Source: Hesseltinella vesiculosa
Lineage: Eukaryota > Mucoromycota > Mucoromycetes > Mucorales > Cunninghamellaceae
Assembly (NCBI GenBank): GCA_002104935.1
Contig: MCGT01000003.1
Location: forward strand, 930,001 to 994,000
Reading direction: 5' to 3'
DNA length: 64,000 bases
Numbering within the stretch: position 1 is the stretch's first letter; each line of letters starts with the position of its first letter. Below, one piece after another: positions 1-64,000 of this stretch. A program made the translations under genes and the position numbers. Below the pieces are notes generated by a model, which worked only from the letters and a program-made list of their open reading frames with translations, was not told where the DNA came from and did no database searches.

Positions 1-244
1 GTAGTTTTAATAAAAACAAAAAAAATAATAAATCTTGACCCATTCCACGTTGACAGTTGCTACGATGCCTCGGCTAAGTTCAAAAAAAAAAAACAAAGGT
101 CCAAAACAAGCAGGTGGTTGCTCACCAAACAAGCCCTCTTTCATGCACTTGCATGACCCAAAAACGATTGTGGTCAGCATCCTTTCTTTTTGTTTCTTTT
201 CTTTCGCTTTATAGAATCCTTTTTTTTCTTCTTTTGTTTATACC

Positions 245-1336
245 ATGCACCAAGGGCGTGCCCTAACTGCGATTTTTGTTTTTCTTTCTTGGCCGTCATT
301 TGTTGCCGCTTATTCTATCGGCGTGTACATGCACGCGCAAGAACCTTCAGCGACCACCGCTCATACCCTGCCACCAGCTGTCACCTCTACACCCTCGCCA
401 GCACCTTGTAAGGCCAAAAAAAAAAAAAAAAATGAAACCCTGACGGGTCTCTATCGAGAACACAAGAAATGCTCACGTTGTCTCTTGACCAAAACAAGAT
501 CCTACCTATGGTAACGATAGCTTTGTTACCACGCAAACAGGCATTGTTGCTGGGATCTTTCTTGCTCTTGCGCTGTATTTATTGTTGCTAGGTTTCCGAT
601 TCTTTCGGGCCACCATGGCCGTCTACGGCTTCCTTGCCCTCGGTAAGAAAACCAGTGTTTTCTTTTTTTTGCACCTACCCACCCTTTGACTCGGATTTGT
701 TTGGTAGGCCTGGTGACATGGGTTGGGCTGACGAATTGCCAGCCAGAAGGAGGTTATATAAATGATGGTGTGACGATGCTGGCGGTGCCAGCTGGCCTGG
801 GCGTGCTCGGAGCCGTGATTTGTTTCATCGTATGGATCGTGGGCATGTATGTGATTGGCGCAGTTGCTGGTCTGGCGTTTGCCCTGTTTGTGCTCTGTTG
901 GCGACAAGACCTGGTCATCTCGTCGATGGTGGCCCGCATCTGTTTCCTGACAGCCATGCCTCTGGTGTTTGCCGGGGCAACCTTTTTTTTGGAACGCCAT
1001 ATCATCCTGGTCTCCACGGCTTTTGTCGGCGCCTACCTGTTTACACTCGCCGTCGACCTACTGGCGCGCACAGGATATGCTGCAGGCGTCCGTACCTTGT
1101 TGGATCGCAACCCAGCTCACGCAGTCGATTACAACCTGACCAAGAATGTCTATGTGCTTTTGGCCGTCACGCTTTTGCTGTTTTTGATCTCCTGTGCGTT
1201 GCAGCATCTGCTCTGCCGAGGTCGCCAATTTGGCGTCCGGTACGTTACCCCAGCCAAACCCCATTCTTCACCCTCCGCCGCCCACGAAGAACATCTTGTG
1301 GATGCTCCAACTTCCCCTGACCTACATCCTGAATAA
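245..1336 (+). CDS. TMEM198/TM7S3-like multi-pass membrane protein (DUF4203 type)
   Basis: Three exons fit: 245-407, 499-642 and 708-1336, joined in phase 1 each time, giving about 311 residues. The protein opens with a hydrophobic signal-like stretch (residues 1-22), then a Ser/Thr/Pro-rich lumenal linker. A series of hydrophobic helices follows, in the style of the TMEM198/TM7S3 domain, with small-residue-rich segments such as GLGVLGAVICFIVW and ALAVDLLAR-type loops. The tail after the last helix (from about residue 285) is polar and rich in His, Pro and Ser. In animals the related TMEM198 promotes Wnt receptor phosphorylation; fungal members are uncharacterised, so only an integral membrane protein of the endomembrane system can be inferred. 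The ATG at 245 is chosen because it starts the signal-like segment. The family call rests on pattern resemblance. Confidence 0.72.
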
Positions 1337-1617
1337 TAAACAAAAATCATACCCTCTGTCCATTCATCACTGTGCAACGGAGCGTGACATCTGATTGGCT
1401 GGCCATGTCAGTGCTGGTGGGGAAAAGAAACGTGACAAAAATAGAAAGACGGATGGATTTTTTTCCTTCTTTCTCTTTCCTTTTGTTCCTTTCTTGAAGA
1501 GATTTTTGCATTCCCTCTGGGTTCTCCCGCTTTGGAAACTTTTAGCATCTCTTGTCTTTCTCTTGCTTCTTCTTCTCTCTCTCTCTATTTTTTATACCTA
1601 CATTATTAGCATCAATC

Positions 1618-3529
1618 ATGACGGATCCCTCGACTACGTCCGCGCCCAAGTCAGCCGCCAAACCAAGGAAAAAAAAAGCTGCTAGGGCCTGTGTGCACTG
1701 TCAAAAGGTAGTACAGTCTCTTGGATTCCAATGGCCATGTCATACTCATGCCAATTTTCCTTTTGTCTCCTCCTTTTATTGATATTATTATTTTGTAGGC
1801 TCATTTGACTTGTGATGATGGTAATCTTCCTGACTCAAGCCTTTCTTTATTGGACGTCTCGGCTCACCTGACTTTCACATTTTCTGTAGATCGACCTTGT
1901 CAGCGTTGTATAAAACGAGGATTGGCCGATACATGTACGGATGGAGCTAGGAAAAAGGCAAAATACCTGCAAGATACCAATGGTAAATGACCAAAGATCG
2001 AAAACAATAGCCTATTAAGATAAACCAGCCTCATACCAACCCCCCCCTTTTTTTTTTGCCACTCCAGAAGCTACACCCGCATTTAGCCAGCCAACCTCTC
2101 AACCTACAACCACGCCTGTGTCAATGTTAACCAACCTCGGATCCCACCCAAATATAAACCCGTTTACTGATATGAATGGTAGGCCCACATCCAGGAGATG
2201 GCCAATTTCTGGCACCTACTCATGCTTTTCTGCTTGTGGTTCTAATCAACTTTAGGCCTTGACGCTGGAGAAATGGACATGAGCAATCGTAACTATGGCT
2301 TTGGTTCGTCCGCCACTAACCTCGAATACTCTATGCTGTCGAATATGCTGGGATCACCCATCAATCGCTTGCAAGAGACTCCCACACCTAGTTCACCCCT
2401 GGGCGCAATGACGCCGCCCATGTCCACCACCGGCCCTTCAACACCCACGTCATCCACCCCCACCAACCCATGGAGTCATGATGCACCCCTTGGCTCCACC
2501 ATATCCAACGCAGCGCTAACGACGTATGCGTCCGAAAGTCTCGATACCCAACTGCTGGCCACCGGCCTGGACACTGTGCTGTTCTCCCCTGACCAAGGCT
2601 CGCTCGGCTCGCCCATCATCCCAGCTTCACCTTCACACCACCCTCTCCAACACCATCCGCAAGGCAACGGCCGCATGTCCTCCTTGACCTCTTTTGGCCA
2701 AGGCGCCGTTGTCGCTCGACTAGACAGTCCAAATACAGCTCTGGCCCACGTCAAACGCAGGAATCAGCTGGCCACCCCCGATATGATTTACAATCGACTC
2801 ACCAAACCATTCAGCTATGCCGACGGCTATCACTACCTGATCAACTATGTGCGACAAAAGTAAGCCTTTTTTAAAAAAAAAGCTAATCAAAACACCGACC
2901 TCATCGGTTTCTCTTCTGAAGGATGAGCCGGGAAGATTTGATGCGGATCAGTCGGGCGCTGGCGCTCTTTCGACCCTCTGTCCTGGCCTCGATGATGAAC
3001 CTGACCGAGGACGACTTGATGTTTACGGAGAAATGTCTACAGCGGACCTTGCTGGAGTACGAGAAACTGATCAGCTACTCAGGCACGCCAACCGTCGTGT
3101 GGCGGCGGACTGGTGAAATCACCCTGGTCGGCAAAGAGTTTTCGCTACTCACCCAATGGTCCCGCGATGCCTTGCTAGGAAAGAAGACATATATTTACGA
3201 GGTAAAAAAAAAATCGTGGTTTCCTTGTCTTGCCGTCCTTATGTTTTTCATCTTCTACAGCTGATGAGCAACCCATCTGCGATTGAATATTGGGAAAAGT
3301 ACAGTGTCCATGCCTTTGACAACACCGATTCGGCCGTCTACAGCTCCTGCATCTTGCTCAGTCCCACCAAGCGCATTGTCCCGTGCACCTTTTGTTTTAC
3401 CATCAAGCGTGACATTTTTGATTTGCCCAGTGTCATCATTGGCAACGTAAGTTCTGACCCGTCTTTTTCTTATAAAAGTACCAACCCACCTTTCTTTATT
3501 TTTTCTAGTTCCTTCCTATTCTCAGTTAA
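1618..3529 (+). CDS. ERT1: ERT1/RDS2/AcuK-like Zn2Cys6 gluconeogenesis regulator with PAS domain
   Basis: Eight exons join in frame (1618-1707, 1799-1820, 1890-1982, 2068-2178, 2256-2859, 2922-3201, 3261-3446, 3509-3529) to give 468 residues. Residues 25-53 hold a binuclear zinc cluster with spacing C-x2-C-x6-C-x5-C-x2-C-x8-C, split by two introns and followed by the basic RKKAKYL linker typical of this family. A Ser/Thr/Pro-rich middle follows. The C-terminal third carries the conserved block around [19 protein letters not shown] and a PAS-like domain with VVWRRTGEI and [14 protein letters not shown]1/AcuK proteins bind DNA in the nucleus and activate gluconeogenic and non-fermentable carbon genes. 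The last coding exon is only 21 nt and encodes FLPILS and the stop. The assignment to this branch of the Zn2Cys6 family is strong; exact orthology is inferred. Confidence 0.88.
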
Positions 3530-3995
3530 AGGCCCTCCCATTTTGCATATTATCATCCATCTACATTTATGAATCAAATACAGATATTAGTCGACGGCCT
3601 AGCCTCGATTGATCGCTCAGAACAAGCTTCATCAACTGCCTCCTCTTCACCTCTTTTCTGTCCGTGTGACCGCAAGAAATGTCATGAGAAAACACTCTTA
3701 ATGACAACAACACAGTCTTTTACAAAGATTGTCCAATTGACACGGGTGAAGAAGCTGACCCCTTGCAATGATACCAGGTCGTCATGACAGTTCAAAAAAA
3801 AAAAAAGTCGTCAGCGCTCCGGCGTCTTTGTTCGCAGTGTTGCCTGGCTCGGTCGTTCGGCGGTGTGCTTGCAGCCGCCTTTGCAGCCGTTTGTCATGCT
3901 CTCGGCTTTCTTGGTCTTCTGATGATCAACATGACAAAAGGAGTCTTTTACTTTTTTATTTCAGGAAGAAGGCAAAAAAAAAAAAAAAAGCTGGA
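3530..3995. other. Intergenic between two convergent genes
   Basis: This is the 3' side of the ERT1-like gene and of CDC27, which is on the opposite strand. It holds A-runs near 3793 and 3975 and short open stretches with no recognisable protein. I see no RNA gene here. Confidence 0.5.
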
Positions 3996-6831
3996 TTAAT
4001 CAGGAGATGCTGTGGGGGTGACGACGGGTTGCTGGGCTTCCAATTCGATGCGGTGTTTAAGTTCCTGGGCGGCAGGCGTGTCCTGTGTAGCAAGGGAAGA
4101 GATGACATATTCCAGAGCCGAAGGATACTGCTTCAAGCAATACAAGACCTCCGCCATGGTGCAGAGCAGGACTGGGTGGCGTGGATGAAGCCGCAGGGCT
4201 TCTTGTAGCAGCGTTTGGGCTTGCTGGAATTCATGCATGCCGACATAGGCCAGGGCAGCACCATACCAGCCGAGGTAGAAGCGCTTGTTGACCATCATGC
4301 ACTTGGCAAAGTGCTGCTTGGCGCCTAGGTGATTGCCCTTTTCCCATTCTTCATAACCCAGCAAGGCATGGCCATAGGATCGCGTTGGGTGCAAATCCAC
4401 CGCCTTTTGGAACCACTTGATCGCTTCGTTGCCACGCTTCGCGCATTTCGTCCAGTTGCCTGCAGCAATGTATGCTTCGTAGCGTCGTGAATGGTTAGCC
4501 TTCATCTTGTATGCCAGCAAGTTCAGCTCCTGTTCCTTGTCCAGGTACCAAAGACACGTTGAATAAATGGGGATGTCGTCACAGTACCACGGTGCAATGG
4601 CAAACCCTCGACGATAAAACACACGAGCCTGTGCAGGAGGGAAAGACAAAAAAAAAAAGTTAAAACGTGTGTGATCAGATCCTCCTAACTCAGTCACTTG
4701 CAATTTGATAATCTCCAGCATCATAGTAGGCATGGCCCAGCAAGCAGAGCACACGAGCGGTGTCATACTGGCGATCGTCGAGCTGTTGCAAGGCGAGGGC
4801 AGTTGAGCGGCATTTGTACGACGACTGGTACATGTAGCCAAAGGCTAAGGCGCGGATGACATGGATGATACGGTTCATGGCGGCAAGGATCACTTGTTCA
4901 GGGTCGTCGGGGGTGTTGTGGGTAGTAGGTGTCTGTTCGGTGGTGTTGTGGGTTGTGGTCAAAGGCGATCGGTCGCCTGGGGTAGACTGCATGGCTGCAG
5001 CGGCTGGGGTTTGGGCCGAGCTATCGAGCGACGCTGTGGGTGGCGATGCGGCGACAGGATCATCCAAGCTGGCCATGGGCACAAAGTAGGCAATCAGAGC
5101 CTTGGCTTGGCGCTGAGATGCCATTTCCACAGACGTCATTGTTTGTAGGGTCCGCTTTTCGTCAGTGGATGACTGGCGTTGATGCTGAGGCGCAGTTGTG
5201 CTTGAGGTTCGTCGTTTTGGGTTTGTGCTCAAAAGAGTGATGCTACCAGCGCGTTTCTAAACAAGGGCAGGGTGTCAGAAGACGTCTGCCTTTGATAAGC
5301 ATCTTACTTTGGAAGGTCGTAGACGCTCTTTGATGCTACTTGGCGACTCATTTTCATCGGACGCCTGACGTTGAACCAGTCGAGTGCTAGCTGGGACTCT
5401 AGTGCGGTCAACAAGAGAGGGCAGAAAGGGAGGTGAGGGCAGTGATTCTACTTGACAGCTGTCGGGTTACCCTTCAGGAAGAATCACACGGGGAGGAGGG
5501 CCGTGATGGAAGAAGGAGGGGGTGGCCAAGGAAGGACTTGGGACGTCATTGGCATCCATGAGGTCAACCGTCATGTCCGGAACAGTTTCGGCAGGCGGCT
5601 TGCGATGCAGACCATGTTTGTTCTTGTAGGCTTCTGCATTTCGGTGCTCTTCAATGTCACGATTAATCATCTCTATATGCTCATCCTTTTCCAACTCCAG
5701 CTGGCCACTAAGAGAAAGAACGTTGAGTTGGGCAGCTCCATTTTTTTTTCTTCTCGTCGCTACCGTTCTACCGAGACTTCATCTAACTCTGATTCGGCAT
5801 CCACAGAGACTTTGACGAGGGCTTGGAGTTCATGGAGGGTGACATCGGCATAATTGGAGCGCAGCGAGGGCATGTACGACTGAAGGTTGGCAGGTATATT
5901 TTCAGAGGTCATTGAGCTGGCGGTGGCTGTGGTGGAGGAGGGAGTGAAGATGACGGGGTCGCCAGAGGCTGACTTTGTAACAGGGGCGATGGCGGTCTTG
6001 CCAGGTTTCGTTTGTGTGGCGGTGGATGCAGTAGTAAAGGAGGTTGGTTTTGACCCCGGCTTGATGGTGATGCCATGGGGTGAGTGGAAGGAAGGGAGGG
6101 CTGGGAGGCCGTCCAGTGAGACACAGCGTCGGAGGCTGGTGTCTGTGATGGTGAAATCATTGAAAATGTCATCGGGCGACACCGCGTCGGCGTTCATCAC
6201 ATCGGGAGCAATTTCGCATAGCTTGATATAGGCGGCGAGCTTGAAGGGGTTGTCACGGAGACACGACCACAGATGTGCTGCGGCCGCACGGATATTGTCG
6301 AGTTTGATGTAGAGTTCGCTAACTAAATGAGTCAGGGATGCCTGGCTTGGTATATGATGGCGAACACTAACACTGGCAAGGTCTATAAAAATAAAAGGAG
6401 CATTTAGTAAAGCACCTTTTTCGGTCTCTCGAGGATCAGTTCTTTTTGCTGTTACCATTGCCCCATTGGTACATGTTCGAAGGGGCATCCTTTTTGTACA
6501 GCTTCAATGCTTGCAGGACAGCTTGGATGCCTTGGCGCCAAAACTTGGTTTTCTTATCGGTTTGGTCACTGAGATCGCCTAGAGCGAGACAAGATCGTGC
6601 GAATAAATGAAGGCATGCAATGGACATCGTATCCTTAAGAATATCGTATGCACCATTGTAATCTTGAAGGCTGTAAAGACATTTGCCGTAGACCCATCGG
6701 TAATCACGATTGGTGTTGTCAATGGCGTATAAACGTTCCGCTAACAAGAGAGCATTGCTGTAATCCATATCATCCAAGTCTTTGTAAATGAGTGCCAGTA
6801 GCACCCATGACTCTACCGAATGGGATACCAT
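3996..6831 (-). CDS. CDC27: Anaphase-promoting complex TPR subunit CDC27/APC3
   Basis: Six exons (6831-6456, 6322-5764, 5707-5471, 5398-5308, 5256-4702, 4628-3996) splice to 816 residues, close to the usual size of CDC27. The N-terminus has the AERLYA signature of the APC3 dimerisation TPRs (around residues 30-40). The middle is low-complexity and Ser/Thr/Pro-rich. The C-terminal half is a TPR superhelix with YSTCLWYLDKEQELNLLAY and GWYGAALAYVGMHEF, typical of APC3. APC3 scaffolds the APC/C ubiquitin ligase in the nucleus and binds the Ile-Arg tails of Cdc20/Cdh1 and APC10. The intron between exons 5 and 6 starts with GC (GCAAGT), not GT; only this reading keeps the frame (DYQI/ARVFYRRG). The first ATG is preceded by an in-frame stop, so a short upstream coding exon cannot be excluded but is not needed. 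Confidence 0.9.
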
Positions 6832-7076
6832 GGAGCAACTGTATGTAATAGAGCGAATGGCAGAGGAGCGTTCAAAGGATTAAAACGAAAAAAACAAAAA
6901 AGGGCGAAGAAGGGAAAAAACAGTTTTTTAACTTTGTCCGCAAAATAAGAATATGAAAAGCCATTAATATGCTGCTTGTAGCCAATAAATCACTGATGAC
7001 AATGGATATGATAATGATGATCCTTCAAATGGCTCTCACCATGAAGATATGACATTACACGAAGTAAAAAAAAATA

Positions 7077-7429
7077 TCAGCAGGGAAGAATCGATTGACT
7101 TTTTAATTTTTTTAAAGAGTATGTTTGCCATAGAGTTCGAAAGGCAGCTTGGATTCCACAACGACTGCATGTTTTTGAAGTCCATCTTTCATCAATTGGA
7201 ATAAACACCAAGCGATCGTTCCTGTCAGCTTTCTGGACTAATTTTCGCAAATGGTTGGCCAGGCCATCAGCTTTGCCACGGAACGTTCGACGACCAGACG
7301 AGCCATCCCCAAGCATACAATGGTCACTTTTTCAGCTGGTGTCGGCACATGGGGGGCTTTTCGCCATTTGGTAGACGCACTATAAAAAAATGGCACGACT
7401 TTAGTGGACTGGGAAGAATGCTGCATCAA
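7077..7429 (-). pseudogene. TnpB/Fanzor-like nuclease C-terminal relic
   Basis: On the minus strand one frame reads LGDGSSGRRTFRGKADG, then about 20 residues, then VFIPIDERWTSKTCSRCG. The order, a Gly-Asp-rich strand followed by an (I/V)DE-x-x-TSK-x-C-x2-C zinc-ribbon start, is the hallmark of the C-terminal RuvC-II/zinc-ribbon part of TnpB and eukaryotic Fanzor proteins. Upstream, a second frame (KVVPFFYSASTKWRK, to about 7429) looks like the preceding segment, so a frameshift or intron separates them. The second zinc cysteine pair and the final RuvC Asp are not found, and the frame runs into a stop at 7077. It is interpreted as a truncated, probably dead copy of a programmable-nuclease-related transposon gene. 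No terminal repeats are visible. Confidence 0.5.
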
Positions 7430-7733
7430 ATTAAAACTTACTTTGGAGTGGATGCTGTGCCAATAGGGCTAGGGCTCGTTTGGGTAGGCGTTGTGTCTGA
7501 GCCGTGCAGTGGACAAAAGCAAAAGGCACAAGGATCGTAGTGTGACATTGTAATGGGTAGATGGATAGGAAGAACAGGAGAGGTTCAACACAAAACGACG
7601 GCAAATTCGTTCGTTTTCCGGTAGCTCTTCGTCTCTGACCATACCATCCAACACGTCTTCCCTCGTTTATGTAAATTCGCGGTGCTTCGATTTTTGGCTG
7701 ATGGCAAACTGGGCAAAAGTGCGCAGGCTGCAA
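7430..7733 (-). other. Possible upstream remnant of the TnpB/Fanzor-like relic
   Basis: The minus strand is open here and begins with a CxxC-containing segment (HFCPVCHQPKIEAPRIYIN). It then becomes hydrophobic and Cys-rich with no recognisable motif. A GTAAGT near 7440 could be a donor. It may be the degenerate N-terminal side of the relic at 7077-7429 or unrelated sequence. It overlaps nothing else convincing on the plus strand. Confidence 0.2.
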
Positions 7734-7799
7734 CTTAAATTTTATACGGCCAGCGTCTACTTTTTTTTGGCAACACTCTCCTTGTTCCTATTTTCATTC

Positions 7800-8649
7800 A
7801 TGCCACCGCTACCCATGACCGCTGCAGAAGCAGCTTGTATAGTTCTGGGCTATGATTCCAATGTAGCAACGAACCATGAGTTGGCAATGTTGCGCTTGAA
7901 AGAAATGGATTTTGTACCAGTCTATTTACATGACAGCAACCCTGTCCACCCAACAGCGATTTCAACAAAAGTGCAACAGATGAATCCGTTTGTTTATATC
8001 ACTTACCCAACCGAAGGTATCAGTATCTTATTATTGCTTCATATCGAACACCTAGCATTGACACTTTTTTTTTAGTAACTGTGGAACACGATTCTTCCCT
8101 TCACCATGGCGTCAAACGACGCAACGAATCCATCTCTCGTGTACCAAGTGAATGTAGTGACGATTCCATAACATCAGCTTCAAATGAGAAAATCCTTAGT
8201 TCTGCTCAAAGCAACAGTGGTAAAGCTGGCTTTTCTTTTTCCTGTTGAACTCAAACTCTTTTTTTTTCATGCGTTAGTCAATATTACCAAAGAGGAAGCG
8301 CTTACATATCTCAAAAATGTCATGTTTCTCGAGCAACCCGTTACCAATAACAGTCTATACGAGCAGATATATGTGGATTCCAAAAGATTGAAAACTATCT
8401 TGGAAAAGAGATTTGGGCCATTGAATACCACACCACGTCAAATTGAGACATGGGCAAGCAAATCCAAACTTTTTGGAATGCGTCGCCGTTTACGACACGA
8501 TGGAGCTCACACCAGAGGCCGTCTTTTATGGGTTAGGAAAGACAAATACCTGGGTAAAGACAAAGAAGAGGAGGTAAATGAAAATTATAACTTTTTTATT
8601 TGAAGAGGTGAATGACATGAGCGACCTCGTCAAATATCGCACGCACTAA
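7800..8649 (+). CDS. Hypothetical protein, four-exon model
   Basis: I do not recognise the family. Exons 7800-8016, 8076-8219 and 8278-8573 join in frame. A last exon at 8608-8649 is proposed after a very short 34-nt intron; without it the protein would end at 8603. The product is about 232 residues. Residues 1-72 form a compact globular-looking start (AACIVLGYDSNVATNHEL). A Ser/Asp-rich acidic linker follows, then a basic helical segment with RQIETWASKSKLFGMRRRL, which resembles a DNA-contacting helix but is not diagnostic. The C-terminus is Lys/Glu-rich. The ATG at 7800 is chosen as the last start before good coding composition. No neighbour indicates a role. Confidence 0.5.
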
Positions 8650-8882
8650 CGCAGTCATCCAATGACAACAATTGGCTATGCACGAAAATCAAAATAAACG
8701 AGGAGGTTCAGAAAATTCACGGATACGAATGTTACACTCAGCCTGGGATTGTCCAATAAAATCATTTTCTGTTTTGGCAACAAAAAAGGGGAAAGTGAAA
8801 AACCAACTTGCTTTTTTTAACACCTTTTCTTTCTCTTCGCTATTTCTTAACATGACATCACACAACGTTACGCGCCTGTATA

Positions 8883-9219
8883 ATGCCTCCATTGAACGCT
8901 TTATTGCAAGTAACTGATCAAGTGCCCATCGCTCGCTGTAGTGATTGCAAATGTAAACGACCTCTAGTGCATTTTGAAGCACGCAGATGCTGGTACACAC
9001 TTGCATCGCTGCCGAAACAGTGCCACCCGCCAACGATCTCCCCCTTCTGAAGCAATGATTAACTGGGATGAGCTAGATGAATTTAATGGCCAGTTCCATC
9101 GCAACCCTGCTCTGCCTATCAATGTGCATCTTCCTGACAACCTTGTCGACTTGCCAGTTGACGACATTGTGCGTCATTTCATTGTGCATCTTTATGACAC
9201 GTCTGGCTTCATGTTCTAA
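8883..9219 (+). pseudogene. Small Cys-rich (zinc-ribbon-like) reading frame, broken
   Basis: From the ATG at 8883 the plus strand reads a short protein with ARCSDCKCKRPLVHFEARRC, a Cys cluster like the small zinc-binding N-termini of expanded mucoromycotan protein families. It stops at 9050. The reading continues one frame over as AMINWDELDEFNGQFHRN and an acidic segment ending YDTSGFMF at 9219. Either a single-base change or a missed short intron separates the halves. The WDELDEF segment after a Cys motif recalls a family I know from Glomeromycotina and Mucorales, but the match is from memory and weak. It is treated as a broken or mis-modelled gene. Confidence 0.35.
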
Positions 9220-9232
9220 TTGAAGCTTAACC

Positions 9233-9862
9233 ATGGCCCTTCAAGACGCTCAGCTATCGACTTTTACGCTTCCTGTACAAGCAAAAGCGAGTATTGGTAT
9301 TGAAAAAAAAGAACTCCGAAAACAGAAACCGAAAATCACCGGGAAAGGAAAGGTTCGAAGTGAGACGCGATTTGTTGCAGAAAATGGTGACGCGCTTACA
9401 GGATCGATGCCTCTGCACGAAAGTGTATGTCTCCCCAAGTTCGAAATCAGACGAGCCATTTTTGGATCGCGACAAAAACAAGGACAACAGCAAGTTTGTG
9501 AATTCCATCACTGGCTGTAATGGTGACATGAAAGGTAACAAACAGTTCCATGAATTTGTGTTCTTTATTATTCACCATTTGTAATTTAATTTAATTTAAT
9601 AGCATTGAGATCGTTACTGGCCAAAAAATTCAAACCAATTCGGTTGGTAGTACCGGTAATTGATTACGCTGGTTTCAGCACGGAACCCAACAATGTCCGA
9701 CAATTTTTCGAGTAAGAAAAAAAAAACCAAGGAAAAAGATAAGATACTCACGTTCCTAACCACAGGCAACATACTCAAGTCAAAGAGCTCGTTGTGGACC
9801 ATGGGATAACATTTGAAATTTTTGAACAAAATGACCTTTGCGAAAATGAAGGTATTTTGTCA
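9233..9862 (+). pseudogene. Unrecognised coding remnant following the Cys-rich frame
   Basis: Reading fragments that can be spliced lie at about 9294-9535 (RRDLLQKMVTRLQDRC), 9602-9710 (RLVVPVIDYAGFSTEPNNV) and 9769-9850 (VKELVVDHGITFEIFEQND). Donor and acceptor pairs at 9535/9601 and 9711/9768 keep one frame, which suggests a genuine gene of which this is the middle. No start or end is clear. After 9850 the frame cannot be continued with confidence. It may be one gene with the 8883 frame. Family unknown. Confidence 0.3.
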
Positions 9863-10304
9863 CGTTTCAATTGTCGCTCCTCACCAAAACATCGATCTAT
9901 GCCTTTTTAAACTTTTCCTCTGACTCTTCTATTTTTTTTTTCTTCCTTCCCCTGGCCATGAATTCCTTATGATATATCCTTACCTGGCAAGAAGTTTAAA
10001 CAAGCCCATAACGAAATCTCACTGTCAATGAAAATAGCCAAAATTCTACCATGGACTCAGCATAATGGCTATGTTCGCATTGAGCAAAGATAAAATAAAA
10101 AGGCGGTTACTATTCCCCCCACGCAGCCTTGTTTATGTGGTTTTTTTGTGGCAAAAGCAACGATATGCCAAACAATCATTATACGTTAGCATGCAAACTT
10201 TCAATTGTCATCAAACACCCCGTGCACGTTTATCAAGTTCGTCGGCGACACGCCCATTACGAGAGAGTTAGAAGGTACATTATACAATATTTTCGTAAGC
10301 ACTG
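9863..10304. other. Intergenic or degenerate sequence
   Basis: AT-rich sequence with a poly-T tract near 9930. A short basic plus-strand stretch (KIAKILPWTQHNGYVRI, about 10030-10085) may be a last piece of the unknown gene upstream. Nothing else is recognised. Confidence 0.3.
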
Positions 10305-10448
10305 CGCACTTTTTTCGAGCTGTGGACCAACTAGCGCTCTTTTTTGAGTTGTGAACCAACTTGCGCATTTTTGCCGAGTTGTGGATCAGCGCATTTTTGT
10401 CGAGTTGTGCTACACCCAACTCACTTTTGTCGAGTTGTGGATCAGCTC
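10305..10448. repeat. Five imperfect tandem units of about 29 bp
   Basis: Five adjoining units share the core TTGTCGAGTTGTGGATCAG preceded by CGCAnTTTT. Units begin near 10305, 10336, 10365, 10391 and 10421 and vary from 26 to 31 bp. The array lies about 250 bp downstream of the PGAP2-like gene's stop codon, on its 3' side. Confidence 0.75.
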
Positions 10449-10692
10449 CAGTGCTCTCCAACCTGTCCAGTTCCAGTGCTCTCCAGCCTCTTTATATCTC
10501 CTTATCTTTTTTCTTCTTCTTGCGATTCACTAACTGCAATAATAAAATCTGACTTGTGTGCAGTAGATTTTGCTTTCGTGTGCACTTGATTTTACTTTTG
10601 CGCGAACTTGAAAATAATTTAGGAGTTCGTCGGATCGGTTTGCCTGCTAAAAAAAACCTGATTCCCGCCAAAATGATGAAGGAAATCCGGCA

Positions 10693-11662
10693 TTACACGT
10701 CCTCCTTTTTGTGGGTGATGTTCATGACATCACTAATCACAATTTCTAAAGATTGAAAGTCTAAAAAGGACACGGCATCAAATCCAATATCGTATAAAAT
10801 GAGTGACCATTCAAAAATGGCATACATCGAGTAGGCTACAAGAGGATGTCAGCGGATTTTTTTTTTTTTTTTTGCCCTTACCTCCAGGCACTTGGTGCAC
10901 TTTGTGCTGAATAAAATAGTATACCATGAATGGGGTTGAACCAAAGAAAGCAATGAGAAGGATGCGGCGCCATTTGGTTGTGCCCGCCACCTGCTTATTG
11001 CTTGTGCAGAGCACACCCCACTGCCACGGCAGCGTGCATAGCAAATAAAGGCCCATGGCAATGTCATGCAGGTCGTGATCGTCTGTGGATGTGATGTATA
11101 CCCAGCCACCACATGCTAGTGTTCGTAGGGTGCCGATCGCTAAAAGTGTCTTGCCAAGTGTCACCGAGCTGGTGCGTGCCACCCGAGTCGAATACAGGAA
11201 CCACAGATACACCAGCAAGAACCGAGGTCCAGACGTCAAAGCAATCAAGATTTGGAAGTAGGCACGCGCCGGATACCGATCTCCTGTTGTAGCACTCACA
11301 CTAGGGATGTATTCCTGACAGAACGAAATGAGTGGGTGTTCGCCATTACCTTGCCGTTTACCTGCGGATATCCGTAATACTGATTCTGCACGATCTTTTC
11401 ATATTGAGTGTAACATCCTACCACAAGAGCCACAAAGAATGCACCTAGTGACCATTAGATAAGGGCCATGAGGTTGTGTTCAATGACATCTATAACACTC
11501 ACAATAACCTAGAATGGTATGGCTGAGAGGAACGAACGTCGCAGGAATCTGGTGATGTTCACATGGTCAATGGGTCATTGTGGCATCTTTTTTTTTTGTT
11601 TTTGAATTTACCTTGGCGATCGACTTTGTATTGACGTGGCCATAAGCAAAAGAGCTGTCCAT
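10693..11662 (-). CDS. PGAP2 / CWH43 N-terminal-like GPI lipid remodelling protein (Frag1/DRAM/Sfk1 family)
   Basis: The gene is read right to left. It starts with exon 11662-11612, then small exons ([29 protein letters not shown]), a main exon to about 10880 and a last exon ending in TAA at 10693-10695, giving roughly 250 residues. It has an N-terminal cytosolic lead, then about six hydrophobic helices with [12 protein letters not shown] and [20 protein letters not shown], the pattern of the Frag1/DRAM/Sfk1 fold. PGAP2 and the N-terminal half of yeast Cwh43 act in Golgi/ER membranes to remodel the lipid of GPI anchors. Here only that half is present, as in animals, so the Cwh43 C-terminal domain must be encoded elsewhere or be absent. 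The family is clear; the exact member is inferred. Confidence 0.82.
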
Positions 11663-12305
11663 TGTCGACTGGAAATGAGAAGAAAAAGGAGACGCCTCAT
11701 TTTTTTTATTTTTCTTTTTTTTCTGTGCCCTGTTCGGATGTTAAATATGATGTGATACCGGCCCGACTTGCTTGACCCTGGGGGCAAATGCATGGTTGCC
11801 GTTGGAGCCATTCGGCCATTGGCGAATATGATTCCTGTAGCCGAGGCCGTGTATCGATCCAAAAAAAAAAAAGCTGTTCAATGGTCTGGGCAACGGCTTT
11901 TGAAGCTCCGTTTATCTGGAGGCATGGTTGGCAGGCTATCGTGGTAGGAGAAAGAGAGGGCGAGGGCGATGGAAAGCACAAAAATGCTGACATACAATCG
12001 AGAACACTTCAGTGTCAAAAGAATCGAAAATAAATAAAACGACAAACTGCCCTCTTGTGTACACCAAGATAATGTCCATCGTTTACTCTCATACGGCAAA
12101 CATCACTTTCATAAGAGCCTGGCTTGTGCCATAGAAGCCCATGCCGTTCAGGTTCATTTATTGACAGCAGTTACACAACACAGTAAAAAAGGACACGAAT
12201 CGATGAGATCAGAGATATGCAAGTGGTAAGATACAAGTGGCAGGCGCATTTACATTGGAGATCGGAAAGGGGAATAAGCATATGGAAGAGGAAAAAGGAA
12301 TGGAT
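11663..12305. other. Intergenic, no gene recognised
   Basis: This is the upstream side of the PGAP2-like gene. Several short open stretches exist on both strands but none resembles a known protein or has good splice structure. Poly-T and poly-A runs lie at 11701-11725 and 11860-11873. Confidence 0.4.
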
Positions 12306-12500
12306 TCAAGATTTTGATGACGAGGAATGATCCTTTTTGAATGGTTGCTCTGGTAGCCGGAGCGAAAAGGCGGCAGTGTCCTCATCCATGTCGTCGTTGG
12401 TTGTGGTTTTCTTTTGGTCTTGCCATTGATGTTGTAGCTGATCGAGCTCTTGTAAATCGTCCAGGGTCAATTCTACAGTTGAGGATGGGTATCGCAGCAT
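12306..12500 (-). CDS. CDC26: Anaphase-promoting complex small subunit CDC26/APC12
   Basis: This intronless 64-residue gene starts MLRYPSSTVELTLDDLQELD. It matches the hallmark N-terminus of CDC26 (M-L-R-x-P-(T/S)-x-(L/I/V)-E-L-x-L-D-D-(I/L)-x-E). In animals and fission yeast the N-terminus of CDC26, including its acetylated first Met, is clasped inside the TPR superhelix of CDC16/APC6 and stabilises it. The rest is acidic then basic (DDMDEDTAAF, ending SSSSKS), as in other short fungal CDC26 proteins. The ATG at 12498-12500 is preferred over upstream in-frame starts because it places the conserved MLR at residue 1. It is head-to-head with the MSP1 gene, with about 147 bp between starts. It is easily missed because of its size. 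Confidence 0.8.
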   Translation of the reverse strand: MLRYPSSTVELTLDDLQELDQLQHQWQDQKKTTTNDDMDEDTAAFSLRLPEQPFKKDHSSSSKS

Positions 12501-12647
12501 CTTACAATAAAGAAAAAAAAAAAGGTTCACGTAGTATCACGTGGAATTTGTTTTCAACAAGAATTTTCTGCGGGGCAGGCCACTTCGTTTTTTTTTTCTC
12601 CTTTACTTTCTTTTTTTCTCTCTTATCAACATAATAGTCGTTTCAAT
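12501..12647. promoter_or_regulatory. Shared head-to-head promoter interval, CDC26/MSP1
   Basis: The divergent start codons are 147 bp apart. The interval has A/T runs at both ends and no other feature, so it probably serves as promoter and 5' leader for both genes. No specific factor site is claimed. Confidence 0.5.
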
Positions 12648-13983
12648 ATGATCAAGTCATGGATGCAACGACCTGAAACCAAGAAATATGCTGCCGATGG
12701 TAAGAATCTCTTTCAAAAAAGAAAAACGCTGCAGGGAGCCTCCCACCATGGCGATTCTTTGCTGGGTGTCAAGCATCTCACTGGGTCTTCTTTTTCCCTG
12801 ATTTAGTGGCAGTGTTTGCTCTTTCGCAAGTGGCCTTTTATTTTGCATTCAAATGGATTGTTGGCTCGCTCGATCCCACAAAAGCAAAGCGGCAGGAAGC
12901 TCAATCAAAGAGCAACAAGGTTCTGGGCCGCCTTGGCGTAAGCAATGCTCCTTTTGGCCATTCGTAGATGACTCACCATGACGTTGATCGTCTTCTAGGT
13001 CAAGGACTTGAAATTAACAGAGTATGAGCAAATCATCGCCTCGGAAGTGATTCATGCCGATGACATTCATGTCAACTTCAAGCGTAAGACCTGGCCTCTC
13101 CGTTTTTTTTTGAAACTGACACCCCTTTTTAACAGAGATCGGTGGTTTGGACCATATTATTCAAGATTTGCGGGAAAGTGTAATCTACCCCCTGTGCTAT
13201 CCTGAAATGTTCACGACAGCCTCCGGCTTGCTGGGAGCGCCTCGGGGCGTGCTGCTGTATGGCCCTCCTGGCTGTGGCAAGACCATGATGGCCAAGGCGC
13301 TGGCCAAGGAAAGCAACGCCACATTTGTCAACTTGCACATCTCGACCCTGACGGACAAGTACTATGGCGAATCCAACAAGCTGGCCGCTGCTGTCTTCTC
13401 CCTGGCACGCAAATTACAGCCTTGTATCGTCTTCATCGACGAAATCGACTCCTTCCTCCGCGAACGTCGCAGCAACGACCACGAAACCACTGGCATGATG
13501 AAGGCCGAATTCATGAGCCTGTGGGACGGCCTGACAACAGGTGAGGACAGCCGCATCCTGATCCTCGGCGCTACCAACCGGCCCAACGACATCGATTCCG
13601 CCATCCTTCGCCGCATGCCCAAACGCTTCCATGTCCGTCTGCCCAACATCCAGCAACGCAAGAGCATCCTAGACCTTCTGCTAAAGAACATCCACCTCTC
13701 TGCCGACTTTGACCTGGACACCCTGGCCAAACGCACCGACGGTTGCTCTGGAAGCGATCTCAAGGAACTGTGTCGCCATGCTGCCATGATACCCATTCGT
13801 GAATACATCCGCACCGTCCAGCCAAAGAATTCCGATGATGCCAGCCAGGATCTCAAGGGCGTCGACACCTCTGGCGTCCAAACCCGGCCCTTGACCCTCG
13901 AAGACTTTTACGGGTTTGATGCCACCAATGAAAAACCCCAGGCCTACCCTGTCGACTCGCCTGCCCAAGAAAATTTGGATTAG
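12648..13983 (+). CDS. MSP1: MSP1/ATAD1 mitochondrial outer-membrane AAA ATPase
   Basis: Exons 12648-12699, 12807-12937, 12999-13083 and 13136-13983 give 371 residues, the usual size. A single N-terminal membrane helix ([18 protein letters not shown], residues about 20-37) precedes the linker [18 protein letters not shown] and the AAA core. Visible motifs are Walker [16 protein letters not shown], the YYGES pore loop, Walker [11 protein letters not shown], sensor-1 GATNRP and arginine fingers [12 protein letters not shown]1 extracts mislocalised tail-anchored proteins from the mitochondrial outer membrane and peroxisomes. The alternating W/Y pore loop and the LNR-like region fit MSP1 better than katanin or spastin. 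No defect is seen. Confidence 0.95.
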
Positions 13984-14172
13984 ACTTTACACTTTCTTTT
14001 TTAAAATGCATATCTATCGTTCTTGTTCGCTCTGTCGTATCAATAAACTAACAAACATCACTGGAAGATCCACGTGATTGACGAAGGAAGCTCCACACGA
14101 AAAACGAGACACAGAAAATTTTCGTCGCGAATTTTTTTTCTTCTTCTTCTTCTATTCCTACTCTTATTTTAC

Positions 14173-17100
14173 ATGCAGCGTTATTTGCAAGCCCAGCGCC
14201 AGGGTCCTAGTGTGTTGGATAGCCCAAAGCTAATCCGCAATATCACCATTGATCGCTGCAGCAACTTTATTAGCGGTGGCGCCAACGGCAATGATGTCAA
14301 TCTCATGTCTCAGCTTTACAAAGCTCGCACCAACTCAGGTAGCCAGGAACCACCTCTCTTGCCGGAAAAAAAAATAGAAAAAGATACCCATGCACGCAGC
14401 CATCGACTTTTTTGCATTCTTCTTACCCATTCCATTAGAGGATCACATCTCCATTTGGGTTTACAGCGTACCTGATTTACAACGGATCTCTTTTGAAGAG
14501 GCCATTCAGCAAGAATTCCGTCCAAGCCGACTGGGCGAATGGTTTGGGCCGTCTTGGGTAAGACATAGCCCCTTTTCTCATAGGAAGTACGAACGGCTGA
14601 CCAGTAGAAACTCAAACTAGTCGACGCACTGGTTCAACGTGGAGATCCGGATCCCTGTGGAATTTGCTGGGGAAGAAGTCCATTTTATTTGGAACGCGGA
14701 CAGCGAAGCCTTGATTTGGGACATGGATGGCGTTCCACTTCAAGGCTTGACCGGAGGCAGCGGTAGCGACGCACGACACGAATATATCTTGACTCACCAA
14801 GCCCGAGGCGGTGAAACCATCCAATTCTACATCGAAATGGCCTGCAACGGCATGTTTGGCACCGGCAATGGACTGATTGGACCTCCCGACCCCAACCGGT
14901 TCTTTAACTTGAATGAATTGGTAAGACAAGGAAAAAAAAAAAAAAAAAGCCCTTGCCTTGCTTGGATTTCAGCTGATGGTGCTCTTTTATTTGGGAAGGA
15001 CATTGCAGTTCCCAATAAGCTTGCTTGGCAGCTGCTGTACGACTTCCAAATCATCCTTGGTATGGCCCGCGACCTTGGTTCCGAGACACTGCGAGCGAGT
15101 CACGCCATGTATGTCGCCAATCGCATCGTCAACGCGTTCCGGCCCGACAACGACGACTCCATCCTCGAGTGCCTGGCTATCTCTGGTGAATTTATGACGT
15201 CCAAGAACGGTGACGCGCAGCATGAAATCTATGCCCTGGGCCATTGTCACATCGGTAAAGAAGAAGGAAAACGTCCGGTATGAGATGCTGACATTCTTGT
15301 TTTGTTGATGCGTTAGACACGGCCTGGCTTTGGCCCTTTGATGAAACGATTCGAAAATGTGCACGCAGCTGGGCTTCGCAGATCGACCTGATGGACCGGT
15401 ACCCAGACTACAAATTTGTCTGTTCACAGCCACAGCAATACGAGTGGGTCATGCAAAACTATCCATCACTCTGGGCGCGGGTGCGTGAAAAGGTCGAGAT
15501 GGGCCAATTCATTCCTACGGGCGGGGTAATTTGGGCTCCATGGCGCGCCTCGTCTTGCTCACCCTTCTCTCTCGGATAGACCTGGGTAGAAATGGATACC
15601 TATATGCCTGGAGGTGAAGCCCTTTGCCGCCAGTTTCTGCTTGGCCAGCGATTTTTTGAGCAGCAATTTGGAAAGCGATGCAAGGTGTTTTGGCTGCCGG
15701 ATTCATTTGGCTATTCGCCGCAGGTACGAGGCATTCTCAACACCTATCAATGTGTCTTACCTCTCTCCATTTATTTATTTAGCTACCCCAACTTTTACGA
15801 CTGGCCGATATGCAGTATTTCTTTACCCAAAAGTTATCGTGGAATAACGTGAACAAGGTAAAATCATCCAACAGGAATACCAAAAGCTGACCTCAGCATC
15901 ACCTTTATTTTACTAGTTCCCGGCAACAACATTTTGGTGGATTGGGCTAGATGGCTCCAGATCATTGACCCATATGGCACCATCAGAAACGTACAACGCA
16001 CAATGCTCACCAGAAGAGCTACTGCGCAGGTGATCTGAAGTCGATGCAGTGTTTGGCTCGGCACTCACCTCGCTCTTTTTTTTTATTTTTCAGTGTCCGG
16101 AATCATCGAGATAAAGTTTACTCGAATGCAAGCCTCCTTGTGTATGGCAACGGTGATGGCGGTGGCGGACCTTTGGCTGGCATGATCGAGCGACTGCGCC
16201 GGATGCGAGACCTGGTAACCCCTTTTCCATGATTTCAAAAAGCACGCAATGAACTGGTTTTTTTCTATGCGAGGTAGGATGGTCTTGCCAAAGTCAAGAT
16301 GAGTACTCCTGTTGAGTTCTACGAAAAAGTGGAGCGAGATACAAGGGAGCTGAGTAGCTGGAAAGGCGAATTGGTAACCGCATTGATTTTATGGGAGGTG
16401 ATTTTGCTCACTTTTTATTTTGTTCCCTAGTATTTTGAGCTGCACCGAGGCATCTTTACTACCCATGCTCTGTGCAAGAAATACAACCGATCCAGTGAAT
16501 TTCTCTTACGTGACGTGGAAATGCTGTCAGCTTTAGCCTTTGCCATAGACAAGGCCACGTACCCGTAAGGAGAGCATTGTCGTACAGGTTGGACGAAGTC
16601 CTAATGCACCAAATATGCCGGTCTTGATTTTAGATATGAAAAAGACACCTTTGATGAGCTTTGGAAAATGGTGTGCGTCATTCAATTCCACGATGTCTTG
16701 TCTGGATCGGCAATCGAAATGGTTTACGACGACTGCCTCCGCGTAAGAAAAAAAAAAAAAAAGAAGCCTCTCGTATTGACATATTCCTACCCACCACTTT
16801 TGTATAGATGTACAACAAAATTGATACGACGGGCAAGTTTATGCGAGATTCGCTATTGGACAAAGTCATGAACATGGATGATACCAGTGCCTTGATCGTT
16901 GACGCCAAAGGTAGGCTGAAAAAAAATCTGAAATGAGAGACAAGCAACGCTCACCTGGATTATTTTTTTTCAGGCCTTGCGGTCGTCAATACTCTGGCAT
17001 GGACAAGAGAAGACGTGATTGAGGTGCCTCTTGTCGATGGGCTGCCAACCATGGACCAGTATTCTGCATTTGGACAATGTGGCTACACGCTGGTCAAGGA

Positions 17101-18677
17101 CATCCGTGGACTGGGTGTGACGGGTGTTCCACTGCATAGAACAGACCTGCACCCATCTGATCCAGAGGCTGGCGATGGTAACAGCTACAACGACGGCACC
17201 GACTACACCGGTCATCTACCGCGCTACGATTACGAGCCTGTAAGTGTCACCACCAATGAGCAGAACAGCATCGTCGTCGAAAACAAATACCTGCAGATGA
17301 CGATGGACAGATTTGGCCACATGATTGGCCTGTACGATAAACAGTGTGAACGCGAATTGATCAAGGCTGGTGAACGTGGTAACGTGTTCAAAATGTACGA
17401 AGATATCCCACTCTTCTGGGATGCCTGGGACGTTGAAATCTATCACCTGGAGAAATACAGGACGGTGGAAGAAGGCTCGGTCCAGATTCTTGAACGTGGC
17501 CCCTTGCGCGCGTCGCTCCTTGTTGAAAAGCCGATCTCCCCCACCAGTCGTCTACGTCAGATCGTTATCCTCACCGCAGCCTCCCGTCGCATTGATTTTG
17601 ATACCGAGGTCGAATGGAATGAAAACCGCCAATTCTTGGTAATTCTCATTTGCTGCGATGCCAAAACATCTAAACGTTTCCATTCTTTCGGAGTAGAAAG
17701 TCGAGTTTGCCTGGGATATTATGGCGGACAGTGTAACAGCGACAGCGAAGCTGAGGGGAGAGTGATGCTCACCTCCCCTTTTCTTTTCTTTTCTCCCAGA
17801 TATCCTATGAGACGCAGTACGGCATCGTGCAAAGACCGACACATTACAACACTTCCTGGGACAGTGCCAAGTTTGAAGTCATGGCGCACAAGTTTGCCGA
17901 CATGTCTGAGTTTGGCTATGGCGTGGCTCTGCTGAACGATTGCAAGTATGGCTACTCGGCTCATGAAAACAAACTTCGTCTCTCCCTCATCCGGTCGCCC
18001 AAGGCTCCTGATTCCAACTGTGACATTGGTAAAAAAAATTTTTTTTTTAGAGCGGCCAGAAAGCCCTGACGTTTCTTTCTTGGGGGGATGCAGGTCACCA
18101 CGTGCTGAGGTATGCAATCTACCCTCACCAAGGCCACTTTATGCAATCGGATGTGGTGCGTGAAGGGTATAACTTCAATGTGCCATTGATAACCCGCATG
18201 GTACCAGCAAATAGACTCTCTCGGCTGTTCCCCGATGGGTTTCCTCAGTTCCGCCTGGAGGGCGCACCCAACGTTGTCCTAGATACCATCAAGAAAGCCG
18301 AGGATTCGGATTGCCTGATTTTGCGCCTCTATGAAGCTTATGGTGGCCATGCATCGGCCCGCTTGCACTGGTAAGGAAAGAGCCGCATAAAATAAGTCTC
18401 TGACCCCCGCCTTTTGGTCAGCTCCGTTGCAATGGAAACGATTGAAGCGTGCAATATCTTGGAAGATGCAATAGAAACGATCTACCAATTGGCCAGCAAG
18501 ACCAAGGGGGTCGATCGTACATTTAGCCAGAATATTCGATTTTTGGATGAAGACTTTGCGCAATTGCAGCATCAAGCTCGTCAACGTCAACAGGCCGAAG
18601 GTGCCTCTCTGAAACTGAACCCGTTCCAAGTCCTCACCCTCAAAATCAAACTGGACCTGGACACCCCATGGTCTTAG
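14173..18677 (+). CDS. AMS1: Vacuolar/cytosolic alpha-mannosidase, GH38 (AMS1 type)
   Basis: A long multi-exon gene starting at the ATG at 14173 (exons 14173-14338, 14439-14557, 14621-14920, 14999-15254, 15317 onward, continuing to the TAG at 18675), roughly 1,050-1,100 residues. The N-terminal beta-rich domain is followed by the GH38 catalytic domain with HCHIDTAWLWP (zinc and substrate binding), [20 protein letters not shown] (nucleophile region) and the helix-bundle and C-terminal sandwich domains. AMS1 trims free oligomannosides and, in yeast, reaches the vacuole by the Cvt pathway. The usual D-G-N-x-P-S-G-E segment reads D-T-Y-M-P-G-G-E, a modest departure. A poly-A run follows the donor after 14920; the acceptor that keeps frame is at 14998, not the first AG. 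Confidence 0.92.
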
Positions 18678-18837
18678 ATAATCCTGTCAAAGCTAAACTT
18701 TTTTTTTATTGTCCTTCTGCAGAGGAAGAGGCTGGGATGAAAGTGATATGTGAGGATAATAGTCCAAATGCGGTAAAAAAAAAAAAAAGAGGTAGGGAGA
18801 AATTGTTACAGTGATGTGCGCATGAGAGGTTCTCTCT

Positions 18838-20097
18838 TTAATCTAAATCAAAGCGAGGGTTCAAAAGTACAGACATAGATTCACCAAAGTGGCTTCGACG
18901 GATGGCTTCGGCAAACAAGGGGGCGACATCAAAGACCTTGATTTTTGAGCTCTTTGCATGCTGGGTTTGAGGCACAGAGTTGCTGACAATCAATTCATCA
19001 ATGGCGCTTTGTTCAATGTTGTCGACGGCATTGGCGGAGAGGAGGGCATGGCTGACGATGGCATAGATCTTCAAGGCACCGTGATCGCGGAGCATGCGAG
19101 CCGCCTTGGTGATGGTGTAAGAGGTATCGGCAATATCGTCAATCAAGATACATTCCTTGCCACGCACATCACCCACCAACATCAAATCTGATTTCTGTGA
19201 GAATTTTTGGCGTCGTTCCTTGTGCACCAGAGCAAAGTCCATACACAACCGTTCGGCGATGGCCGTGGCACTATGGTAGCCGATAATCAATCATTGAGCT
19301 ACATAAAGGTTTCTGCTTTACCGTTTAGCACCACCAGCATCAGGCGATACGATCACAGCTTGTCGATAGTTGGGAACTTGCAGTCGAATGTACTTCATCA
19401 TCAGGGCACGGCTTAACAAGTTATCGACAGGGCAATCAAAGAAGCCTTGGAACTATTTAAAAAAAGTCATATTCATTCAACCGGCTGTCCAGGTGCTCCA
19501 CCTCTTTCAATTTCATTTTTTTTTCCTCGTTGCTGGCCTTACCTGAGCATCGTGCAAATCCATGGTGATGATATGATCGGCCCCAGCACAGGTAAGCATA
19601 TCGGCAATCAGCGTGCCAGAACGAGCAAGCCAAGGTCGGTATTCAGGATTACCATTCTTGTTGTCATCGGCATGTTGAGCAGTCAAGGCCAGCTGCCGCA
19701 TCAGTTGTTTGCCGAGGTCTTCTTGATCCACAGCTTTAGGTGTTCTTGGGGTGGCTGGGGGAAGTGATGTCAAGGGAGCACCGGAGGTCTTGTAAGGCAC
19801 ATCGGGCTGGCGAGAATATGGAAAGTGAGGGATCACAGCGGTGATGCGCTTGGCCGAGGCAATCTTGGCACCACTGATCATGATTAGAAGTTCCATAAAG
19901 TTGTCATTGACGTTGCCACAACCAGACTGGATGATATACACATCTCGCTCACGGACCGATTCTTTGATTTCGACCGAAGTTTCCTTGTTGCTGAATTTGC
20001 CTAGCTTGGCTTGACCAGGAGCGATACCCAAACGTCGGCAGACTTCTTGTGTCAATTCAGGATGCGATGAACCTCCTAAAACTACCAAGTTGCGCAT
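18838..20097 (-). CDS. PRS1: Ribose-phosphate pyrophosphokinase (PRPP synthetase)
   Basis: Three exons (20097-19543, 19452-19322, 19270-18838) give 372 residues. The start [20 protein letters not shown] is typical. [11 protein letters not shown] carries the flag/active-site segment, [12 protein letters not shown] follows, and the PRPP loop reads [12 protein letters not shown]. The enzyme makes PRPP from ribose-5-phosphate and ATP in the cytosol for nucleotide, His and Trp synthesis. Between PYSRQPD and [13 protein letters not shown] there is an insertion of about 50 residues with Pro/Thr runs ([13 protein letters not shown]), known in some fungal isozymes and absent from bacterial ones. The PRPP loop has Ser-Tyr where many enzymes have Cys-Gly. 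Which numbered isozyme it is cannot be told from sequence alone; the symbol is a best guess. Confidence 0.88.
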
Positions 20098-20206
20098 TGT
20101 TGATTAATATATAGGTGGAGGGGAGAGGGGTGTGTGTGCAAGGAGAGTGATAGAAAAGAAAAAAAAAAAAAAAAGGTGTGACTTCAAGATGCCCCAGATT
20201 TTTTTG

Positions 20207-20997
20207 TCACAGCCAATGAGCGTCTAGCATCACCATCTTGGTTCGGCTTGGTTTCTCCCAAATGAAATTCAAGAAAGATGCCACCGCTTCAAGCCATTGG
20301 CGTTTATTTGTGTCCCACGTACCATGGCCTTTTTGGAGGTAGTCGCGACAGGCGAGAAATATCAATTGGGCACCAAAAGGCGGTTTTCCATTTTGCAGGT
20401 GTTTTTTTTGACAGGTTGGTACGTTTGAGCCAATCATAGGCGATCCGTACTACAAAAAATGACATTGGTGAAAAAAGGCTATCTGTCATTTTCCATCACC
20501 GCTTTCACCAAGAAAAAACTTGTCGTCACCTTTTGCTTGGCTCTTCACTATCGTTGTCCTCGCCATGATTCTCGACTGGGTCTTCGGAAGATAATCCTCA
20601 AATGTGTCAGCTGGCCTCTGATTGTTTATTTACACTTCCCCTGCTGAAAATAAAAAAGAAAATTCAAAGCCCCGAGATGGGTCGGAAGGAAAAAAAAATA
20701 CAGCTCTGCCTATGTTCGTAGAAACCATGTTGTAAGTTGTCGACACCAGCCCTCATCAGTAAGCAAGATATCTAGAGCAGTCATGTATGGAATGTCCCGA
20801 GGAAATGAAAAAGAAAGCCGAAAAAGCGGCTCAGCATCAGCTTTTTTAAGGATCTGCGCTTGCTGTGCCACAGGGGCGTTCTCATCACATCTCCCATTGT
20901 CAAGCCTTTCATTTATTCGCATGGATTCATTTTCTACATGACAGAAAAGTGCCAGCCCGTCGGAAGAATTAGGGTGGATGCCAACGAGACCCTTCAC
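20207..20997 (-). CDS. Hypothetical protein, incomplete model
   Basis: A minus-strand gene seems to start at 20997, 34 bp downstream of the SCP2 stop, with MKGLVGIHPNSSDGLALFC and ALDILLTDEGWCRQLTTW. A donor near 20732 and acceptors near 20610 and 20455 allow an exon with TFEDYLPKTQSRI that joins in frame to VRIAYDWLKRTNL. Further on, two frames both look partly coding (YLQKGHGTWDTNKRQW in one), and I could not settle the final splice. I do not recognise the family. Treat the exon limits as provisional. Confidence 0.4.
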
Positions 20998-21030
20998 TGG
21001 GGTAGTCTTCCTTTTTTATTGCTGGGAAGC

Positions 21031-21614
21031 TCACAGCTTGGCTTTGTCTTGCTTGATGGATTTGAAGACGTTGTCCAATTTCTGTACAAGAAACGTGATC
21101 AGCCATTCTTTTTTTTTCGTTTTTTTTTTCTTTCTCAGACGTTACCATGGCCAGCATGATTTGGCCCTTGACCTTGAGTTTTCCAGACATGTAAGCTTTT
21201 TGCCCGTTTAACCTGCCTTCAGCCAAGTCGATGAAATCTTGGTCAGCACTAAAAAGACAGACGAATTTGGAGTCACACCAAAGGTCTTCCTTTTTTTTTT
21301 TTTTTCTTTTTCTTCACACGCACATGTTCAAAATGGTATCGGCTTTGATATCTCCCTTGCCACGAAGAACCGTGCCATTTTTCTTGCAGTCAATGGTAAA
21401 GACTTCTTGCTGCTTCTTGTCATTGATGATAACAAATTGAAACACGCCGTTGACCTGTTAGAAAAGCGGTGAGTCCCGTGCACAATGACGTGATGTGAGA
21501 TGCTACCTGTTTAACCAGATTTTGGCGCTCATCCTCAGTGAAAGCCGTGAAAACGACATTCAATTGATGAATGAGTTCTGAGCTTTTGAAACCGGGTACA
21601 ATAATATCAGACAT
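21031..21614 (-). CDS. Peroxisomal SCP2-domain sterol/lipid carrier protein
   Basis: Four small exons make about 125 residues, essentially one SCP2 domain. It opens MSDIIVPGFKSSELIHQLN, continues with FTIDCKKNGTVLRGKG and ILNIADQDFIDLAEGRLNG, and closes with KAYMSGKLKVKGQIMLAM, the conserved G-K-x-K-x-x-G-x-x-M pattern of SCP2. The last exon ends with the tripeptide AKL, a canonical PTS1 peroxisomal import signal. Stand-alone SCP2 proteins such as yeast Pox18 bind fatty acyl-CoA or sterols and support peroxisomal beta-oxidation. The donor of intron 2 is GTGCGT. The domain and targeting signal are seen directly; the ligand is inferred. Confidence 0.9.
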
Positions 21615-22124
21615 GATGGAGAGGAAGGGCTAAAAAAGGGTGGTTTTGTGCAGAAAAAAAGCGAGTTTAAATAGGACAAAATGCTTCACGTGCAGTGAGG
21701 GATTCACATGCTGTTATGCAAATAGTACTAAACAACACTCATCAGTTTCTTTTGTAACAGTTTAGCCAGGGCTTCCCACCCCTCCCTGGTGGCGCTGCAT
21801 GAATGCAAGTTGAGTCGCCGATGGGGATAATTTTCTTTTCTTCCTCGATCGTTTTGAACACAAAAGGCGAGACAGTGTCGTGTCAGATGGTCATCTTTCC
21901 TTCAGATGATGTGAGGTGGCCTCTTGATGCAACCCTCTTTTTTTTTTTTCATTATTTCCCACACGGGAAAGCGGCGTATATTTTTTTTTCTGTGGCACTC
22001 GAATCCTCTCTCTTTTTTTAAACTCTTTTTTACTTTTTTTACGTTTTTTTTTTTTCTCCATTTTTTTTTTCCTTGTCCTTATCCTTTAACGCTAATACTT
22101 TTGGACATCTGTTATATACCAACG

Positions 22125-24346
22125 ATGTTAATGCAAGATCGCCATGGTGATACCATTCAACTTGTGTTGGCGATTCCCCACCATGAACATACCCCTCCTG
22201 ACCCGGCCTTGCAATTCCTGTATACCCAAAACGATTCTCGATTGTCACCCTGTACCTTTACCACAGCCTCTGCAACTCTTTACACTTGGATCGTTTACAA
22301 AGCTATTCTTACTCAGCATGCTCCTTACTTTGCTGCCATGTTTACCCACGGATTTGCTGAAGCCACAGCCTATCAGCTGTCACTGTCGCCTTCCATCTTC
22401 ACCGTTGACAGTCTGCATTGCCTCCTCCAATTCATGTACGGTCCATCTGATTGGGCCAAATCAATCCAACATCCTTCTCCTTTGCATCCTTCCCACCCAC
22501 TCCATCGTCACGCGACCGCCTCGACTTTGACTTCTTCGCCAGTCTTTTCCTTTTTGTCACCTTTGTTGGACTCGAAAAAAAATATCCCGGCACCCCGACT
22601 CGCCTCGATCTCCTATACCACCGACCAAGACGCCATCGTGTACCTACTCCTGGATGTATATGTGGCTGCCGATTTTCTTGGCATGAATGACTTGTGCATG
22701 CAGACAATAGACTTGGTGGATCAATGGGCTCACCGCTGGACTTGCTATTGTCAGGAATGCCTCTCTTTATACCCCACTCTTTTTGCCGCCACATTGACTG
22801 CTGCCGACCGTTTTGACTGGCTGCATGCCAAAGCCATCCATCAACTGACACATGACCCTGAAAAAGCCTTACCTGGCTTTTGGACCCAACGAGCCCTCGC
22901 TCACCTCCTGGACCTGGCCAGCCATCATCCTGTCCCTCGATCTCCCTCGTCAAAACCCCACGCCTCATCGACTATACCCACCCCCCTACCCTTGATGCTA
23001 TCGCGCCGCCTTTGCCGCCAAGTTACCAAATCGAACGCCATTGAATCCTTACATGGCTGCTTTTTGGCAAGCCAGCTGCTTGCCAAGTTTGATCCTTTGG
23101 TGGCCTGGAGTCGCGCACTGCATGCCTGTGTGGCCTCCGTCCAAGCCAAAGCAACGGTTCTCGTCACCCGCCATTTTACTTTTTACTGCACGCAATATCC
23201 AGCCTTGATGTCGTGTGTCGATGGCATCTCCTACTCCTTTGAATTCCTCGAGTACATGCTCATGCATATGCTTGAAGACCAAATGGACCTCTCCAACTGC
23301 GGCATGCTCTACCAAGGCCTCGTTCGTGACCTGATCTGCCGTCATTCGGTCCAATACCACGATCACGTGCGTCATATCCTCAATGTCGCCAAACACATTA
23401 TCCTCGAGTATATGCTACCACGCATCGACGAACTGCAGCTTCTCGGTGCCCTCGATCCTCTCGACACAAGCGTTCTCAAATGCCTGTCCTTGGGTAACAA
23501 ATCCATTTCACAAAAGGAGTTGGGAAACTGATAAAAAAAAAAGAGGATTGTGTGTGGGAACCAGGGTTGCAATGTCACAACAGAAAGCTTAACTTTTTTT
23601 CTCTTAAAAAAAAACCACAGAGCTGAATGTACCAGCCAAGCAACTGGTGCGAGAAATAGATCGCCACCCCGATCTGATGCCTATGTCTTTGAAGCATATC
23701 CTTTTCCCATCGCCCAAAATCACCTACCGCCGTTCCAGTAGTTATTCCCGCCGAGGGTCAGCATTGTCCATGCGCCGAACCATGTCTGTCCAGAGTGGAG
23801 CGTCCTTGGCCACCACTTCACACCTCTCCGTCCGCACCACGGGCGCCGACGGGGCCTCGTCACCGCCACTGCTGGTGCGCTTTAAAGCTTGGTGCCAATC
23901 CACTCCCTCGGTCGCCTCCTTCTCACCCGTGTCTTCTCCTGCCTCGCTTTTTGCCTGGGCATCTGTGCCCTTGAAAACTGTCCAACGACAGAAGAAATCT
24001 TTTTCTTGGTCCGAACTGTTTTTCCCCAAGACGCAATGCTACACCAAGGAAAAAGCCAATCTTCTCGTTGTCGGCAAGCGCGTCAAGCTTGTGCGTCGCC
24101 CTGTTCTGACCATTGGAACAGTCAAGTACCTGGGGCCTGTAGACTTTGCCGAAGGTCAATGGGTCGGTGTTGAACTGGACAGGCGAGGTAATGCACACTG
24201 TTCGAAAAAAAGGCATGCTGTGTACCAACCCTGACGTTTAAATAGTGGGCAAGAACGATGGGTCGGTCGATGGACAGCGTTACTTTACCACATCACCCAA
24301 TCGAGGTGTGCTAGTGCGAAATGATGATGTCAAAGTTTTATTCTAG
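22125..24346 (+). CDS. BTB/POZ protein with C-terminal CAP-Gly domain
   Basis: Exon 1 runs from the ATG at 22125 to about 23493; exon 2 starts near 23622 and ends near 24186; the last exon ends at the TAG at 24344-24346. Residues about 40-115 (SATLYTWIVYKAILTQHAPYF, LHCLLQFMYG) form a BTB/POZ fold, followed by BACK-like helices (about 170-440). After a Ser-rich basic linker (RRSSSYSRRGSALSMRR) comes a CAP-Gly domain: VGKRVKLVRR, GTVKYLGPVDFAEGQW and VGVELD, then GKNDGSVDGQRYF with its GKNDG tubulin-tail pocket split by the last intron. CAP-Gly domains bind EEY/F tails of tubulin or CLIP/EB proteins; BTB domains dimerise or recruit Cullin-3. The combination suggests a microtubule-tip adaptor or a Cul3 substrate receptor. 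Function is inferred. Confidence 0.85.
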
Positions 24347-26084
24347 TATAGAACCTCCCCCTCCCCAGCCGATAGGAATAAAAGTTGGCATCCGTGCTCA
24401 GTTAAGAGGGAAGAAGGCGCAGTTATTTTCATTGATCAAAAAACTACTCTCTAGGAAGCCTAAAACTTAGTCACAGTCATAGATGCAAAATTCAGGAAGA
24501 ATCGACGATGATCATTTTTGCATAATGAGCATTTGAAAAGAAAGGGATCAAAAAATGCTTGTAGGTGATGCGGAATTTGGAATCCCGACTAAGCTGGTGT
24601 GCAAAGGTGCGCGATTTGCCCGATGCATGCCCCTCTCTTCCAGTGAAGTTAGGATGTCCATGCTATTCTGCTTTATTGTGTGATAAATACACACTAGCGA
24701 CGCATGTTGTTGAGGATCCCAATGTTTTGTAAGTTTTTTTTTTTAAGATGTTGGTGACATGCCCAAGCCTTCAATGGCCATTTTGCCAAGGTGACCAATT
24801 TCAGCTGGTAGCCCTTGCTCTGCACCACTCTCTCCAAGAGCTTTGTGTATTTTCCCATCTGTAATTCTTACATTTAGTAAATTTATGCATGATTTCATGC
24901 CTACCAGGCCATCTGTCGTTCTATCCCATCATGTTCAAAGTGCAGCAGCGCTTGAAAAACGTCGGCGGAGATCAAATTGTGGCTGGTGAAGCTGCTCGAG
25001 GTGGAAAAGGGTACAGAGGTAGCCAGTCAATGGGTGGACAAAAAAAAAGGTTGAGTCATTCTGTACTGTAAAAAACACTTGACGGAACGGAGTTCAAGGC
25101 TACATAATTTTCGGAAACAGATGCTCTTGCAACAGGCCCGGTTTCATTTCACAGGCGAGTCGCCCAGTGTGTTCGGTGCTCATCACCGTGAAAAATTCAA
25201 AGGGCTTCCATGACAGTTTCCAGGCTTTCCTTCCGAACAAGCTAGCCTCCTGTGTCTTACCCACGATCTTGCCTACTTGGTCAGGGCTACCAGCTGAAAT
25301 TTCGAAATTTAGGTCCAACTTATCGAGAGTAGGGGGGGGGTGACATTGAGCGTGTCGTTTTTTGAAAGCCAATTGGCTGGTGTGTGGGCGAGGAAGCAAG
25401 AACAAAGAAGTGGCCTGTGAATGGGTGGTGACGTATCACAGAAAACATCCACAAATTCTCAAAGTCCCCTGAATGTATCTGATCTCAGGACATTGATTTT
25501 TAATTGTTTGGCATTTGTTGATGGTTAGGATGATGCTTGGTAGGGTGGGCAAGTGGGCACATCATAACAGCCAAGGCGTAATTTAGTGAAGTGCTGATTG
25601 TCAAACATGCATAACAAGCAGGTGCTCGTGGTTATAAGGATTGGCAATGGTAATGGGATCTTTTTTTAGATCATGTTTTGCATTACTTCTTCGGGCAGGT
25701 AGGTCCAATTGCAGGGTGTACCTGGAAAGGGCTCCAAGGGTTCTTGTCTTTTTTTTTTATCTGTTGTGATTTTTTTTTATTCGAGATGGCGGATAATAGA
25801 ACAAGTGATCTTGGATCATAGAATTGAGAATCAAAGGTGATGGAACAATTATTGCTTGATAGTGATATTAAAAAAAAGAAAGTCAATTGATCAAGGTTCG
25901 CCAATGAAAAAGCCTGTGCAAAATTGCTTGGTGGTACACAAAAGCAAGGGGGCGCATGTGCTTTTTTTTTTTTTCATTTTTTTCATTTTTTTTTAGGGCT
26001 GGTCCTCTTATTTTGCAATCGTTCATGACCTTTTGAAGTATTCCTCTCTCATTCATTGATATCCCTCCTTTCTGTTATTCAATC
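24347..26084. other. 1.7-kb intergenic region with faint coding traces
   Basis: No complete gene is recognised. On the minus strand around 24740-24870 one frame is well behaved (ALGESGAEQGLPAEIGHLGK), and at 25100-25405 another is open for about 100 codons (RKAWKLSWKPFEFFTVMS). Neither has a known motif, start context or consistent introns. Poly-T tracts at 25960-25998 precede the OPY2 start. It may hold an old pseudogene or an unannotated non-coding RNA. Confidence 0.35.
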
Positions 26085-27302
26085 ATGATGACCCAACCCA
26101 TGGCTTTTGGCCTACTTTTGCTAGCTCCCGCAATATTAGCGCAGAGTAAGTCTCACCCCTTTTGCTCATTTGTCTTCTTCTCACACACCTTATTGGCAGA
26201 TCCTTCGACGTCCTGTGCACCATCACAATGTACAGCCACATGCCAACCCGGATGCACAAGCGAACAAGTATGCATCCTCGGTACCATGACCAACTGTGGT
26301 CAATGCCCAGCCTCGAAGTGCGTAGATCGTAACAGCGTAGGTTTGGGCGGCGACAACGGCAGCAGCAACAGCCAGGGCACCGACAATAGTTCCTTGATTG
26401 GCGGCCTGGTCGGTGGTCTGCTGGGCGCTGGCCTGATTGCTGCGTTGCTTGGTCTCTGCATCTACAAATATCGAAAGAACCGAAAACGATCGTTGCCTAT
26501 TGCCTTCCAGGCAACCACACGCTCCATGGCTTCGATGCAACCGCCACCTTCCTTTGGCCCGTCGGTTATCCGGGATCGGCCAATGTCCAGCAGTACAAGA
26601 GCGGTAAGGTTTTGCCAGTATGAGAGTTATTTTGCCAAGACTCATCCTTTTTTTTTTTTTCCATCCCCCACCTAGTCGGCAGCTCCATCGATTACATCAG
26701 GCGTCATTCCCATTGCGTATATTCCTCCTTCACACGAGTTTGAGTCTCACCCAGTCACAGCTACGCCACTGCCACCGCAACAGCCCTCCCAGTTACGCCA
26801 GTCCCTTACCCAAATCACACCAGAAAATCCATTTGCTGACCCTCGCCATTCCCAATACTCTGTCGACGACGAAGACGACGAACGATCACAAACGAACGCT
26901 GCCTCGATCCAGTCTGTCCAGTTCACCCGCGCTCGCGCCCAAATCGTCCGAGTGAACACTGTTCGTGATCTGCAACGCAACAACTCGGTTCGCACCATCC
27001 TGACCAAAACAGACGAAGAGCCCGTCACCCGATCCAATTCCATCCAAACGCATACCACATCTCACCGCATTGACTCAAATCTCATCGACCCGGCCATGCC
27101 TGCTCTTGATACTGTCGCTTCTCCCTCCGACCCGACGGCCGCCAACCCCTCCCCCTCTACCGACGCCCAAAACCCCTTCCAAGACCAATTCTACTCAGCG
27201 GACGAACACAATGATGCTCCTCCTTCCTCTCGACCTGTCACAAATCATAGCATCAGCTCTACTGTCGGTGATGGTGAAATCACTGTGCTTTGGCATGGAT
27301 GA
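26085..27302 (+). CDS. OPY2: OPY2-like membrane anchor of the Ste50/HOG signalling module
   Basis: Exons 26085-26145, 26200-26603 and 26676-27302 give 363 residues. A signal peptide (MTQPMAFGLLLLAPAILAQ) is followed by a Cys-rich extracellular domain, CAPSQCTATCQPGCTSEQVC then CGQCPASKC, which matches the OPY2 N-terminal domain. A single helix (LIGGLVGGLLGAGLIAALLG, residues about 103-122) and the basic stop-transfer YKYRKNRKR lead to a long disordered cytosolic tail rich in Pro, Ser, Asp and Gln. In yeast, Opy2 recruits the Ste50-Ste11 MAPKKK complex to the plasma membrane for osmostress and filamentous signalling. The tail diverges strongly, so partner binding is an inference from the ectodomain and topology. 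Confidence 0.8.
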
Positions 27303-27457
27303 AAAACCAAATCTCTCCTTTTTCACACGTCATCCTTTCTTCATTTTTTTTTTTTTTTGGTGACACCTTTTTTCAAAATAAAATCTGTAACCAGCAGCAT
27401 CCATTTATAAAGAGGGTGTTTTATTTTTTTCTTAGAGCCAAAATGACAGGTATAGCT

Positions 27458-27729
27458 TTATTCCTTGACAGTCTTGCCGGTCTTCTTGATAGTCTCCAGC
27501 ACGGTTTCCCGAGGCAGATTAGTGTCAACAACGACGGTTTGCTTTTCGAGGCTGATATCGATCTTTTCCACGCCTAAAAAGTCCAGAAGGAAATATGTTC
27601 AATATTGAATGAGGGCACGATGGCTGCTATCTTACCTTCGACCTTGCTCAAGGCACGTTGCACGGCATTGGAGCAGCCACTGCAGGACATTTCGACGTTG
27701 AAAGTGTATTGCTAAAAGATAAAAACATA

Positions 27730-27774
<45 letters not shown>

Positions 27775-27826
27775 CAGCAGATGAGTTTTCAAGACCTAAA
27801 AGAAGATGAGAACAACTTACAGTCAT
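27458..27826 (-). CDS. ATX1: Copper chaperone ATX1
   Basis: Three exons make a protein of about 65 residues. The first exon encodes only Met-Thr, then QYTFNVEMSCSGCSNAVQRA with the MxCxxC copper site, and a last exon KIDISLEKQTVVVDTNLP ending in IKKTGKTVKE. This is the beta-alpha-beta-beta-alpha-beta heavy-metal-associated fold. ATX1 carries Cu(I) in the cytosol to the Ccc2/ATP7-type P-type ATPase at the trans-Golgi. The conserved Lys of loop 5 (KKTGK) is present. The first intron contains a TA/GA microsatellite. No defect is seen. Confidence 0.93.
27730..27776. repeat. Compound TA/GA dinucleotide microsatellite
   Basis: About 10 TA units are followed by about 11 GA units, lying wholly inside intron 1 of ATX1, between the Met-Thr exon and the copper-site exon. 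Confidence 0.9.
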
Positions 27827-28223
27827 ATTTTTGTTAGGAAAAAGTCTTTGAGATTGGAAAGAGTTGTTGGAAAGAAAAAACAACAAAGTAGGGAGGCCTG
27901 GCTTCATTTATATCAGATGGAAGCGGGGCGTGAATTACGCAAAGTAAGCGGTCAAGGCTGTTTTGAGCAATTTACGCTTGGGTGGGTCCCGTGATTGGAT
28001 GACAGATCAACTGCATGAATGGTCTCATTTCTGTAGGAGCAGTTTGTGCGGGTCCCTCTCGCAAACAAATTGGTAGGACGAGAAGCTTTTGGCCATCCTT
28101 CTTTCCCTCTCTACATGATTTCTAATCTTCGCCTATTTTGCTCGAGCAAAGTCTCATGCACAGCCGGAGGAACTCGCTACATTTTTTAATTTTTGTCTTT
28201 TCGAGAGAGAGGAGAGATCAGCC
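27827..28223. other. ATX1 upstream region and IRC6-like 3' end
   Basis: No gene is recognised. It contains the 5' leader and promoter of ATX1 and the 3' side of the adaptin-binding gene, both on the minus strand. Confidence 0.4.
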
Positions 28224-29427
28224 TTAATGGTCGTCATCATCGTCCAATCCAAGCTGTGCAGCAAACGATAGAGCAACCTCGGCTGCCATTCGTCGTCGTT
28301 CATCATCTGGTAAAGACATACCTTGGACTATTCAAGAAGATCAGTCGCGGGTGAGTCACTCGCTCCCGTTGAAGTTGAAGGATAAAAAAAATTGCTTACG
28401 GCGCATTCGTTCCAGAGATTTCAGAGCCATATCCAATCCATCATCCTCATCAATCGTTCCAAAGAGTTTTTCTTGCATCTGTTGAACCGCTTCACTGTCT
28501 GGCAGACCTATTCTCCGCAGGATAAAGAGTAAACTGTAAGAACATGTTCTCCTACAAACTCGGGTGTAGGGCGGGAGCATACCCAAGTCACTGTCCTGAT
28601 CATCAAGATCCAGCTCCGCATCGTCGAAATCCAAGGGCAAGCGGGAAGTGTTCTCGAGGTCTATCCGCAGCGAAAAAAATGCCAGGTTAGCTCAATGGGT
28701 GACCAAGTCCCCAAAGAGATCTCGACTTACCCAGCTTCATATCGATGCCTTCCCACATGTGTGCCTGCAGTGATTCGAGGATCAGCTCGTGGCCCACCTT
28801 GTCGTACTTGTCCTCCGCTTCAGCATCCATGTCGACATATTCGATTTCTTGTGCGACACACCATGCATTCACATCTTCGTCCAGCTGGTTAGCTGATGGC
28901 AAGCCCACGCATAGCTTGATAGCCGGAGCCTGGTCGTTCAGATAGGCCAGCCAGTCTTTGAGCCCGTCGAAGCTGGTAGGCTAAAAAGGAAAAGCAAACG
29001 GGCGCTTAGTTGTTCGCCTGTTTCCAGCCTTTCTTACCTGTTCCTTTTGGAACACATAGATAAAAGCATCAACCCGATTGCATAGAGAATGATTGTTTCG
29101 ATGTGCTTGGATGACGCTGAGGCGGGAAGCAGCGGTAGCTTCCAGCAATTGAAACTCGACATTGGCGGTATAATATTTGTTGCTGATTTTCCAGTTGTAG
29201 AGTGCATCCTTGGCACAAAAGCTACCATCGTTCGCTTTGTTGCAAATGTCCTTCAAGCCTTTAACAAAAAGTAAGCGTCCAGATGGGTCAGAGAGATCCC
29301 TTTCCGTTGGCTACTTCTTACATTCTACTACATGGGTCAGGTCTTGTGTGCTATCACCAGTAACGAGAATAACATTTCTGGGTCCAGAAATGGAGCCTGT
29401 TGATGAGGTAGATCTGGGTTGCTGCAT
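28224..29427 (-). CDS. IRC6 / alpha- and gamma-adaptin-binding protein p34-like
   Basis: The gene starts with MQQPRSTSSTGSISG and the GTPase-like strand NVILVTGDSTQDL. It is spliced to CLKDICNKANDGSFC, then VDAFIYVFQKEQ, PAIKLCVGLPSANQ, the NAWCVAQEIEYVDMD segment and a GIDMKLG region. A linker (PLDFDDAELDLDDQD) and C-terminal helices (EAVQQMQEKLFGTI, ALKSLERMR) end in DDDDDH at 28224. This order matches AAGAB/p34 and yeast Irc6: an N-terminal small-GTPase-like domain that has lost nucleotide motifs plus a helical tail. AAGAB acts as an assembly chaperone for the AP-1 and AP-2 clathrin adaptors in the cytosol. Six or more short exons are needed. The family call is good; adaptor specificity is inferred. 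Confidence 0.8.
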
Positions 29428-29562
29428 GTGCTGATGAGCTGGATCTCGTACTGCAAAAGGTCAGGAGGTGGCAAAAGGGAGATGGAGGAAGGCGCGGTTT
29501 TATTTTTTTTTTTATATATATTTTTTCTGTCTCGCTCTTTTTTTTTTTTTTTTGATAGCCAA
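29428..29562. promoter_or_regulatory. Shared head-to-head promoter interval, IRC6-like/NGL
   Basis: The divergent starts are 135 bp apart. The interval has poly-T tracts of 10 and 18 nt on the plus strand, immediately upstream of the NGL-like ATG. Poly(dA:dT) tracts of this kind exclude nucleosomes, which fits a bidirectional promoter. Confidence 0.5.
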
Positions 29563-31021
29563 ATGCCTCCATTGGACCCTGCCACCATTGAAGAGCGTCG
29601 ACAAAAAAAGCGAGCCGAACGTGAAGCTAAAAGAAAAGAGCAGCAACAACATCAGCCGCCCGCGATGCCCATACCCTTTCAACGAACCTGGCAGACACTT
29701 GCCACGAGCTCCAAAACGGCCCAATCCGTTTCTGTCATGTCCTACAATGTAACGGTCTTACTGTATTATCACTCCACAGTACTACTGACGCTGGTCTTTT
29801 TTTTTCAATCTAGATCTTAGCCCAGGCTCTTTGCCAACGTGAGCTGTTTCCTCATGCTGGCAATATGCTGAAATGGGTAAGGTCCAGCCAGACAGAGCTT
29901 GCTTGCCGCTCAACCTTTTCTGCCAATTGATAGAAAACTCGCCGTAAAATGATAGTAGATGAAATTGCTTATTATCGACCACAGCTGCTGTGTCTCCAAG
30001 GTAAATCGACAGAAACGTAGAATGTCATGCTCAGCTGCGTTTTTTAGAGGTGGACAACTACGACGAGTTCTACAAGGCGGCCTTTGCGAAGCTTGGGTTT
30101 GTAACGCGGTCTTCGCCACGAACATCTTGTAACCTGTCGTTTTTTTTTTATCCTAGATACCAAACAACATACCATCGACATGAGACCAAGCGACAAGGGT
30201 GTATGATTGGGTATTTGGACGACGAATGGAAACAGGTTGGCTATGAAACGCTGGACTATGACACTGACCCAGCCTGCCCTGCCACTCAGTTCACCGGCAA
30301 CGTGGCTCAGATGATGGCATTGACGAAAATCGAACGCGATTGTGGGAGTCATGAATCAGGTGAGTCTCCTGCCTTGCCAACCACCATCATCCTTGGCAAC
30401 ACGCATCTCTACTGGCGGCCACCATCGACCTATGAACGATGTCGTCAGGGCCTGATCTACCACCATCGACTCTGGGAAATGCAGAAGACATGGGCTGCTA
30501 ACAATGATCAATCAAACGTGTGGCCTGTCCTTTGTGGTGATTTGAACACACAGCCGAGCGACCCTCTGTACGCGTTGCTCACAGGCCAGCCGCTGTCCGA
30601 GTATCAAATGGTTTGCATGGAGTCGACGAGGCGGTCCTTTGGTGACGACGATCACGATTTCGAGCCGCCTACCGACAAAAGTGTCGCCATGGATCCCGCT
30701 CACGCATCCGACGCGTTTTCTCTGGACCAGCTTGTGGCTGCCATTGGACCATTGCCTGACCAATGGATGAAAAGTGCTTACAATCACCATGGGCGATATC
30801 ATGAGAGCCATGTGGGCCGTTACAAAAGCACCGAACCTGACTACACCATTTTTGCCCACGTCTTCAAAGGCACGTTGGATTATATCCTAGTGCCACGACC
30901 CATCACACCCACCCAGTGCCTGCTACTGCCGCCCTATGAAAAAATGTCACCTGCTATCCCCAACGAATCTTTTGGAAGCGACCATCTTTCGCTTGTTGCC
31001 CAGCTCTCTCTGCCTCAGTAA
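29563..31021 (+). CDS. NGL2/Angel/CCR4-like endonuclease-exonuclease-phosphatase family RNase
   Basis: Exons start at 29563 and include a Lys/Arg/Glu-rich N-terminus (EERRQKKRAEREAKRKEQ), then the EEP core: SVMSYNILAQALCQRELFPH (first strand with the catalytic Asn), LLCLQEVDNYDEFY (metal-binding Glu), NTHLYWRPPS, CGDLNTQPSDPLY (catalytic GDxN) and the closing SFGSDHLSLVAQL (catalytic SDH). All EEP motifs are intact. Yeast Ngl2 trims the 3' end of 5.8S rRNA; Angel and Ccr4 relatives are deadenylases or 2',3'-cyclic phosphatases. The absence of leucine-rich repeats excludes Ccr4 itself. The basic N-terminus suggests nuclear or nucleolar location. Substrate is inferred. Confidence 0.88.
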
Positions 31022-31257
31022 TTCAGAAGATCCAGTAATTACAATACAAAAACCGCCTAGATTTAGATTCATTCATTACAAAACACGTGGTACAAATGAT
31101 GCGGGAAAAAATAGGTACTCAAAATCACTTTCGACTAGGCTAGAGCACGCTGCTTTACCAACAGAATGGGTTGATTTGGAAAAAAAAATAGCTGAGATTT
31201 CCGTTGAAACCCTCAGGACACGCATGATAAAAACCAAAGTATAAAAAAAAACACATG

Positions 31258-31632
31258 CTACTGTACACAGCACTTGTGAGTGATTGAGTCGGTGCGAAAA
31301 TTTAGGCACGCGAATGCATGAATGATGCTGATGCTGAATAAACCAGGTCGATGAGTCAAGGTGCCCGAACCCAATGCGCAGTTTCGGTTGATGATGGTGT
31401 CAATGAACCTTTTCATCTTCACAGGCTTTTGTACGATTGTTCGTACCTTGGTGAGATCGTCGATGGACTTGGGCAGTTCAAAGCTATCAATTTCTACCAA
31501 TCGGTAGACACCAGTCGCTTGTAGGTCCATCTTCAGTGCTACACAATGATGGCCGTCCATCCAAAGGCCGCAAACCAGCGGAGATTCCAATCCCAAAGGG
31601 ATAAGTCGATGGAGCATTACAGTCAATATCAT
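31258..31632 (-). pseudogene. C-terminal-type fragment of an expanded mucoromycotan protein family
   Basis: A 124-codon open frame on the minus strand includes PLVCGLWMDGHHCVALKMDL, VYRLVEIDSFELPKSIDDL and KPVKMKRFIDTI. It resembles the beta-rich C-terminal part of an expanded, uncharacterised family common in Mucoromycota, recalled from memory, not searched. It has an ATG but no N-terminal domain and lies just downstream of the DDE transposase relic, so it is probably a leftover fragment. No intron is evident. Confidence 0.35.
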
Positions 31633-31722
31633 TTAAACTTATAAAAATGGATTTGGGATTTTCGAAATAATAAAAGTTATTAGTTTTGGCTTAATGCTTT
31701 GTATGGTATTTCCGTGTAACAT

Positions 31723-32670
31723 TCATGACCAAAAAGAGTGATACAGTGCCGTTTTTATTTTGGCTCGGAAGGGTGGAACTTTTTTTTGCTTCGATCTGCT
31801 TCTGATGCTTGACTCTAGTTCTGAGGCAACTTTGCCCAATACAATAGACAGTTCCATTTCAGTTTCAGTGTTGAATGGAATTGCATTCGTAGTGTTGTTG
31901 ACAAGCATGGCAAAGTGATGTAGGTCCTTGATTGATGTCTCATCGTCCGTGCCAGCGACTTCTTCCAATTGCTTATTTTCTGTGTTCATGTCAAAACCAT
32001 GGCTGATACCATCAGCAGTGTCGTTCTCCAAGTTGAATAAGAACATCAAATCGTTAATTGTAACATCTTTGCCAGTATCCCAGTGCACTGGGAAGGCTAA
32101 GCTGTCATGGTCAATTTCACTGGCAGAGGCAGTATCGTCCATGATGCCTTTCGGGAGACCGACACTTCTGAGTCTTGTGATAGTGGCGTCCGTTGACTGA
32201 GTCATGCTTTCAGTGCTGGCCATTTCTTCGCCTTCTAGTGATCTTAGCACCGTCGGAGGAGGCTTCAAAAATTCCCGTTTTTACGAAGCAGTCCTTAATG
32301 GCCGCGGACGTGTCATCGTTCCACGCCATTATTGCAATGAAAATTGCTGTCTTCGCATTGATTTTTTATAGGTCACTCCCTTTCATATTCTTGCTGAGAA
32401 GGCTTTCTGCAGCGCGAAGGACATGCTAGTACTGACTGGCCGTGTTACTGTAACAGGTAAAAATATTATTTCTACATTTCCAAGGCACTTTTTCAGCTCA
32501 TCATCGATTTTGTGAGTTGGACATTGTCCAAGACGAGGAAGCATTTTTGACCACGGTGTCTTTTGTCAATTTTTGAATATATTTCCACAATTCAGTGCCG
32601 GAACACATCACTAGTAATCCAGGCTTTTTGCTTTCCGTAAACCCAGTTACCAGTATGTCCATAGGGCTGA
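31723..32670 (-). pseudogene. Decayed pogo/Tigger-type DDE transposase
   Basis: Reading the minus strand from 32670, different frames give KAWITSDVF then KCFLVLDNVQLTKSMM (the F-L-x-L-D-N strand with the second catalytic Asp). Further on comes INAKTAIFIAIMAWNDDTSA followed by IKDCFVKTGIFEA, the C-terminal helical block of DDE_1 transposases. A last acidic frame of about 180 codons (INDLMFLFNLEND) ends at 31723. This order is that of pogo/Tigger/Jerky transposases (Tc1-mariner superfamily). Several stops and frame changes break it, so it is dead. The 5' part is interrupted at 32671 by the palindrome. Short fragments beyond the palindrome (KTELGAMLAVSKKSVANIRR, near 33690-33760) may be its N-terminal helix-turn-helix. 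Confidence 0.65.
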
Positions 32671-33674
32671 CGGTAACAATTTTAACATCGGTGTTTAAAA
32701 ACCAAAATTGATGTCAGATCGTATGAACAATGTACCTGCGCGCAGAAAAAAAACATGGCGATGGTATACAAAGGTACAGAAGGTTTCGAAAAAAAAATTG
32801 AAGGCGCAAAATATACTGTACTCTCCCAGAAAAAATCTGAATGGAAAAATGATATACAAAAAAAAAACTGTTCTAGTTCACTTGGATTAAACTTGTGAAT
32901 GTTGTTTTAAGGACAGAGTGCGCTCATCTCGAAAAAAAAAGGTCTCCAGGACACGCGTGAAAACCGCCAAAGTCTGAAAAAGCAATTGCGGGGACGGAAA
33001 CCAAGTCATCGTTCCCGGGTTCGAAAAAAAACCCATATTTAGACATAGCAAGAAAAAGGTCCAGTTTAAGCAAATACCTGCCTTCAATGGGAATTTAAAT
33101 AATTGTGAGCGATATATTTTTCTTTATATGGGTGATGGATTTTTTGAAAATATACTTTCCTAAAAAGTATAATTGCTACTTTTTTAGAAAGTATTTTTTC
33201 AAAAAATCCATCACCCATATAAAGAAAAATATATCGCTCACAATTATTTTCATTCCCTTTGAAGGCAAGTATTTGCTTAAACATTACACTTTTTTTGCCA
33301 TGTCTAAATATGGGTTTTTTTTCGAACCCGGCGAACGATGACTTGGTTTCCGTCCCCGCAATTGCTTTTTCAGACTTTGACGGTTTTCACGCGTGTCCTG
33401 GAGACCTTTTTTTTTCGAGATGAGCGCACTCTGTCCTTAAAACAACATTCACAAGTTTAATCCAAGTGAACTAGAACAGTTTTTTTTTTGTATATCATTT
33501 TTCCATTCAGATTTTTTCTGGGAGAGTACAGTATATTTTGCGCCTTCAATTTTTTTTTCGAAACCTTCTGTACCTTTGTATACCATCGCCATGTTTTTTT
33601 CTGCGCGCGGGTAGTTCATAGATCTGACATCTTTTTTTGGGGGGTTTTAAACACCAATGTTAAAATTGTCACCG
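32671..33674. repeat. 1.0-kb near-perfect inverted repeat (palindrome)
   Basis: The arms 32671 to about 33166 and about 33180 to 33674 are reverse complements with only scattered mismatches and small homopolymer length differences. Matching pairs include GTGAGCGATATA at 33105 with its complement ending at 33241, and GCGCGCAG at about 32740 with its complement near 33604. The centre is at about 33173 with a loop of roughly 13 nt. Transcripts would fold into a hairpin of about 500 bp. The arms end abruptly at CGGTAAC / GTCACCG. No clear target-site duplication is seen. Confidence 0.93.
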
Positions 33675-34462
33675 CAACCAATTCTGCCTGCGGATATTTG
33701 CAACGCTCTTTTTTGATACGGCTAACATGGCCCCGAGCTCTGTTTTATTTGTTTTACCATAAAAACCACAAGAAATGAAAAAAGGGAAGGAAAGCCACGA
33801 CTCAAAAAAAAATTATATTAGGAATTCGAAGATTTAATTATCCATCACAGAAAACTAAAAGTTACATGTTTTTTTCACTATCGGCTGAGCGTAACCATGT
33901 TTACGCCCTGTGCAACGTCTCAGTGTCAGCTAAAATACAAGTTATAACTTTATCAAACTATAAGTTTAAATGATCTTGACTGTATGTCATCAGACGCCAA
34001 AGCTTCATTGAATTGAGAGACTTGGTCGCTTGGCGGGTGCTGCCGCATTTGACGAGGCAATCTTTCGATGTTGATATTCTCGCTATGCTTGTGCTCATTG
34101 GTCCGCTCTTGGTAGGAAAAGCATATTTTATTCGGAGATTTTTAGCCCCGTGGAACATGCGTTGAAACGTAACTGACTTGCGCACAGAGTTCCAGAAGCC
34201 ATACTGGTTTTTGTTGTGGGGGCTGGTTCACTTCCGTTTTCCCAGGGCTTCTTGCGTCAGTCAGACTCGGCTGTCATGCGACCTCCTCAGCCCCAGCCGC
34301 TGGAGGCGAGGCTTCATTTCTACCTTGCGGACAGAGAGTAAGTAGATGGGCGGAAATTTACTTTTCATCAGTGTATCAACGAGTCAACGAGGTTAGGTTT
34401 AATAAGCGTAAGAATGAGAAGAAAAGAAAGAAGAAGACGGAGGGCAAGAGGTGCGGGCTGAA
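33675..34462. other. Degenerate sequence between palindrome and hexokinase
   Basis: A possible helix-turn-helix-like scrap of the transposase lies near 33690-33760 on the minus strand, and another open minus-strand stretch at 33958-34185. Nothing intact is recognised. The rest includes the hexokinase 3' side. Confidence 0.3.
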
Positions 34463-36317
34463 TTAGTAAATGGTTTTTTCAGTGTGTTGGGTGGTGGAGG
34501 CGGACGAGTGCTGGTTCAACCAACGTTTCAATGGCTCGACCCAGGCAAAGAGACATGCGATGAAGGGAGGAGGGGGAGGAATGGCCGGCTGAGCTGAGCG
34601 TGCAGGCTTTGCTGGCGTGACGAGTTTTGGCTGGCTAGGAAGACTAGGCGCGAAAAAAAAAATCAGAAAAGAAAAAAAAATGGTTGAAGCTACCTCTTTG
34701 GGGAGTTGGCCTGTTCATCGTAAAGCATGGCAATCAAGGCACCTCCGATGCTGGCACCGTCCCGAGCTGGTTCCAAGGCGATTCGACCGACGACATTGGC
34801 ACCAAACCAGGCGGACAAGGCGTCCATCATGCGCCCGTGCATTTGAGGGTATAGTTCATAGGTAGAGCCATTGATGCCGATGATGATAGGCTGGTCGTTT
34901 TGCTCATTTGCAAGGTCGAGTGTGTCGGCTTGTTGCTCGATGAGCGAGGCAATGGCGGCAGCAGCCAGCTTGGCACTGCGGGTGGCCACGATCCTACACA
35001 CATCAAGTAACGTTTGCCAGTCTTGTTCGGTCACAGAGTACTGGACGTCTTGCTCCCATGTGAGAATTTCTTGCAAATATTGTAATCGATCGTCTAAGTT
35101 TTGCTCATCACGCCTGGAGACAGGCAAAAGGAGTAGTATCAGCCAAGGGCAGCTGCATTTTTTTTTTTTTTTGCTTTTACCCTTCGAGATCACTGAGGTA
35201 GGCAGTGTCGAATTGATAACGCTGATTGAAAATGGAGGGGGCATAGCCGTCAAAGAGCTGTTTTTGTTGGATGAGCTGCAAGCAGATGAGTCGCACGAGT
35301 TCACCGAGGTAGCCACCGGACATCATTTTTTCGTAGAGTTGGAATTTGGGCTGGGTGTGCTGGGCGTCGAGTTGTTGATCATATTCATTGAGGGGCAAGT
35401 ACTGCTCGTTACCAAATATATCGATTTCGGTGTTGACAAGCATGTCGCCGCCCTGCTGCCGGTAGGCATCCTTGAGTTTGATGAGTTTGCTCACTTTTTC
35501 AGGATAGGCGGCATTGGTGCCGGTGCCAAAGATAAAACCGACACGCGTTCCTGGACGTGCGTATGCATGTGCCACCAGCACGCCCACGGTATCATTGATC
35601 AGGGCGGTCACTTTGACATTCAGGTTCTGCAGACAAGGCTTGGTGAACTGGCGCCATTTTTTTTAAAGCATTTACCTTGCGTTGGAAAGCATCATGGAAC
35701 AACGTTTTCAAATCACGACCGACCATCTCTTGAAGCTCAAAGCCTTTGCCCATACGAAGTAACGTGCCATCGGAGAGACTTGTTTGGCTAGGGAAAAAAA
35801 GGCTGAGTCTCCTATTTTTGGGATGTGGTCCCTTGGACCAAGATGCAGGCTCCTTTTTCATCATGACATGTCAAAACCAGGGGTAAGAAAAAGGGACTTA
35901 CTCGACAGGAAAGCTCCAAGAGACACCCATGGAGAGTGGTTTAGCAGGATCCAAGTGTTGTTTTTCCAAGAGCATGGCGACGGTGTCGGCCATCCAGTCA
36001 AAAAAGGGCTCGACTTGACCAGTTCGTAATGGGTCGGTCATACCAATGGTGCGTTTGACTTCATCGACATTGACTTTTCCTTTTCCAAGTAGCTCGACGG
36101 CACAGACTCGTAAAGTACTGCCACCGAGATCCAAGGCTAAATAGGTGCCTTGTTCTTGACCGGTGGGCAGCCGGGTGACAAAAGAGGGAATCATGGTGGC
36201 CAAGCCTTTGGCTTCGGCTGTATTGAGGCCAGTGGTGTATTCTTCATTGAAGCCATCGACAATGGCTTTGAATTGATCTTGGTCAATGTTGAATGCAGTT
36301 TGAATGGACGTTAACAT
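34463..36317 (-). CDS. HXK1: Hexokinase/glucokinase
   Basis: Exons run from the ATG at 36317 (exon 1 to 35902) leftward. Visible motifs are LALDLGGSTLRVCAVEL (phosphate-1 loop), GVSWSFPV with QTSL (substrate-binding region), NDTVGVLVAHAY (catalytic Asp region) and FIFGTGTNAAY. After LSDLEG an intron leads to the C-terminal lobe with IGINGSTYELYPQMHG and RDGASIGGALIAML (adenosine-binding). The enzyme phosphorylates glucose and other hexoses in the cytosol. The main frame reaches a stop at 34690 after NSPKR. The sequence AG|GTAGCT there, a long pyrimidine tract and an AG at 34644 allow splicing to a further in-frame exon (34643-34463) adding a Pro-rich hydrophobic tail ending TQHTEKTIY. Both ends are plausible; the longer span is listed. 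Confidence 0.88.
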
Positions 36318-37021
36318 CAATAAAAAAAAAAGAAGACGGAGTCGTAATGGAGGAGAGTGTAAAAAAAAAAAGGAAGAGGGAAGACACTAAAAGAATCAAG
36401 GGAGAAATGCAGATGTAAAAACAAAATCTAAGGGAGAGGGGTGACGATGACGGCCTAGGCAAAAAGAATAAAAGGGTGAGTAAAAAGAGAGAGGAAAGAA
36501 AGAGGGAGCGAGGGAAAAAAGGAAAGAAATAGAGATGGACCATGTCCCCTTTGTTACGTAATGAGGAATGGTGAGAAAAAAAAGGGTTGTATTGTTACCA
36601 AAGGGTTGACGAGGATAGAAATAATAAAAACCTAAAAAACAGTAAGAAGAATAAAGGGGAGACCTCAACAAGAAAAAGTGGGGGAAAAAAGGTACCAAGC
36701 GCGGGGAAACAAGATCAAGAGGATTGGTTGGGAAAGCGAGAAAAAAAAAGGGGTCCAAGTTTGGGTGGATATATTTATTTTGTGCCACTGTAGAGGGCTC
36801 ATCGCTTGACAAGGGTCCTTTCTAAACGTTGTGCCATGCTGTTTTTAGCTTCACCTCGTGTTTGTTTCCTCTCTCTTTGTGTCACAGTTTCTCATCTCAA
36901 ATCAAGGGTGTGAGAAATGGGATTTATTATGTAAACGAACGCCGTCGAAAAAGGATGCTAACAAAAAAGGAGGGGATAAATACAACAATGGGAGGTCATG
37001 CGATTGGTTGGAAAAAGGAGC
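36318..37021. promoter_or_regulatory. Hexokinase upstream region with a 430-bp purine/pyrimidine-asymmetric tract
   Basis: From about 36325 to 36760 the plus strand is almost all purine (AAAAAGAGAGAGG-type runs). The sense strand of hexokinase is therefore a pyrimidine-rich leader or promoter with many CT and T runs. No gene is seen. The region to 37021 also holds the 3' flank of the deaminase gene. Confidence 0.55.
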
Positions 37022-38193
37022 CTATTCATGAGGAGCGTTCATAGGCGTTTTGGGTCGTGCACTGCCGCCTTCCGAAGCCTTCAGTTGCTTGACTCCGCCT
37101 GCAAAATAACATTGCGTCAGATCTCTCGGTCACCTGCTGTTTTTTTTTTTTTCCTTTTACCTTGAAGGCCCAAGTTTTCACTGCCAATCAACACTTGATG
37201 CACGTGTTCAATCGATTTAAAGTATTTGACCGTCTAACAAAAAAAAAAAATCAGTTTTTCCATTGGAGGCGAGGGAGGGGTTGTTTTTACCTTGACATGC
37301 AGTTCCAAAGTAGAATCTTCATCGCACACAATCAAGCCCTTGGGATGCAGTTGAATAGAACTGACAGTCCACATGTGATTGACACCTTCTTCGATACACT
37401 TGGCCAAGGCGATCGACTGAAAGAAAGGTATGAGCTAGGTTCTATTTTCTGCTGTCATCTGTTACCTTGTGAGCACCAGTGATGATGACCACCACTTCAC
37501 GAGCATCCATCACCGTTCTATAAAAAGCGTCAGACCATCGTCCTCTCCTTTTTCAAGTTGCTTACGCCACCCCCACGGTCAAGGCCAGCTTGGGCACCTT
37601 GTTGACATCACCGTCAAAGAAACGGGCATTGGCAATGATGGTTTCATAAGCCAACGTCTTGACACGAGTACGGGAGGTCAGAGACGAACCAGGTTCGTTA
37701 AAGGCAATGTGACCATCGGGACCAATCCCACCCAAGAACAGCTCAATGCCGCCCACAGCCGTAATGTCGGCTTCGTATTTTTTGCATTCTTCATCCAAGT
37801 CAGGAGCATTGCCGTCCAAGATGTGCACATTTTCTGGTTTGATATCCACATGCATAAACAGCTGCTTCCACATGAACGAGTGGTATGACTCGGGATGGTC
37901 GCGAGGCAGCCCGACGTATTCATCCATGTTGAATGTGACCACATGCTTGAAGCTGATATCACCAGCCTTGTACAGCTCTACCAATTTCTTGTAAACCCCA
38001 ATAGGTGAGGACCCAGTAGGCAGACCAAGAACAAAAGGCCGCTCTTCACTTGGCTTGAATTGATTGATACGTTCCTTGATATAGTTGGCTAGCCAAGACA
38101 AAATATTTGTTGAGTTCTCATTTTTAGTTTCCCTGATGTCTTACCAATGTAGTCACTGACTTCAGCATAATCTTCACGAATGATTAAACGCAT
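37022..38193 (-). CDS. NAG1: Glucosamine-6-phosphate deaminase
   Basis: Six exons on the minus strand start at 38193 with [16 protein letters not shown] and end at 37022 (PMNAPHE). Motifs: [17 protein letters not shown] (phosphate-binding), [19 protein letters not shown] (catalytic Asp and the conserved MDEY), [17 protein letters not shown] (catalytic DGHIAFNEP) and [17 protein letters not shown]. The protein has about 270-280 residues, the usual size. It converts glucosamine-6-phosphate to fructose-6-phosphate and ammonia, feeding chitin-derived amino sugar into glycolysis. It is a neighbour of hexokinase, transcribed in the same direction. In many fungi NAG genes cluster with other amino-sugar genes; here only hexokinase is adjacent. 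Confidence 0.95.
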
Positions 38194-39803
38194 CTTGTTT
38201 TATGTGTACTTGAGTGTGTGTTGGTTAAAAGAAAAAGGAAAAGAAAAGAAAAAAAAAAAAAAAAGGCGTTCTACATAAAAATACTGCTGGGGAGTTTGAA
38301 ACACTAGGATCACGTTTCCTTTTTTTTGTTTGTTGCGCCAAAACATCGATCCCTGACACCGGCTTTTCCTTTTCTTGTTACCTTTCCTTTTAGAATGTCA
38401 GTCACGGTAAGATTGAAATTTGTCTAGTTTGGATACAAAGTGCCATTTTCTTTCATTGACGTACGGGTAAAGCTACAGTAAAACGAAAAAGGATGGACTG
38501 GGGTTTTTCCGGAGTTTGGTCTCGCTTACGAAAGGTCCGTCCTCTGCATCTCATTGGCTCATTCTATTACATAAGGCAGACCCTGTCCAAGAAAAGGAAA
38601 ACCTTCGGGCTGCACCTTCCTCGACGGAAAAAAATTCGTCCCTTTTTTTATTTATCAGCACTGTTTTTTTTTTCAAGGGCTGGTTTTCATTATGGTTCCT
38701 TTCTCTTTCGGATAATAGGTAAAGGTAAAAAAAAAATAAGAAAAAATTGCACCTGGCCCATCACCAGGTCAGTCGAAAAACGGCCAAATGAAGAACAGAG
38801 TTAGAGGGTGGTGGCGGAAAAATGAGTTGGGGTTGGTTAGTGAAAAAAAAAAAGGAACACGATCACTTTGGAAATCAGTGTCGCGATGATGACTGGCCTG
38901 AGAGTTTGCAGAGTGACACGGGCCTGCCAACAAGGCTGCGAAAAAAATAGTGCAGCCAATCAGAAGAACGGATGTCGTCACTCGTTCACTCTACGGTCGG
39001 TTTTTTCACTGACACGACATTGTCGCGTTCACCATCGATGGTCTCTTCCGTACACAATCATTACAGTACCCTTTATGGCTTAAGAGCTATGCAGCCTTTC
39101 CAGGTTTTTTAAAAAAATCGCGCTCGCTGTTTTTTTTCCAATGGGCGATGAGCCCAAGTTTTACCATCTCCAGCGTTGCTGAATTTGCCGTGACAAGCTC
39201 GATCCTTATGACATGGATGGCAGCAAAGTAGACGACCTCACACTGTGATTTGCACCGAGCGGGACTGGGATAGCTCTGCTGCTTCCAGTTGTTTGTCGCG
39301 CCACTTCTTTCTTCCCTGCCTCGTCCACCAAGGACTGTTTTTTATTTATATTGACTGTGCAGCCTTACTTAATGAGTGCATTTGCAAGTAGAAAGTTTGC
39401 CCGGTTAGGGCATGGGTAAGAAGCAATTTGATTGAAAGCTGGTTTTTTTTGTCCCATCATAGACAATGGCAGATCAGCTCTAGACAAAAGTCAAATTAAA
39501 TCCTGTGCATGCACTTCCCTTTTATACCGAATCTGTCCCTCCCCTTTAGCAGGGACGTAAAAAAAGAGAGCTCCTTTTGATAAGTCGTCCTCCTTTTTTT
39601 AATCCACTCGTGCTTTTGTTATGTGGCAAAACTAGCCCACTGTGGCCCTGCTAATTTGGCCTTGTGTCACCCACCCAGCTTCCAGACCCGGCGCGTTCCA
39701 ATCATTTTTTTTTCAATTTCTTTCTCTCTTTCTCTTTTTTTTTTCATCCATCGCTGTGCTGTGTGTTTTCTTTTTTTCTCCACATTCACATTGTCATTGA
39801 TTT
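38194..39803. other. Long upstream interval between the deaminase and the flippase
   Basis: It holds the divergent promoters of both genes. At 38493-38730 a plus-strand model MDWGFSGVWSRLRK spliced to ADPVQEKENLRAAPSS gives a short unrecognised peptide with a hydrophobic end; it is too weak to call as a gene. Poly-T tracts cluster at 39590-39600 and 39708-39775 just before the flippase start. Confidence 0.4.
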
Positions 39804-42800
39804 ATGAATTACAAGGACGATCCAATCTCTTTACAGTCGCTTGGTCGTCAACAAGGTAGGTTAAATTAGGCGGGCCTGATGCTATTTTTACACCATCTTT
39901 GATAATATGTTGTAGATGTGCATGCACCCAGACCAGTCTATCACTCTACTCTTTCTGGTTACCATGACTCATCTCTGACGTCACTTCTTCCTCACAACAA
40001 TGCACATTCATCAATGTACCAGTACGAAAATGACTCCACCGAACGCCTCGGCCGTTCCTTTCAGCATAACCAAGACAGCACTTTTAGCGATGACAAGCAA
40101 GCTCTTGTCCAAGAATCACTGCATCCTCCTCCATCCAAACAATCGAGCAACCGACGTCCTTCATTTTGGCAACGGCTCATGGGCAAACGTTCCTACAGTG
40201 ACGCTCCACGTTTGATTTATATCAACGACGCCCAACGCAACCAGGAACAACAGTTCCTTCATAATGGCGTCTCCACCGCCAAATACAATATCGCCTCCTT
40301 TTTGCCCATCTTTCTTTACGTTGAATTCAGCAAAGCGGCCAATCTTTTTTTCTTGTTCATCTCTGGTATTCAAGTAAAAAAAAACCACCATGCTCGATCC
40401 CCTTGCAGCGCTTGCCAAATCTCCTTTTTTTTGCTGATTGCCTCCTTTTTTTCTATAGCAAATCCCAAACATCTCGCCCACGTCTCGTTATACCACCTTG
40501 GTACCTTTGGTGATTGTCTTGGTGATCACAGCCATCAAGGAAATCTTGGAAGACTATGTAAGAAATAAAATCACAAAAAAAAATCAAATCAAAAAAAAAA
40601 CGGATGGACCGACTGATTTTTTTTGGGGGGGGGGCAATTTTTTAGGGGGTTCATAAATCCGATCGTGAATTAAATGCTAGGAAATGTAAAATCTACAATG
40701 GCCAACAATTTGAAGAACGACGCTGGCGTGACGTCCAAGTTGGTGATATCTGCCGTATCGAAAATGGAGAATTCTTCCCTGCCGACTTGGTCTTGCTGAG
40801 TAGTTCTGAACCTGAAGGCCTTTGCTACATTGAAACAAGCAATTTGGATGGGTAGGTTTTATAAAAATGAGAAACGTTCGATCTAACAGGCTCACATAGG
40901 GAAGTCAATTTAAAAATCAAGCAAGCCTTACCCGAAACGGCAAAGCTGGTCTCGCCGTCCTCGCTCGCTGGTTTGCGCGGAGTCATCCACTCCGAACAGC
41001 CCAACAACCGACTCTACAACTACGATGGTACCATGTCCTTACCTGACGACAAAGGTGTTTCCAAAGATCACCCTCTTGATCCAAGCAAAGTGCTTCTGCG
41101 TGGAGCCCAACTTCGAAACACAAGCTGGATTTATGCCACTGTTGTTTTCACAGGTCATGAAACAAAACTCATGCTCAACTCGAGGTAAGAAATCGTCTGC
41201 CCCCATTCCTCGGGCCTGACTTTTTTTTTTCACTTCCAGCAAAAAGCCGACCAAATCCTCCAATGTCACCCGTATCACCAATCGTAACATTCTCTATCTT
41301 TTCACCATGCTGGTCATCATGAGTGTCCTCTGCTCCGTCGGCAACCTGATCTTCACTGTAAGTAGGGCACATTCGAAAATCGTTGCTGGGGGACTCAACC
41401 CGTCTTTTATTTTTTTTTTTTAGAACAAAGCTGGCCAACAACTCGATTACATTCAAACCCCGGCTAGTGTCAACAAAGCGAGCGAATTTGGCTTGAATAT
41501 CCTGACTTTCATGATCCTGTTCAACAGTTTCATTCCCATCAGGTAAAAAAAAAAATAGAAGGAGAATGCATCGCCCACCTCTCCTTTTTAAAAACAGTTT
41601 GATGGTGACAATGGAAATTGTGAAATTTGTCCAATCAACCATGATTGACAATGATTTGGATATCTACTATGACAAGACCGATACCCCCGCCGTGGCACGC
41701 AGCAGCAGTCTGATCGAAGAGCTCGGTCAGGTTGAATACGTCTTCTCCGACAAGACCGGCACCCTGACTTGCAACCAAATGGAGTTTCAAGAATGCAGCA
41801 TCGCTGGCCTGACCTACGCACATCACCCCGACCCTGATCGCCAACCCAACCCTCAAAATGGCGCCTACGATCCGCGTGCCCAATATTCCTTCCAGCAGCT
41901 AGAACAACACCGCCAGGACTCGCCCCAAGCCAATATCATCCACGAATTTCTCACTGCCCTGATGACCTGTCATACCGTCATCCCTGAACACGACAAGGAA
42001 ACAAACGAGATCGTATACCAAGCCTCCTCCCCCGATGAAGCTGCCCTTGTCAAGGGCGCCAGCCACACCTTCAATTACCACTTCTACGCCCGCCGTCCCC
42101 ATTCTATCAGCTGCACCATCCACGGCCAGGACCATGCCTATGACATCCTCAACGTGTGTGAATTCAATTCCACCCGCAAGCGCATGTCTGTCGTTCTGCG
42201 CGACTCTCAAGGCAAAATCAAAGTCTACTGTAAAGGTGCTGATTCCGTCATTCTCGAACGCCTTGCCGCCCATAGTCTCTACGCCAACGAAACCCTCGCC
42301 CATCTCGAGGTAAGGATAAAAAGAAAAGGTGCCAGAATCACAGCTCACCCCCCTCTCCTTTTTAATTCCTCTCTTGCAGGACTTTGCCTCTGAAGGGTTG
42401 CGAACACTGTGCTACGCTATGCGTGAAATCAGCGAAAAGGAGTATGACCAATGGAACCGAGTGTACGAAAAGGCTTCCACCACCCTCACCAACCGAGCCC
42501 AAGCCTTGGACGACGCTGCCGAGATGATTGAAAAAGACATGGCCTTGATTGGTGCCACCGCCATCGAAGATAAGTTGCAGGACGGCGTGCCCGACACCAT
42601 CCACACCCTGCACGAAGCCGGGATCAAGGTCTGGGTCCTGACTGGTGATCGCCAAGAAACCGCTATCAACATCGGTTACAGCTGTAAGCTTCTCACCGAA
42701 GAAATGGAATTGCTCGTCTGCTCCACGGACGACCATGACACTGCTCGCCAGACCCTGGAAAAACATCTGGCCTTGATCCAAAACCACCCTAAGCACGAGG

Positions 42801-44280
42801 TAAACCAGCTTACAGCCTTCATCGACATGACCACTCACCTTTTTTTTTAAAGCCGCTTGCTTTCATCATTGACGGCAAGGCCCTGACGTTTGCACTGGAA
42901 AAAGATCTGGAGCGACTGTTTTATGACATTGCTGTGCAGTGCAAGGCTGTGATCTGCTGTCGTGTGTCGCCTTTGCAGAAAGCCTTGGTCGTAAAGCTGG
43001 TCAAAAAGTTCACCAAATCCATCCTGCTAGCCATTGGTGATGGTGCCAATGATGTGTCCATGATCCAGGCCGCCCACGTTGGTATCGGCATCAGTGGTGT
43101 GGAAGGTCTTCAAGCGGCCCGCAGCGCTGATTTCGCCATCAGCCAGTTCCGCTTCCTTAAGAAGCTGCTGCTTGTCCATGGTGCCTGGGCCTACCAGCGG
43201 CTCTCCAAGATGATCTTCTATTACTTTTACAAAAACGTCACGCTGTACCTGACCCAGTTCTGGTACGCTATCTTCAATGGCTTCTCCGGCCAGACCTTGT
43301 ATGAATCCTGGACGATGTCGTGCTTCAACGTGTTCTTCACCATCCTTCCGCCCTTGGCCATTGGCATCTTTGATCAATTCACTTCCGCTCGTCTCTTGGC
43401 CAAGTACCCCCAAATGTACATGCTCGGTCAGAGCAACGAGTTCTTTAATCAAAGCCGATTCTGGGGTTGGATCTTGAATGCTGTGTACCACTCGGCGGTA
43501 ATGAAAAAAAAACTGCCTCGTTGCCTAACCGCAATGACGCTCATTTTTTTTTTTTTTTCGTTTTGATAGATCCTGTACTTTGTTGGCATGGCCGCCTTTA
43601 TGAATGATGAAGTATTTGCAAAGGGCTGGGGTGGTGGTCAGTGGTGGGTCGGCACCTCCATCTTTAGTGCTACCCTGGCCACCATTCTCTGGAAAGGTGC
43701 CCTGATCACGGAGTAAGTCGCCCTCGATTCTCCTCTTCACCCAACTGATCCTTGGGTTTTTTTTTCCCCTTAGCATCTGGACAAAGTGGACATGGATTGC
43801 CATTCCTGGCTCTATGGTGATTTGGTTTGTGTTCTTGCCACTGGTGTCCTATGTCGGCCCCTTACTGCCTTGGGGCATCTTTTTGGAATATGTTGGTATT
43901 GTGCCCGCACTGTGGGGCAACATTAACTACTGGCTCTTCTTTATCCTCGTGCCCTTGGTCTGTATATTGCGTGACTACCTTTGGAAATAGTAAGCCATCG
44001 ATCAGACAAACGAGACAGCCCGAGAATGGTACTGATCCTTTTCGCTTTTAGCTACAAACGCATGTACCGGGCCAACAGCTACCATTATGTACAGGAGATC
44101 CAAAAGCTCAACCTACCCGATTACCGACCCAACATGGAGAAATTCCGTCAAGCTGCAATCAAGGTGCGTCGCATCCAACGTCTCAAGCAAAACCGCGGCT
44201 ATGCCTTTTCCCAAAGTGACGATGGCCAGAGCCGAATCATCCGCATGTATGATACCTCGCAACGCAAGCCTGCCGGCTAA
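39804..44280 (+). CDS. DRS2: P4-type phospholipid flippase (DRS2 type)
   Basis: A multi-exon gene from the ATG at 39804 to the TAA at 44278, roughly 1,230 residues. The N-terminus is disordered, followed by the P4 start [13 protein letters not shown] and the first helices ([20 protein letters not shown]). The actuator has [17 protein letters not shown] (the DGET-like dephosphorylation loop). The phosphorylation site is [16 protein letters not shown] near 41749. Nucleotide-binding motifs include [30 protein letters not shown] and the hinge [16 protein letters not shown]. Ten helices end in a basic C-terminal tail. DRS2 proteins flip phosphatidylserine/ethanolamine to the cytosolic leaflet of trans-Golgi membranes with a Cdc50 subunit, aiding vesicle formation. 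Several introns start GTAAAAAAAAA. One intron near 40580-40645 carries a G10 run. Confidence 0.93.
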
Positions 44281-45346
44281 GGCAACACCCTCTTTTTTAT
44301 TTATTTCTTTTTACTGCAAAAGGCCCTTCATCTCTTTATTTATTCCATTTGTCATGTGTACTTGTACTTTATCATCGCGTGAATTAAATCATTGCTGTCG
44401 TTTGGGAATTTGAAAATTGTTAGTCAGGTTGGAAATCCCATGCGGCTCCACTTTTTATTTCAGTTGATTAAAAAAACTAAAATGCGAGGATGGTCAAAGA
44501 GCACTGGACGGATCTGTTCCCGTCAAAAAAAAAAGATGCTTGATATTTGCATGAATGATTGTGATATTGAAAAATCCAGGTCAATTGGCTTCGCTTTGAC
44601 ACCTCCGTTTCTCTAGCTAAAGAAAATATGAGATTTTTATATACTTTTTTTTACACCTTTAGAGTGAAATTACGTACAGTGTACGTAGCTAGAACAACCA
44701 GAAATCATGGCTGCCCAGCCATTTTGCAAGGAAGGCCCATCTTTTTTTAGGTGAGCCTAGTTCTTCACCGTCTTATCCAAGTGCCGTATAATTTTAACTG
44801 TCAATATTTCCCATTAAGTACCAATTCCAAGTACAGTTTGGTGTGAATCATATCATCTGCCATCCTTCCCCACTATGTACCAAAAACGCAACGGCTGGAG
44901 CTGGCCACCCTCCCAGCACACGCTGCGCTTAACCAGAATTGAATCCCAGCCGCAGTAAACAGGTCAACCAGTAACCATGGTGGGTAAGCCTAGGCGCACT
45001 TTTTTTCTTTTGTTTGTTTGTTTTTTCAATGAAAAACTTGGAATCTCTGTTGACAACCGCTAAATGGCCTAGTCTAAAATGCAATGAGGATGCTTGGTGC
45101 AAGGTAATCTATTATTGGCATACTTGTTGTATGCTAATCCTCGGAAAAGAGTACAAAAAAAGAGCAGCAACTCACTCTTTTTATCTCTTTTGTTTGTTTA
45201 CTTCAAGAAGTTATCATCTGGGCCCTGATGGACAATGTTACGTTATGAATGTGTTGTTGCCTGATATCAAGTAAGTCTGACGCATGAAAAAAGAAGCAAG
45301 GCTTACATAGTTTTTTTCAACTTCTTTTCAAAAGGCTACCGTGATG
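44281..45346. other. Intergenic, no gene recognised
   Basis: 3' flank of the flippase and AT-rich sequence. A plus-strand scrap near 45195-45270 (HLGPDGQCYVMNVLLPDIK followed by GTAAGT) looks like the end of an exon but no partner exon was found. Possibly a pseudogene piece. Confidence 0.35.
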
Positions 45347-45907
45347 TCTCGAGTCCACATGCATGTCGCAGGCTGTCCTAGCAAGGAACTTGCCTTCTGG
45401 TGGCGCGCCCGTACATGACGGATCAATAGATCTCTGATTGTGCCCGTGTTTGCCATAGGAATTTAATTATCTACGGATAGTTAGCTGACTGCTTCATGAT
45501 GTGGTGGTGCCTTGGTGTGGCGGTGCCTTGGTGTCTCAAGTCCACATGCATGTCGCAGACTGTCCTAGCAAGGAACTTGCCTTCTGGTGGCGCGCCCGTA
45601 CATGACGGATCAATAGATCTCTGATTGTGCCCGTGTTTGCCATAGGAATTTAATTATCTACGGATAGTTAGCTGACTGCTTCATGATGTGGTGGTGCCTT
45701 GGTGTGGCGGTGCCTTGGTGTCTCGAGTCCACATGCATGTTGCAGACTGTCCTAGCAAGGAACTTGCCTTCTGGTGGCGCGCCCGTACATGACGGATCAA
45801 TAGATCTCTGATTGTGCCCGTGTTTGCCATAGGAATTTAATTATCTACGGATAGTTAGCTGACTGCTTCATGATGTGGTGGTGCCTTGGTGTGGCGGTGC
45901 CTTGGTG
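45347..45907. repeat. Three tandem copies of a 187-bp unit
   Basis: Copies start at 45347, 45534 and 45721, each with TCTC(A/G)AGTCCACATGCATG, then GGCGCGCCCGTACATGACGG and a closing GTGGTGGTGCCTTGGTGTGG. The period is exactly 187 both times, with only a few substitutions between copies, so the duplication is recent or homogenised. No open frame spans the unit. Confidence 0.95.
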
Positions 45908-45992
45908 TGGTGGTGCCTTGCTATGATGGTGCCTTGCTATGATGGTGCCTTGGTGTGGTGGTGCCTTGCTATGAAGGTGCCTTGGTGTGGTT
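45876..45992. repeat. 15-bp minisatellite (GGTGCCTTGGTGTGG type)
   Basis: The end of the 187-bp unit runs into about seven further 15-bp units alternating GGTGCCTTGGTGTGG and GGTGCCTTGCTATGA. Each 187-bp copy already ends with two such units, so the minisatellite probably expanded at the last copy. Confidence 0.9.
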
Positions 45993-47323
45993 GTCTCTTT
46001 GCGTCATCCTGCATCGCTAAAGGATGGCGGGTGGTGGTGGGCCTTCCTCTCTCCTCTTGGAGTCAGTTGATTGGTGTGCCAGTCCTTTTCATCGGCACAC
46101 TTTTTTTATTATTCACAATAAAAGATGTTTACTTGCATCTCGTTCTTTACTGAATTTTATGACCGAAAAAATAAGCACATTTAACTACCCAACGCTTTAG
46201 AATGAATGGATCAATGTCAAAATTTTCACGGATGCAGAAAAATCATAAATGAAGGTCATCATTCTATTCTGGTTCAACGTGGCCGACGCTGTAGGCACTG
46301 GGCTACTGCCAGCCTTTGCCAACCTTGCCCGCCCACCTGCCCGATACTGATTCCCTCATATCACCTTCAATATTGCTCCTTTTTTCATGCGCTTTGGTTC
46401 TATGGATAGCTGTGAAGGTTAGCGTTCTAACGGTGCCATTGGAAGAGCGGAAAAAATGATATTGGGAGTTTTCCGGGCCAAGAGAAGAGACACTCTCCGG
46501 AAAAAAAGAAAAAGAAAAAAAAAGAGAAAATTGTTAGAGGTTGGGCTTGGACGCAGCTTACTGCAGGCAAGTTTGGGCAGGAGAAAACTTGGTCTAGCTC
46601 TGGAGGAAGTGATCGAGGTGGGTTGTGATTTTTAACACTGGTCAATTCTCACCAAGGGCGATCAGCCTGAGCAGTTTGGAGGTGGAGGTCCCTTTTTTTT
46701 TGGCTGAAAAAAGAAAACCATGTCGGACATTGTAATTTTTTTTTTTTTTTTTCGTTTTGCCTTTTTTTTTTGGCTGGGGAAAAGGAGGTCCCAAAAACTA
46801 CTTGATTCCAAATTGGCTGGGCAACCTTTATAGATTGACTTGATTTTTTCACTATCCATATATTGCATTAAAACCTGAACCCATGCAAAATTTAATCTTG
46901 ATTCATTCATTCAAAACTGCAATAGAGTAATATCTTTTTTTATAAAAAGCTAAGGGTCTCTCTGGCGACCTGGCCAAAAAATCCTCCATTTTCATCAAAA
47001 ATTTAAGCGTCCAATCTTTTGCATGTAACTGATACTTGATGAGGTGGGATGGAAGTCACAATAAAAAGCTTTGTATGGGACGTGATAAGGCATGGACAAT
47101 TTTGGCCCTGTTGAACAATCAATTTCGTGAGTGATGTTTATGGTGAATTTGGTCAATGATTGGCTGGCCTATTTTTTATTTGGTTGATGAGAAGTTGTAG
47201 GGGAGACGGAGATTGCAATCTAAAAGATGATGTACGGGATGAGAGGACCGATGATGTGAGACGTGCCAATAAATGAGTGATACCTTTTTTTTTTTTTTTG
47301 GTTTTTGACAGCTCTCAGTTCTT
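45993..47323. other. Intergenic, no gene recognised
   Basis: AT-rich, with poly-T at 46738-46754, 46761-46770 and 47285-47300. Short frames on both strands have no recognisable motif. Confidence 0.35.
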
Positions 47324-47797
47324 TGCTGTCTTTGGGTTAAAAAATATAAAGCCTTGTGTGGGAGAATTTGACGGGTTGTGGGTCGAGGTGTCATGAGACT
47401 GGATCATACTCTCGATTTCTTGGAGGCAAATGGTTTGCTTCACTTTCTTCGCCATAGTCATCTTGAATTCCTATGTAGTAGATTAAAGTTTGTCCATTTT
47501 CTCAAATGGCAGGGCCCTGTTCCTGATCCTTACCTTAAACTTGAATAGCAGATCTAACACATGTTCAAAAAGTTGAAGTGGTTCAGGGTTCTTTGGCAAG
47601 AATACAGTTCCGAGGGACTTTGCATCAAAATATCCGAGACTGGTCTTTTTCATGAGATAGAGATAACCCACATGCCCTAGGAACATGAATAAAGAAAAAA
47701 AATGCCGGTTATTTTTTTAAAAAAAAAACTGCGGCTAACTTTTCGTTCTTACCTATGAAATCCATGGCAACAAGTTGATCAATATCATGTCTGTAGT
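47324..47797 (-). pseudogene. Decayed 3' copy of the 55-kb family gene
   Basis: This stretch matches the last exons of the gene at 54965-57366 with roughly nine in ten bases the same. Both include the peptide YLYLMKKTSLGYF, then LPKNPE, and the intron/exon border at FKFKV. Here Asp replaces Val once and several synonymous or neutral changes occur. The homology stops at 47797 in the middle of what would be the preceding exon (after CTGTAGT). It lacks the first 80 percent of the gene and the usual stop is altered, so it is a truncated pseudogene. Confidence 0.85.
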
Positions 47798-47829
47798 GGC
47801 CAGCGGTGCCAAACAGGCTTCAGGGATTC

Positions 47830-49330
47830 TAAAAAATAAAGAAAGAAAAATGGTAAGGTTATGTTTTTCCAAGGGCATTCATTGATCATTTTATCTTACC
47901 AGGCACGGGAGCTTCTGTTGCTGCTGTAGGACATTATAGGTTCCCACGCCCAGGATCTTATCGGTTCCCAAGCCATGGTGGTGGTAGTGGTGGTGTCGGC
48001 GGACACTGGACCATATTTTTACATAAAAAAAAAGAAAATGGTGAGGTTATGTTTTTCCAAGGGCAATCGTTTTCAGTTCATCTTACCAGGCCAAGCCTCA
48101 GCGTTGATGGTTGCCGGCCAAATACAGCATACTACGGCCAGTCGGCCGGAAGGCCAGGAGCAGAAGGCACATGCACAGGTTTGGGTCGGTGGCGCAGTGG
48201 CTTAATATCTCGTTTTGCCTAATTGGTTTTTAAAAAAAAAATCAATGAGTGACATAGCTGATAAAAAGCGCAATTTCACATTTCTTACAAGAACTTCACC
48301 ACTGGCCACACGCCAAGGAGAGGGGGCCTCATCGTCGGAAGGAGGTGAAGCGGGTGTGGCAGCGGGGACACGAGCAGGCTGGACGGCAGTGGCAGATGTG
48401 GAAGCTGGCCAAACGGCGGCGGCAGGCCAAGAGTCGGTGGCAGGTGTGGTGGCAGGCTTGGAAGCGGCAGGGACACCAGCAGGCTTTGCGGCGGTGGCAG
48501 ATGTGGAAGCAGGCCAAACAGCGGCGGCGAGGCGGCGGCAAACCAAGAGGCAGTGGCAGGCTCGGCGGCGGCGGTGACAGGAGTGGCAGCAGGTAACCGT
48601 CCTTCTGCTACCTCTTTGCTTTGAACTCTTGCTCTGCTACGTCATTGCCAAATAAAAATTTCTGATTTCCAATCTCAAAAAAAAATGAGTGGCAGCGGGC
48701 TTGGTGGCGGTAGCAGCAGCGGTGGCAGGCCCTTGGGTAGCCCGTTTGTTGAATATGGGTGGTGCGAACGTGCGCATTGCAGGGTTGCGGTCGGCATCGT
48801 AGCGAGCGGTAGCCATGCGAGCACTAGTCAAACGAAGGCGAAGCAAACGGGGCGCGTCAGCCTTGCGCTGGGCTGTGGCACGGTGGGCGGCAGCTGACTG
48901 CTGGGCGGCGGCCCACTTGGCGATGTCTTCCTGGGCGGGCGTTTATGCGGTGACAAGCTGGGCTTCGGTTAGTGAGCCGGAGGTAGGTGCGGCGGTGGAC
49001 ATTATGGTGGCACATACGGGTGTGGCAGACCCGGCAGCAGCAGCTTCAACAAGCCAAGCTTCACAAGGCACGATTGGCTGGCCGTCGGAAACAGGTACAG
49101 TAGGTCATACGGCGGACGAATCAGCTGGCTTGGCCGCGGCAGGGGTCACAGACTTGGCCTATTTGGTTTCAGAAAAAATAATCATTGAAGTACTACGGCT
49201 AAGTGAGTTTTCATATTTCTTACGAGACCACCACTTCTGACCGCACGCTGGAGGGCGTGGTAGTGGTGGTAGTGGTAATGTCGATGGCGGTGGTGGGAGC
49301 TTTAACGACCGAGTGGAGGTCGGTTCCCTA
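47830..49330 (-). pseudogene. Ala/Pro/Thr-rich repetitive reading frame, interrupted
   Basis: The minus strand is open over long stretches with strongly biased composition (AVWPASTSATAAKPAGVPAA, then PATTPATDSWPAAAVWPAST; 48202-48546) and a more ordinary segment RLLRLRLTSARMATARYDAD (about 48740-48830). Stops split it at about 48635, 48945 and 49100. Short GTAAG/AG-flanked stretches at 47880 and 48080 share a 60-bp intron-like repeat (GGTTATGTTTTTCCAAGGGC). GC content is far above the surroundings. I do not recognise a family; it may be a decayed structural, wall or gag-like protein. Confidence 0.45.
48367..48545. repeat. Two copies of a roughly 102-bp GC-rich repeat
   Basis: The segment GGACACGAGCAGGCTGGACG with the following GGCAGATGTGGAAGCTGGCC recurs about 102 bp later as GGACACCAGCAGGCTTTGCG and GGCAGATGTGGAAGCAGGCC. 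It lies inside the Ala/Pro-rich frame. Confidence 0.7.
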
Positions 49331-49636
49331 CACGAAATACATTATGACAAGATCAGATTAGCTGCTTTTTTTTTTCGTTGCCAAGACCCAAACAAATAGG
49401 AAAAGACTTACCGGGATGACAGTGCTACCAATGGGTTCCTTGTGGGAACGGAATCCCTATGCACAAAGAAGAATAATATAAAAAAATCATGAACAAATCA
49501 GTACCAGAGCAGCTTTAATTCGAACAAACTTACCTCATCCCCAAACGTTTAACAAGGGGCGCCCTATGTACAAAAAAAAAAAATATTAGAATGGATATGA
49601 GTGCTTGTTTTCGAAGCGAAGAGATTTTTTGGTATA

Positions 49637-50146
49637 TTACAACGTGTTCTTGGAGGCAATGGGCTTGGTGACGGCGTTGCAGATCATGACCAGACCGTAT
49701 TCGTTATTTTCTTTTGACCATTCGTACAAGTTAACGCCAAAGAAATCAGCCTGGCTGTCCTCGTCTCCGCACACAAAGTAGTCCTTGATGTCGTCACGGA
49801 TAAACTGATCGTCGTTGCTGGCATAGACGACCGGAATAGCCCGACCACCGTTCTTAGCCAGGAAGGTCTTCATGTCACGAATGATGGAGCGGACAAAGGG
49901 TGAGGCGGGAGTGGCCGTCTTGTCATTGGTCACCTCGTTCCCTGCAACAAAAGCGAGCAGGCGGGGATACTTTGCAAACGCAGCAACGGTGGCCTTGTAA
50001 GAATTGTACATTTCAACATCATAAAGAGGGCTCTTGCGGTTGATGGACTTGTTGGGGGTGGGTACATCCAATAAGAGATACAAACCATTGTCAGCAAACA
50101 CTATCATGCATGCATCGTGGCTAGAGCTTGAGTTCGAACGTAATAC
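49637..50146 (-). pseudogene. GH72 beta-1,3-glucanosyltransferase (GAS/GEL) fragment
   Basis: The minus strand encodes about 150 residues of a GH72 catalytic domain: HDACMIVFADNGLYLLLDV, SPLYDVEMYNSYKATVAAF, FVAGNEVTNDKTATPASPF (with the catalytic acid/base Glu in GNEVTND), IPVVYASNDD, YFVCGDEDSQADFFGVNLYE. Neither the N-terminal strands before VLRSN nor anything after YEW matches the family; at about 49720 the sequence becomes unrelated and soon stops. GAS enzymes elongate cell-wall beta-1,3-glucan at the plasma membrane. Both ends are missing, including the second catalytic Glu, so this is a dead internal fragment. Confidence 0.8.
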
Positions 50147-50314
50147 GCCAGAAATGGCGAATGAAGACCGCAGGTAAGATAAAAGCAGCAAGAAGGAACA
50201 GCATCGCAGTAATGAGCAAGTAAAAGCACGGAATCAGTAATCAAATTGGGATGTAGCGCGGCAGTAATGTATGGAACCCAAAAAAAAAGAGAAAAAAAAA
50301 CATGAACAAAGAAG

Positions 50315-50370
50315 TTTCACTCTTTTTTAAATCTTTCTGTAAGCCAGGTGATTGACAGCCATATCCAAGA
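50315..50370 (-). pseudogene. Short remnant of a middle exon of the 55-kb family gene
   Basis: A segment reading, on the minus strand, LLDMAVNHLAYRKI corresponds to LDMAVHDLAYKKV at the exon end near 56510-56550 of the family gene, with the same flanking splice donor. Only about 50 bp are alignable. It lies in the expected order between the 3' fragment (47.3 kb) and the RNR1 fragment (50.9 kb). Confidence 0.6.
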
Positions 50371-50864
50371 GACTTCGCCATACACATGGCACCAGTGACC
50401 GGACCAAATGGCGGCAATAGTGGTGCTATGAGAGGCAGTGTGCCGAGACGTAGTAAGGGCCAGGAAAACTGAAGAATATTTGGCAGTGACGTAGCTGCGC
50501 AAGTGAGCAAGACAAAGGGATGGATTTGTGACAAGAACGCTGGCAATTTTAAAAGGAGATAAAATCATGCTTTTGATATATTGCACATGGATTCACTGAT
50601 AACAAAGGGCTGAGCTGCGCCCGCTTCAGAGGCAAATTTAATCAATGACTGGAAAAAATGACAAAATGGTATATGGCGACGGCTGAAACTGTCAATCTCT
50701 GCAACGCTGCGCTGATAAAATAAAAGGCTAAAAACAATGAAAAAAACAAAAAAACAAAAAACGATCGGGGGTGGTGTAGTAGGACGAACACGCTGCTGAT
50801 CACAGTCTTCCTTTCGCTAAGAGCAAGAAAACCTATGTTTGGACTGGCCATCACTGGTCAATGA
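50371..50864. other. Degenerate sequence inside the duplicated block
   Basis: It corresponds in position to the 5' half of the family gene but I find no convincing coding match. Nothing else is recognised. Confidence 0.3.
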
Positions 50865-51213
50865 AAAAGCGTTCATATTTTATATCATCTTCAAACGAAG
50901 GCCGAATAAAAGAGAAGAGAGGGCGTATGGAAATGCATTGGTCAGAGTAAAGATCAGGGGGATAAAAAAATGAGACTATGAATAAGAGAGAGAGGCAGAG
51001 AGGTGGATTTAACCGCTGTAGCTGATGCAGGCATCTTTGTTGTCCAAAGAGCAGACCATGTCGGCTTCGTTTTGTTGTTGCTGGAGTATTGATCGATGAT
51101 AAACGGTGGCTACACAGGCGGACAGGTCGCGGGTGCTGTTCCGGAGGCCCTGTTTCATGGGAGTCAACTTGCCAAGGTCAAGCGCATTGGTAAATGCGCC
51201 ATAATCGGCAGCC
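50865..51213 (-). pseudogene. RNR1 3'-end fragment
   Basis: The first about 200 bp match 57540-57755, the RNR1 3' flank and last codons, with very few differences. They include the stop codon context and the codons for the DACISCSG tail, with one change in the tail (CTG to CTA at the Ser/Ser boundary). Beyond about 51085 similarity weakens and is interrupted by deletions, then ends near 51213 at the codons corresponding to the GAADYG region. It cannot encode a functional reductase. Confidence 0.85.
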
Positions 51214-52110
51214 TGTGGTCTCGCTCGTTAGGCCAGAGGTAATCCAGAGAGTGCACATCCTCCATGCACTTGGGCTATATAACAACACACGCAATATGGA
51301 ACTAGTCGTGCCAATATCACTTGGGGCGAATGCAGGGAACCTGCAACATACTCAAGGACGGCAATGCGGTCCAGAAGATTCCCTTTGCCATGATATAGCC
51401 CGTCAGCAGCATCGTTAGCCAATTGCAAGAGGTGATCGGTCATAAAAAAAATGGTACATGAATAAACGACAGCTGCTGTTGAACAAAGAGAGAGCTTGCT
51501 TACCAATGATTTGTTGAGTAGGGCCTTATCATGGCATTTGCAACGAAAACGTCACTTGGGGCGAATACAGGGAACCTGCAACATACTCAAGGACGGCAAT
51601 GCGGTCCAGAAGATTCCCTTTGCTACATGATAAGGCCCGTCAGCAGCATCGTTAGCCAATTGCAAGAGGTGATCGGTCATAAAAAAATGGTACATGAATA
51701 AACGACAGTTGCTGTTGAACAAAGAGAGAGCTTACTTACCAATGATTTGTTGAGTAGGGCCTTATCATGGCATTTGCAACGAAAACGTCACTTGGGGCGA
51801 ATACAGGGAACCTGCAACATACTCAAGGACGGCAATGCGGTCCAGAAGATTCCCTTTGTCATGATAAGGCCCACCAGAATCATTATAAACCGTAACGCAA
51901 GTGGGCATCGGTCATAGAAAAAAATAACAGATGTGAGCGACGAAAAAGTGAAGCATTTTGTTACCTTTTGTGAAAGGATGTGAAGGGCCACCGCACCAGG
52001 TATGCGCAACAAATTGTTACTTGGGGCGAATACAGGGAGCCTGCAACATACTAAAGGACGGCAATGCGGTCCAGTAGATTCCCTCGCCATGGTACGGGTA
52101 TGTGAGGATG
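51214..52110. repeat. Four-copy tandem array of a roughly 235-bp unit
   Basis: Copies of the core CTTGGGGCGAATACAGGGAA start at 51321, 51555, 51791 and 52020 (periods 234, 236, 229). The first three are nearly identical; the last is more diverged. On the minus strand each core encodes NLLDRIAVLEYVAGSL, preceded by LANDAADGLYHGKG, and each unit contains a GTAAGCAAG donor-like site. The unit therefore looks like a duplicated exon plus intron of an unknown gene. Confidence 0.88.
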
Positions 52111-52487
52111 ATGGAAAAAAATTCTCCACAAAAAAGAAAAGATTGTTTACAGTATCTAAAGCCTGAGACTCATCTGGGTCTCAAAAATACTTGTGAGACT
52201 GAGGTGGCACAAAGGTATTTTCATCTGTTCTCCAGCCAAAAATAAAAAACACCTTGACAAAATACCTTGAACACTCCCAGAGAGGACTTTTTTTTTATCA
52301 AGGAACAACCATTGACGATGGGAAAAGTTGAAACTGGAAGTCTGAGTCTCATCGATGAGACAGGCCAATCAATGTTTTGGTTTATCTCGACAGGCCAATA
52401 AAACGTCATGAAATGCGGCAAAGTTACAATGCGACGCAGTTTCAATATAAACGCGGCGTGTGAGTTTTTTTTTTTCAACCTCTTCCT

Positions 52488-54680
52488 GTGTCTTGCTCAC
52501 TCTCTATGAATAATCAAAATGGAAAATCCCCTGCCCTGCGATCCACTGTGAATAATGATCACCTCCGACGTGTGCTTGACAATAACTCAGATATGCACTA
52601 TGCGAGTCAAATGGTCCTGGCTCAAAGTATTGATCAACGACCTGGGAATACGACCAAATCAAACGAAGCTAAATAAAAGGAATGGGTTGTAAGTATTATT
52701 TCTGCATTCTTCCACTTCATTGTAGTTAACACTGAATTTTCTTATTAGCATTGGTGTCGTGACAAAGGCTTTACAGATGGTGAACTTGCCAGCGATCAGA
52801 AGCTTAATTATTTTTTGTCTGACTTTGTCATGAATCGTGGTCGCAAGTTACGAAGGAACAATGATGGAACCCCCATCCCTCTTAGCAAGGAATCAGTTCT
52901 TGCCTATGTAATGGCCGTATCTGATATGTACAATCAGCAACATGCACTTGGCACCAACACAAACGGACCAGCATGAGGACCGCTTGTTAGGACTTTCCTT
53001 GAAAATCTAGACAAAGAGCGCGTCCGATCCAAACGCGCTAACTATGAAGACCGCGGCAAAAACACTCTAAATGACGGATATACGGTGAAAGAGTTAAGCA
53101 TGGTCAGCACATACTACATGACTGAAAAAAACAACCTTGTTGGCTGTCGCGATAGACTTAGTTTTTTATTGAGTCATGCGATGCTATGTCGTAGCCAGAA
53201 TGCTCTTGGTCTTCAGTTTGCAGATTTATTTGCTACGGTTGTCGAGGATCAAGGCATGACCGAATGCATGGCTTTGGTAGCTACGATGAATTTTGGAAAG
53301 ACCAACCAACATAGAAAAATCGAAGATGGATCATCATTGCGGCATCGAGATCCTAATCTGTGCTCAGTGGGTGCTCTCGCATTTACCTTTTTTCAAGATT
53401 TCGCCACAAAAATGAATCATTTCCGAATTTTACACGACGAGAAAACTGGTACGACATCTCTCTCTTTCCAGGAAGCAATGAAAAGACGCCAATCTCGCTC
53501 GGAACACAGTTCAATTCATATGTGGAAGCGTTCAAAAAAGTTGGCATACGCACATCGAAAGTTACCCACGCCAACCGGAAGAGTGCGCTAAATATCATTG
53601 CACAACAAGACGTGTCTGGTGATCAACAATGAAGAGTTGGACGATAGGGCACCGATCGTATGGTTGGCTGCTATGTATCAAGTCTGCCGATGGAAGCGAT
53701 GAAGGGCTTGGCTGGTTTTGGCAACTTCCGTGGCAATTATTTTGTTGCAACGTCTTATTTTTCCAAAAATTGAATCATAGCTGGCCCGAACTTCCTAGAT
53801 CTTAAAACAATTTTATGTTGGTTTACTAATAATGAAATAATGATAGGACTCCGTTGCTATGAAGAGGGGCCATCCTGATCTTTGATACCGATTTGTACAA
53901 GAAGTTTGAAGGAGAGCTGTTTCCTCCTTTGGCCGCAAATAACGACGCTCTTTCCATGGACCAACGAATTCAATTTGCTATTCCAGAATTGGTGTCTCAA
54001 GTAATGGAGATGAAGGAGGCGCATAACGAAGCTCAAGACGCCAGCAAGAAGAGTGTTGATTTTTTTGCCATGGGGCACAAATGGTTTGCCACTAGCCACG
54101 ATCCTCAGCAGTTAGCAGCCATTCCAACGTCTTCAAGGACCGTTCCATCGCCTATGGCATCCGCTGCAACCACGACGACCCCTGTGCCATCCACAACGCA
54201 GTAAACGATGAGCAGAGATCTTACAACGGTAGTACTCCTTACCAAGAAGCTTGACCAGATGACAACCTCCACTCAACCTATTCCTGCAATGCTATCATCA
54301 CAAGCACCTCTTATGCATCCACGACAACCTCCTCAAGGACAGAAGTATCAATCACGCGCCCCCTACGCAACTAATAAAATGGGTAATTGTTATAACTGTC
54401 AAGGAAGGGGACACAATGCATCTGTATGGAGAGAGTATACTGTACGTCTGGTATCTCTGGAGGTCCGTCAGTCAGGTCTTTAGAACGAACGCACGGAACG
54501 GCATGGCGCAGAGATCAGAAAGAATCGCGCTTTTTCAGCAGACGCCTAGAAATTTACAGGGCAATTTGAAGACAAAGCTGTGAGAGAAGCGATCTCTGAG
54601 GACGAAGCCGCGCAATTGCTAGAACAACAACGAGCAAGTAACGGCATTTCTTTAGATAAATTTAGAGCCAGTATAAAATA
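52488..54680 (+). mobile_element. Decayed Crypton-type element (tyrosine recombinase + GCR1_C)
   Basis: In order on the plus strand: an N-terminal segment ending NTTKSNEAK then a stop and KEW; after an intron, WCRDKGFTDGELASDQ (SAM/core-binding like); then LSFLLSHAMLCRSQNALGL and MNFGKTNQHRKIE with HRDPNLCSVGALAF. Two frames on come ISLGTQFNSYVEAFKK and SKVTHANRKSALNI (the HxxR of tyrosine recombinases), RVGRWGTDRMVGCY, and KKFEGELFPPLAANNDA. Last is a GCR1_C DNA-binding domain (GGPSVRSLERTHGTAWR, QKESRFFSRR). This domain order is typical of fungal Cryptons, whose recombinase region resembles the Ndc10 fold. At least two stops (near 52672 and 52975) and several frameshifts break it. It is read as a dead element; ends are approximate. 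Confidence 0.78.
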
Positions 54681-54964
54681 AATATTAAACTCGCTGTTGC
54701 TTCCAAAATTGAGTGAAATTTCCAACATTTTCACGGGCGCAGGTATTTTATAGAATAATATGTATACCTGATGCTTAAACGGCTGGCATCCTTCTGGTGT
54801 TCCATGAGCATGATGAAAATCTCCCTTTGTCTCATTTCTAGGAAAGTCATAAGAATAATCATCATTTAATGAGTGGCATGTTTGAAGCAGAAAGCCGTTG
54901 TTAATAGACAAGCTGAGGAAAGATTCTGGAATCAGAGGGAACGAAGTGCTTGGTCGGGATTGTT

Positions 54965-55710
54965 ATCATTTTCTTGCTGCCTTGGGGTTGAAGAAAATAA
55001 AGCCTTGTGTAGGAGAATTTGAGGGGTTGCGGGTCGGGGTGTCATGAGTCTGGATCATACTCTCGATTTCTTGGAGGCAAATGGTTTGCTTCACTTTCTT
55101 TGCCATAGCCACCTTGAATTCCTATGTAGTAGATTAAAGTTTGTCCATTTTCTCAAATGGCAGGGCGCTGTTCCTGATCCTTACCTTGAACTTGAATAGC
55201 AGATCCAAAACAGGTTCAAAAAGTTGAAGTGATTCAGGGTTCTTTGGCAAAAATACAGTTCCAAGCGACTTTGCAACAAAATATCCGAGACTGGTCTTTT
55301 TCATCAGATAGAGATAACCCACATGCCCTTTAAAAAAAACCGCTTTTGTTTTAAAAACGCTTCATGCCCTTTTCTTTCTTACCAATAAAATCCATGGCAA
55401 CAAGCTGATCAATGTCATGGCTGTAGTTGTTGTAAAGCTGGGTCAGTACAGATGCGTTTGATCTGAGGTTTTTCCCTTGTTGCTGGATTTTCACATCATT
55501 GCTGACGCCTTGCCGTTTCCATTCATTTGTGCACAGCTCAACTTGCTTTCTGCCATGGTCGTGATAAACCAGTATGAGATCAATTCGTCTTCCATAAGCA
55601 GATGCCAAATCCATAGATTCGAAGAGCGCTTTGTTCAATTGCACCATTTGCCTCGTTGCCAAGCTTGTGTGTTCTCCACTAAATAAAAATTGCTCAGCCT
55701 TTACAATTAT

Positions 55711-55744
<34 letters not shown>

Positions 55745-57366
55745 AGAGAGGACTTACTCGACAAGCACAACATCTGTAAAATCAAATAGGTGATCCAGAA
55801 TGGTGGAAAAACGCTTGTAAAGTGTGAGTTCTGATTCTTCATTCAAGTTTGACCAGCGACCGAAGCCCTCGACACTAAAATATGAAAAAAGGTTAATCTT
55901 CCTTCAGAAAAGTAGAAAAATCGGTCTTGCATTTTTTGGACAATGCTGAGCATCAGATACTCTTGTGATTTGCGCATCTTGGCCTTGGAAAGTTCCGCCT
56001 TCTTGCAGTCGATAGCTGCTGTCAAATCATCAATATCATCACCCACACTCATAACATCTCGGAATAGTTTTCGTGTTGCCAGAGATAGGCCAGTGCAAAG
56101 GTCCAAATTCATGGATGCTGAGTTGCTCATGACATCCTTCCATTCGACATCGGTCATGAAATCTTGATAGACTTTTACCATATCTTTATCCATAAGGTTG
56201 ATAATTCTTGAGATGGAAAGCCTGCGTAGCGATAGTAGCAGGAAAAAAAAAAGGTAAGTCAAGCTCTGACTTTTGGTTTTTCTCACTTGCTTCATCAGGC
56301 TTTCATTCGTTGGGGTATCCAGCTTCTCCAAGTATGTTGTCCCCAGTTTCAGGAGGGCATCCACTACGCTGTCGCTCTCGCGACGGGCAAGGATTGCATT
56401 CAGCTGACGGATATCATTTTCGTCGATCAGTGACCCCCTTGCCTTCTTTTCAGTGAAAAAAAAAAAAAAAAAAGTGAGTGACAATACAAAGGAACGGCTT
56501 TTCACTCTGTTTGTACTTTTTTGTAGGCTAGGTCATGGACAGCCATATCCAAATCAGTATCAGGGTCGGTGTCACCAAAGGGGTCGTCAAGCTGGTGGGA
56601 TTCTTGCTCTCTTTGGTGATCTTGCAGCACGGCGTCTTCAAACAATGGACAGTTTCCGTCATTGCAAGGGCTGTCAGGCCGAGTACACTCTTGACAGTCA
56701 AGGTCATTTTCTTGAGATTTCGAGGAAGAAGGGTAAGGTTGTCCAAGCTTAGAGGGTGCCAGAGATTCTTGCTCGTCTTGGCCATCTTGATCTTGGTTTT
56801 TTTCGGAGCAATCAATAATGCTAGAAATCGTTTTCTGTACAGCCAGTTTGACCAATGGCTTCCCAGTGATAACAGCTCCAACGCCAATTTCTTCGACCAT
56901 TTCCTTCAAACTGAGCTGGAAAGAAGCAATGAAAAACGCGTAAAAAAAAGAGCTGCTATATCAATATAGTTTACCATGTTATTAGCCTTGGACAGAATTG
57001 ATGACCATTCCTTTGTGTATTTGATACAAAGGCTATGAAACGTATACAAGTTGAGTCATTGATGCATGTGCATAATTTACATCTCACCTATCGTGTAATA
57101 ATGGCTTTTGTCTCATTCGCATTGCAGTTGCAAATCTTGCGTTCCATTTTCTCAACAATTCAGGAGCATCCCCCTTGAATCCCATACTCCAACCTGGAAA
57201 ACTTTCCATGTGTTCCTTCACAAACTCCATGAGCCTGGGCTTCTTTGCATTCATGACAAACTCTTCCAGTTCTACAAAAGGTGGAGGCAAATTAATACAT
57301 TCAAGTGGAGACATTATAAATTTACAAACCTTTCATTCCATCATAACGGCTTCTTTTTCCTGTCAT
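54965..57366 (-). CDS. Mucoromycotan expanded-family protein, possible PD-(D/E)xK nuclease fold
   Basis: Ten or so exons join in frame from the ATG at 57364-57366 (MTGKRSRYDGMKG) to the TGA at 54965, giving roughly 600-650 residues. A helical N-terminal part (EFVKEHMESFPGWSMGF) is followed by an acidic Gln/Asp/Cys-rich linker, then helices (SSNSASMNLDLCTGLSLATR), then GRRIDLILVYHD and VELCTNEWKRQGVSNDV. The D-x(n)-E-x-K arrangement there, followed by a Gln/Lys/Asn helix (IQQQGKNLRSNASVL), fits the core of a PD-(D/E)xK nuclease-like fold. The C-terminus has TSLGYFVAKSLGTVFLPKNP. The gene looks intact, and a truncated copy lies at 47.3 kb. No function is known to me; nuclease activity is a hypothesis only. 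Confidence 0.65.
55709..55752. repeat. Poly-A run followed by GA repeats
   Basis: About 30 consecutive A, then GAGAGAGAG, inside an intron of the family gene; in the gene's sense strand this is a long poly-T acceptor tract. It is the longest homopolymer in the window. Confidence 0.9.
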
Positions 57367-57680
57367 TGTGGTCAAGGTGTATCAATGAGCAACACTAAGA
57401 AAGTGGACAAAAAAAAAAAAACTGGGAAAAACGGCAACCATGGTTGAATTGAAGTGGCGCAGAACAGCAGGGCAGTGTGCACCTTCTTTCAACTAGAGCG
57501 GATTTTCGGGCAGCAGCACTGTTTCAATGAAAAAAAAAAACGTTCATATTTTATATCATCATCAAACGAAGGTTGAATAAAAGAGAAGAGAGGGTGTATG
57601 GAAATGCATTGGTCAGAGTAGAGATCAGGGGGATAAAAAAAATGAGACTATGAAGAAGAGAGAGAGGCAGAGAGGTGGAT

Positions 57681-60227
57681 TTAACCGCTGCAGCTGATGC
57701 AGGCATCTTTGTTGTCCAAAGAGCAGACCATGTCGGCTTCGTTTTGTTGTTGCTTGTCACGAAGGGACAGTTGATCGACGGTGAACTTGATGGCATCGAC
57801 GGCAGGACGGGTACGCAGATAGTACATACCCGTCTTCAGACCCTTCTTCCAGCCGTAAAAGTGCATGGAGGTCAGCTTGCCAAAGTTAGGCACGCCAATG
57901 AACACGTTGAGACTTTGGGATTGATCGATAAAGGCACCACGGTCGGCAGCCATATCGATGAGGGTGCGTTGGGAGATTTCCCACACGGTCTTGTAGATGG
58001 CTTTGAGGTTATCGGGGATGTTGGGGATGTGCTGGACAGAGCCGTTGTCGGACATGATGCGGTTCTTGATTTCATCATTCCAGATGCCAAGCTCCACCAG
58101 GTCCTTGAGCAGCCAGGGGTTGGCGACTTGGAATTCACCGGCAAGGACCCGGCGGGTGTAAAGATTGGATGTGTAGGGCTCGAAGCATTCGTTGAAGCCG
58201 AGCATTTGTGAGGTAGAGGCGGTAGGCATGGGGGCGACCAGGAGCGAGTTGCGCACGCCGTGCTTGCTGACTTGTTCCTTGAGGGCGGCCCAGTCCCAGA
58301 GGTCGGTAGGAGTGACATCCCACATGTCGTACTGGAAGATACCTTTGGACACAGGGCTTCCTTCGTAGGTTTCGTAAGGACCGAGCTCACGGGCCAGCTC
58401 CATTGAGGTTTCCATGGCGGCGTGGTAAATAGTTTCAAAGATTTGACGGTTCAACAGCTTGGCTTCGTCTGATTCAAAGGGATAGCGCATCAGCATAAAG
58501 GCATCGGCCAGACCTTGGACACCGAGACCAATGGGGCGGTGACGCTTGTTGGAGCGTTCGGCCTCGATGACAGGGTAGTAGTTGATGTCGATGATCTTGT
58601 TCAGGTTGCGGGTAATGACCTTGGTGACGGCATGCAGCTTCTTAAAGTCAAAAGAGGTGCGGTTGACGACATAGGAGGGAAGAGCGATACTGGCCAGGTT
58701 GCACACGGCGATTTCATCAGGGCTGGAGTACTCGACAATTTCGGTACACAGGTTACTGCACTTGATGGTGCCGAGGTTTTGTTGGTTGGATTTGCGGTTG
58801 CAGGCATCTTTATACAGCATAAAGGGGTTGCCGGTTTCGGTTTGGGCTTCCATGATGGCGTACCACAGCTTTTGGGCCTTGATCGTTTGGCGAGCACGGC
58901 CTTCTTGTTCGTAGCGGGCATACAGCTCTTCGAATTCATCGCCCCATACTTCGTGCAGACCAGGGGCTTCGTTGGGACAGAACAGCGACCACTCGCCGTT
59001 GGCTTCCACACGCTTCATGAAGAGATCAGGCACCCACAGCGCATAGAACAGATCACGGGCACGGATTTCGTCCTTGCCGACGTTCTTGCGAAGGTCCAAA
59101 AAGGTGAAGACATCGGCGTGCCAAGGTTCCAGGTACATGGCAAAAGCACCGGGACGCTTGTTGCCACCTTGATCGACGTAGCGGGCAGTGTTGTTGAAGA
59201 CTCGGAGCATGGGCAGGAGACCGTTGGAGTAGCCGTTGGTGCCAGCAATGTAAGAGCCAGTGGCACGGATGTTGTGGATGTTGAGACCAATGCCGCCAGC
59301 GGTCTTGGAGATTTGGGCACAAGACTTGAGGGTTTCGTAGATGCCTTCGATCGAGTCTTCCTTCATGGTCAAGAGGAAGCACGAGGACATTTGAGGACGA
59401 GGCGTGCCGGCGTTGAAGAGCGTAGGGCTGGCATGGGTGAAGAAGCGCTCGGACATCAATTGGTAGGTTTCCAAAGCAGCATCGATGTCGTCGCCGTGAA
59501 TCCCGACGGCCACACGCATGATCAAGTGTTGAGGACGCTCAGCCACTTTCCCATTGATCTTGAGCAAATAAGACCGTTCCAGAGTTTTGAAGCCAAAGTA
59601 GTTGTAGCCAAAATCGCGGTCATAGATGATGGCTGAATTGAGACGATCGGCGTTCTTGATGACAACTTGGTAAGTGGTGTCCGAGATCATGGGCGAGTGT
59701 TTGCCCGTCTTGGGGTTGATATAGGTATACAAGTCTTCGACGACTTGCGAGAACACCTTTTTGGTTTCTTTGTGCAGGTTGGAGATAGCAATACGGGCAG
59801 CCAAGATAGCATAGTCAGGATGGGTGGTGGTCATGTAAGCAGCCGTTTCAGCAGCAAGATTGTCCAATTCCACAGTGGTCACACCTTGATACACCCCAGA
59901 GATCACCTACAATGAATGGGCAATGCAAATATTTCAAAATGAGGGACCATCCATTTTACAATGAAGGAGATGATTTACCTTTTGAGTGATGGACACGGGA
60001 TCAACATAGTTAGGATCCAAGCCGTAGCAGAGCTTGTTAATTCTGGCAGTGATCTACAGAAACAGATGAGGCCATTATGCAACCAGCTTGGACAGGTGCG
60101 ACAAGTACTTACCTTGTCAAAAGCAACAGCTTCTTGACGACCATCTAGAGACATTGAAGAAGAAAGTGAGTCCATGTGCCTTTCACCGATTTCTCCATTT
60201 ACCTCGTTTATAGACAAACATAGGCAT
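57681..60227 (-). CDS. RNR1: Ribonucleoside-diphosphate reductase large subunit
   Basis: Four exons: start at 60227 (MPMFVYKR), [30 protein letters not shown], then one long exon of 741 codons to the TAA at 57681. About 785 residues, class I R1 size. It has the N-terminal ATP cone, [20 protein letters not shown] (active-site Cys and substrate loop), [26 protein letters not shown] (catalytic Cys), the loop [30 protein letters not shown] and the C-terminal CxxC (DACISCSG) that recycles the enzyme with thioredoxin. It makes deoxynucleotides in the cytosol with an R2 subunit. Its 3' end is duplicated at 50.9 kb. No defect is seen. Confidence 0.97.
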
Positions 60228-60601
60228 TGTGTTAAATCAAGTGAAACAGCACCAGTCAGTAGGAAGTAGATGTAATAAGAAAGAGGGTTTGGGATGATCC
60301 AACAAGGAAAAAAAAAGGTATAAAAAAAGTACTGAAGGTGGGAAAGAAAAGAAACAAAAAGAGAGAAAAAAACGTAACCGCCTTTTTAAAAGACAAGAAA
60401 AAATAACATGGAAAAAAAAAAAAAATTGTTCGCGACGCGGCCGATGGTTTGTCATCAACCAATCAGCAACAAAATCCATTTCCCAACTGTCACAGTTTGC
60501 TTCGCCTCGAGGTTTTTTACATTTTTTACTTTTTGATATGGTCAAACTGAAAAGGAGATAAGTTGGATATACTTTTGTTTTTCGTTCCCTTCAACATAAG
60601 T

Positions 60602-61693
60602 CTATGATTGCATGCTTTCCAGTTGAGCCTTGCGATCCGCGACGCAAGCCTCGATCTTTGCAGCAAAGGCATATTCAGCTTCAGGAGTGATAGATAAGTG
60701 ATGACGTGCACCGAAATCCTTGACCAGAACCGTATAGTCATCTGTGTCGTAGACTTTCAGATCAGCATGGATGCCAGGAAGCAATTCCAGCTTGACAGTG
60801 AACATGTATTTGCCTGGTGGTGGGGTAGGGTCGTACAAGGAGATTTGACCAGCCACGGGTTGGACAGGTTGTGACGTAGGTGGGGCAGGGACTGGTTGAG
60901 CTGACGGTGTGGCGTATTTGGAAGCAGAAGAGCCACCGCCAAAGAAAGTGTTGGAGCCAACCGGAGAAGCTTGCACAGGTGCCGGACGCTGTTGCTGGAC
61001 GGGGGCATGAGGCTGTCGTGGCTGAGGAGCAGGCGCTTGTTGTTGTTGTTGTTGTTGTTGGGTAGGAGGGGCGTACTTGGACGCACCCGAGCCATCAGCC
61101 GATGACCAAAAGGGAGTGGAGGACAGCTGTTGTCCAGACCAGGCAGAGTTGGTGACAGGAGGACGGCGAGACTTTGGCACATTGGGAATGCCGTAGTAGG
61201 TGGTGGGTGTACGTTTCGATGACTTGCTGGGTGTCGCTGGCTTGCTGCTAGGTGCTTGCTTGCTGCTAGGTGCTTGCTTGCTGCTAGGTGCTTGCTTGCT
61301 GCTAGGTGCTGGCTTGCTGCTAGGTGCTGGCGCTGGAGCACCAGGACCTTTCTTCTTTTTCTTCTTCTTGGGTGCGCCATTAGGTCCAGGGCTGGCCACT
61401 TTGACTGGGATGTTTTTCAGACGTTGGTTCAAAATGTGTTGCTCATCTACAGGCTTGAAGTTGGCACCTTTGCGATGGAGCTGTCCTGAGCCAAGGGAGC
61501 CCGATTTGATGACAACATTAGGATCAATCAATTTCGTCCAGTCGTTGGCTGAGAATGTCAATGAAGGCGATTCCGAAGAGCCACCCCATTGAGGCACCAG
61601 TTCTTTTTCTGGTTGGGAACCCCAGCTATTCATATTAATAGGTGCATAGTCGTCTTCATCCGACGATCCGTAATAGCTGCTGCCATCACTCAT
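60602..61693 (-). CDS. Unrecognised low-complexity protein with Lys run, PSSKQA repeats and poly-Gln
   Basis: A single-exon gene of 363 residues from the ATG at 61693 (MSDGSSYYGSSDEDDYAPIN). The N-terminus is acidic, then ANDWTKLIDPNVVIKSGSL, a KKKKKKK run (possible nuclear signal), five 6-residue PSSK(Q/P)A repeats, a poly-Gln run, a long Pro/Gln/Ala-rich middle and a folded-looking C-terminal domain (TVKLELLPGIHADLKVYDTD, ARHHLSITPEAEYAFAAKIE). That end resembles C-terminal modules of fungal scaffolds where a V-x-D-D-D strand precedes helices, but I cannot name it. An alternative ATG 15 bp upstream exists. It is head-to-head with SLP1, 117 bp apart. Function unknown. Confidence 0.75.
   Translation of the reverse strand: MSDGSSYYGSSDEDDYAPINMNSWGSQPEKELVPQWGGSSESPSLTFSANDWTKLIDPNVVIKSGSLGSGQLHRKGANFKPVDEQHILNQRLKNIPVKVASPGPNGAPKKKKKKKGPGAPAPAPSSKPAPSSKQAPSSKQAPSSKQAPSSKPATPSKSSKRTPTTYYGIPNVPKSRRPPVTNSAWSGQQLSSTPFWSSADGSGASKYAPPTQQQQQQQQAPAPQPRQPHAPVQQQRPAPVQASPVGSNTFFGGGSSASKYATPSAQPVPAPPTSQPVQPVAGQISLYDPTPPPGKYMFTVKLELLPGIHADLKVYDTDDYTVLVKDFGARHHLSITPEAEYAFAAKIEACVADRKAQLESMQS
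61238..61332. repeat. 18-bp coding tandem repeat (five units)
   Basis: Five near-identical copies of TTGCTGCTAGGTGCTTGC encode the PSSKQA repeat of the minus-strand gene. The last unit has G for T in one codon (Pro in place of Gln). Confidence 0.9.
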
Positions 61694-61810
61694 TACTGGC
61701 AAAATCAAAACAAAAGAAAGAAAAAAAAAAAAAAAGTCAAAGGCTGGGTTTCAAAGCCTTTTTCTTTCTTTTTCTTTCAGCGTCCTTGTTGCCACCTCCC
61801 CAATTTTGTG
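61694..61810. promoter_or_regulatory. Shared head-to-head promoter interval, 60.6-kb gene/SLP1
   Basis: Divergent starts are 117 bp apart. The interval has an A16 run at 61719-61735 and a CTTTTT-rich stretch. Confidence 0.5.
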
Positions 61811-64000
61811 ATGGGTGTTTTGTTTTACTATACCTTTCTATTATTCACAACATTTGCTCTTGGCCATTCCCTTCAATGTGTTCATGTGCCTCTTTCCTTG
61901 TGGCCCATGTGCCCTGGCGAGCGACGGATGCCGGACCCTGACGCTGTACTCTTCCAGCAAGACGTGCTTGCTGAATTGGATACCCTGTACCCGCACCAAA
62001 TGCGAACAGCCATCGACCATGCCAGTCCAGCTCCGCCGGCAGATCCTCTCACTCAGGGTCCTCTGCCAGCATCCCCACTACCATCCTCCAACGGCAACAC
62101 CCGTGTCCCATTCCCTTCCTTTGAAGAATGGAAAATCAAGCAGCAAGAAAAAGCCGGTGACCATGGCGAACAGCAGATGCGCAAGCCCAAACGCAAGCCC
62201 AGCCCTGGATCCCACCTTGGTCGACAGACCATTGACAGTGTGGATGGTGACTTTTCTGATGATGTCGGCAGCATGTTCGAAACCAATGGTGACACCAGCG
62301 GCGCCCCAATAACACGTACGACGAGGACGAATACATTGCCCCCCAGCCCTCCAAAGGCAAGAACGACAATCGCCTGGCCCGCGTTCCCCTCAAGCCCTTG
62401 AAGGAGCGCTTCAACTATGCCTGGACCATCTGCGCTGCCACCGTCCGTGACGTCAACAAGGAAGCCCGAGGCGCTCAGTCCATCCTGTACGAATCCAAAG
62501 ATCAATACCTGCTAAACCGGTGTTCTGCCGACAAATTTGTCGTCATCCATCTTTGCGACGAGATCCTCATTGACACCATTGTGCTGGCCAATTATGAATT
62601 CTTCTCCAGCACCTTTAAAGACTTTCGCGTCTACGTCGCCAACACCTACCCCACCACCGATTGGAAACTCTTGGGCCAATGGCAAGCGCACAACGCTCGC
62701 GACCTACAGGTAAAAAAAAAAAAAAAGTGAGAGACTCTTAGGAAAGAAAGCCTTACGCCTGACAATCTCACCTTCTTTTTTAATGTCAGATTTTCCACGT
62801 ACAAAATCGCATTGGCTGGTTTGAATACATGAAGATCGAATTCTTGACGCACTATGGCAACGAATATTACTGCCCGTTGTCGCTGGTACGCGTCCATGGC
62901 ATGACTGAAATGGAATATTGGTACGCGGTCGAAAGCCATGAAGGTGCAGCCGACGGCGAAATCGAAAGCGAACAGGCAAAAGGACTATGGCCTGCTGATG
63001 TACGTGAAGAAATCATCCAGCCGCAAATGGTCACCAACACATCCGAATGGTTCCCAATCGCCATGCCCGAGGACGACCCGGATCAAGACCGCTATATCGA
63101 GAGTGACGAGGATGACAATAATGGTGCCCTAGAAAACCTTGACCAGCCGGTACCATCTCGACCACAAGACGTTGTTCTTCCCAATGATCCACCTCTTTCG
63201 GATACCATCCATCAGCCTCCGTCACCGCCACCAGACGCCATCGATCACGCTGTCGACCCTGACCATGCAACCAAGGGCGCTGACACTGCTACACCGCAAG
63301 CCACCCTTGTTGACGCAGCTGATCCGCTCGATGCCGAAACACCGTCGCTGCTGATTGCATCCACTTCGATCGCTCGTCATGACCAGGTCGAATCGGCCTT
63401 ACCATCCTCGGCAGGAGATCAGGTTAGCCAGCTTGGCCAAGTGGGCGATGGTTGGGCCGGTGACACTGATCCAACGCCGGGCACTGGCTTGCCATTGGCC
63501 GATGCCACCCCTTCCACCATCGACATCCCATCGCCCGATGCCACTGGTCCCGAGGCATCCGCTAGCGTCTTTCCGCAAGCCTCATCCACTGACACTCCCA
63601 ACCTGACGGAACACGCGCCAGCAGAACCTGGTGATTGGCCAGAGCAGGTCGGTCCACCTAGCATTGGCTCTTCGCATTTCCTTGATAACTCCACTCTCAT
63701 GGATGCTCCCAACGGCATGGTCCATCAGCAGCCTCCCACCAACAATACACAACAGCCTTCTGCTAAACCTGACTCGGCCGAGGACGGTCGTCCTGTCAAG
63801 CCAGCGGAAGATCAAAGCCGCCCAAACAAACCCAAAGAGTCGACACAAGAGTCCATCTACAAAATCATCATGAAACGTCTCAGCGCCTTGGAGCAGAACG
63901 CTACTCTATCAACTCAGTACCTGGACGCTCAGAATCATATGCTCAACGACATGTTTACTGAAATTGAGAAGCGGCACCAAGAACAGCTCATGGTTGTGCT
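61811..64000 (+). CDS. SLP1: SUN-domain ER/nuclear-envelope protein SLP1/SUCO (5' part; apparent frameshift)
   Basis: From the ATG at 61811, a signal peptide MGVLFYYTFLLFTTFALGHS is followed by the SLP1-specific motif FPSFEEWK and a basic linker. Near 62304 the frame shifts by one within GCGCCCCAAT; in the next frame NNTYDEDEYIAPQPSKGK leads into the SUN domain: FNYAWTICAATVRDVNKEA, DKFVVIHLCDEILIDTIVL, FRVYVANTYPTTDWKLLG and, after an intron at 62710-62789, RIGWFEYMKIEFLTHYGNEY. A long acidic Pro/Ser/Asp-rich segment follows and, at the window end, a coiled-coil start (IMKRLSALEQNATLSTQYL). SLP1/SUCO proteins sit in the ER and protect membrane proteins with Emp65-like partners. A C-terminal membrane helix is expected beyond the window. 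The frameshift is most likely a one-base loss in a C run or a sequencing error. Confidence 0.85.

Follow-up and report, generated by a model that had tools for sequence, protein, structure and literature searches.

The gene at 54966..57366 on the minus strand of the analysed Hesseltinella vesiculosa (Mucorales, Cunninghamellaceae) DNA, a stretch of 64,000 nucleotides referred to below as the window, would on our preferred reading encode an intracellular metal-dependent nuclease whose family is under birth-and-death evolution, perhaps in genome conflict. We give this combined reading a probability of about one half. The nuclease part taken singly is fairly probable, and the role in conflict, the weakest step, is tentative. 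At least 31 further loci of the family were collected from the same genome, about half of them apparently decayed, and relatives occur across the Mucorales.

Gene structure and conserved residues

The gene is complete and open from ATG to TGA, with ten exons, 1836 nt including the stop codon and 611 aa, and its spliced reading contains no internal stop. It had previously been placed at 54965..57366 by a reading of the sequence only, which was exact at one end and off by one base at the other. Exons 1 to 5 (minus strand) are located at 57366-57330, 57271-57088, 57032-56975, 56915-56517 and 56445-56291, and exons 6 to 10 at 56221-55931, 55874-55758, 55678-55383, 55327-55185 and 55121-54966. Introns 5 (56222..56290, minus strand, donor GCAAGT) and 6 (55875..55930, minus strand, donor GCAAGA) are of the GC-AG kind, and are supported because paralogs carry introns at identical position and phase, mostly with GT donors. 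At the intron 5 site, 13 of the 17 paralogs that span it have an intron in the same place and phase, and the donors printed are GT; at the intron 6 site the figure is 13 of 23, the donors being mostly GT, with GC in L052.

Residues 1-93 (56975..57366, minus strand) form a basic N-terminal region of pI 9.8 with the stretch K-[KR]-P-[KR]...W...L..W..R[FY], for which there was no Pfam match at E <= 0.1. This region was matched again at L035, L036, L037 and L048 and, judging by position, also inside the stretches of L047 and L060. Exon 4 (56517..56915, minus strand; residues about 94-226) encodes the Cys-containing acidic linker that had been described, with a pI of 4.2, 29 D/E and 5 Cys, and the paralogs hardly match there.

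The core reads RIDLILVYHD...CTNEWKRQ, then QQQGKNLRSN, and the D...E-x-K arrangement is present as previously described. D447 of GR[RK]ID (55579..55581, minus strand) is D in 27/27 covering loci, window included. E466-x-K468 of NEWK occupies 55516..55524 (minus strand; E466 codon 55524-55522, K468 codon 55518-55516), with E in 23/26 and K in 26/27 covering loci. In the helix before the core, E390 (55829..55831, minus strand; SELT.YRRFA in the family) is E in 23 of 25 covering loci. The helix proposed to follow the ExK, earlier called Gln-rich, is Q/K/N-rich; its QQ-x-x-KN stretch (residues 479-484, 55468..55485, minus strand) is helical in both structure models, and Q480 (26/27), K483 (27/28) and N484 (27/28) are conserved across covering loci. 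Close to the C-terminus lies a tail motif, FFNPKAARK (54969..54995, minus strand), with the family form roughly F-[FST]-[STN]-P-[KR]-x-x-R. It was flagged in 15/31 fetched loci, 21 of the 31 reading that far, and its columns include F603 (19/21 covering loci) and P606 (16/18).

Column conservation across the loci was 1.00 for D447, 0.88 for E466 and 0.96 for K468 against a median of 0.38 over the 283 columns scored, in a locus alignment fitted to the family profile, a procedure that favours conserved columns. The 54 other D/E/K columns, a comparison set that leaves out E390, E416 and K483, have a median of 0.35, the best being K560 at 0.93. G513 is also invariant (29/29) and several further columns exceed 0.9, so the triad belongs among the best columns and does not stand alone. 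In a MAFFT alignment (A1) of 16 cores picked for stop-free reading all three residues are kept in 16/16, and among loci without an apparent lesion that cover all three sites (window included) they are kept together in 13/14. The exceptions at E or K are L041 and L056, which are both broken, and L062, for which the part read is open.

Conservation of D, E and K was one of the points on which the sequence-only reading had staked the family; they are conserved both among these paralogs and among the database relatives, with one D replaced by N. This supports a putative catalytic triad kept by selection. Locus L062 (C56:505.6-506.9 kb) has no apparent lesion in the part read, and its E, K and KN are replaced, which makes it a candidate catalytically dead copy.

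Searches of Pfam, NCBIfam and PDB sequences gave no significant match to the window protein (best rows E 0.05 to 0.07), the NCBIfam search being made with the window protein only. PADLOC, searched with three core sequences, gave no significant nuclease match. The Pfam rows listed for the full protein were DUF3091 and RuvX, both below the cut-off. AlphaFold2 models were built from 19 short sequences, namely the database relatives and window exon 8, and are of low confidence (mean pLDDT 65.4 and 64.8, pTM 0.55 and 0.40 for models 1 and 2). In order, their elements are a helix, a strand, another helix, strands close to D and ExK, then a long helix and further strands; D and ExK sit on neighbouring strands, or next to such strands, ahead of the long helix. 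This predicted order is compatible with a PD-(D/E)xK fold and goes no further than that.

Fold searches with these low-confidence models gave no match at E <= 0.001. Among the best 50 PDB rows listed for model 1, six were bunyavirus cap-snatching endonucleases or L proteins holding one, and among the best 50 viral rows listed five were a bunyavirus L fragment or named nucleases, all insignificant; we take these to be PD-(D/E)xK proteins. The better-scoring rows were unrelated, model 2 showed no bunyavirus or nuclease rows, and in the VIA lists known nuclease folds were absent or insignificant. The top Foldseek and VIA rows for model 1 were cysteine proteases, sex-pheromone-precursor proteins, pyrophosphatases and the like.

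It may be that the core folds differently or belongs to a nucleic-acid-binding pseudo-enzyme in which the D/E/K triad serves another purpose. This is rather unlikely in our estimation. The missing significant sequence or fold match to a nuclease, the non-nuclease top rows for model 1 and the lesion-free paralog L062 without E and K all speak for such a protein. However, the models are too weak to judge, known members of the PD-(D/E)xK superfamily reappear in the insignificant part of the fold lists (6/50 PDB and 5/50 viral rows listed), and E...D...ExK...Q/K is the usual signature of that superfamily.

Copies, decay and selection in the genome

A search of the genome with the window protein gave 48 matching stretches, and after four added paralog queries at least 31 loci beyond the window gene were collected, the gene readings of which come from spliced profile alignment. 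An apparent frameshift or in-frame stop is present in 15/31 fetched loci, although some of these apparent lesions may be misread introns. The other 16/31 have no apparent lesion in the part read, several of them being only fragments (L038, L047 and L064 among them). The proposal of an expanded, fast-decaying family was borne out by the number of loci and by the share of them with an apparent lesion.

Most copies are about 30-50% identical to the window protein, and many carry introns in common with it. Spanning paralogs repeat the intron position and phase 278/2 in 13/17, 375/2 in 13/23 and 414/2 in 19/24 cases and, in the C-terminal part, 513/1 in 14/26 and 560/0 in 14/25; for the N-terminal positions the comparison covers no more than 1 to 6 loci. 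Some copies lack single positions, and L034, L040, L043, L047 and L051 lack two or more. A family of retrogenes or retrotransposed copies is disfavoured by these introns common to copies at the same positions and phases. Enrichment of the family at contig ends was not seen (27 loci, KS p 0.37).

Purifying selection was found in four of six tested pairs, with dN/dS of 0.11 for L058/L060 (95% 0.04-0.28), 0.16 for L038 and the window gene (0.06-0.34), 0.17 for L050/L061 (0.11-0.23) and 0.18 for L045/L064 (0.08-0.33). Three of these four low values reflect mostly the time before decay, since L061 and L045 have apparent lesions and L038 and L064 are fragments. Pair L056/L059, in which both copies are broken, gave 0.67 (0.44-1.06), L049/L052 gave 0.55 with an uninformative interval of 0.09-2.28, and a seventh pair, L050/L053, had no usable dS. 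Selection of this kind, together with subfamilies common to several Mucorales genera (see below), would also be expected of a housekeeping nuclease of DNA repair or recombination that had been duplicated by chance. We think this decidedly unlikely, as about half of the copies are broken, divergence is high and Pfam and NCBIfam gave no significant match to a known repair nuclease; repair enzymes are not typically so broken or divergent.

One duplication lies within the window itself. The segment 54966-57754, which takes in the nuclease gene and the end of the ORF next to it, has been duplicated to 47315-51082; we take this ORF to be ribonucleotide-reductase-like, with 57535-57754 as its 3' end. 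The C-terminal fragment of the duplicate (residues 497-609) is at 47315..47801 (minus strand), where 47315-47797 has 86% nt identity to 54966-55427 and dN/dS is 0.16 over 112 codons, and the far end of the segment is at 50864..51082 (no strand assigned), with 96% identity over 220 nt to 57535-57754. A search of the window also located a 13-residue remnant of the duplicate's middle, LDMAVNHLAYRKI, at 50330..50368 (minus strand). A further relic is present at C23:893 kb (L055). Of the three places where fragments of the same or similar families had been suspected, that at 47.3 kb is thus real, and that at 50.3 kb belongs to the decayed copy of the same segment but amounts to the 13-residue remnant and not more. 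The third, at 31.3 kb, belongs to another family, with no tblastn or spliced-profile match there in searches of the window and an hhalign probability of 8.7% for its ORF against the nuclease family.

This last ORF (window 31261-31632, minus strand) represents a separate family, likewise uncharacterised, for which the genome gave 9 matches including the ORF itself, five of them weak and four in open frames of >300 codons. Window 32671-33674 is a 1-kb palindrome with a 93% match to its own reverse complement, and has a relative in locus L042. A fragment of a GH72 glucanosyltransferase gene (window 49637-50191, minus strand, E 3e-50) lies inside the duplicated segment.

Transposon relics and repeats around the loci

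Copies of the family do sit among transposon relics. A decayed NDC10_II (Crypton-type) coding relic at window 52947-53710 (plus strand) lies beside the nuclease gene; a zinc-knuckle-like stretch, recognised by eye, comes after it near 54.4 kb, and a second NDC10_II relic is inside L036. A repeat element at window 8691-9299 (plus strand) has dozens of matches in the genome, mostly of 79-96% identity, and in many of the copies at other places its first 85 bases recur as an inverted repeat. This element occurs within about 1 kb of L040, L046 and L057, or 3 of about 33 places (a rough count, with 40 of 91 candidates scored) against 0.25 expected (Poisson tail 0.002). It has many copies elsewhere in the genome as well, and its presence near the three loci may reflect shared repeat-rich surroundings.

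Neighbouring genes were surveyed as ORFs of at least 70 codons in the fetched stretches. One recurrent ORF family adjoins 5/32 loci and overlaps the inverted-repeat element in three; its members are at L036 5761-6780 (plus strand), L040 4252-4695, L041 3675-4151, L046 4085-4864 and L057 2812-3312 (the last four on the minus strand). Four of these ORFs were scanned and had no Pfam match at E <= 0.1, and presumably the family resembles the start of a MULE-type transposase. Other clusters of neighbouring ORFs involved fewer loci, or were repeats, near-duplicates or overlapping frames.

Foldback repeats occur at L035 284-941 and 4920-5580, on both sides of the nuclease paralog. As a carrier of L035 the foldback repeat was rejected, being a genome-wide repeat with 871 first-look candidates, of which 40 were scored. 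At the ends of the L049/L052 and L058/L060 duplications neither terminal repeats nor target-site duplications were seen by eye, and some of these ends lie inside the gene; the other copies are too divergent to bound. L052 3864-4445 (minus strand) is a 98% duplicate of the L049 nuclease segment and forms one open frame with the stretch VGVDPGHSVLYTA, which we take to be like RuvC motif I. Pfam gave nothing at E <= 0.1 for the joined pieces of L052.

Transposon linkage was among the options that had been raised, and the gene could be, or recently have been, the nuclease of an undescribed DNA transposon with the loci as its copies. High copy number and decay would fit this, as would the NDC10_II relics beside the window gene and inside L036, the inverted-repeat element near three loci and the ORF family partly overlapping it beside five. 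It is nevertheless unlikely, as introns are common to copies at the same positions and phases and most copies are too divergent from the window protein to represent a recent burst. In addition, the two recent duplications show no terminal repeats by eye and end in part inside the gene, the element near the three loci has many copies elsewhere, and the foldback repeat is genome-wide.

Relatives, interpretation and comparison with known systems

In a search of protein databases with a profile of the core, 18 of 510 candidate proteins reached E <= 0.01. Seven of them have a named source, namely Hesseltinella, Phycomyces nitens, Thamnidium elegans, Fennellomyces sp., Mucor bainieri, Rhizopus azygosporus and Parasitella parasitica, and the six species other than Hesseltinella all belong to the Mucorales. 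The suggested spread of the family in Mucoromycota thus extends to these six species. Their proteins are hypothetical (E 1.4e-11 or better), are short or partial models, and none has a precomputed Pfam domain. Searches for relatives with the full-length protein and with an 8-row profile found nothing, perhaps because common words crowded the relatives out. Pattern scans of viral contigs and prokaryote genomes, which were limited in sensitivity, gave no relatives, nor did a scan of plasmids that was limited in reach.

In an alignment (A2) of the 18 relatives and the window exon, E and K are present in 19/19 rows and D in 17/18 rows with a residue there, with N in P0013 and a gap in P0015. One relative from H. 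vesiculosa itself, P0003, matches locus L058 on C3 with 98% identity over 100 residues. Those of Phycomyces nitens and Thamnidium elegans (P0004 and P0005) share 90% identity over 77 residues, which is unusually close for this family. In so fast-evolving a family such closeness could mean transfer, which would favour the transposon explanation, or it could reflect slow evolution.

A tree of 40 rows, from which P0003, P0015, P0018, Parasitella and the loci with too little core were left out, contains starred groups in which L044, L045 and L056 fall together with Fennellomyces, Phycomyces and Thamnidium; Rhizopus is grouped likewise with L048, L054, L058 and L060. As these groups are common to several genera, several subfamilies seem to predate the genera. 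In the tree 15/37 inner branches are open and the placement of the window gene itself is unsure; the relatives from other species fall in other groups than its own, or in weak ones.

From these observations we infer a protein of the PD-(D/E)xK kind that would act inside the cell, probably in the nucleus or cytosol. Its basic N-terminal region, acidic linker and a helical region precede the core. There, metal and water would be bound by D447, E466 and K468, and E390 and the QQxxKN helix would complete the site; the short C-terminal tail motif may dock a partner. The family would be old in the Mucorales and live by duplication and loss, and its likeliest job would be cutting the nucleic acid of selfish or foreign elements, in conflict or defence. 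The birth-and-death dynamics, with no leader seen and no terminal repeats seen at the two duplications read at their ends, make an intracellular nuclease engaged in genomic conflict likelier than an effector or the gene of a transposon, although a rapidly duplicating family fits several roles besides defence.

If the nuclease reading is true, at least 32 loci in this Mucorales genome belong to a family of nucleases without a significant match in the domain libraries searched, some copies showing signs of purifying selection and others of decay. Gene families of this size and dynamics tend to sit in genetic conflicts such as immunity, incompatibility and transposon control. To our knowledge, little has been described of defence in these fungi beyond RNA interference. 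The conserved triad and the tail motif make the family directly testable.

A more specific form of the defence role would be a eukaryotic restriction-like immune system, in which intracellular PD-(D/E)xK nucleases with differing specificities would attack nucleic acid that is selfish or comes from outside but leave that of the host intact; we regard this as very improbable. Early-diverging fungi, Hesseltinella among them, are described as rich in N6-methyladenine in PMC8298701 and PMC9279130. That this modification could act as a self signal for the family is a guess from their co-occurrence in these fungi.

An effector had been offered as another option, and the gene could encode an effector with an REase domain, of the Crinkler/CR type, that is secreted or delivered to a host. 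CR effectors carry such domains and occur in Rhizophagus irregularis, according to PMC6131194 and PMC5289972. This explanation is nonetheless the most improbable of all, as no hydrophobic N-terminus was seen in the window protein and in Pfam the full protein matched neither a header nor an NTPase or kinase domain at E <= 1, and nothing at all significantly. The absence of a hydrophobic leader also led us to reject a secreted effector as such. The lifestyle of Hesseltinella vesiculosa is saprotrophic, which again speaks against an effector.

No description of the family was found in those parts of the open-licence literature that were accessible, and it probably belongs to a known superfamily. 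It differs from the bunyavirus cap-snatching endonucleases (PDB 7ewy, 5ize) in that the fold match is insignificant, no sequence similarity was found and the biology is unrelated. With the CR/Crinkler effectors of Rhizophagus and oomycetes, as described in the papers cited above, it has in common that these are expanded eukaryotic families with a predicted restriction-like nuclease, but it differs from them in having no secretion signal seen and no header, NTPase or kinase domain detected. A further comparison is with the PD-(D/E)xK superfamily. The order of residues is alike, namely E in a helix, D, E-x-K and then a Q/K/N-rich helix, and the low-confidence models likewise place strands around D and ExK, followed by a helix. 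Unlike that superfamily, however, this family gave no significant family-level match in Pfam, NCBIfam or PDB sequences, and it carries its own QQxKNxRxN motif.
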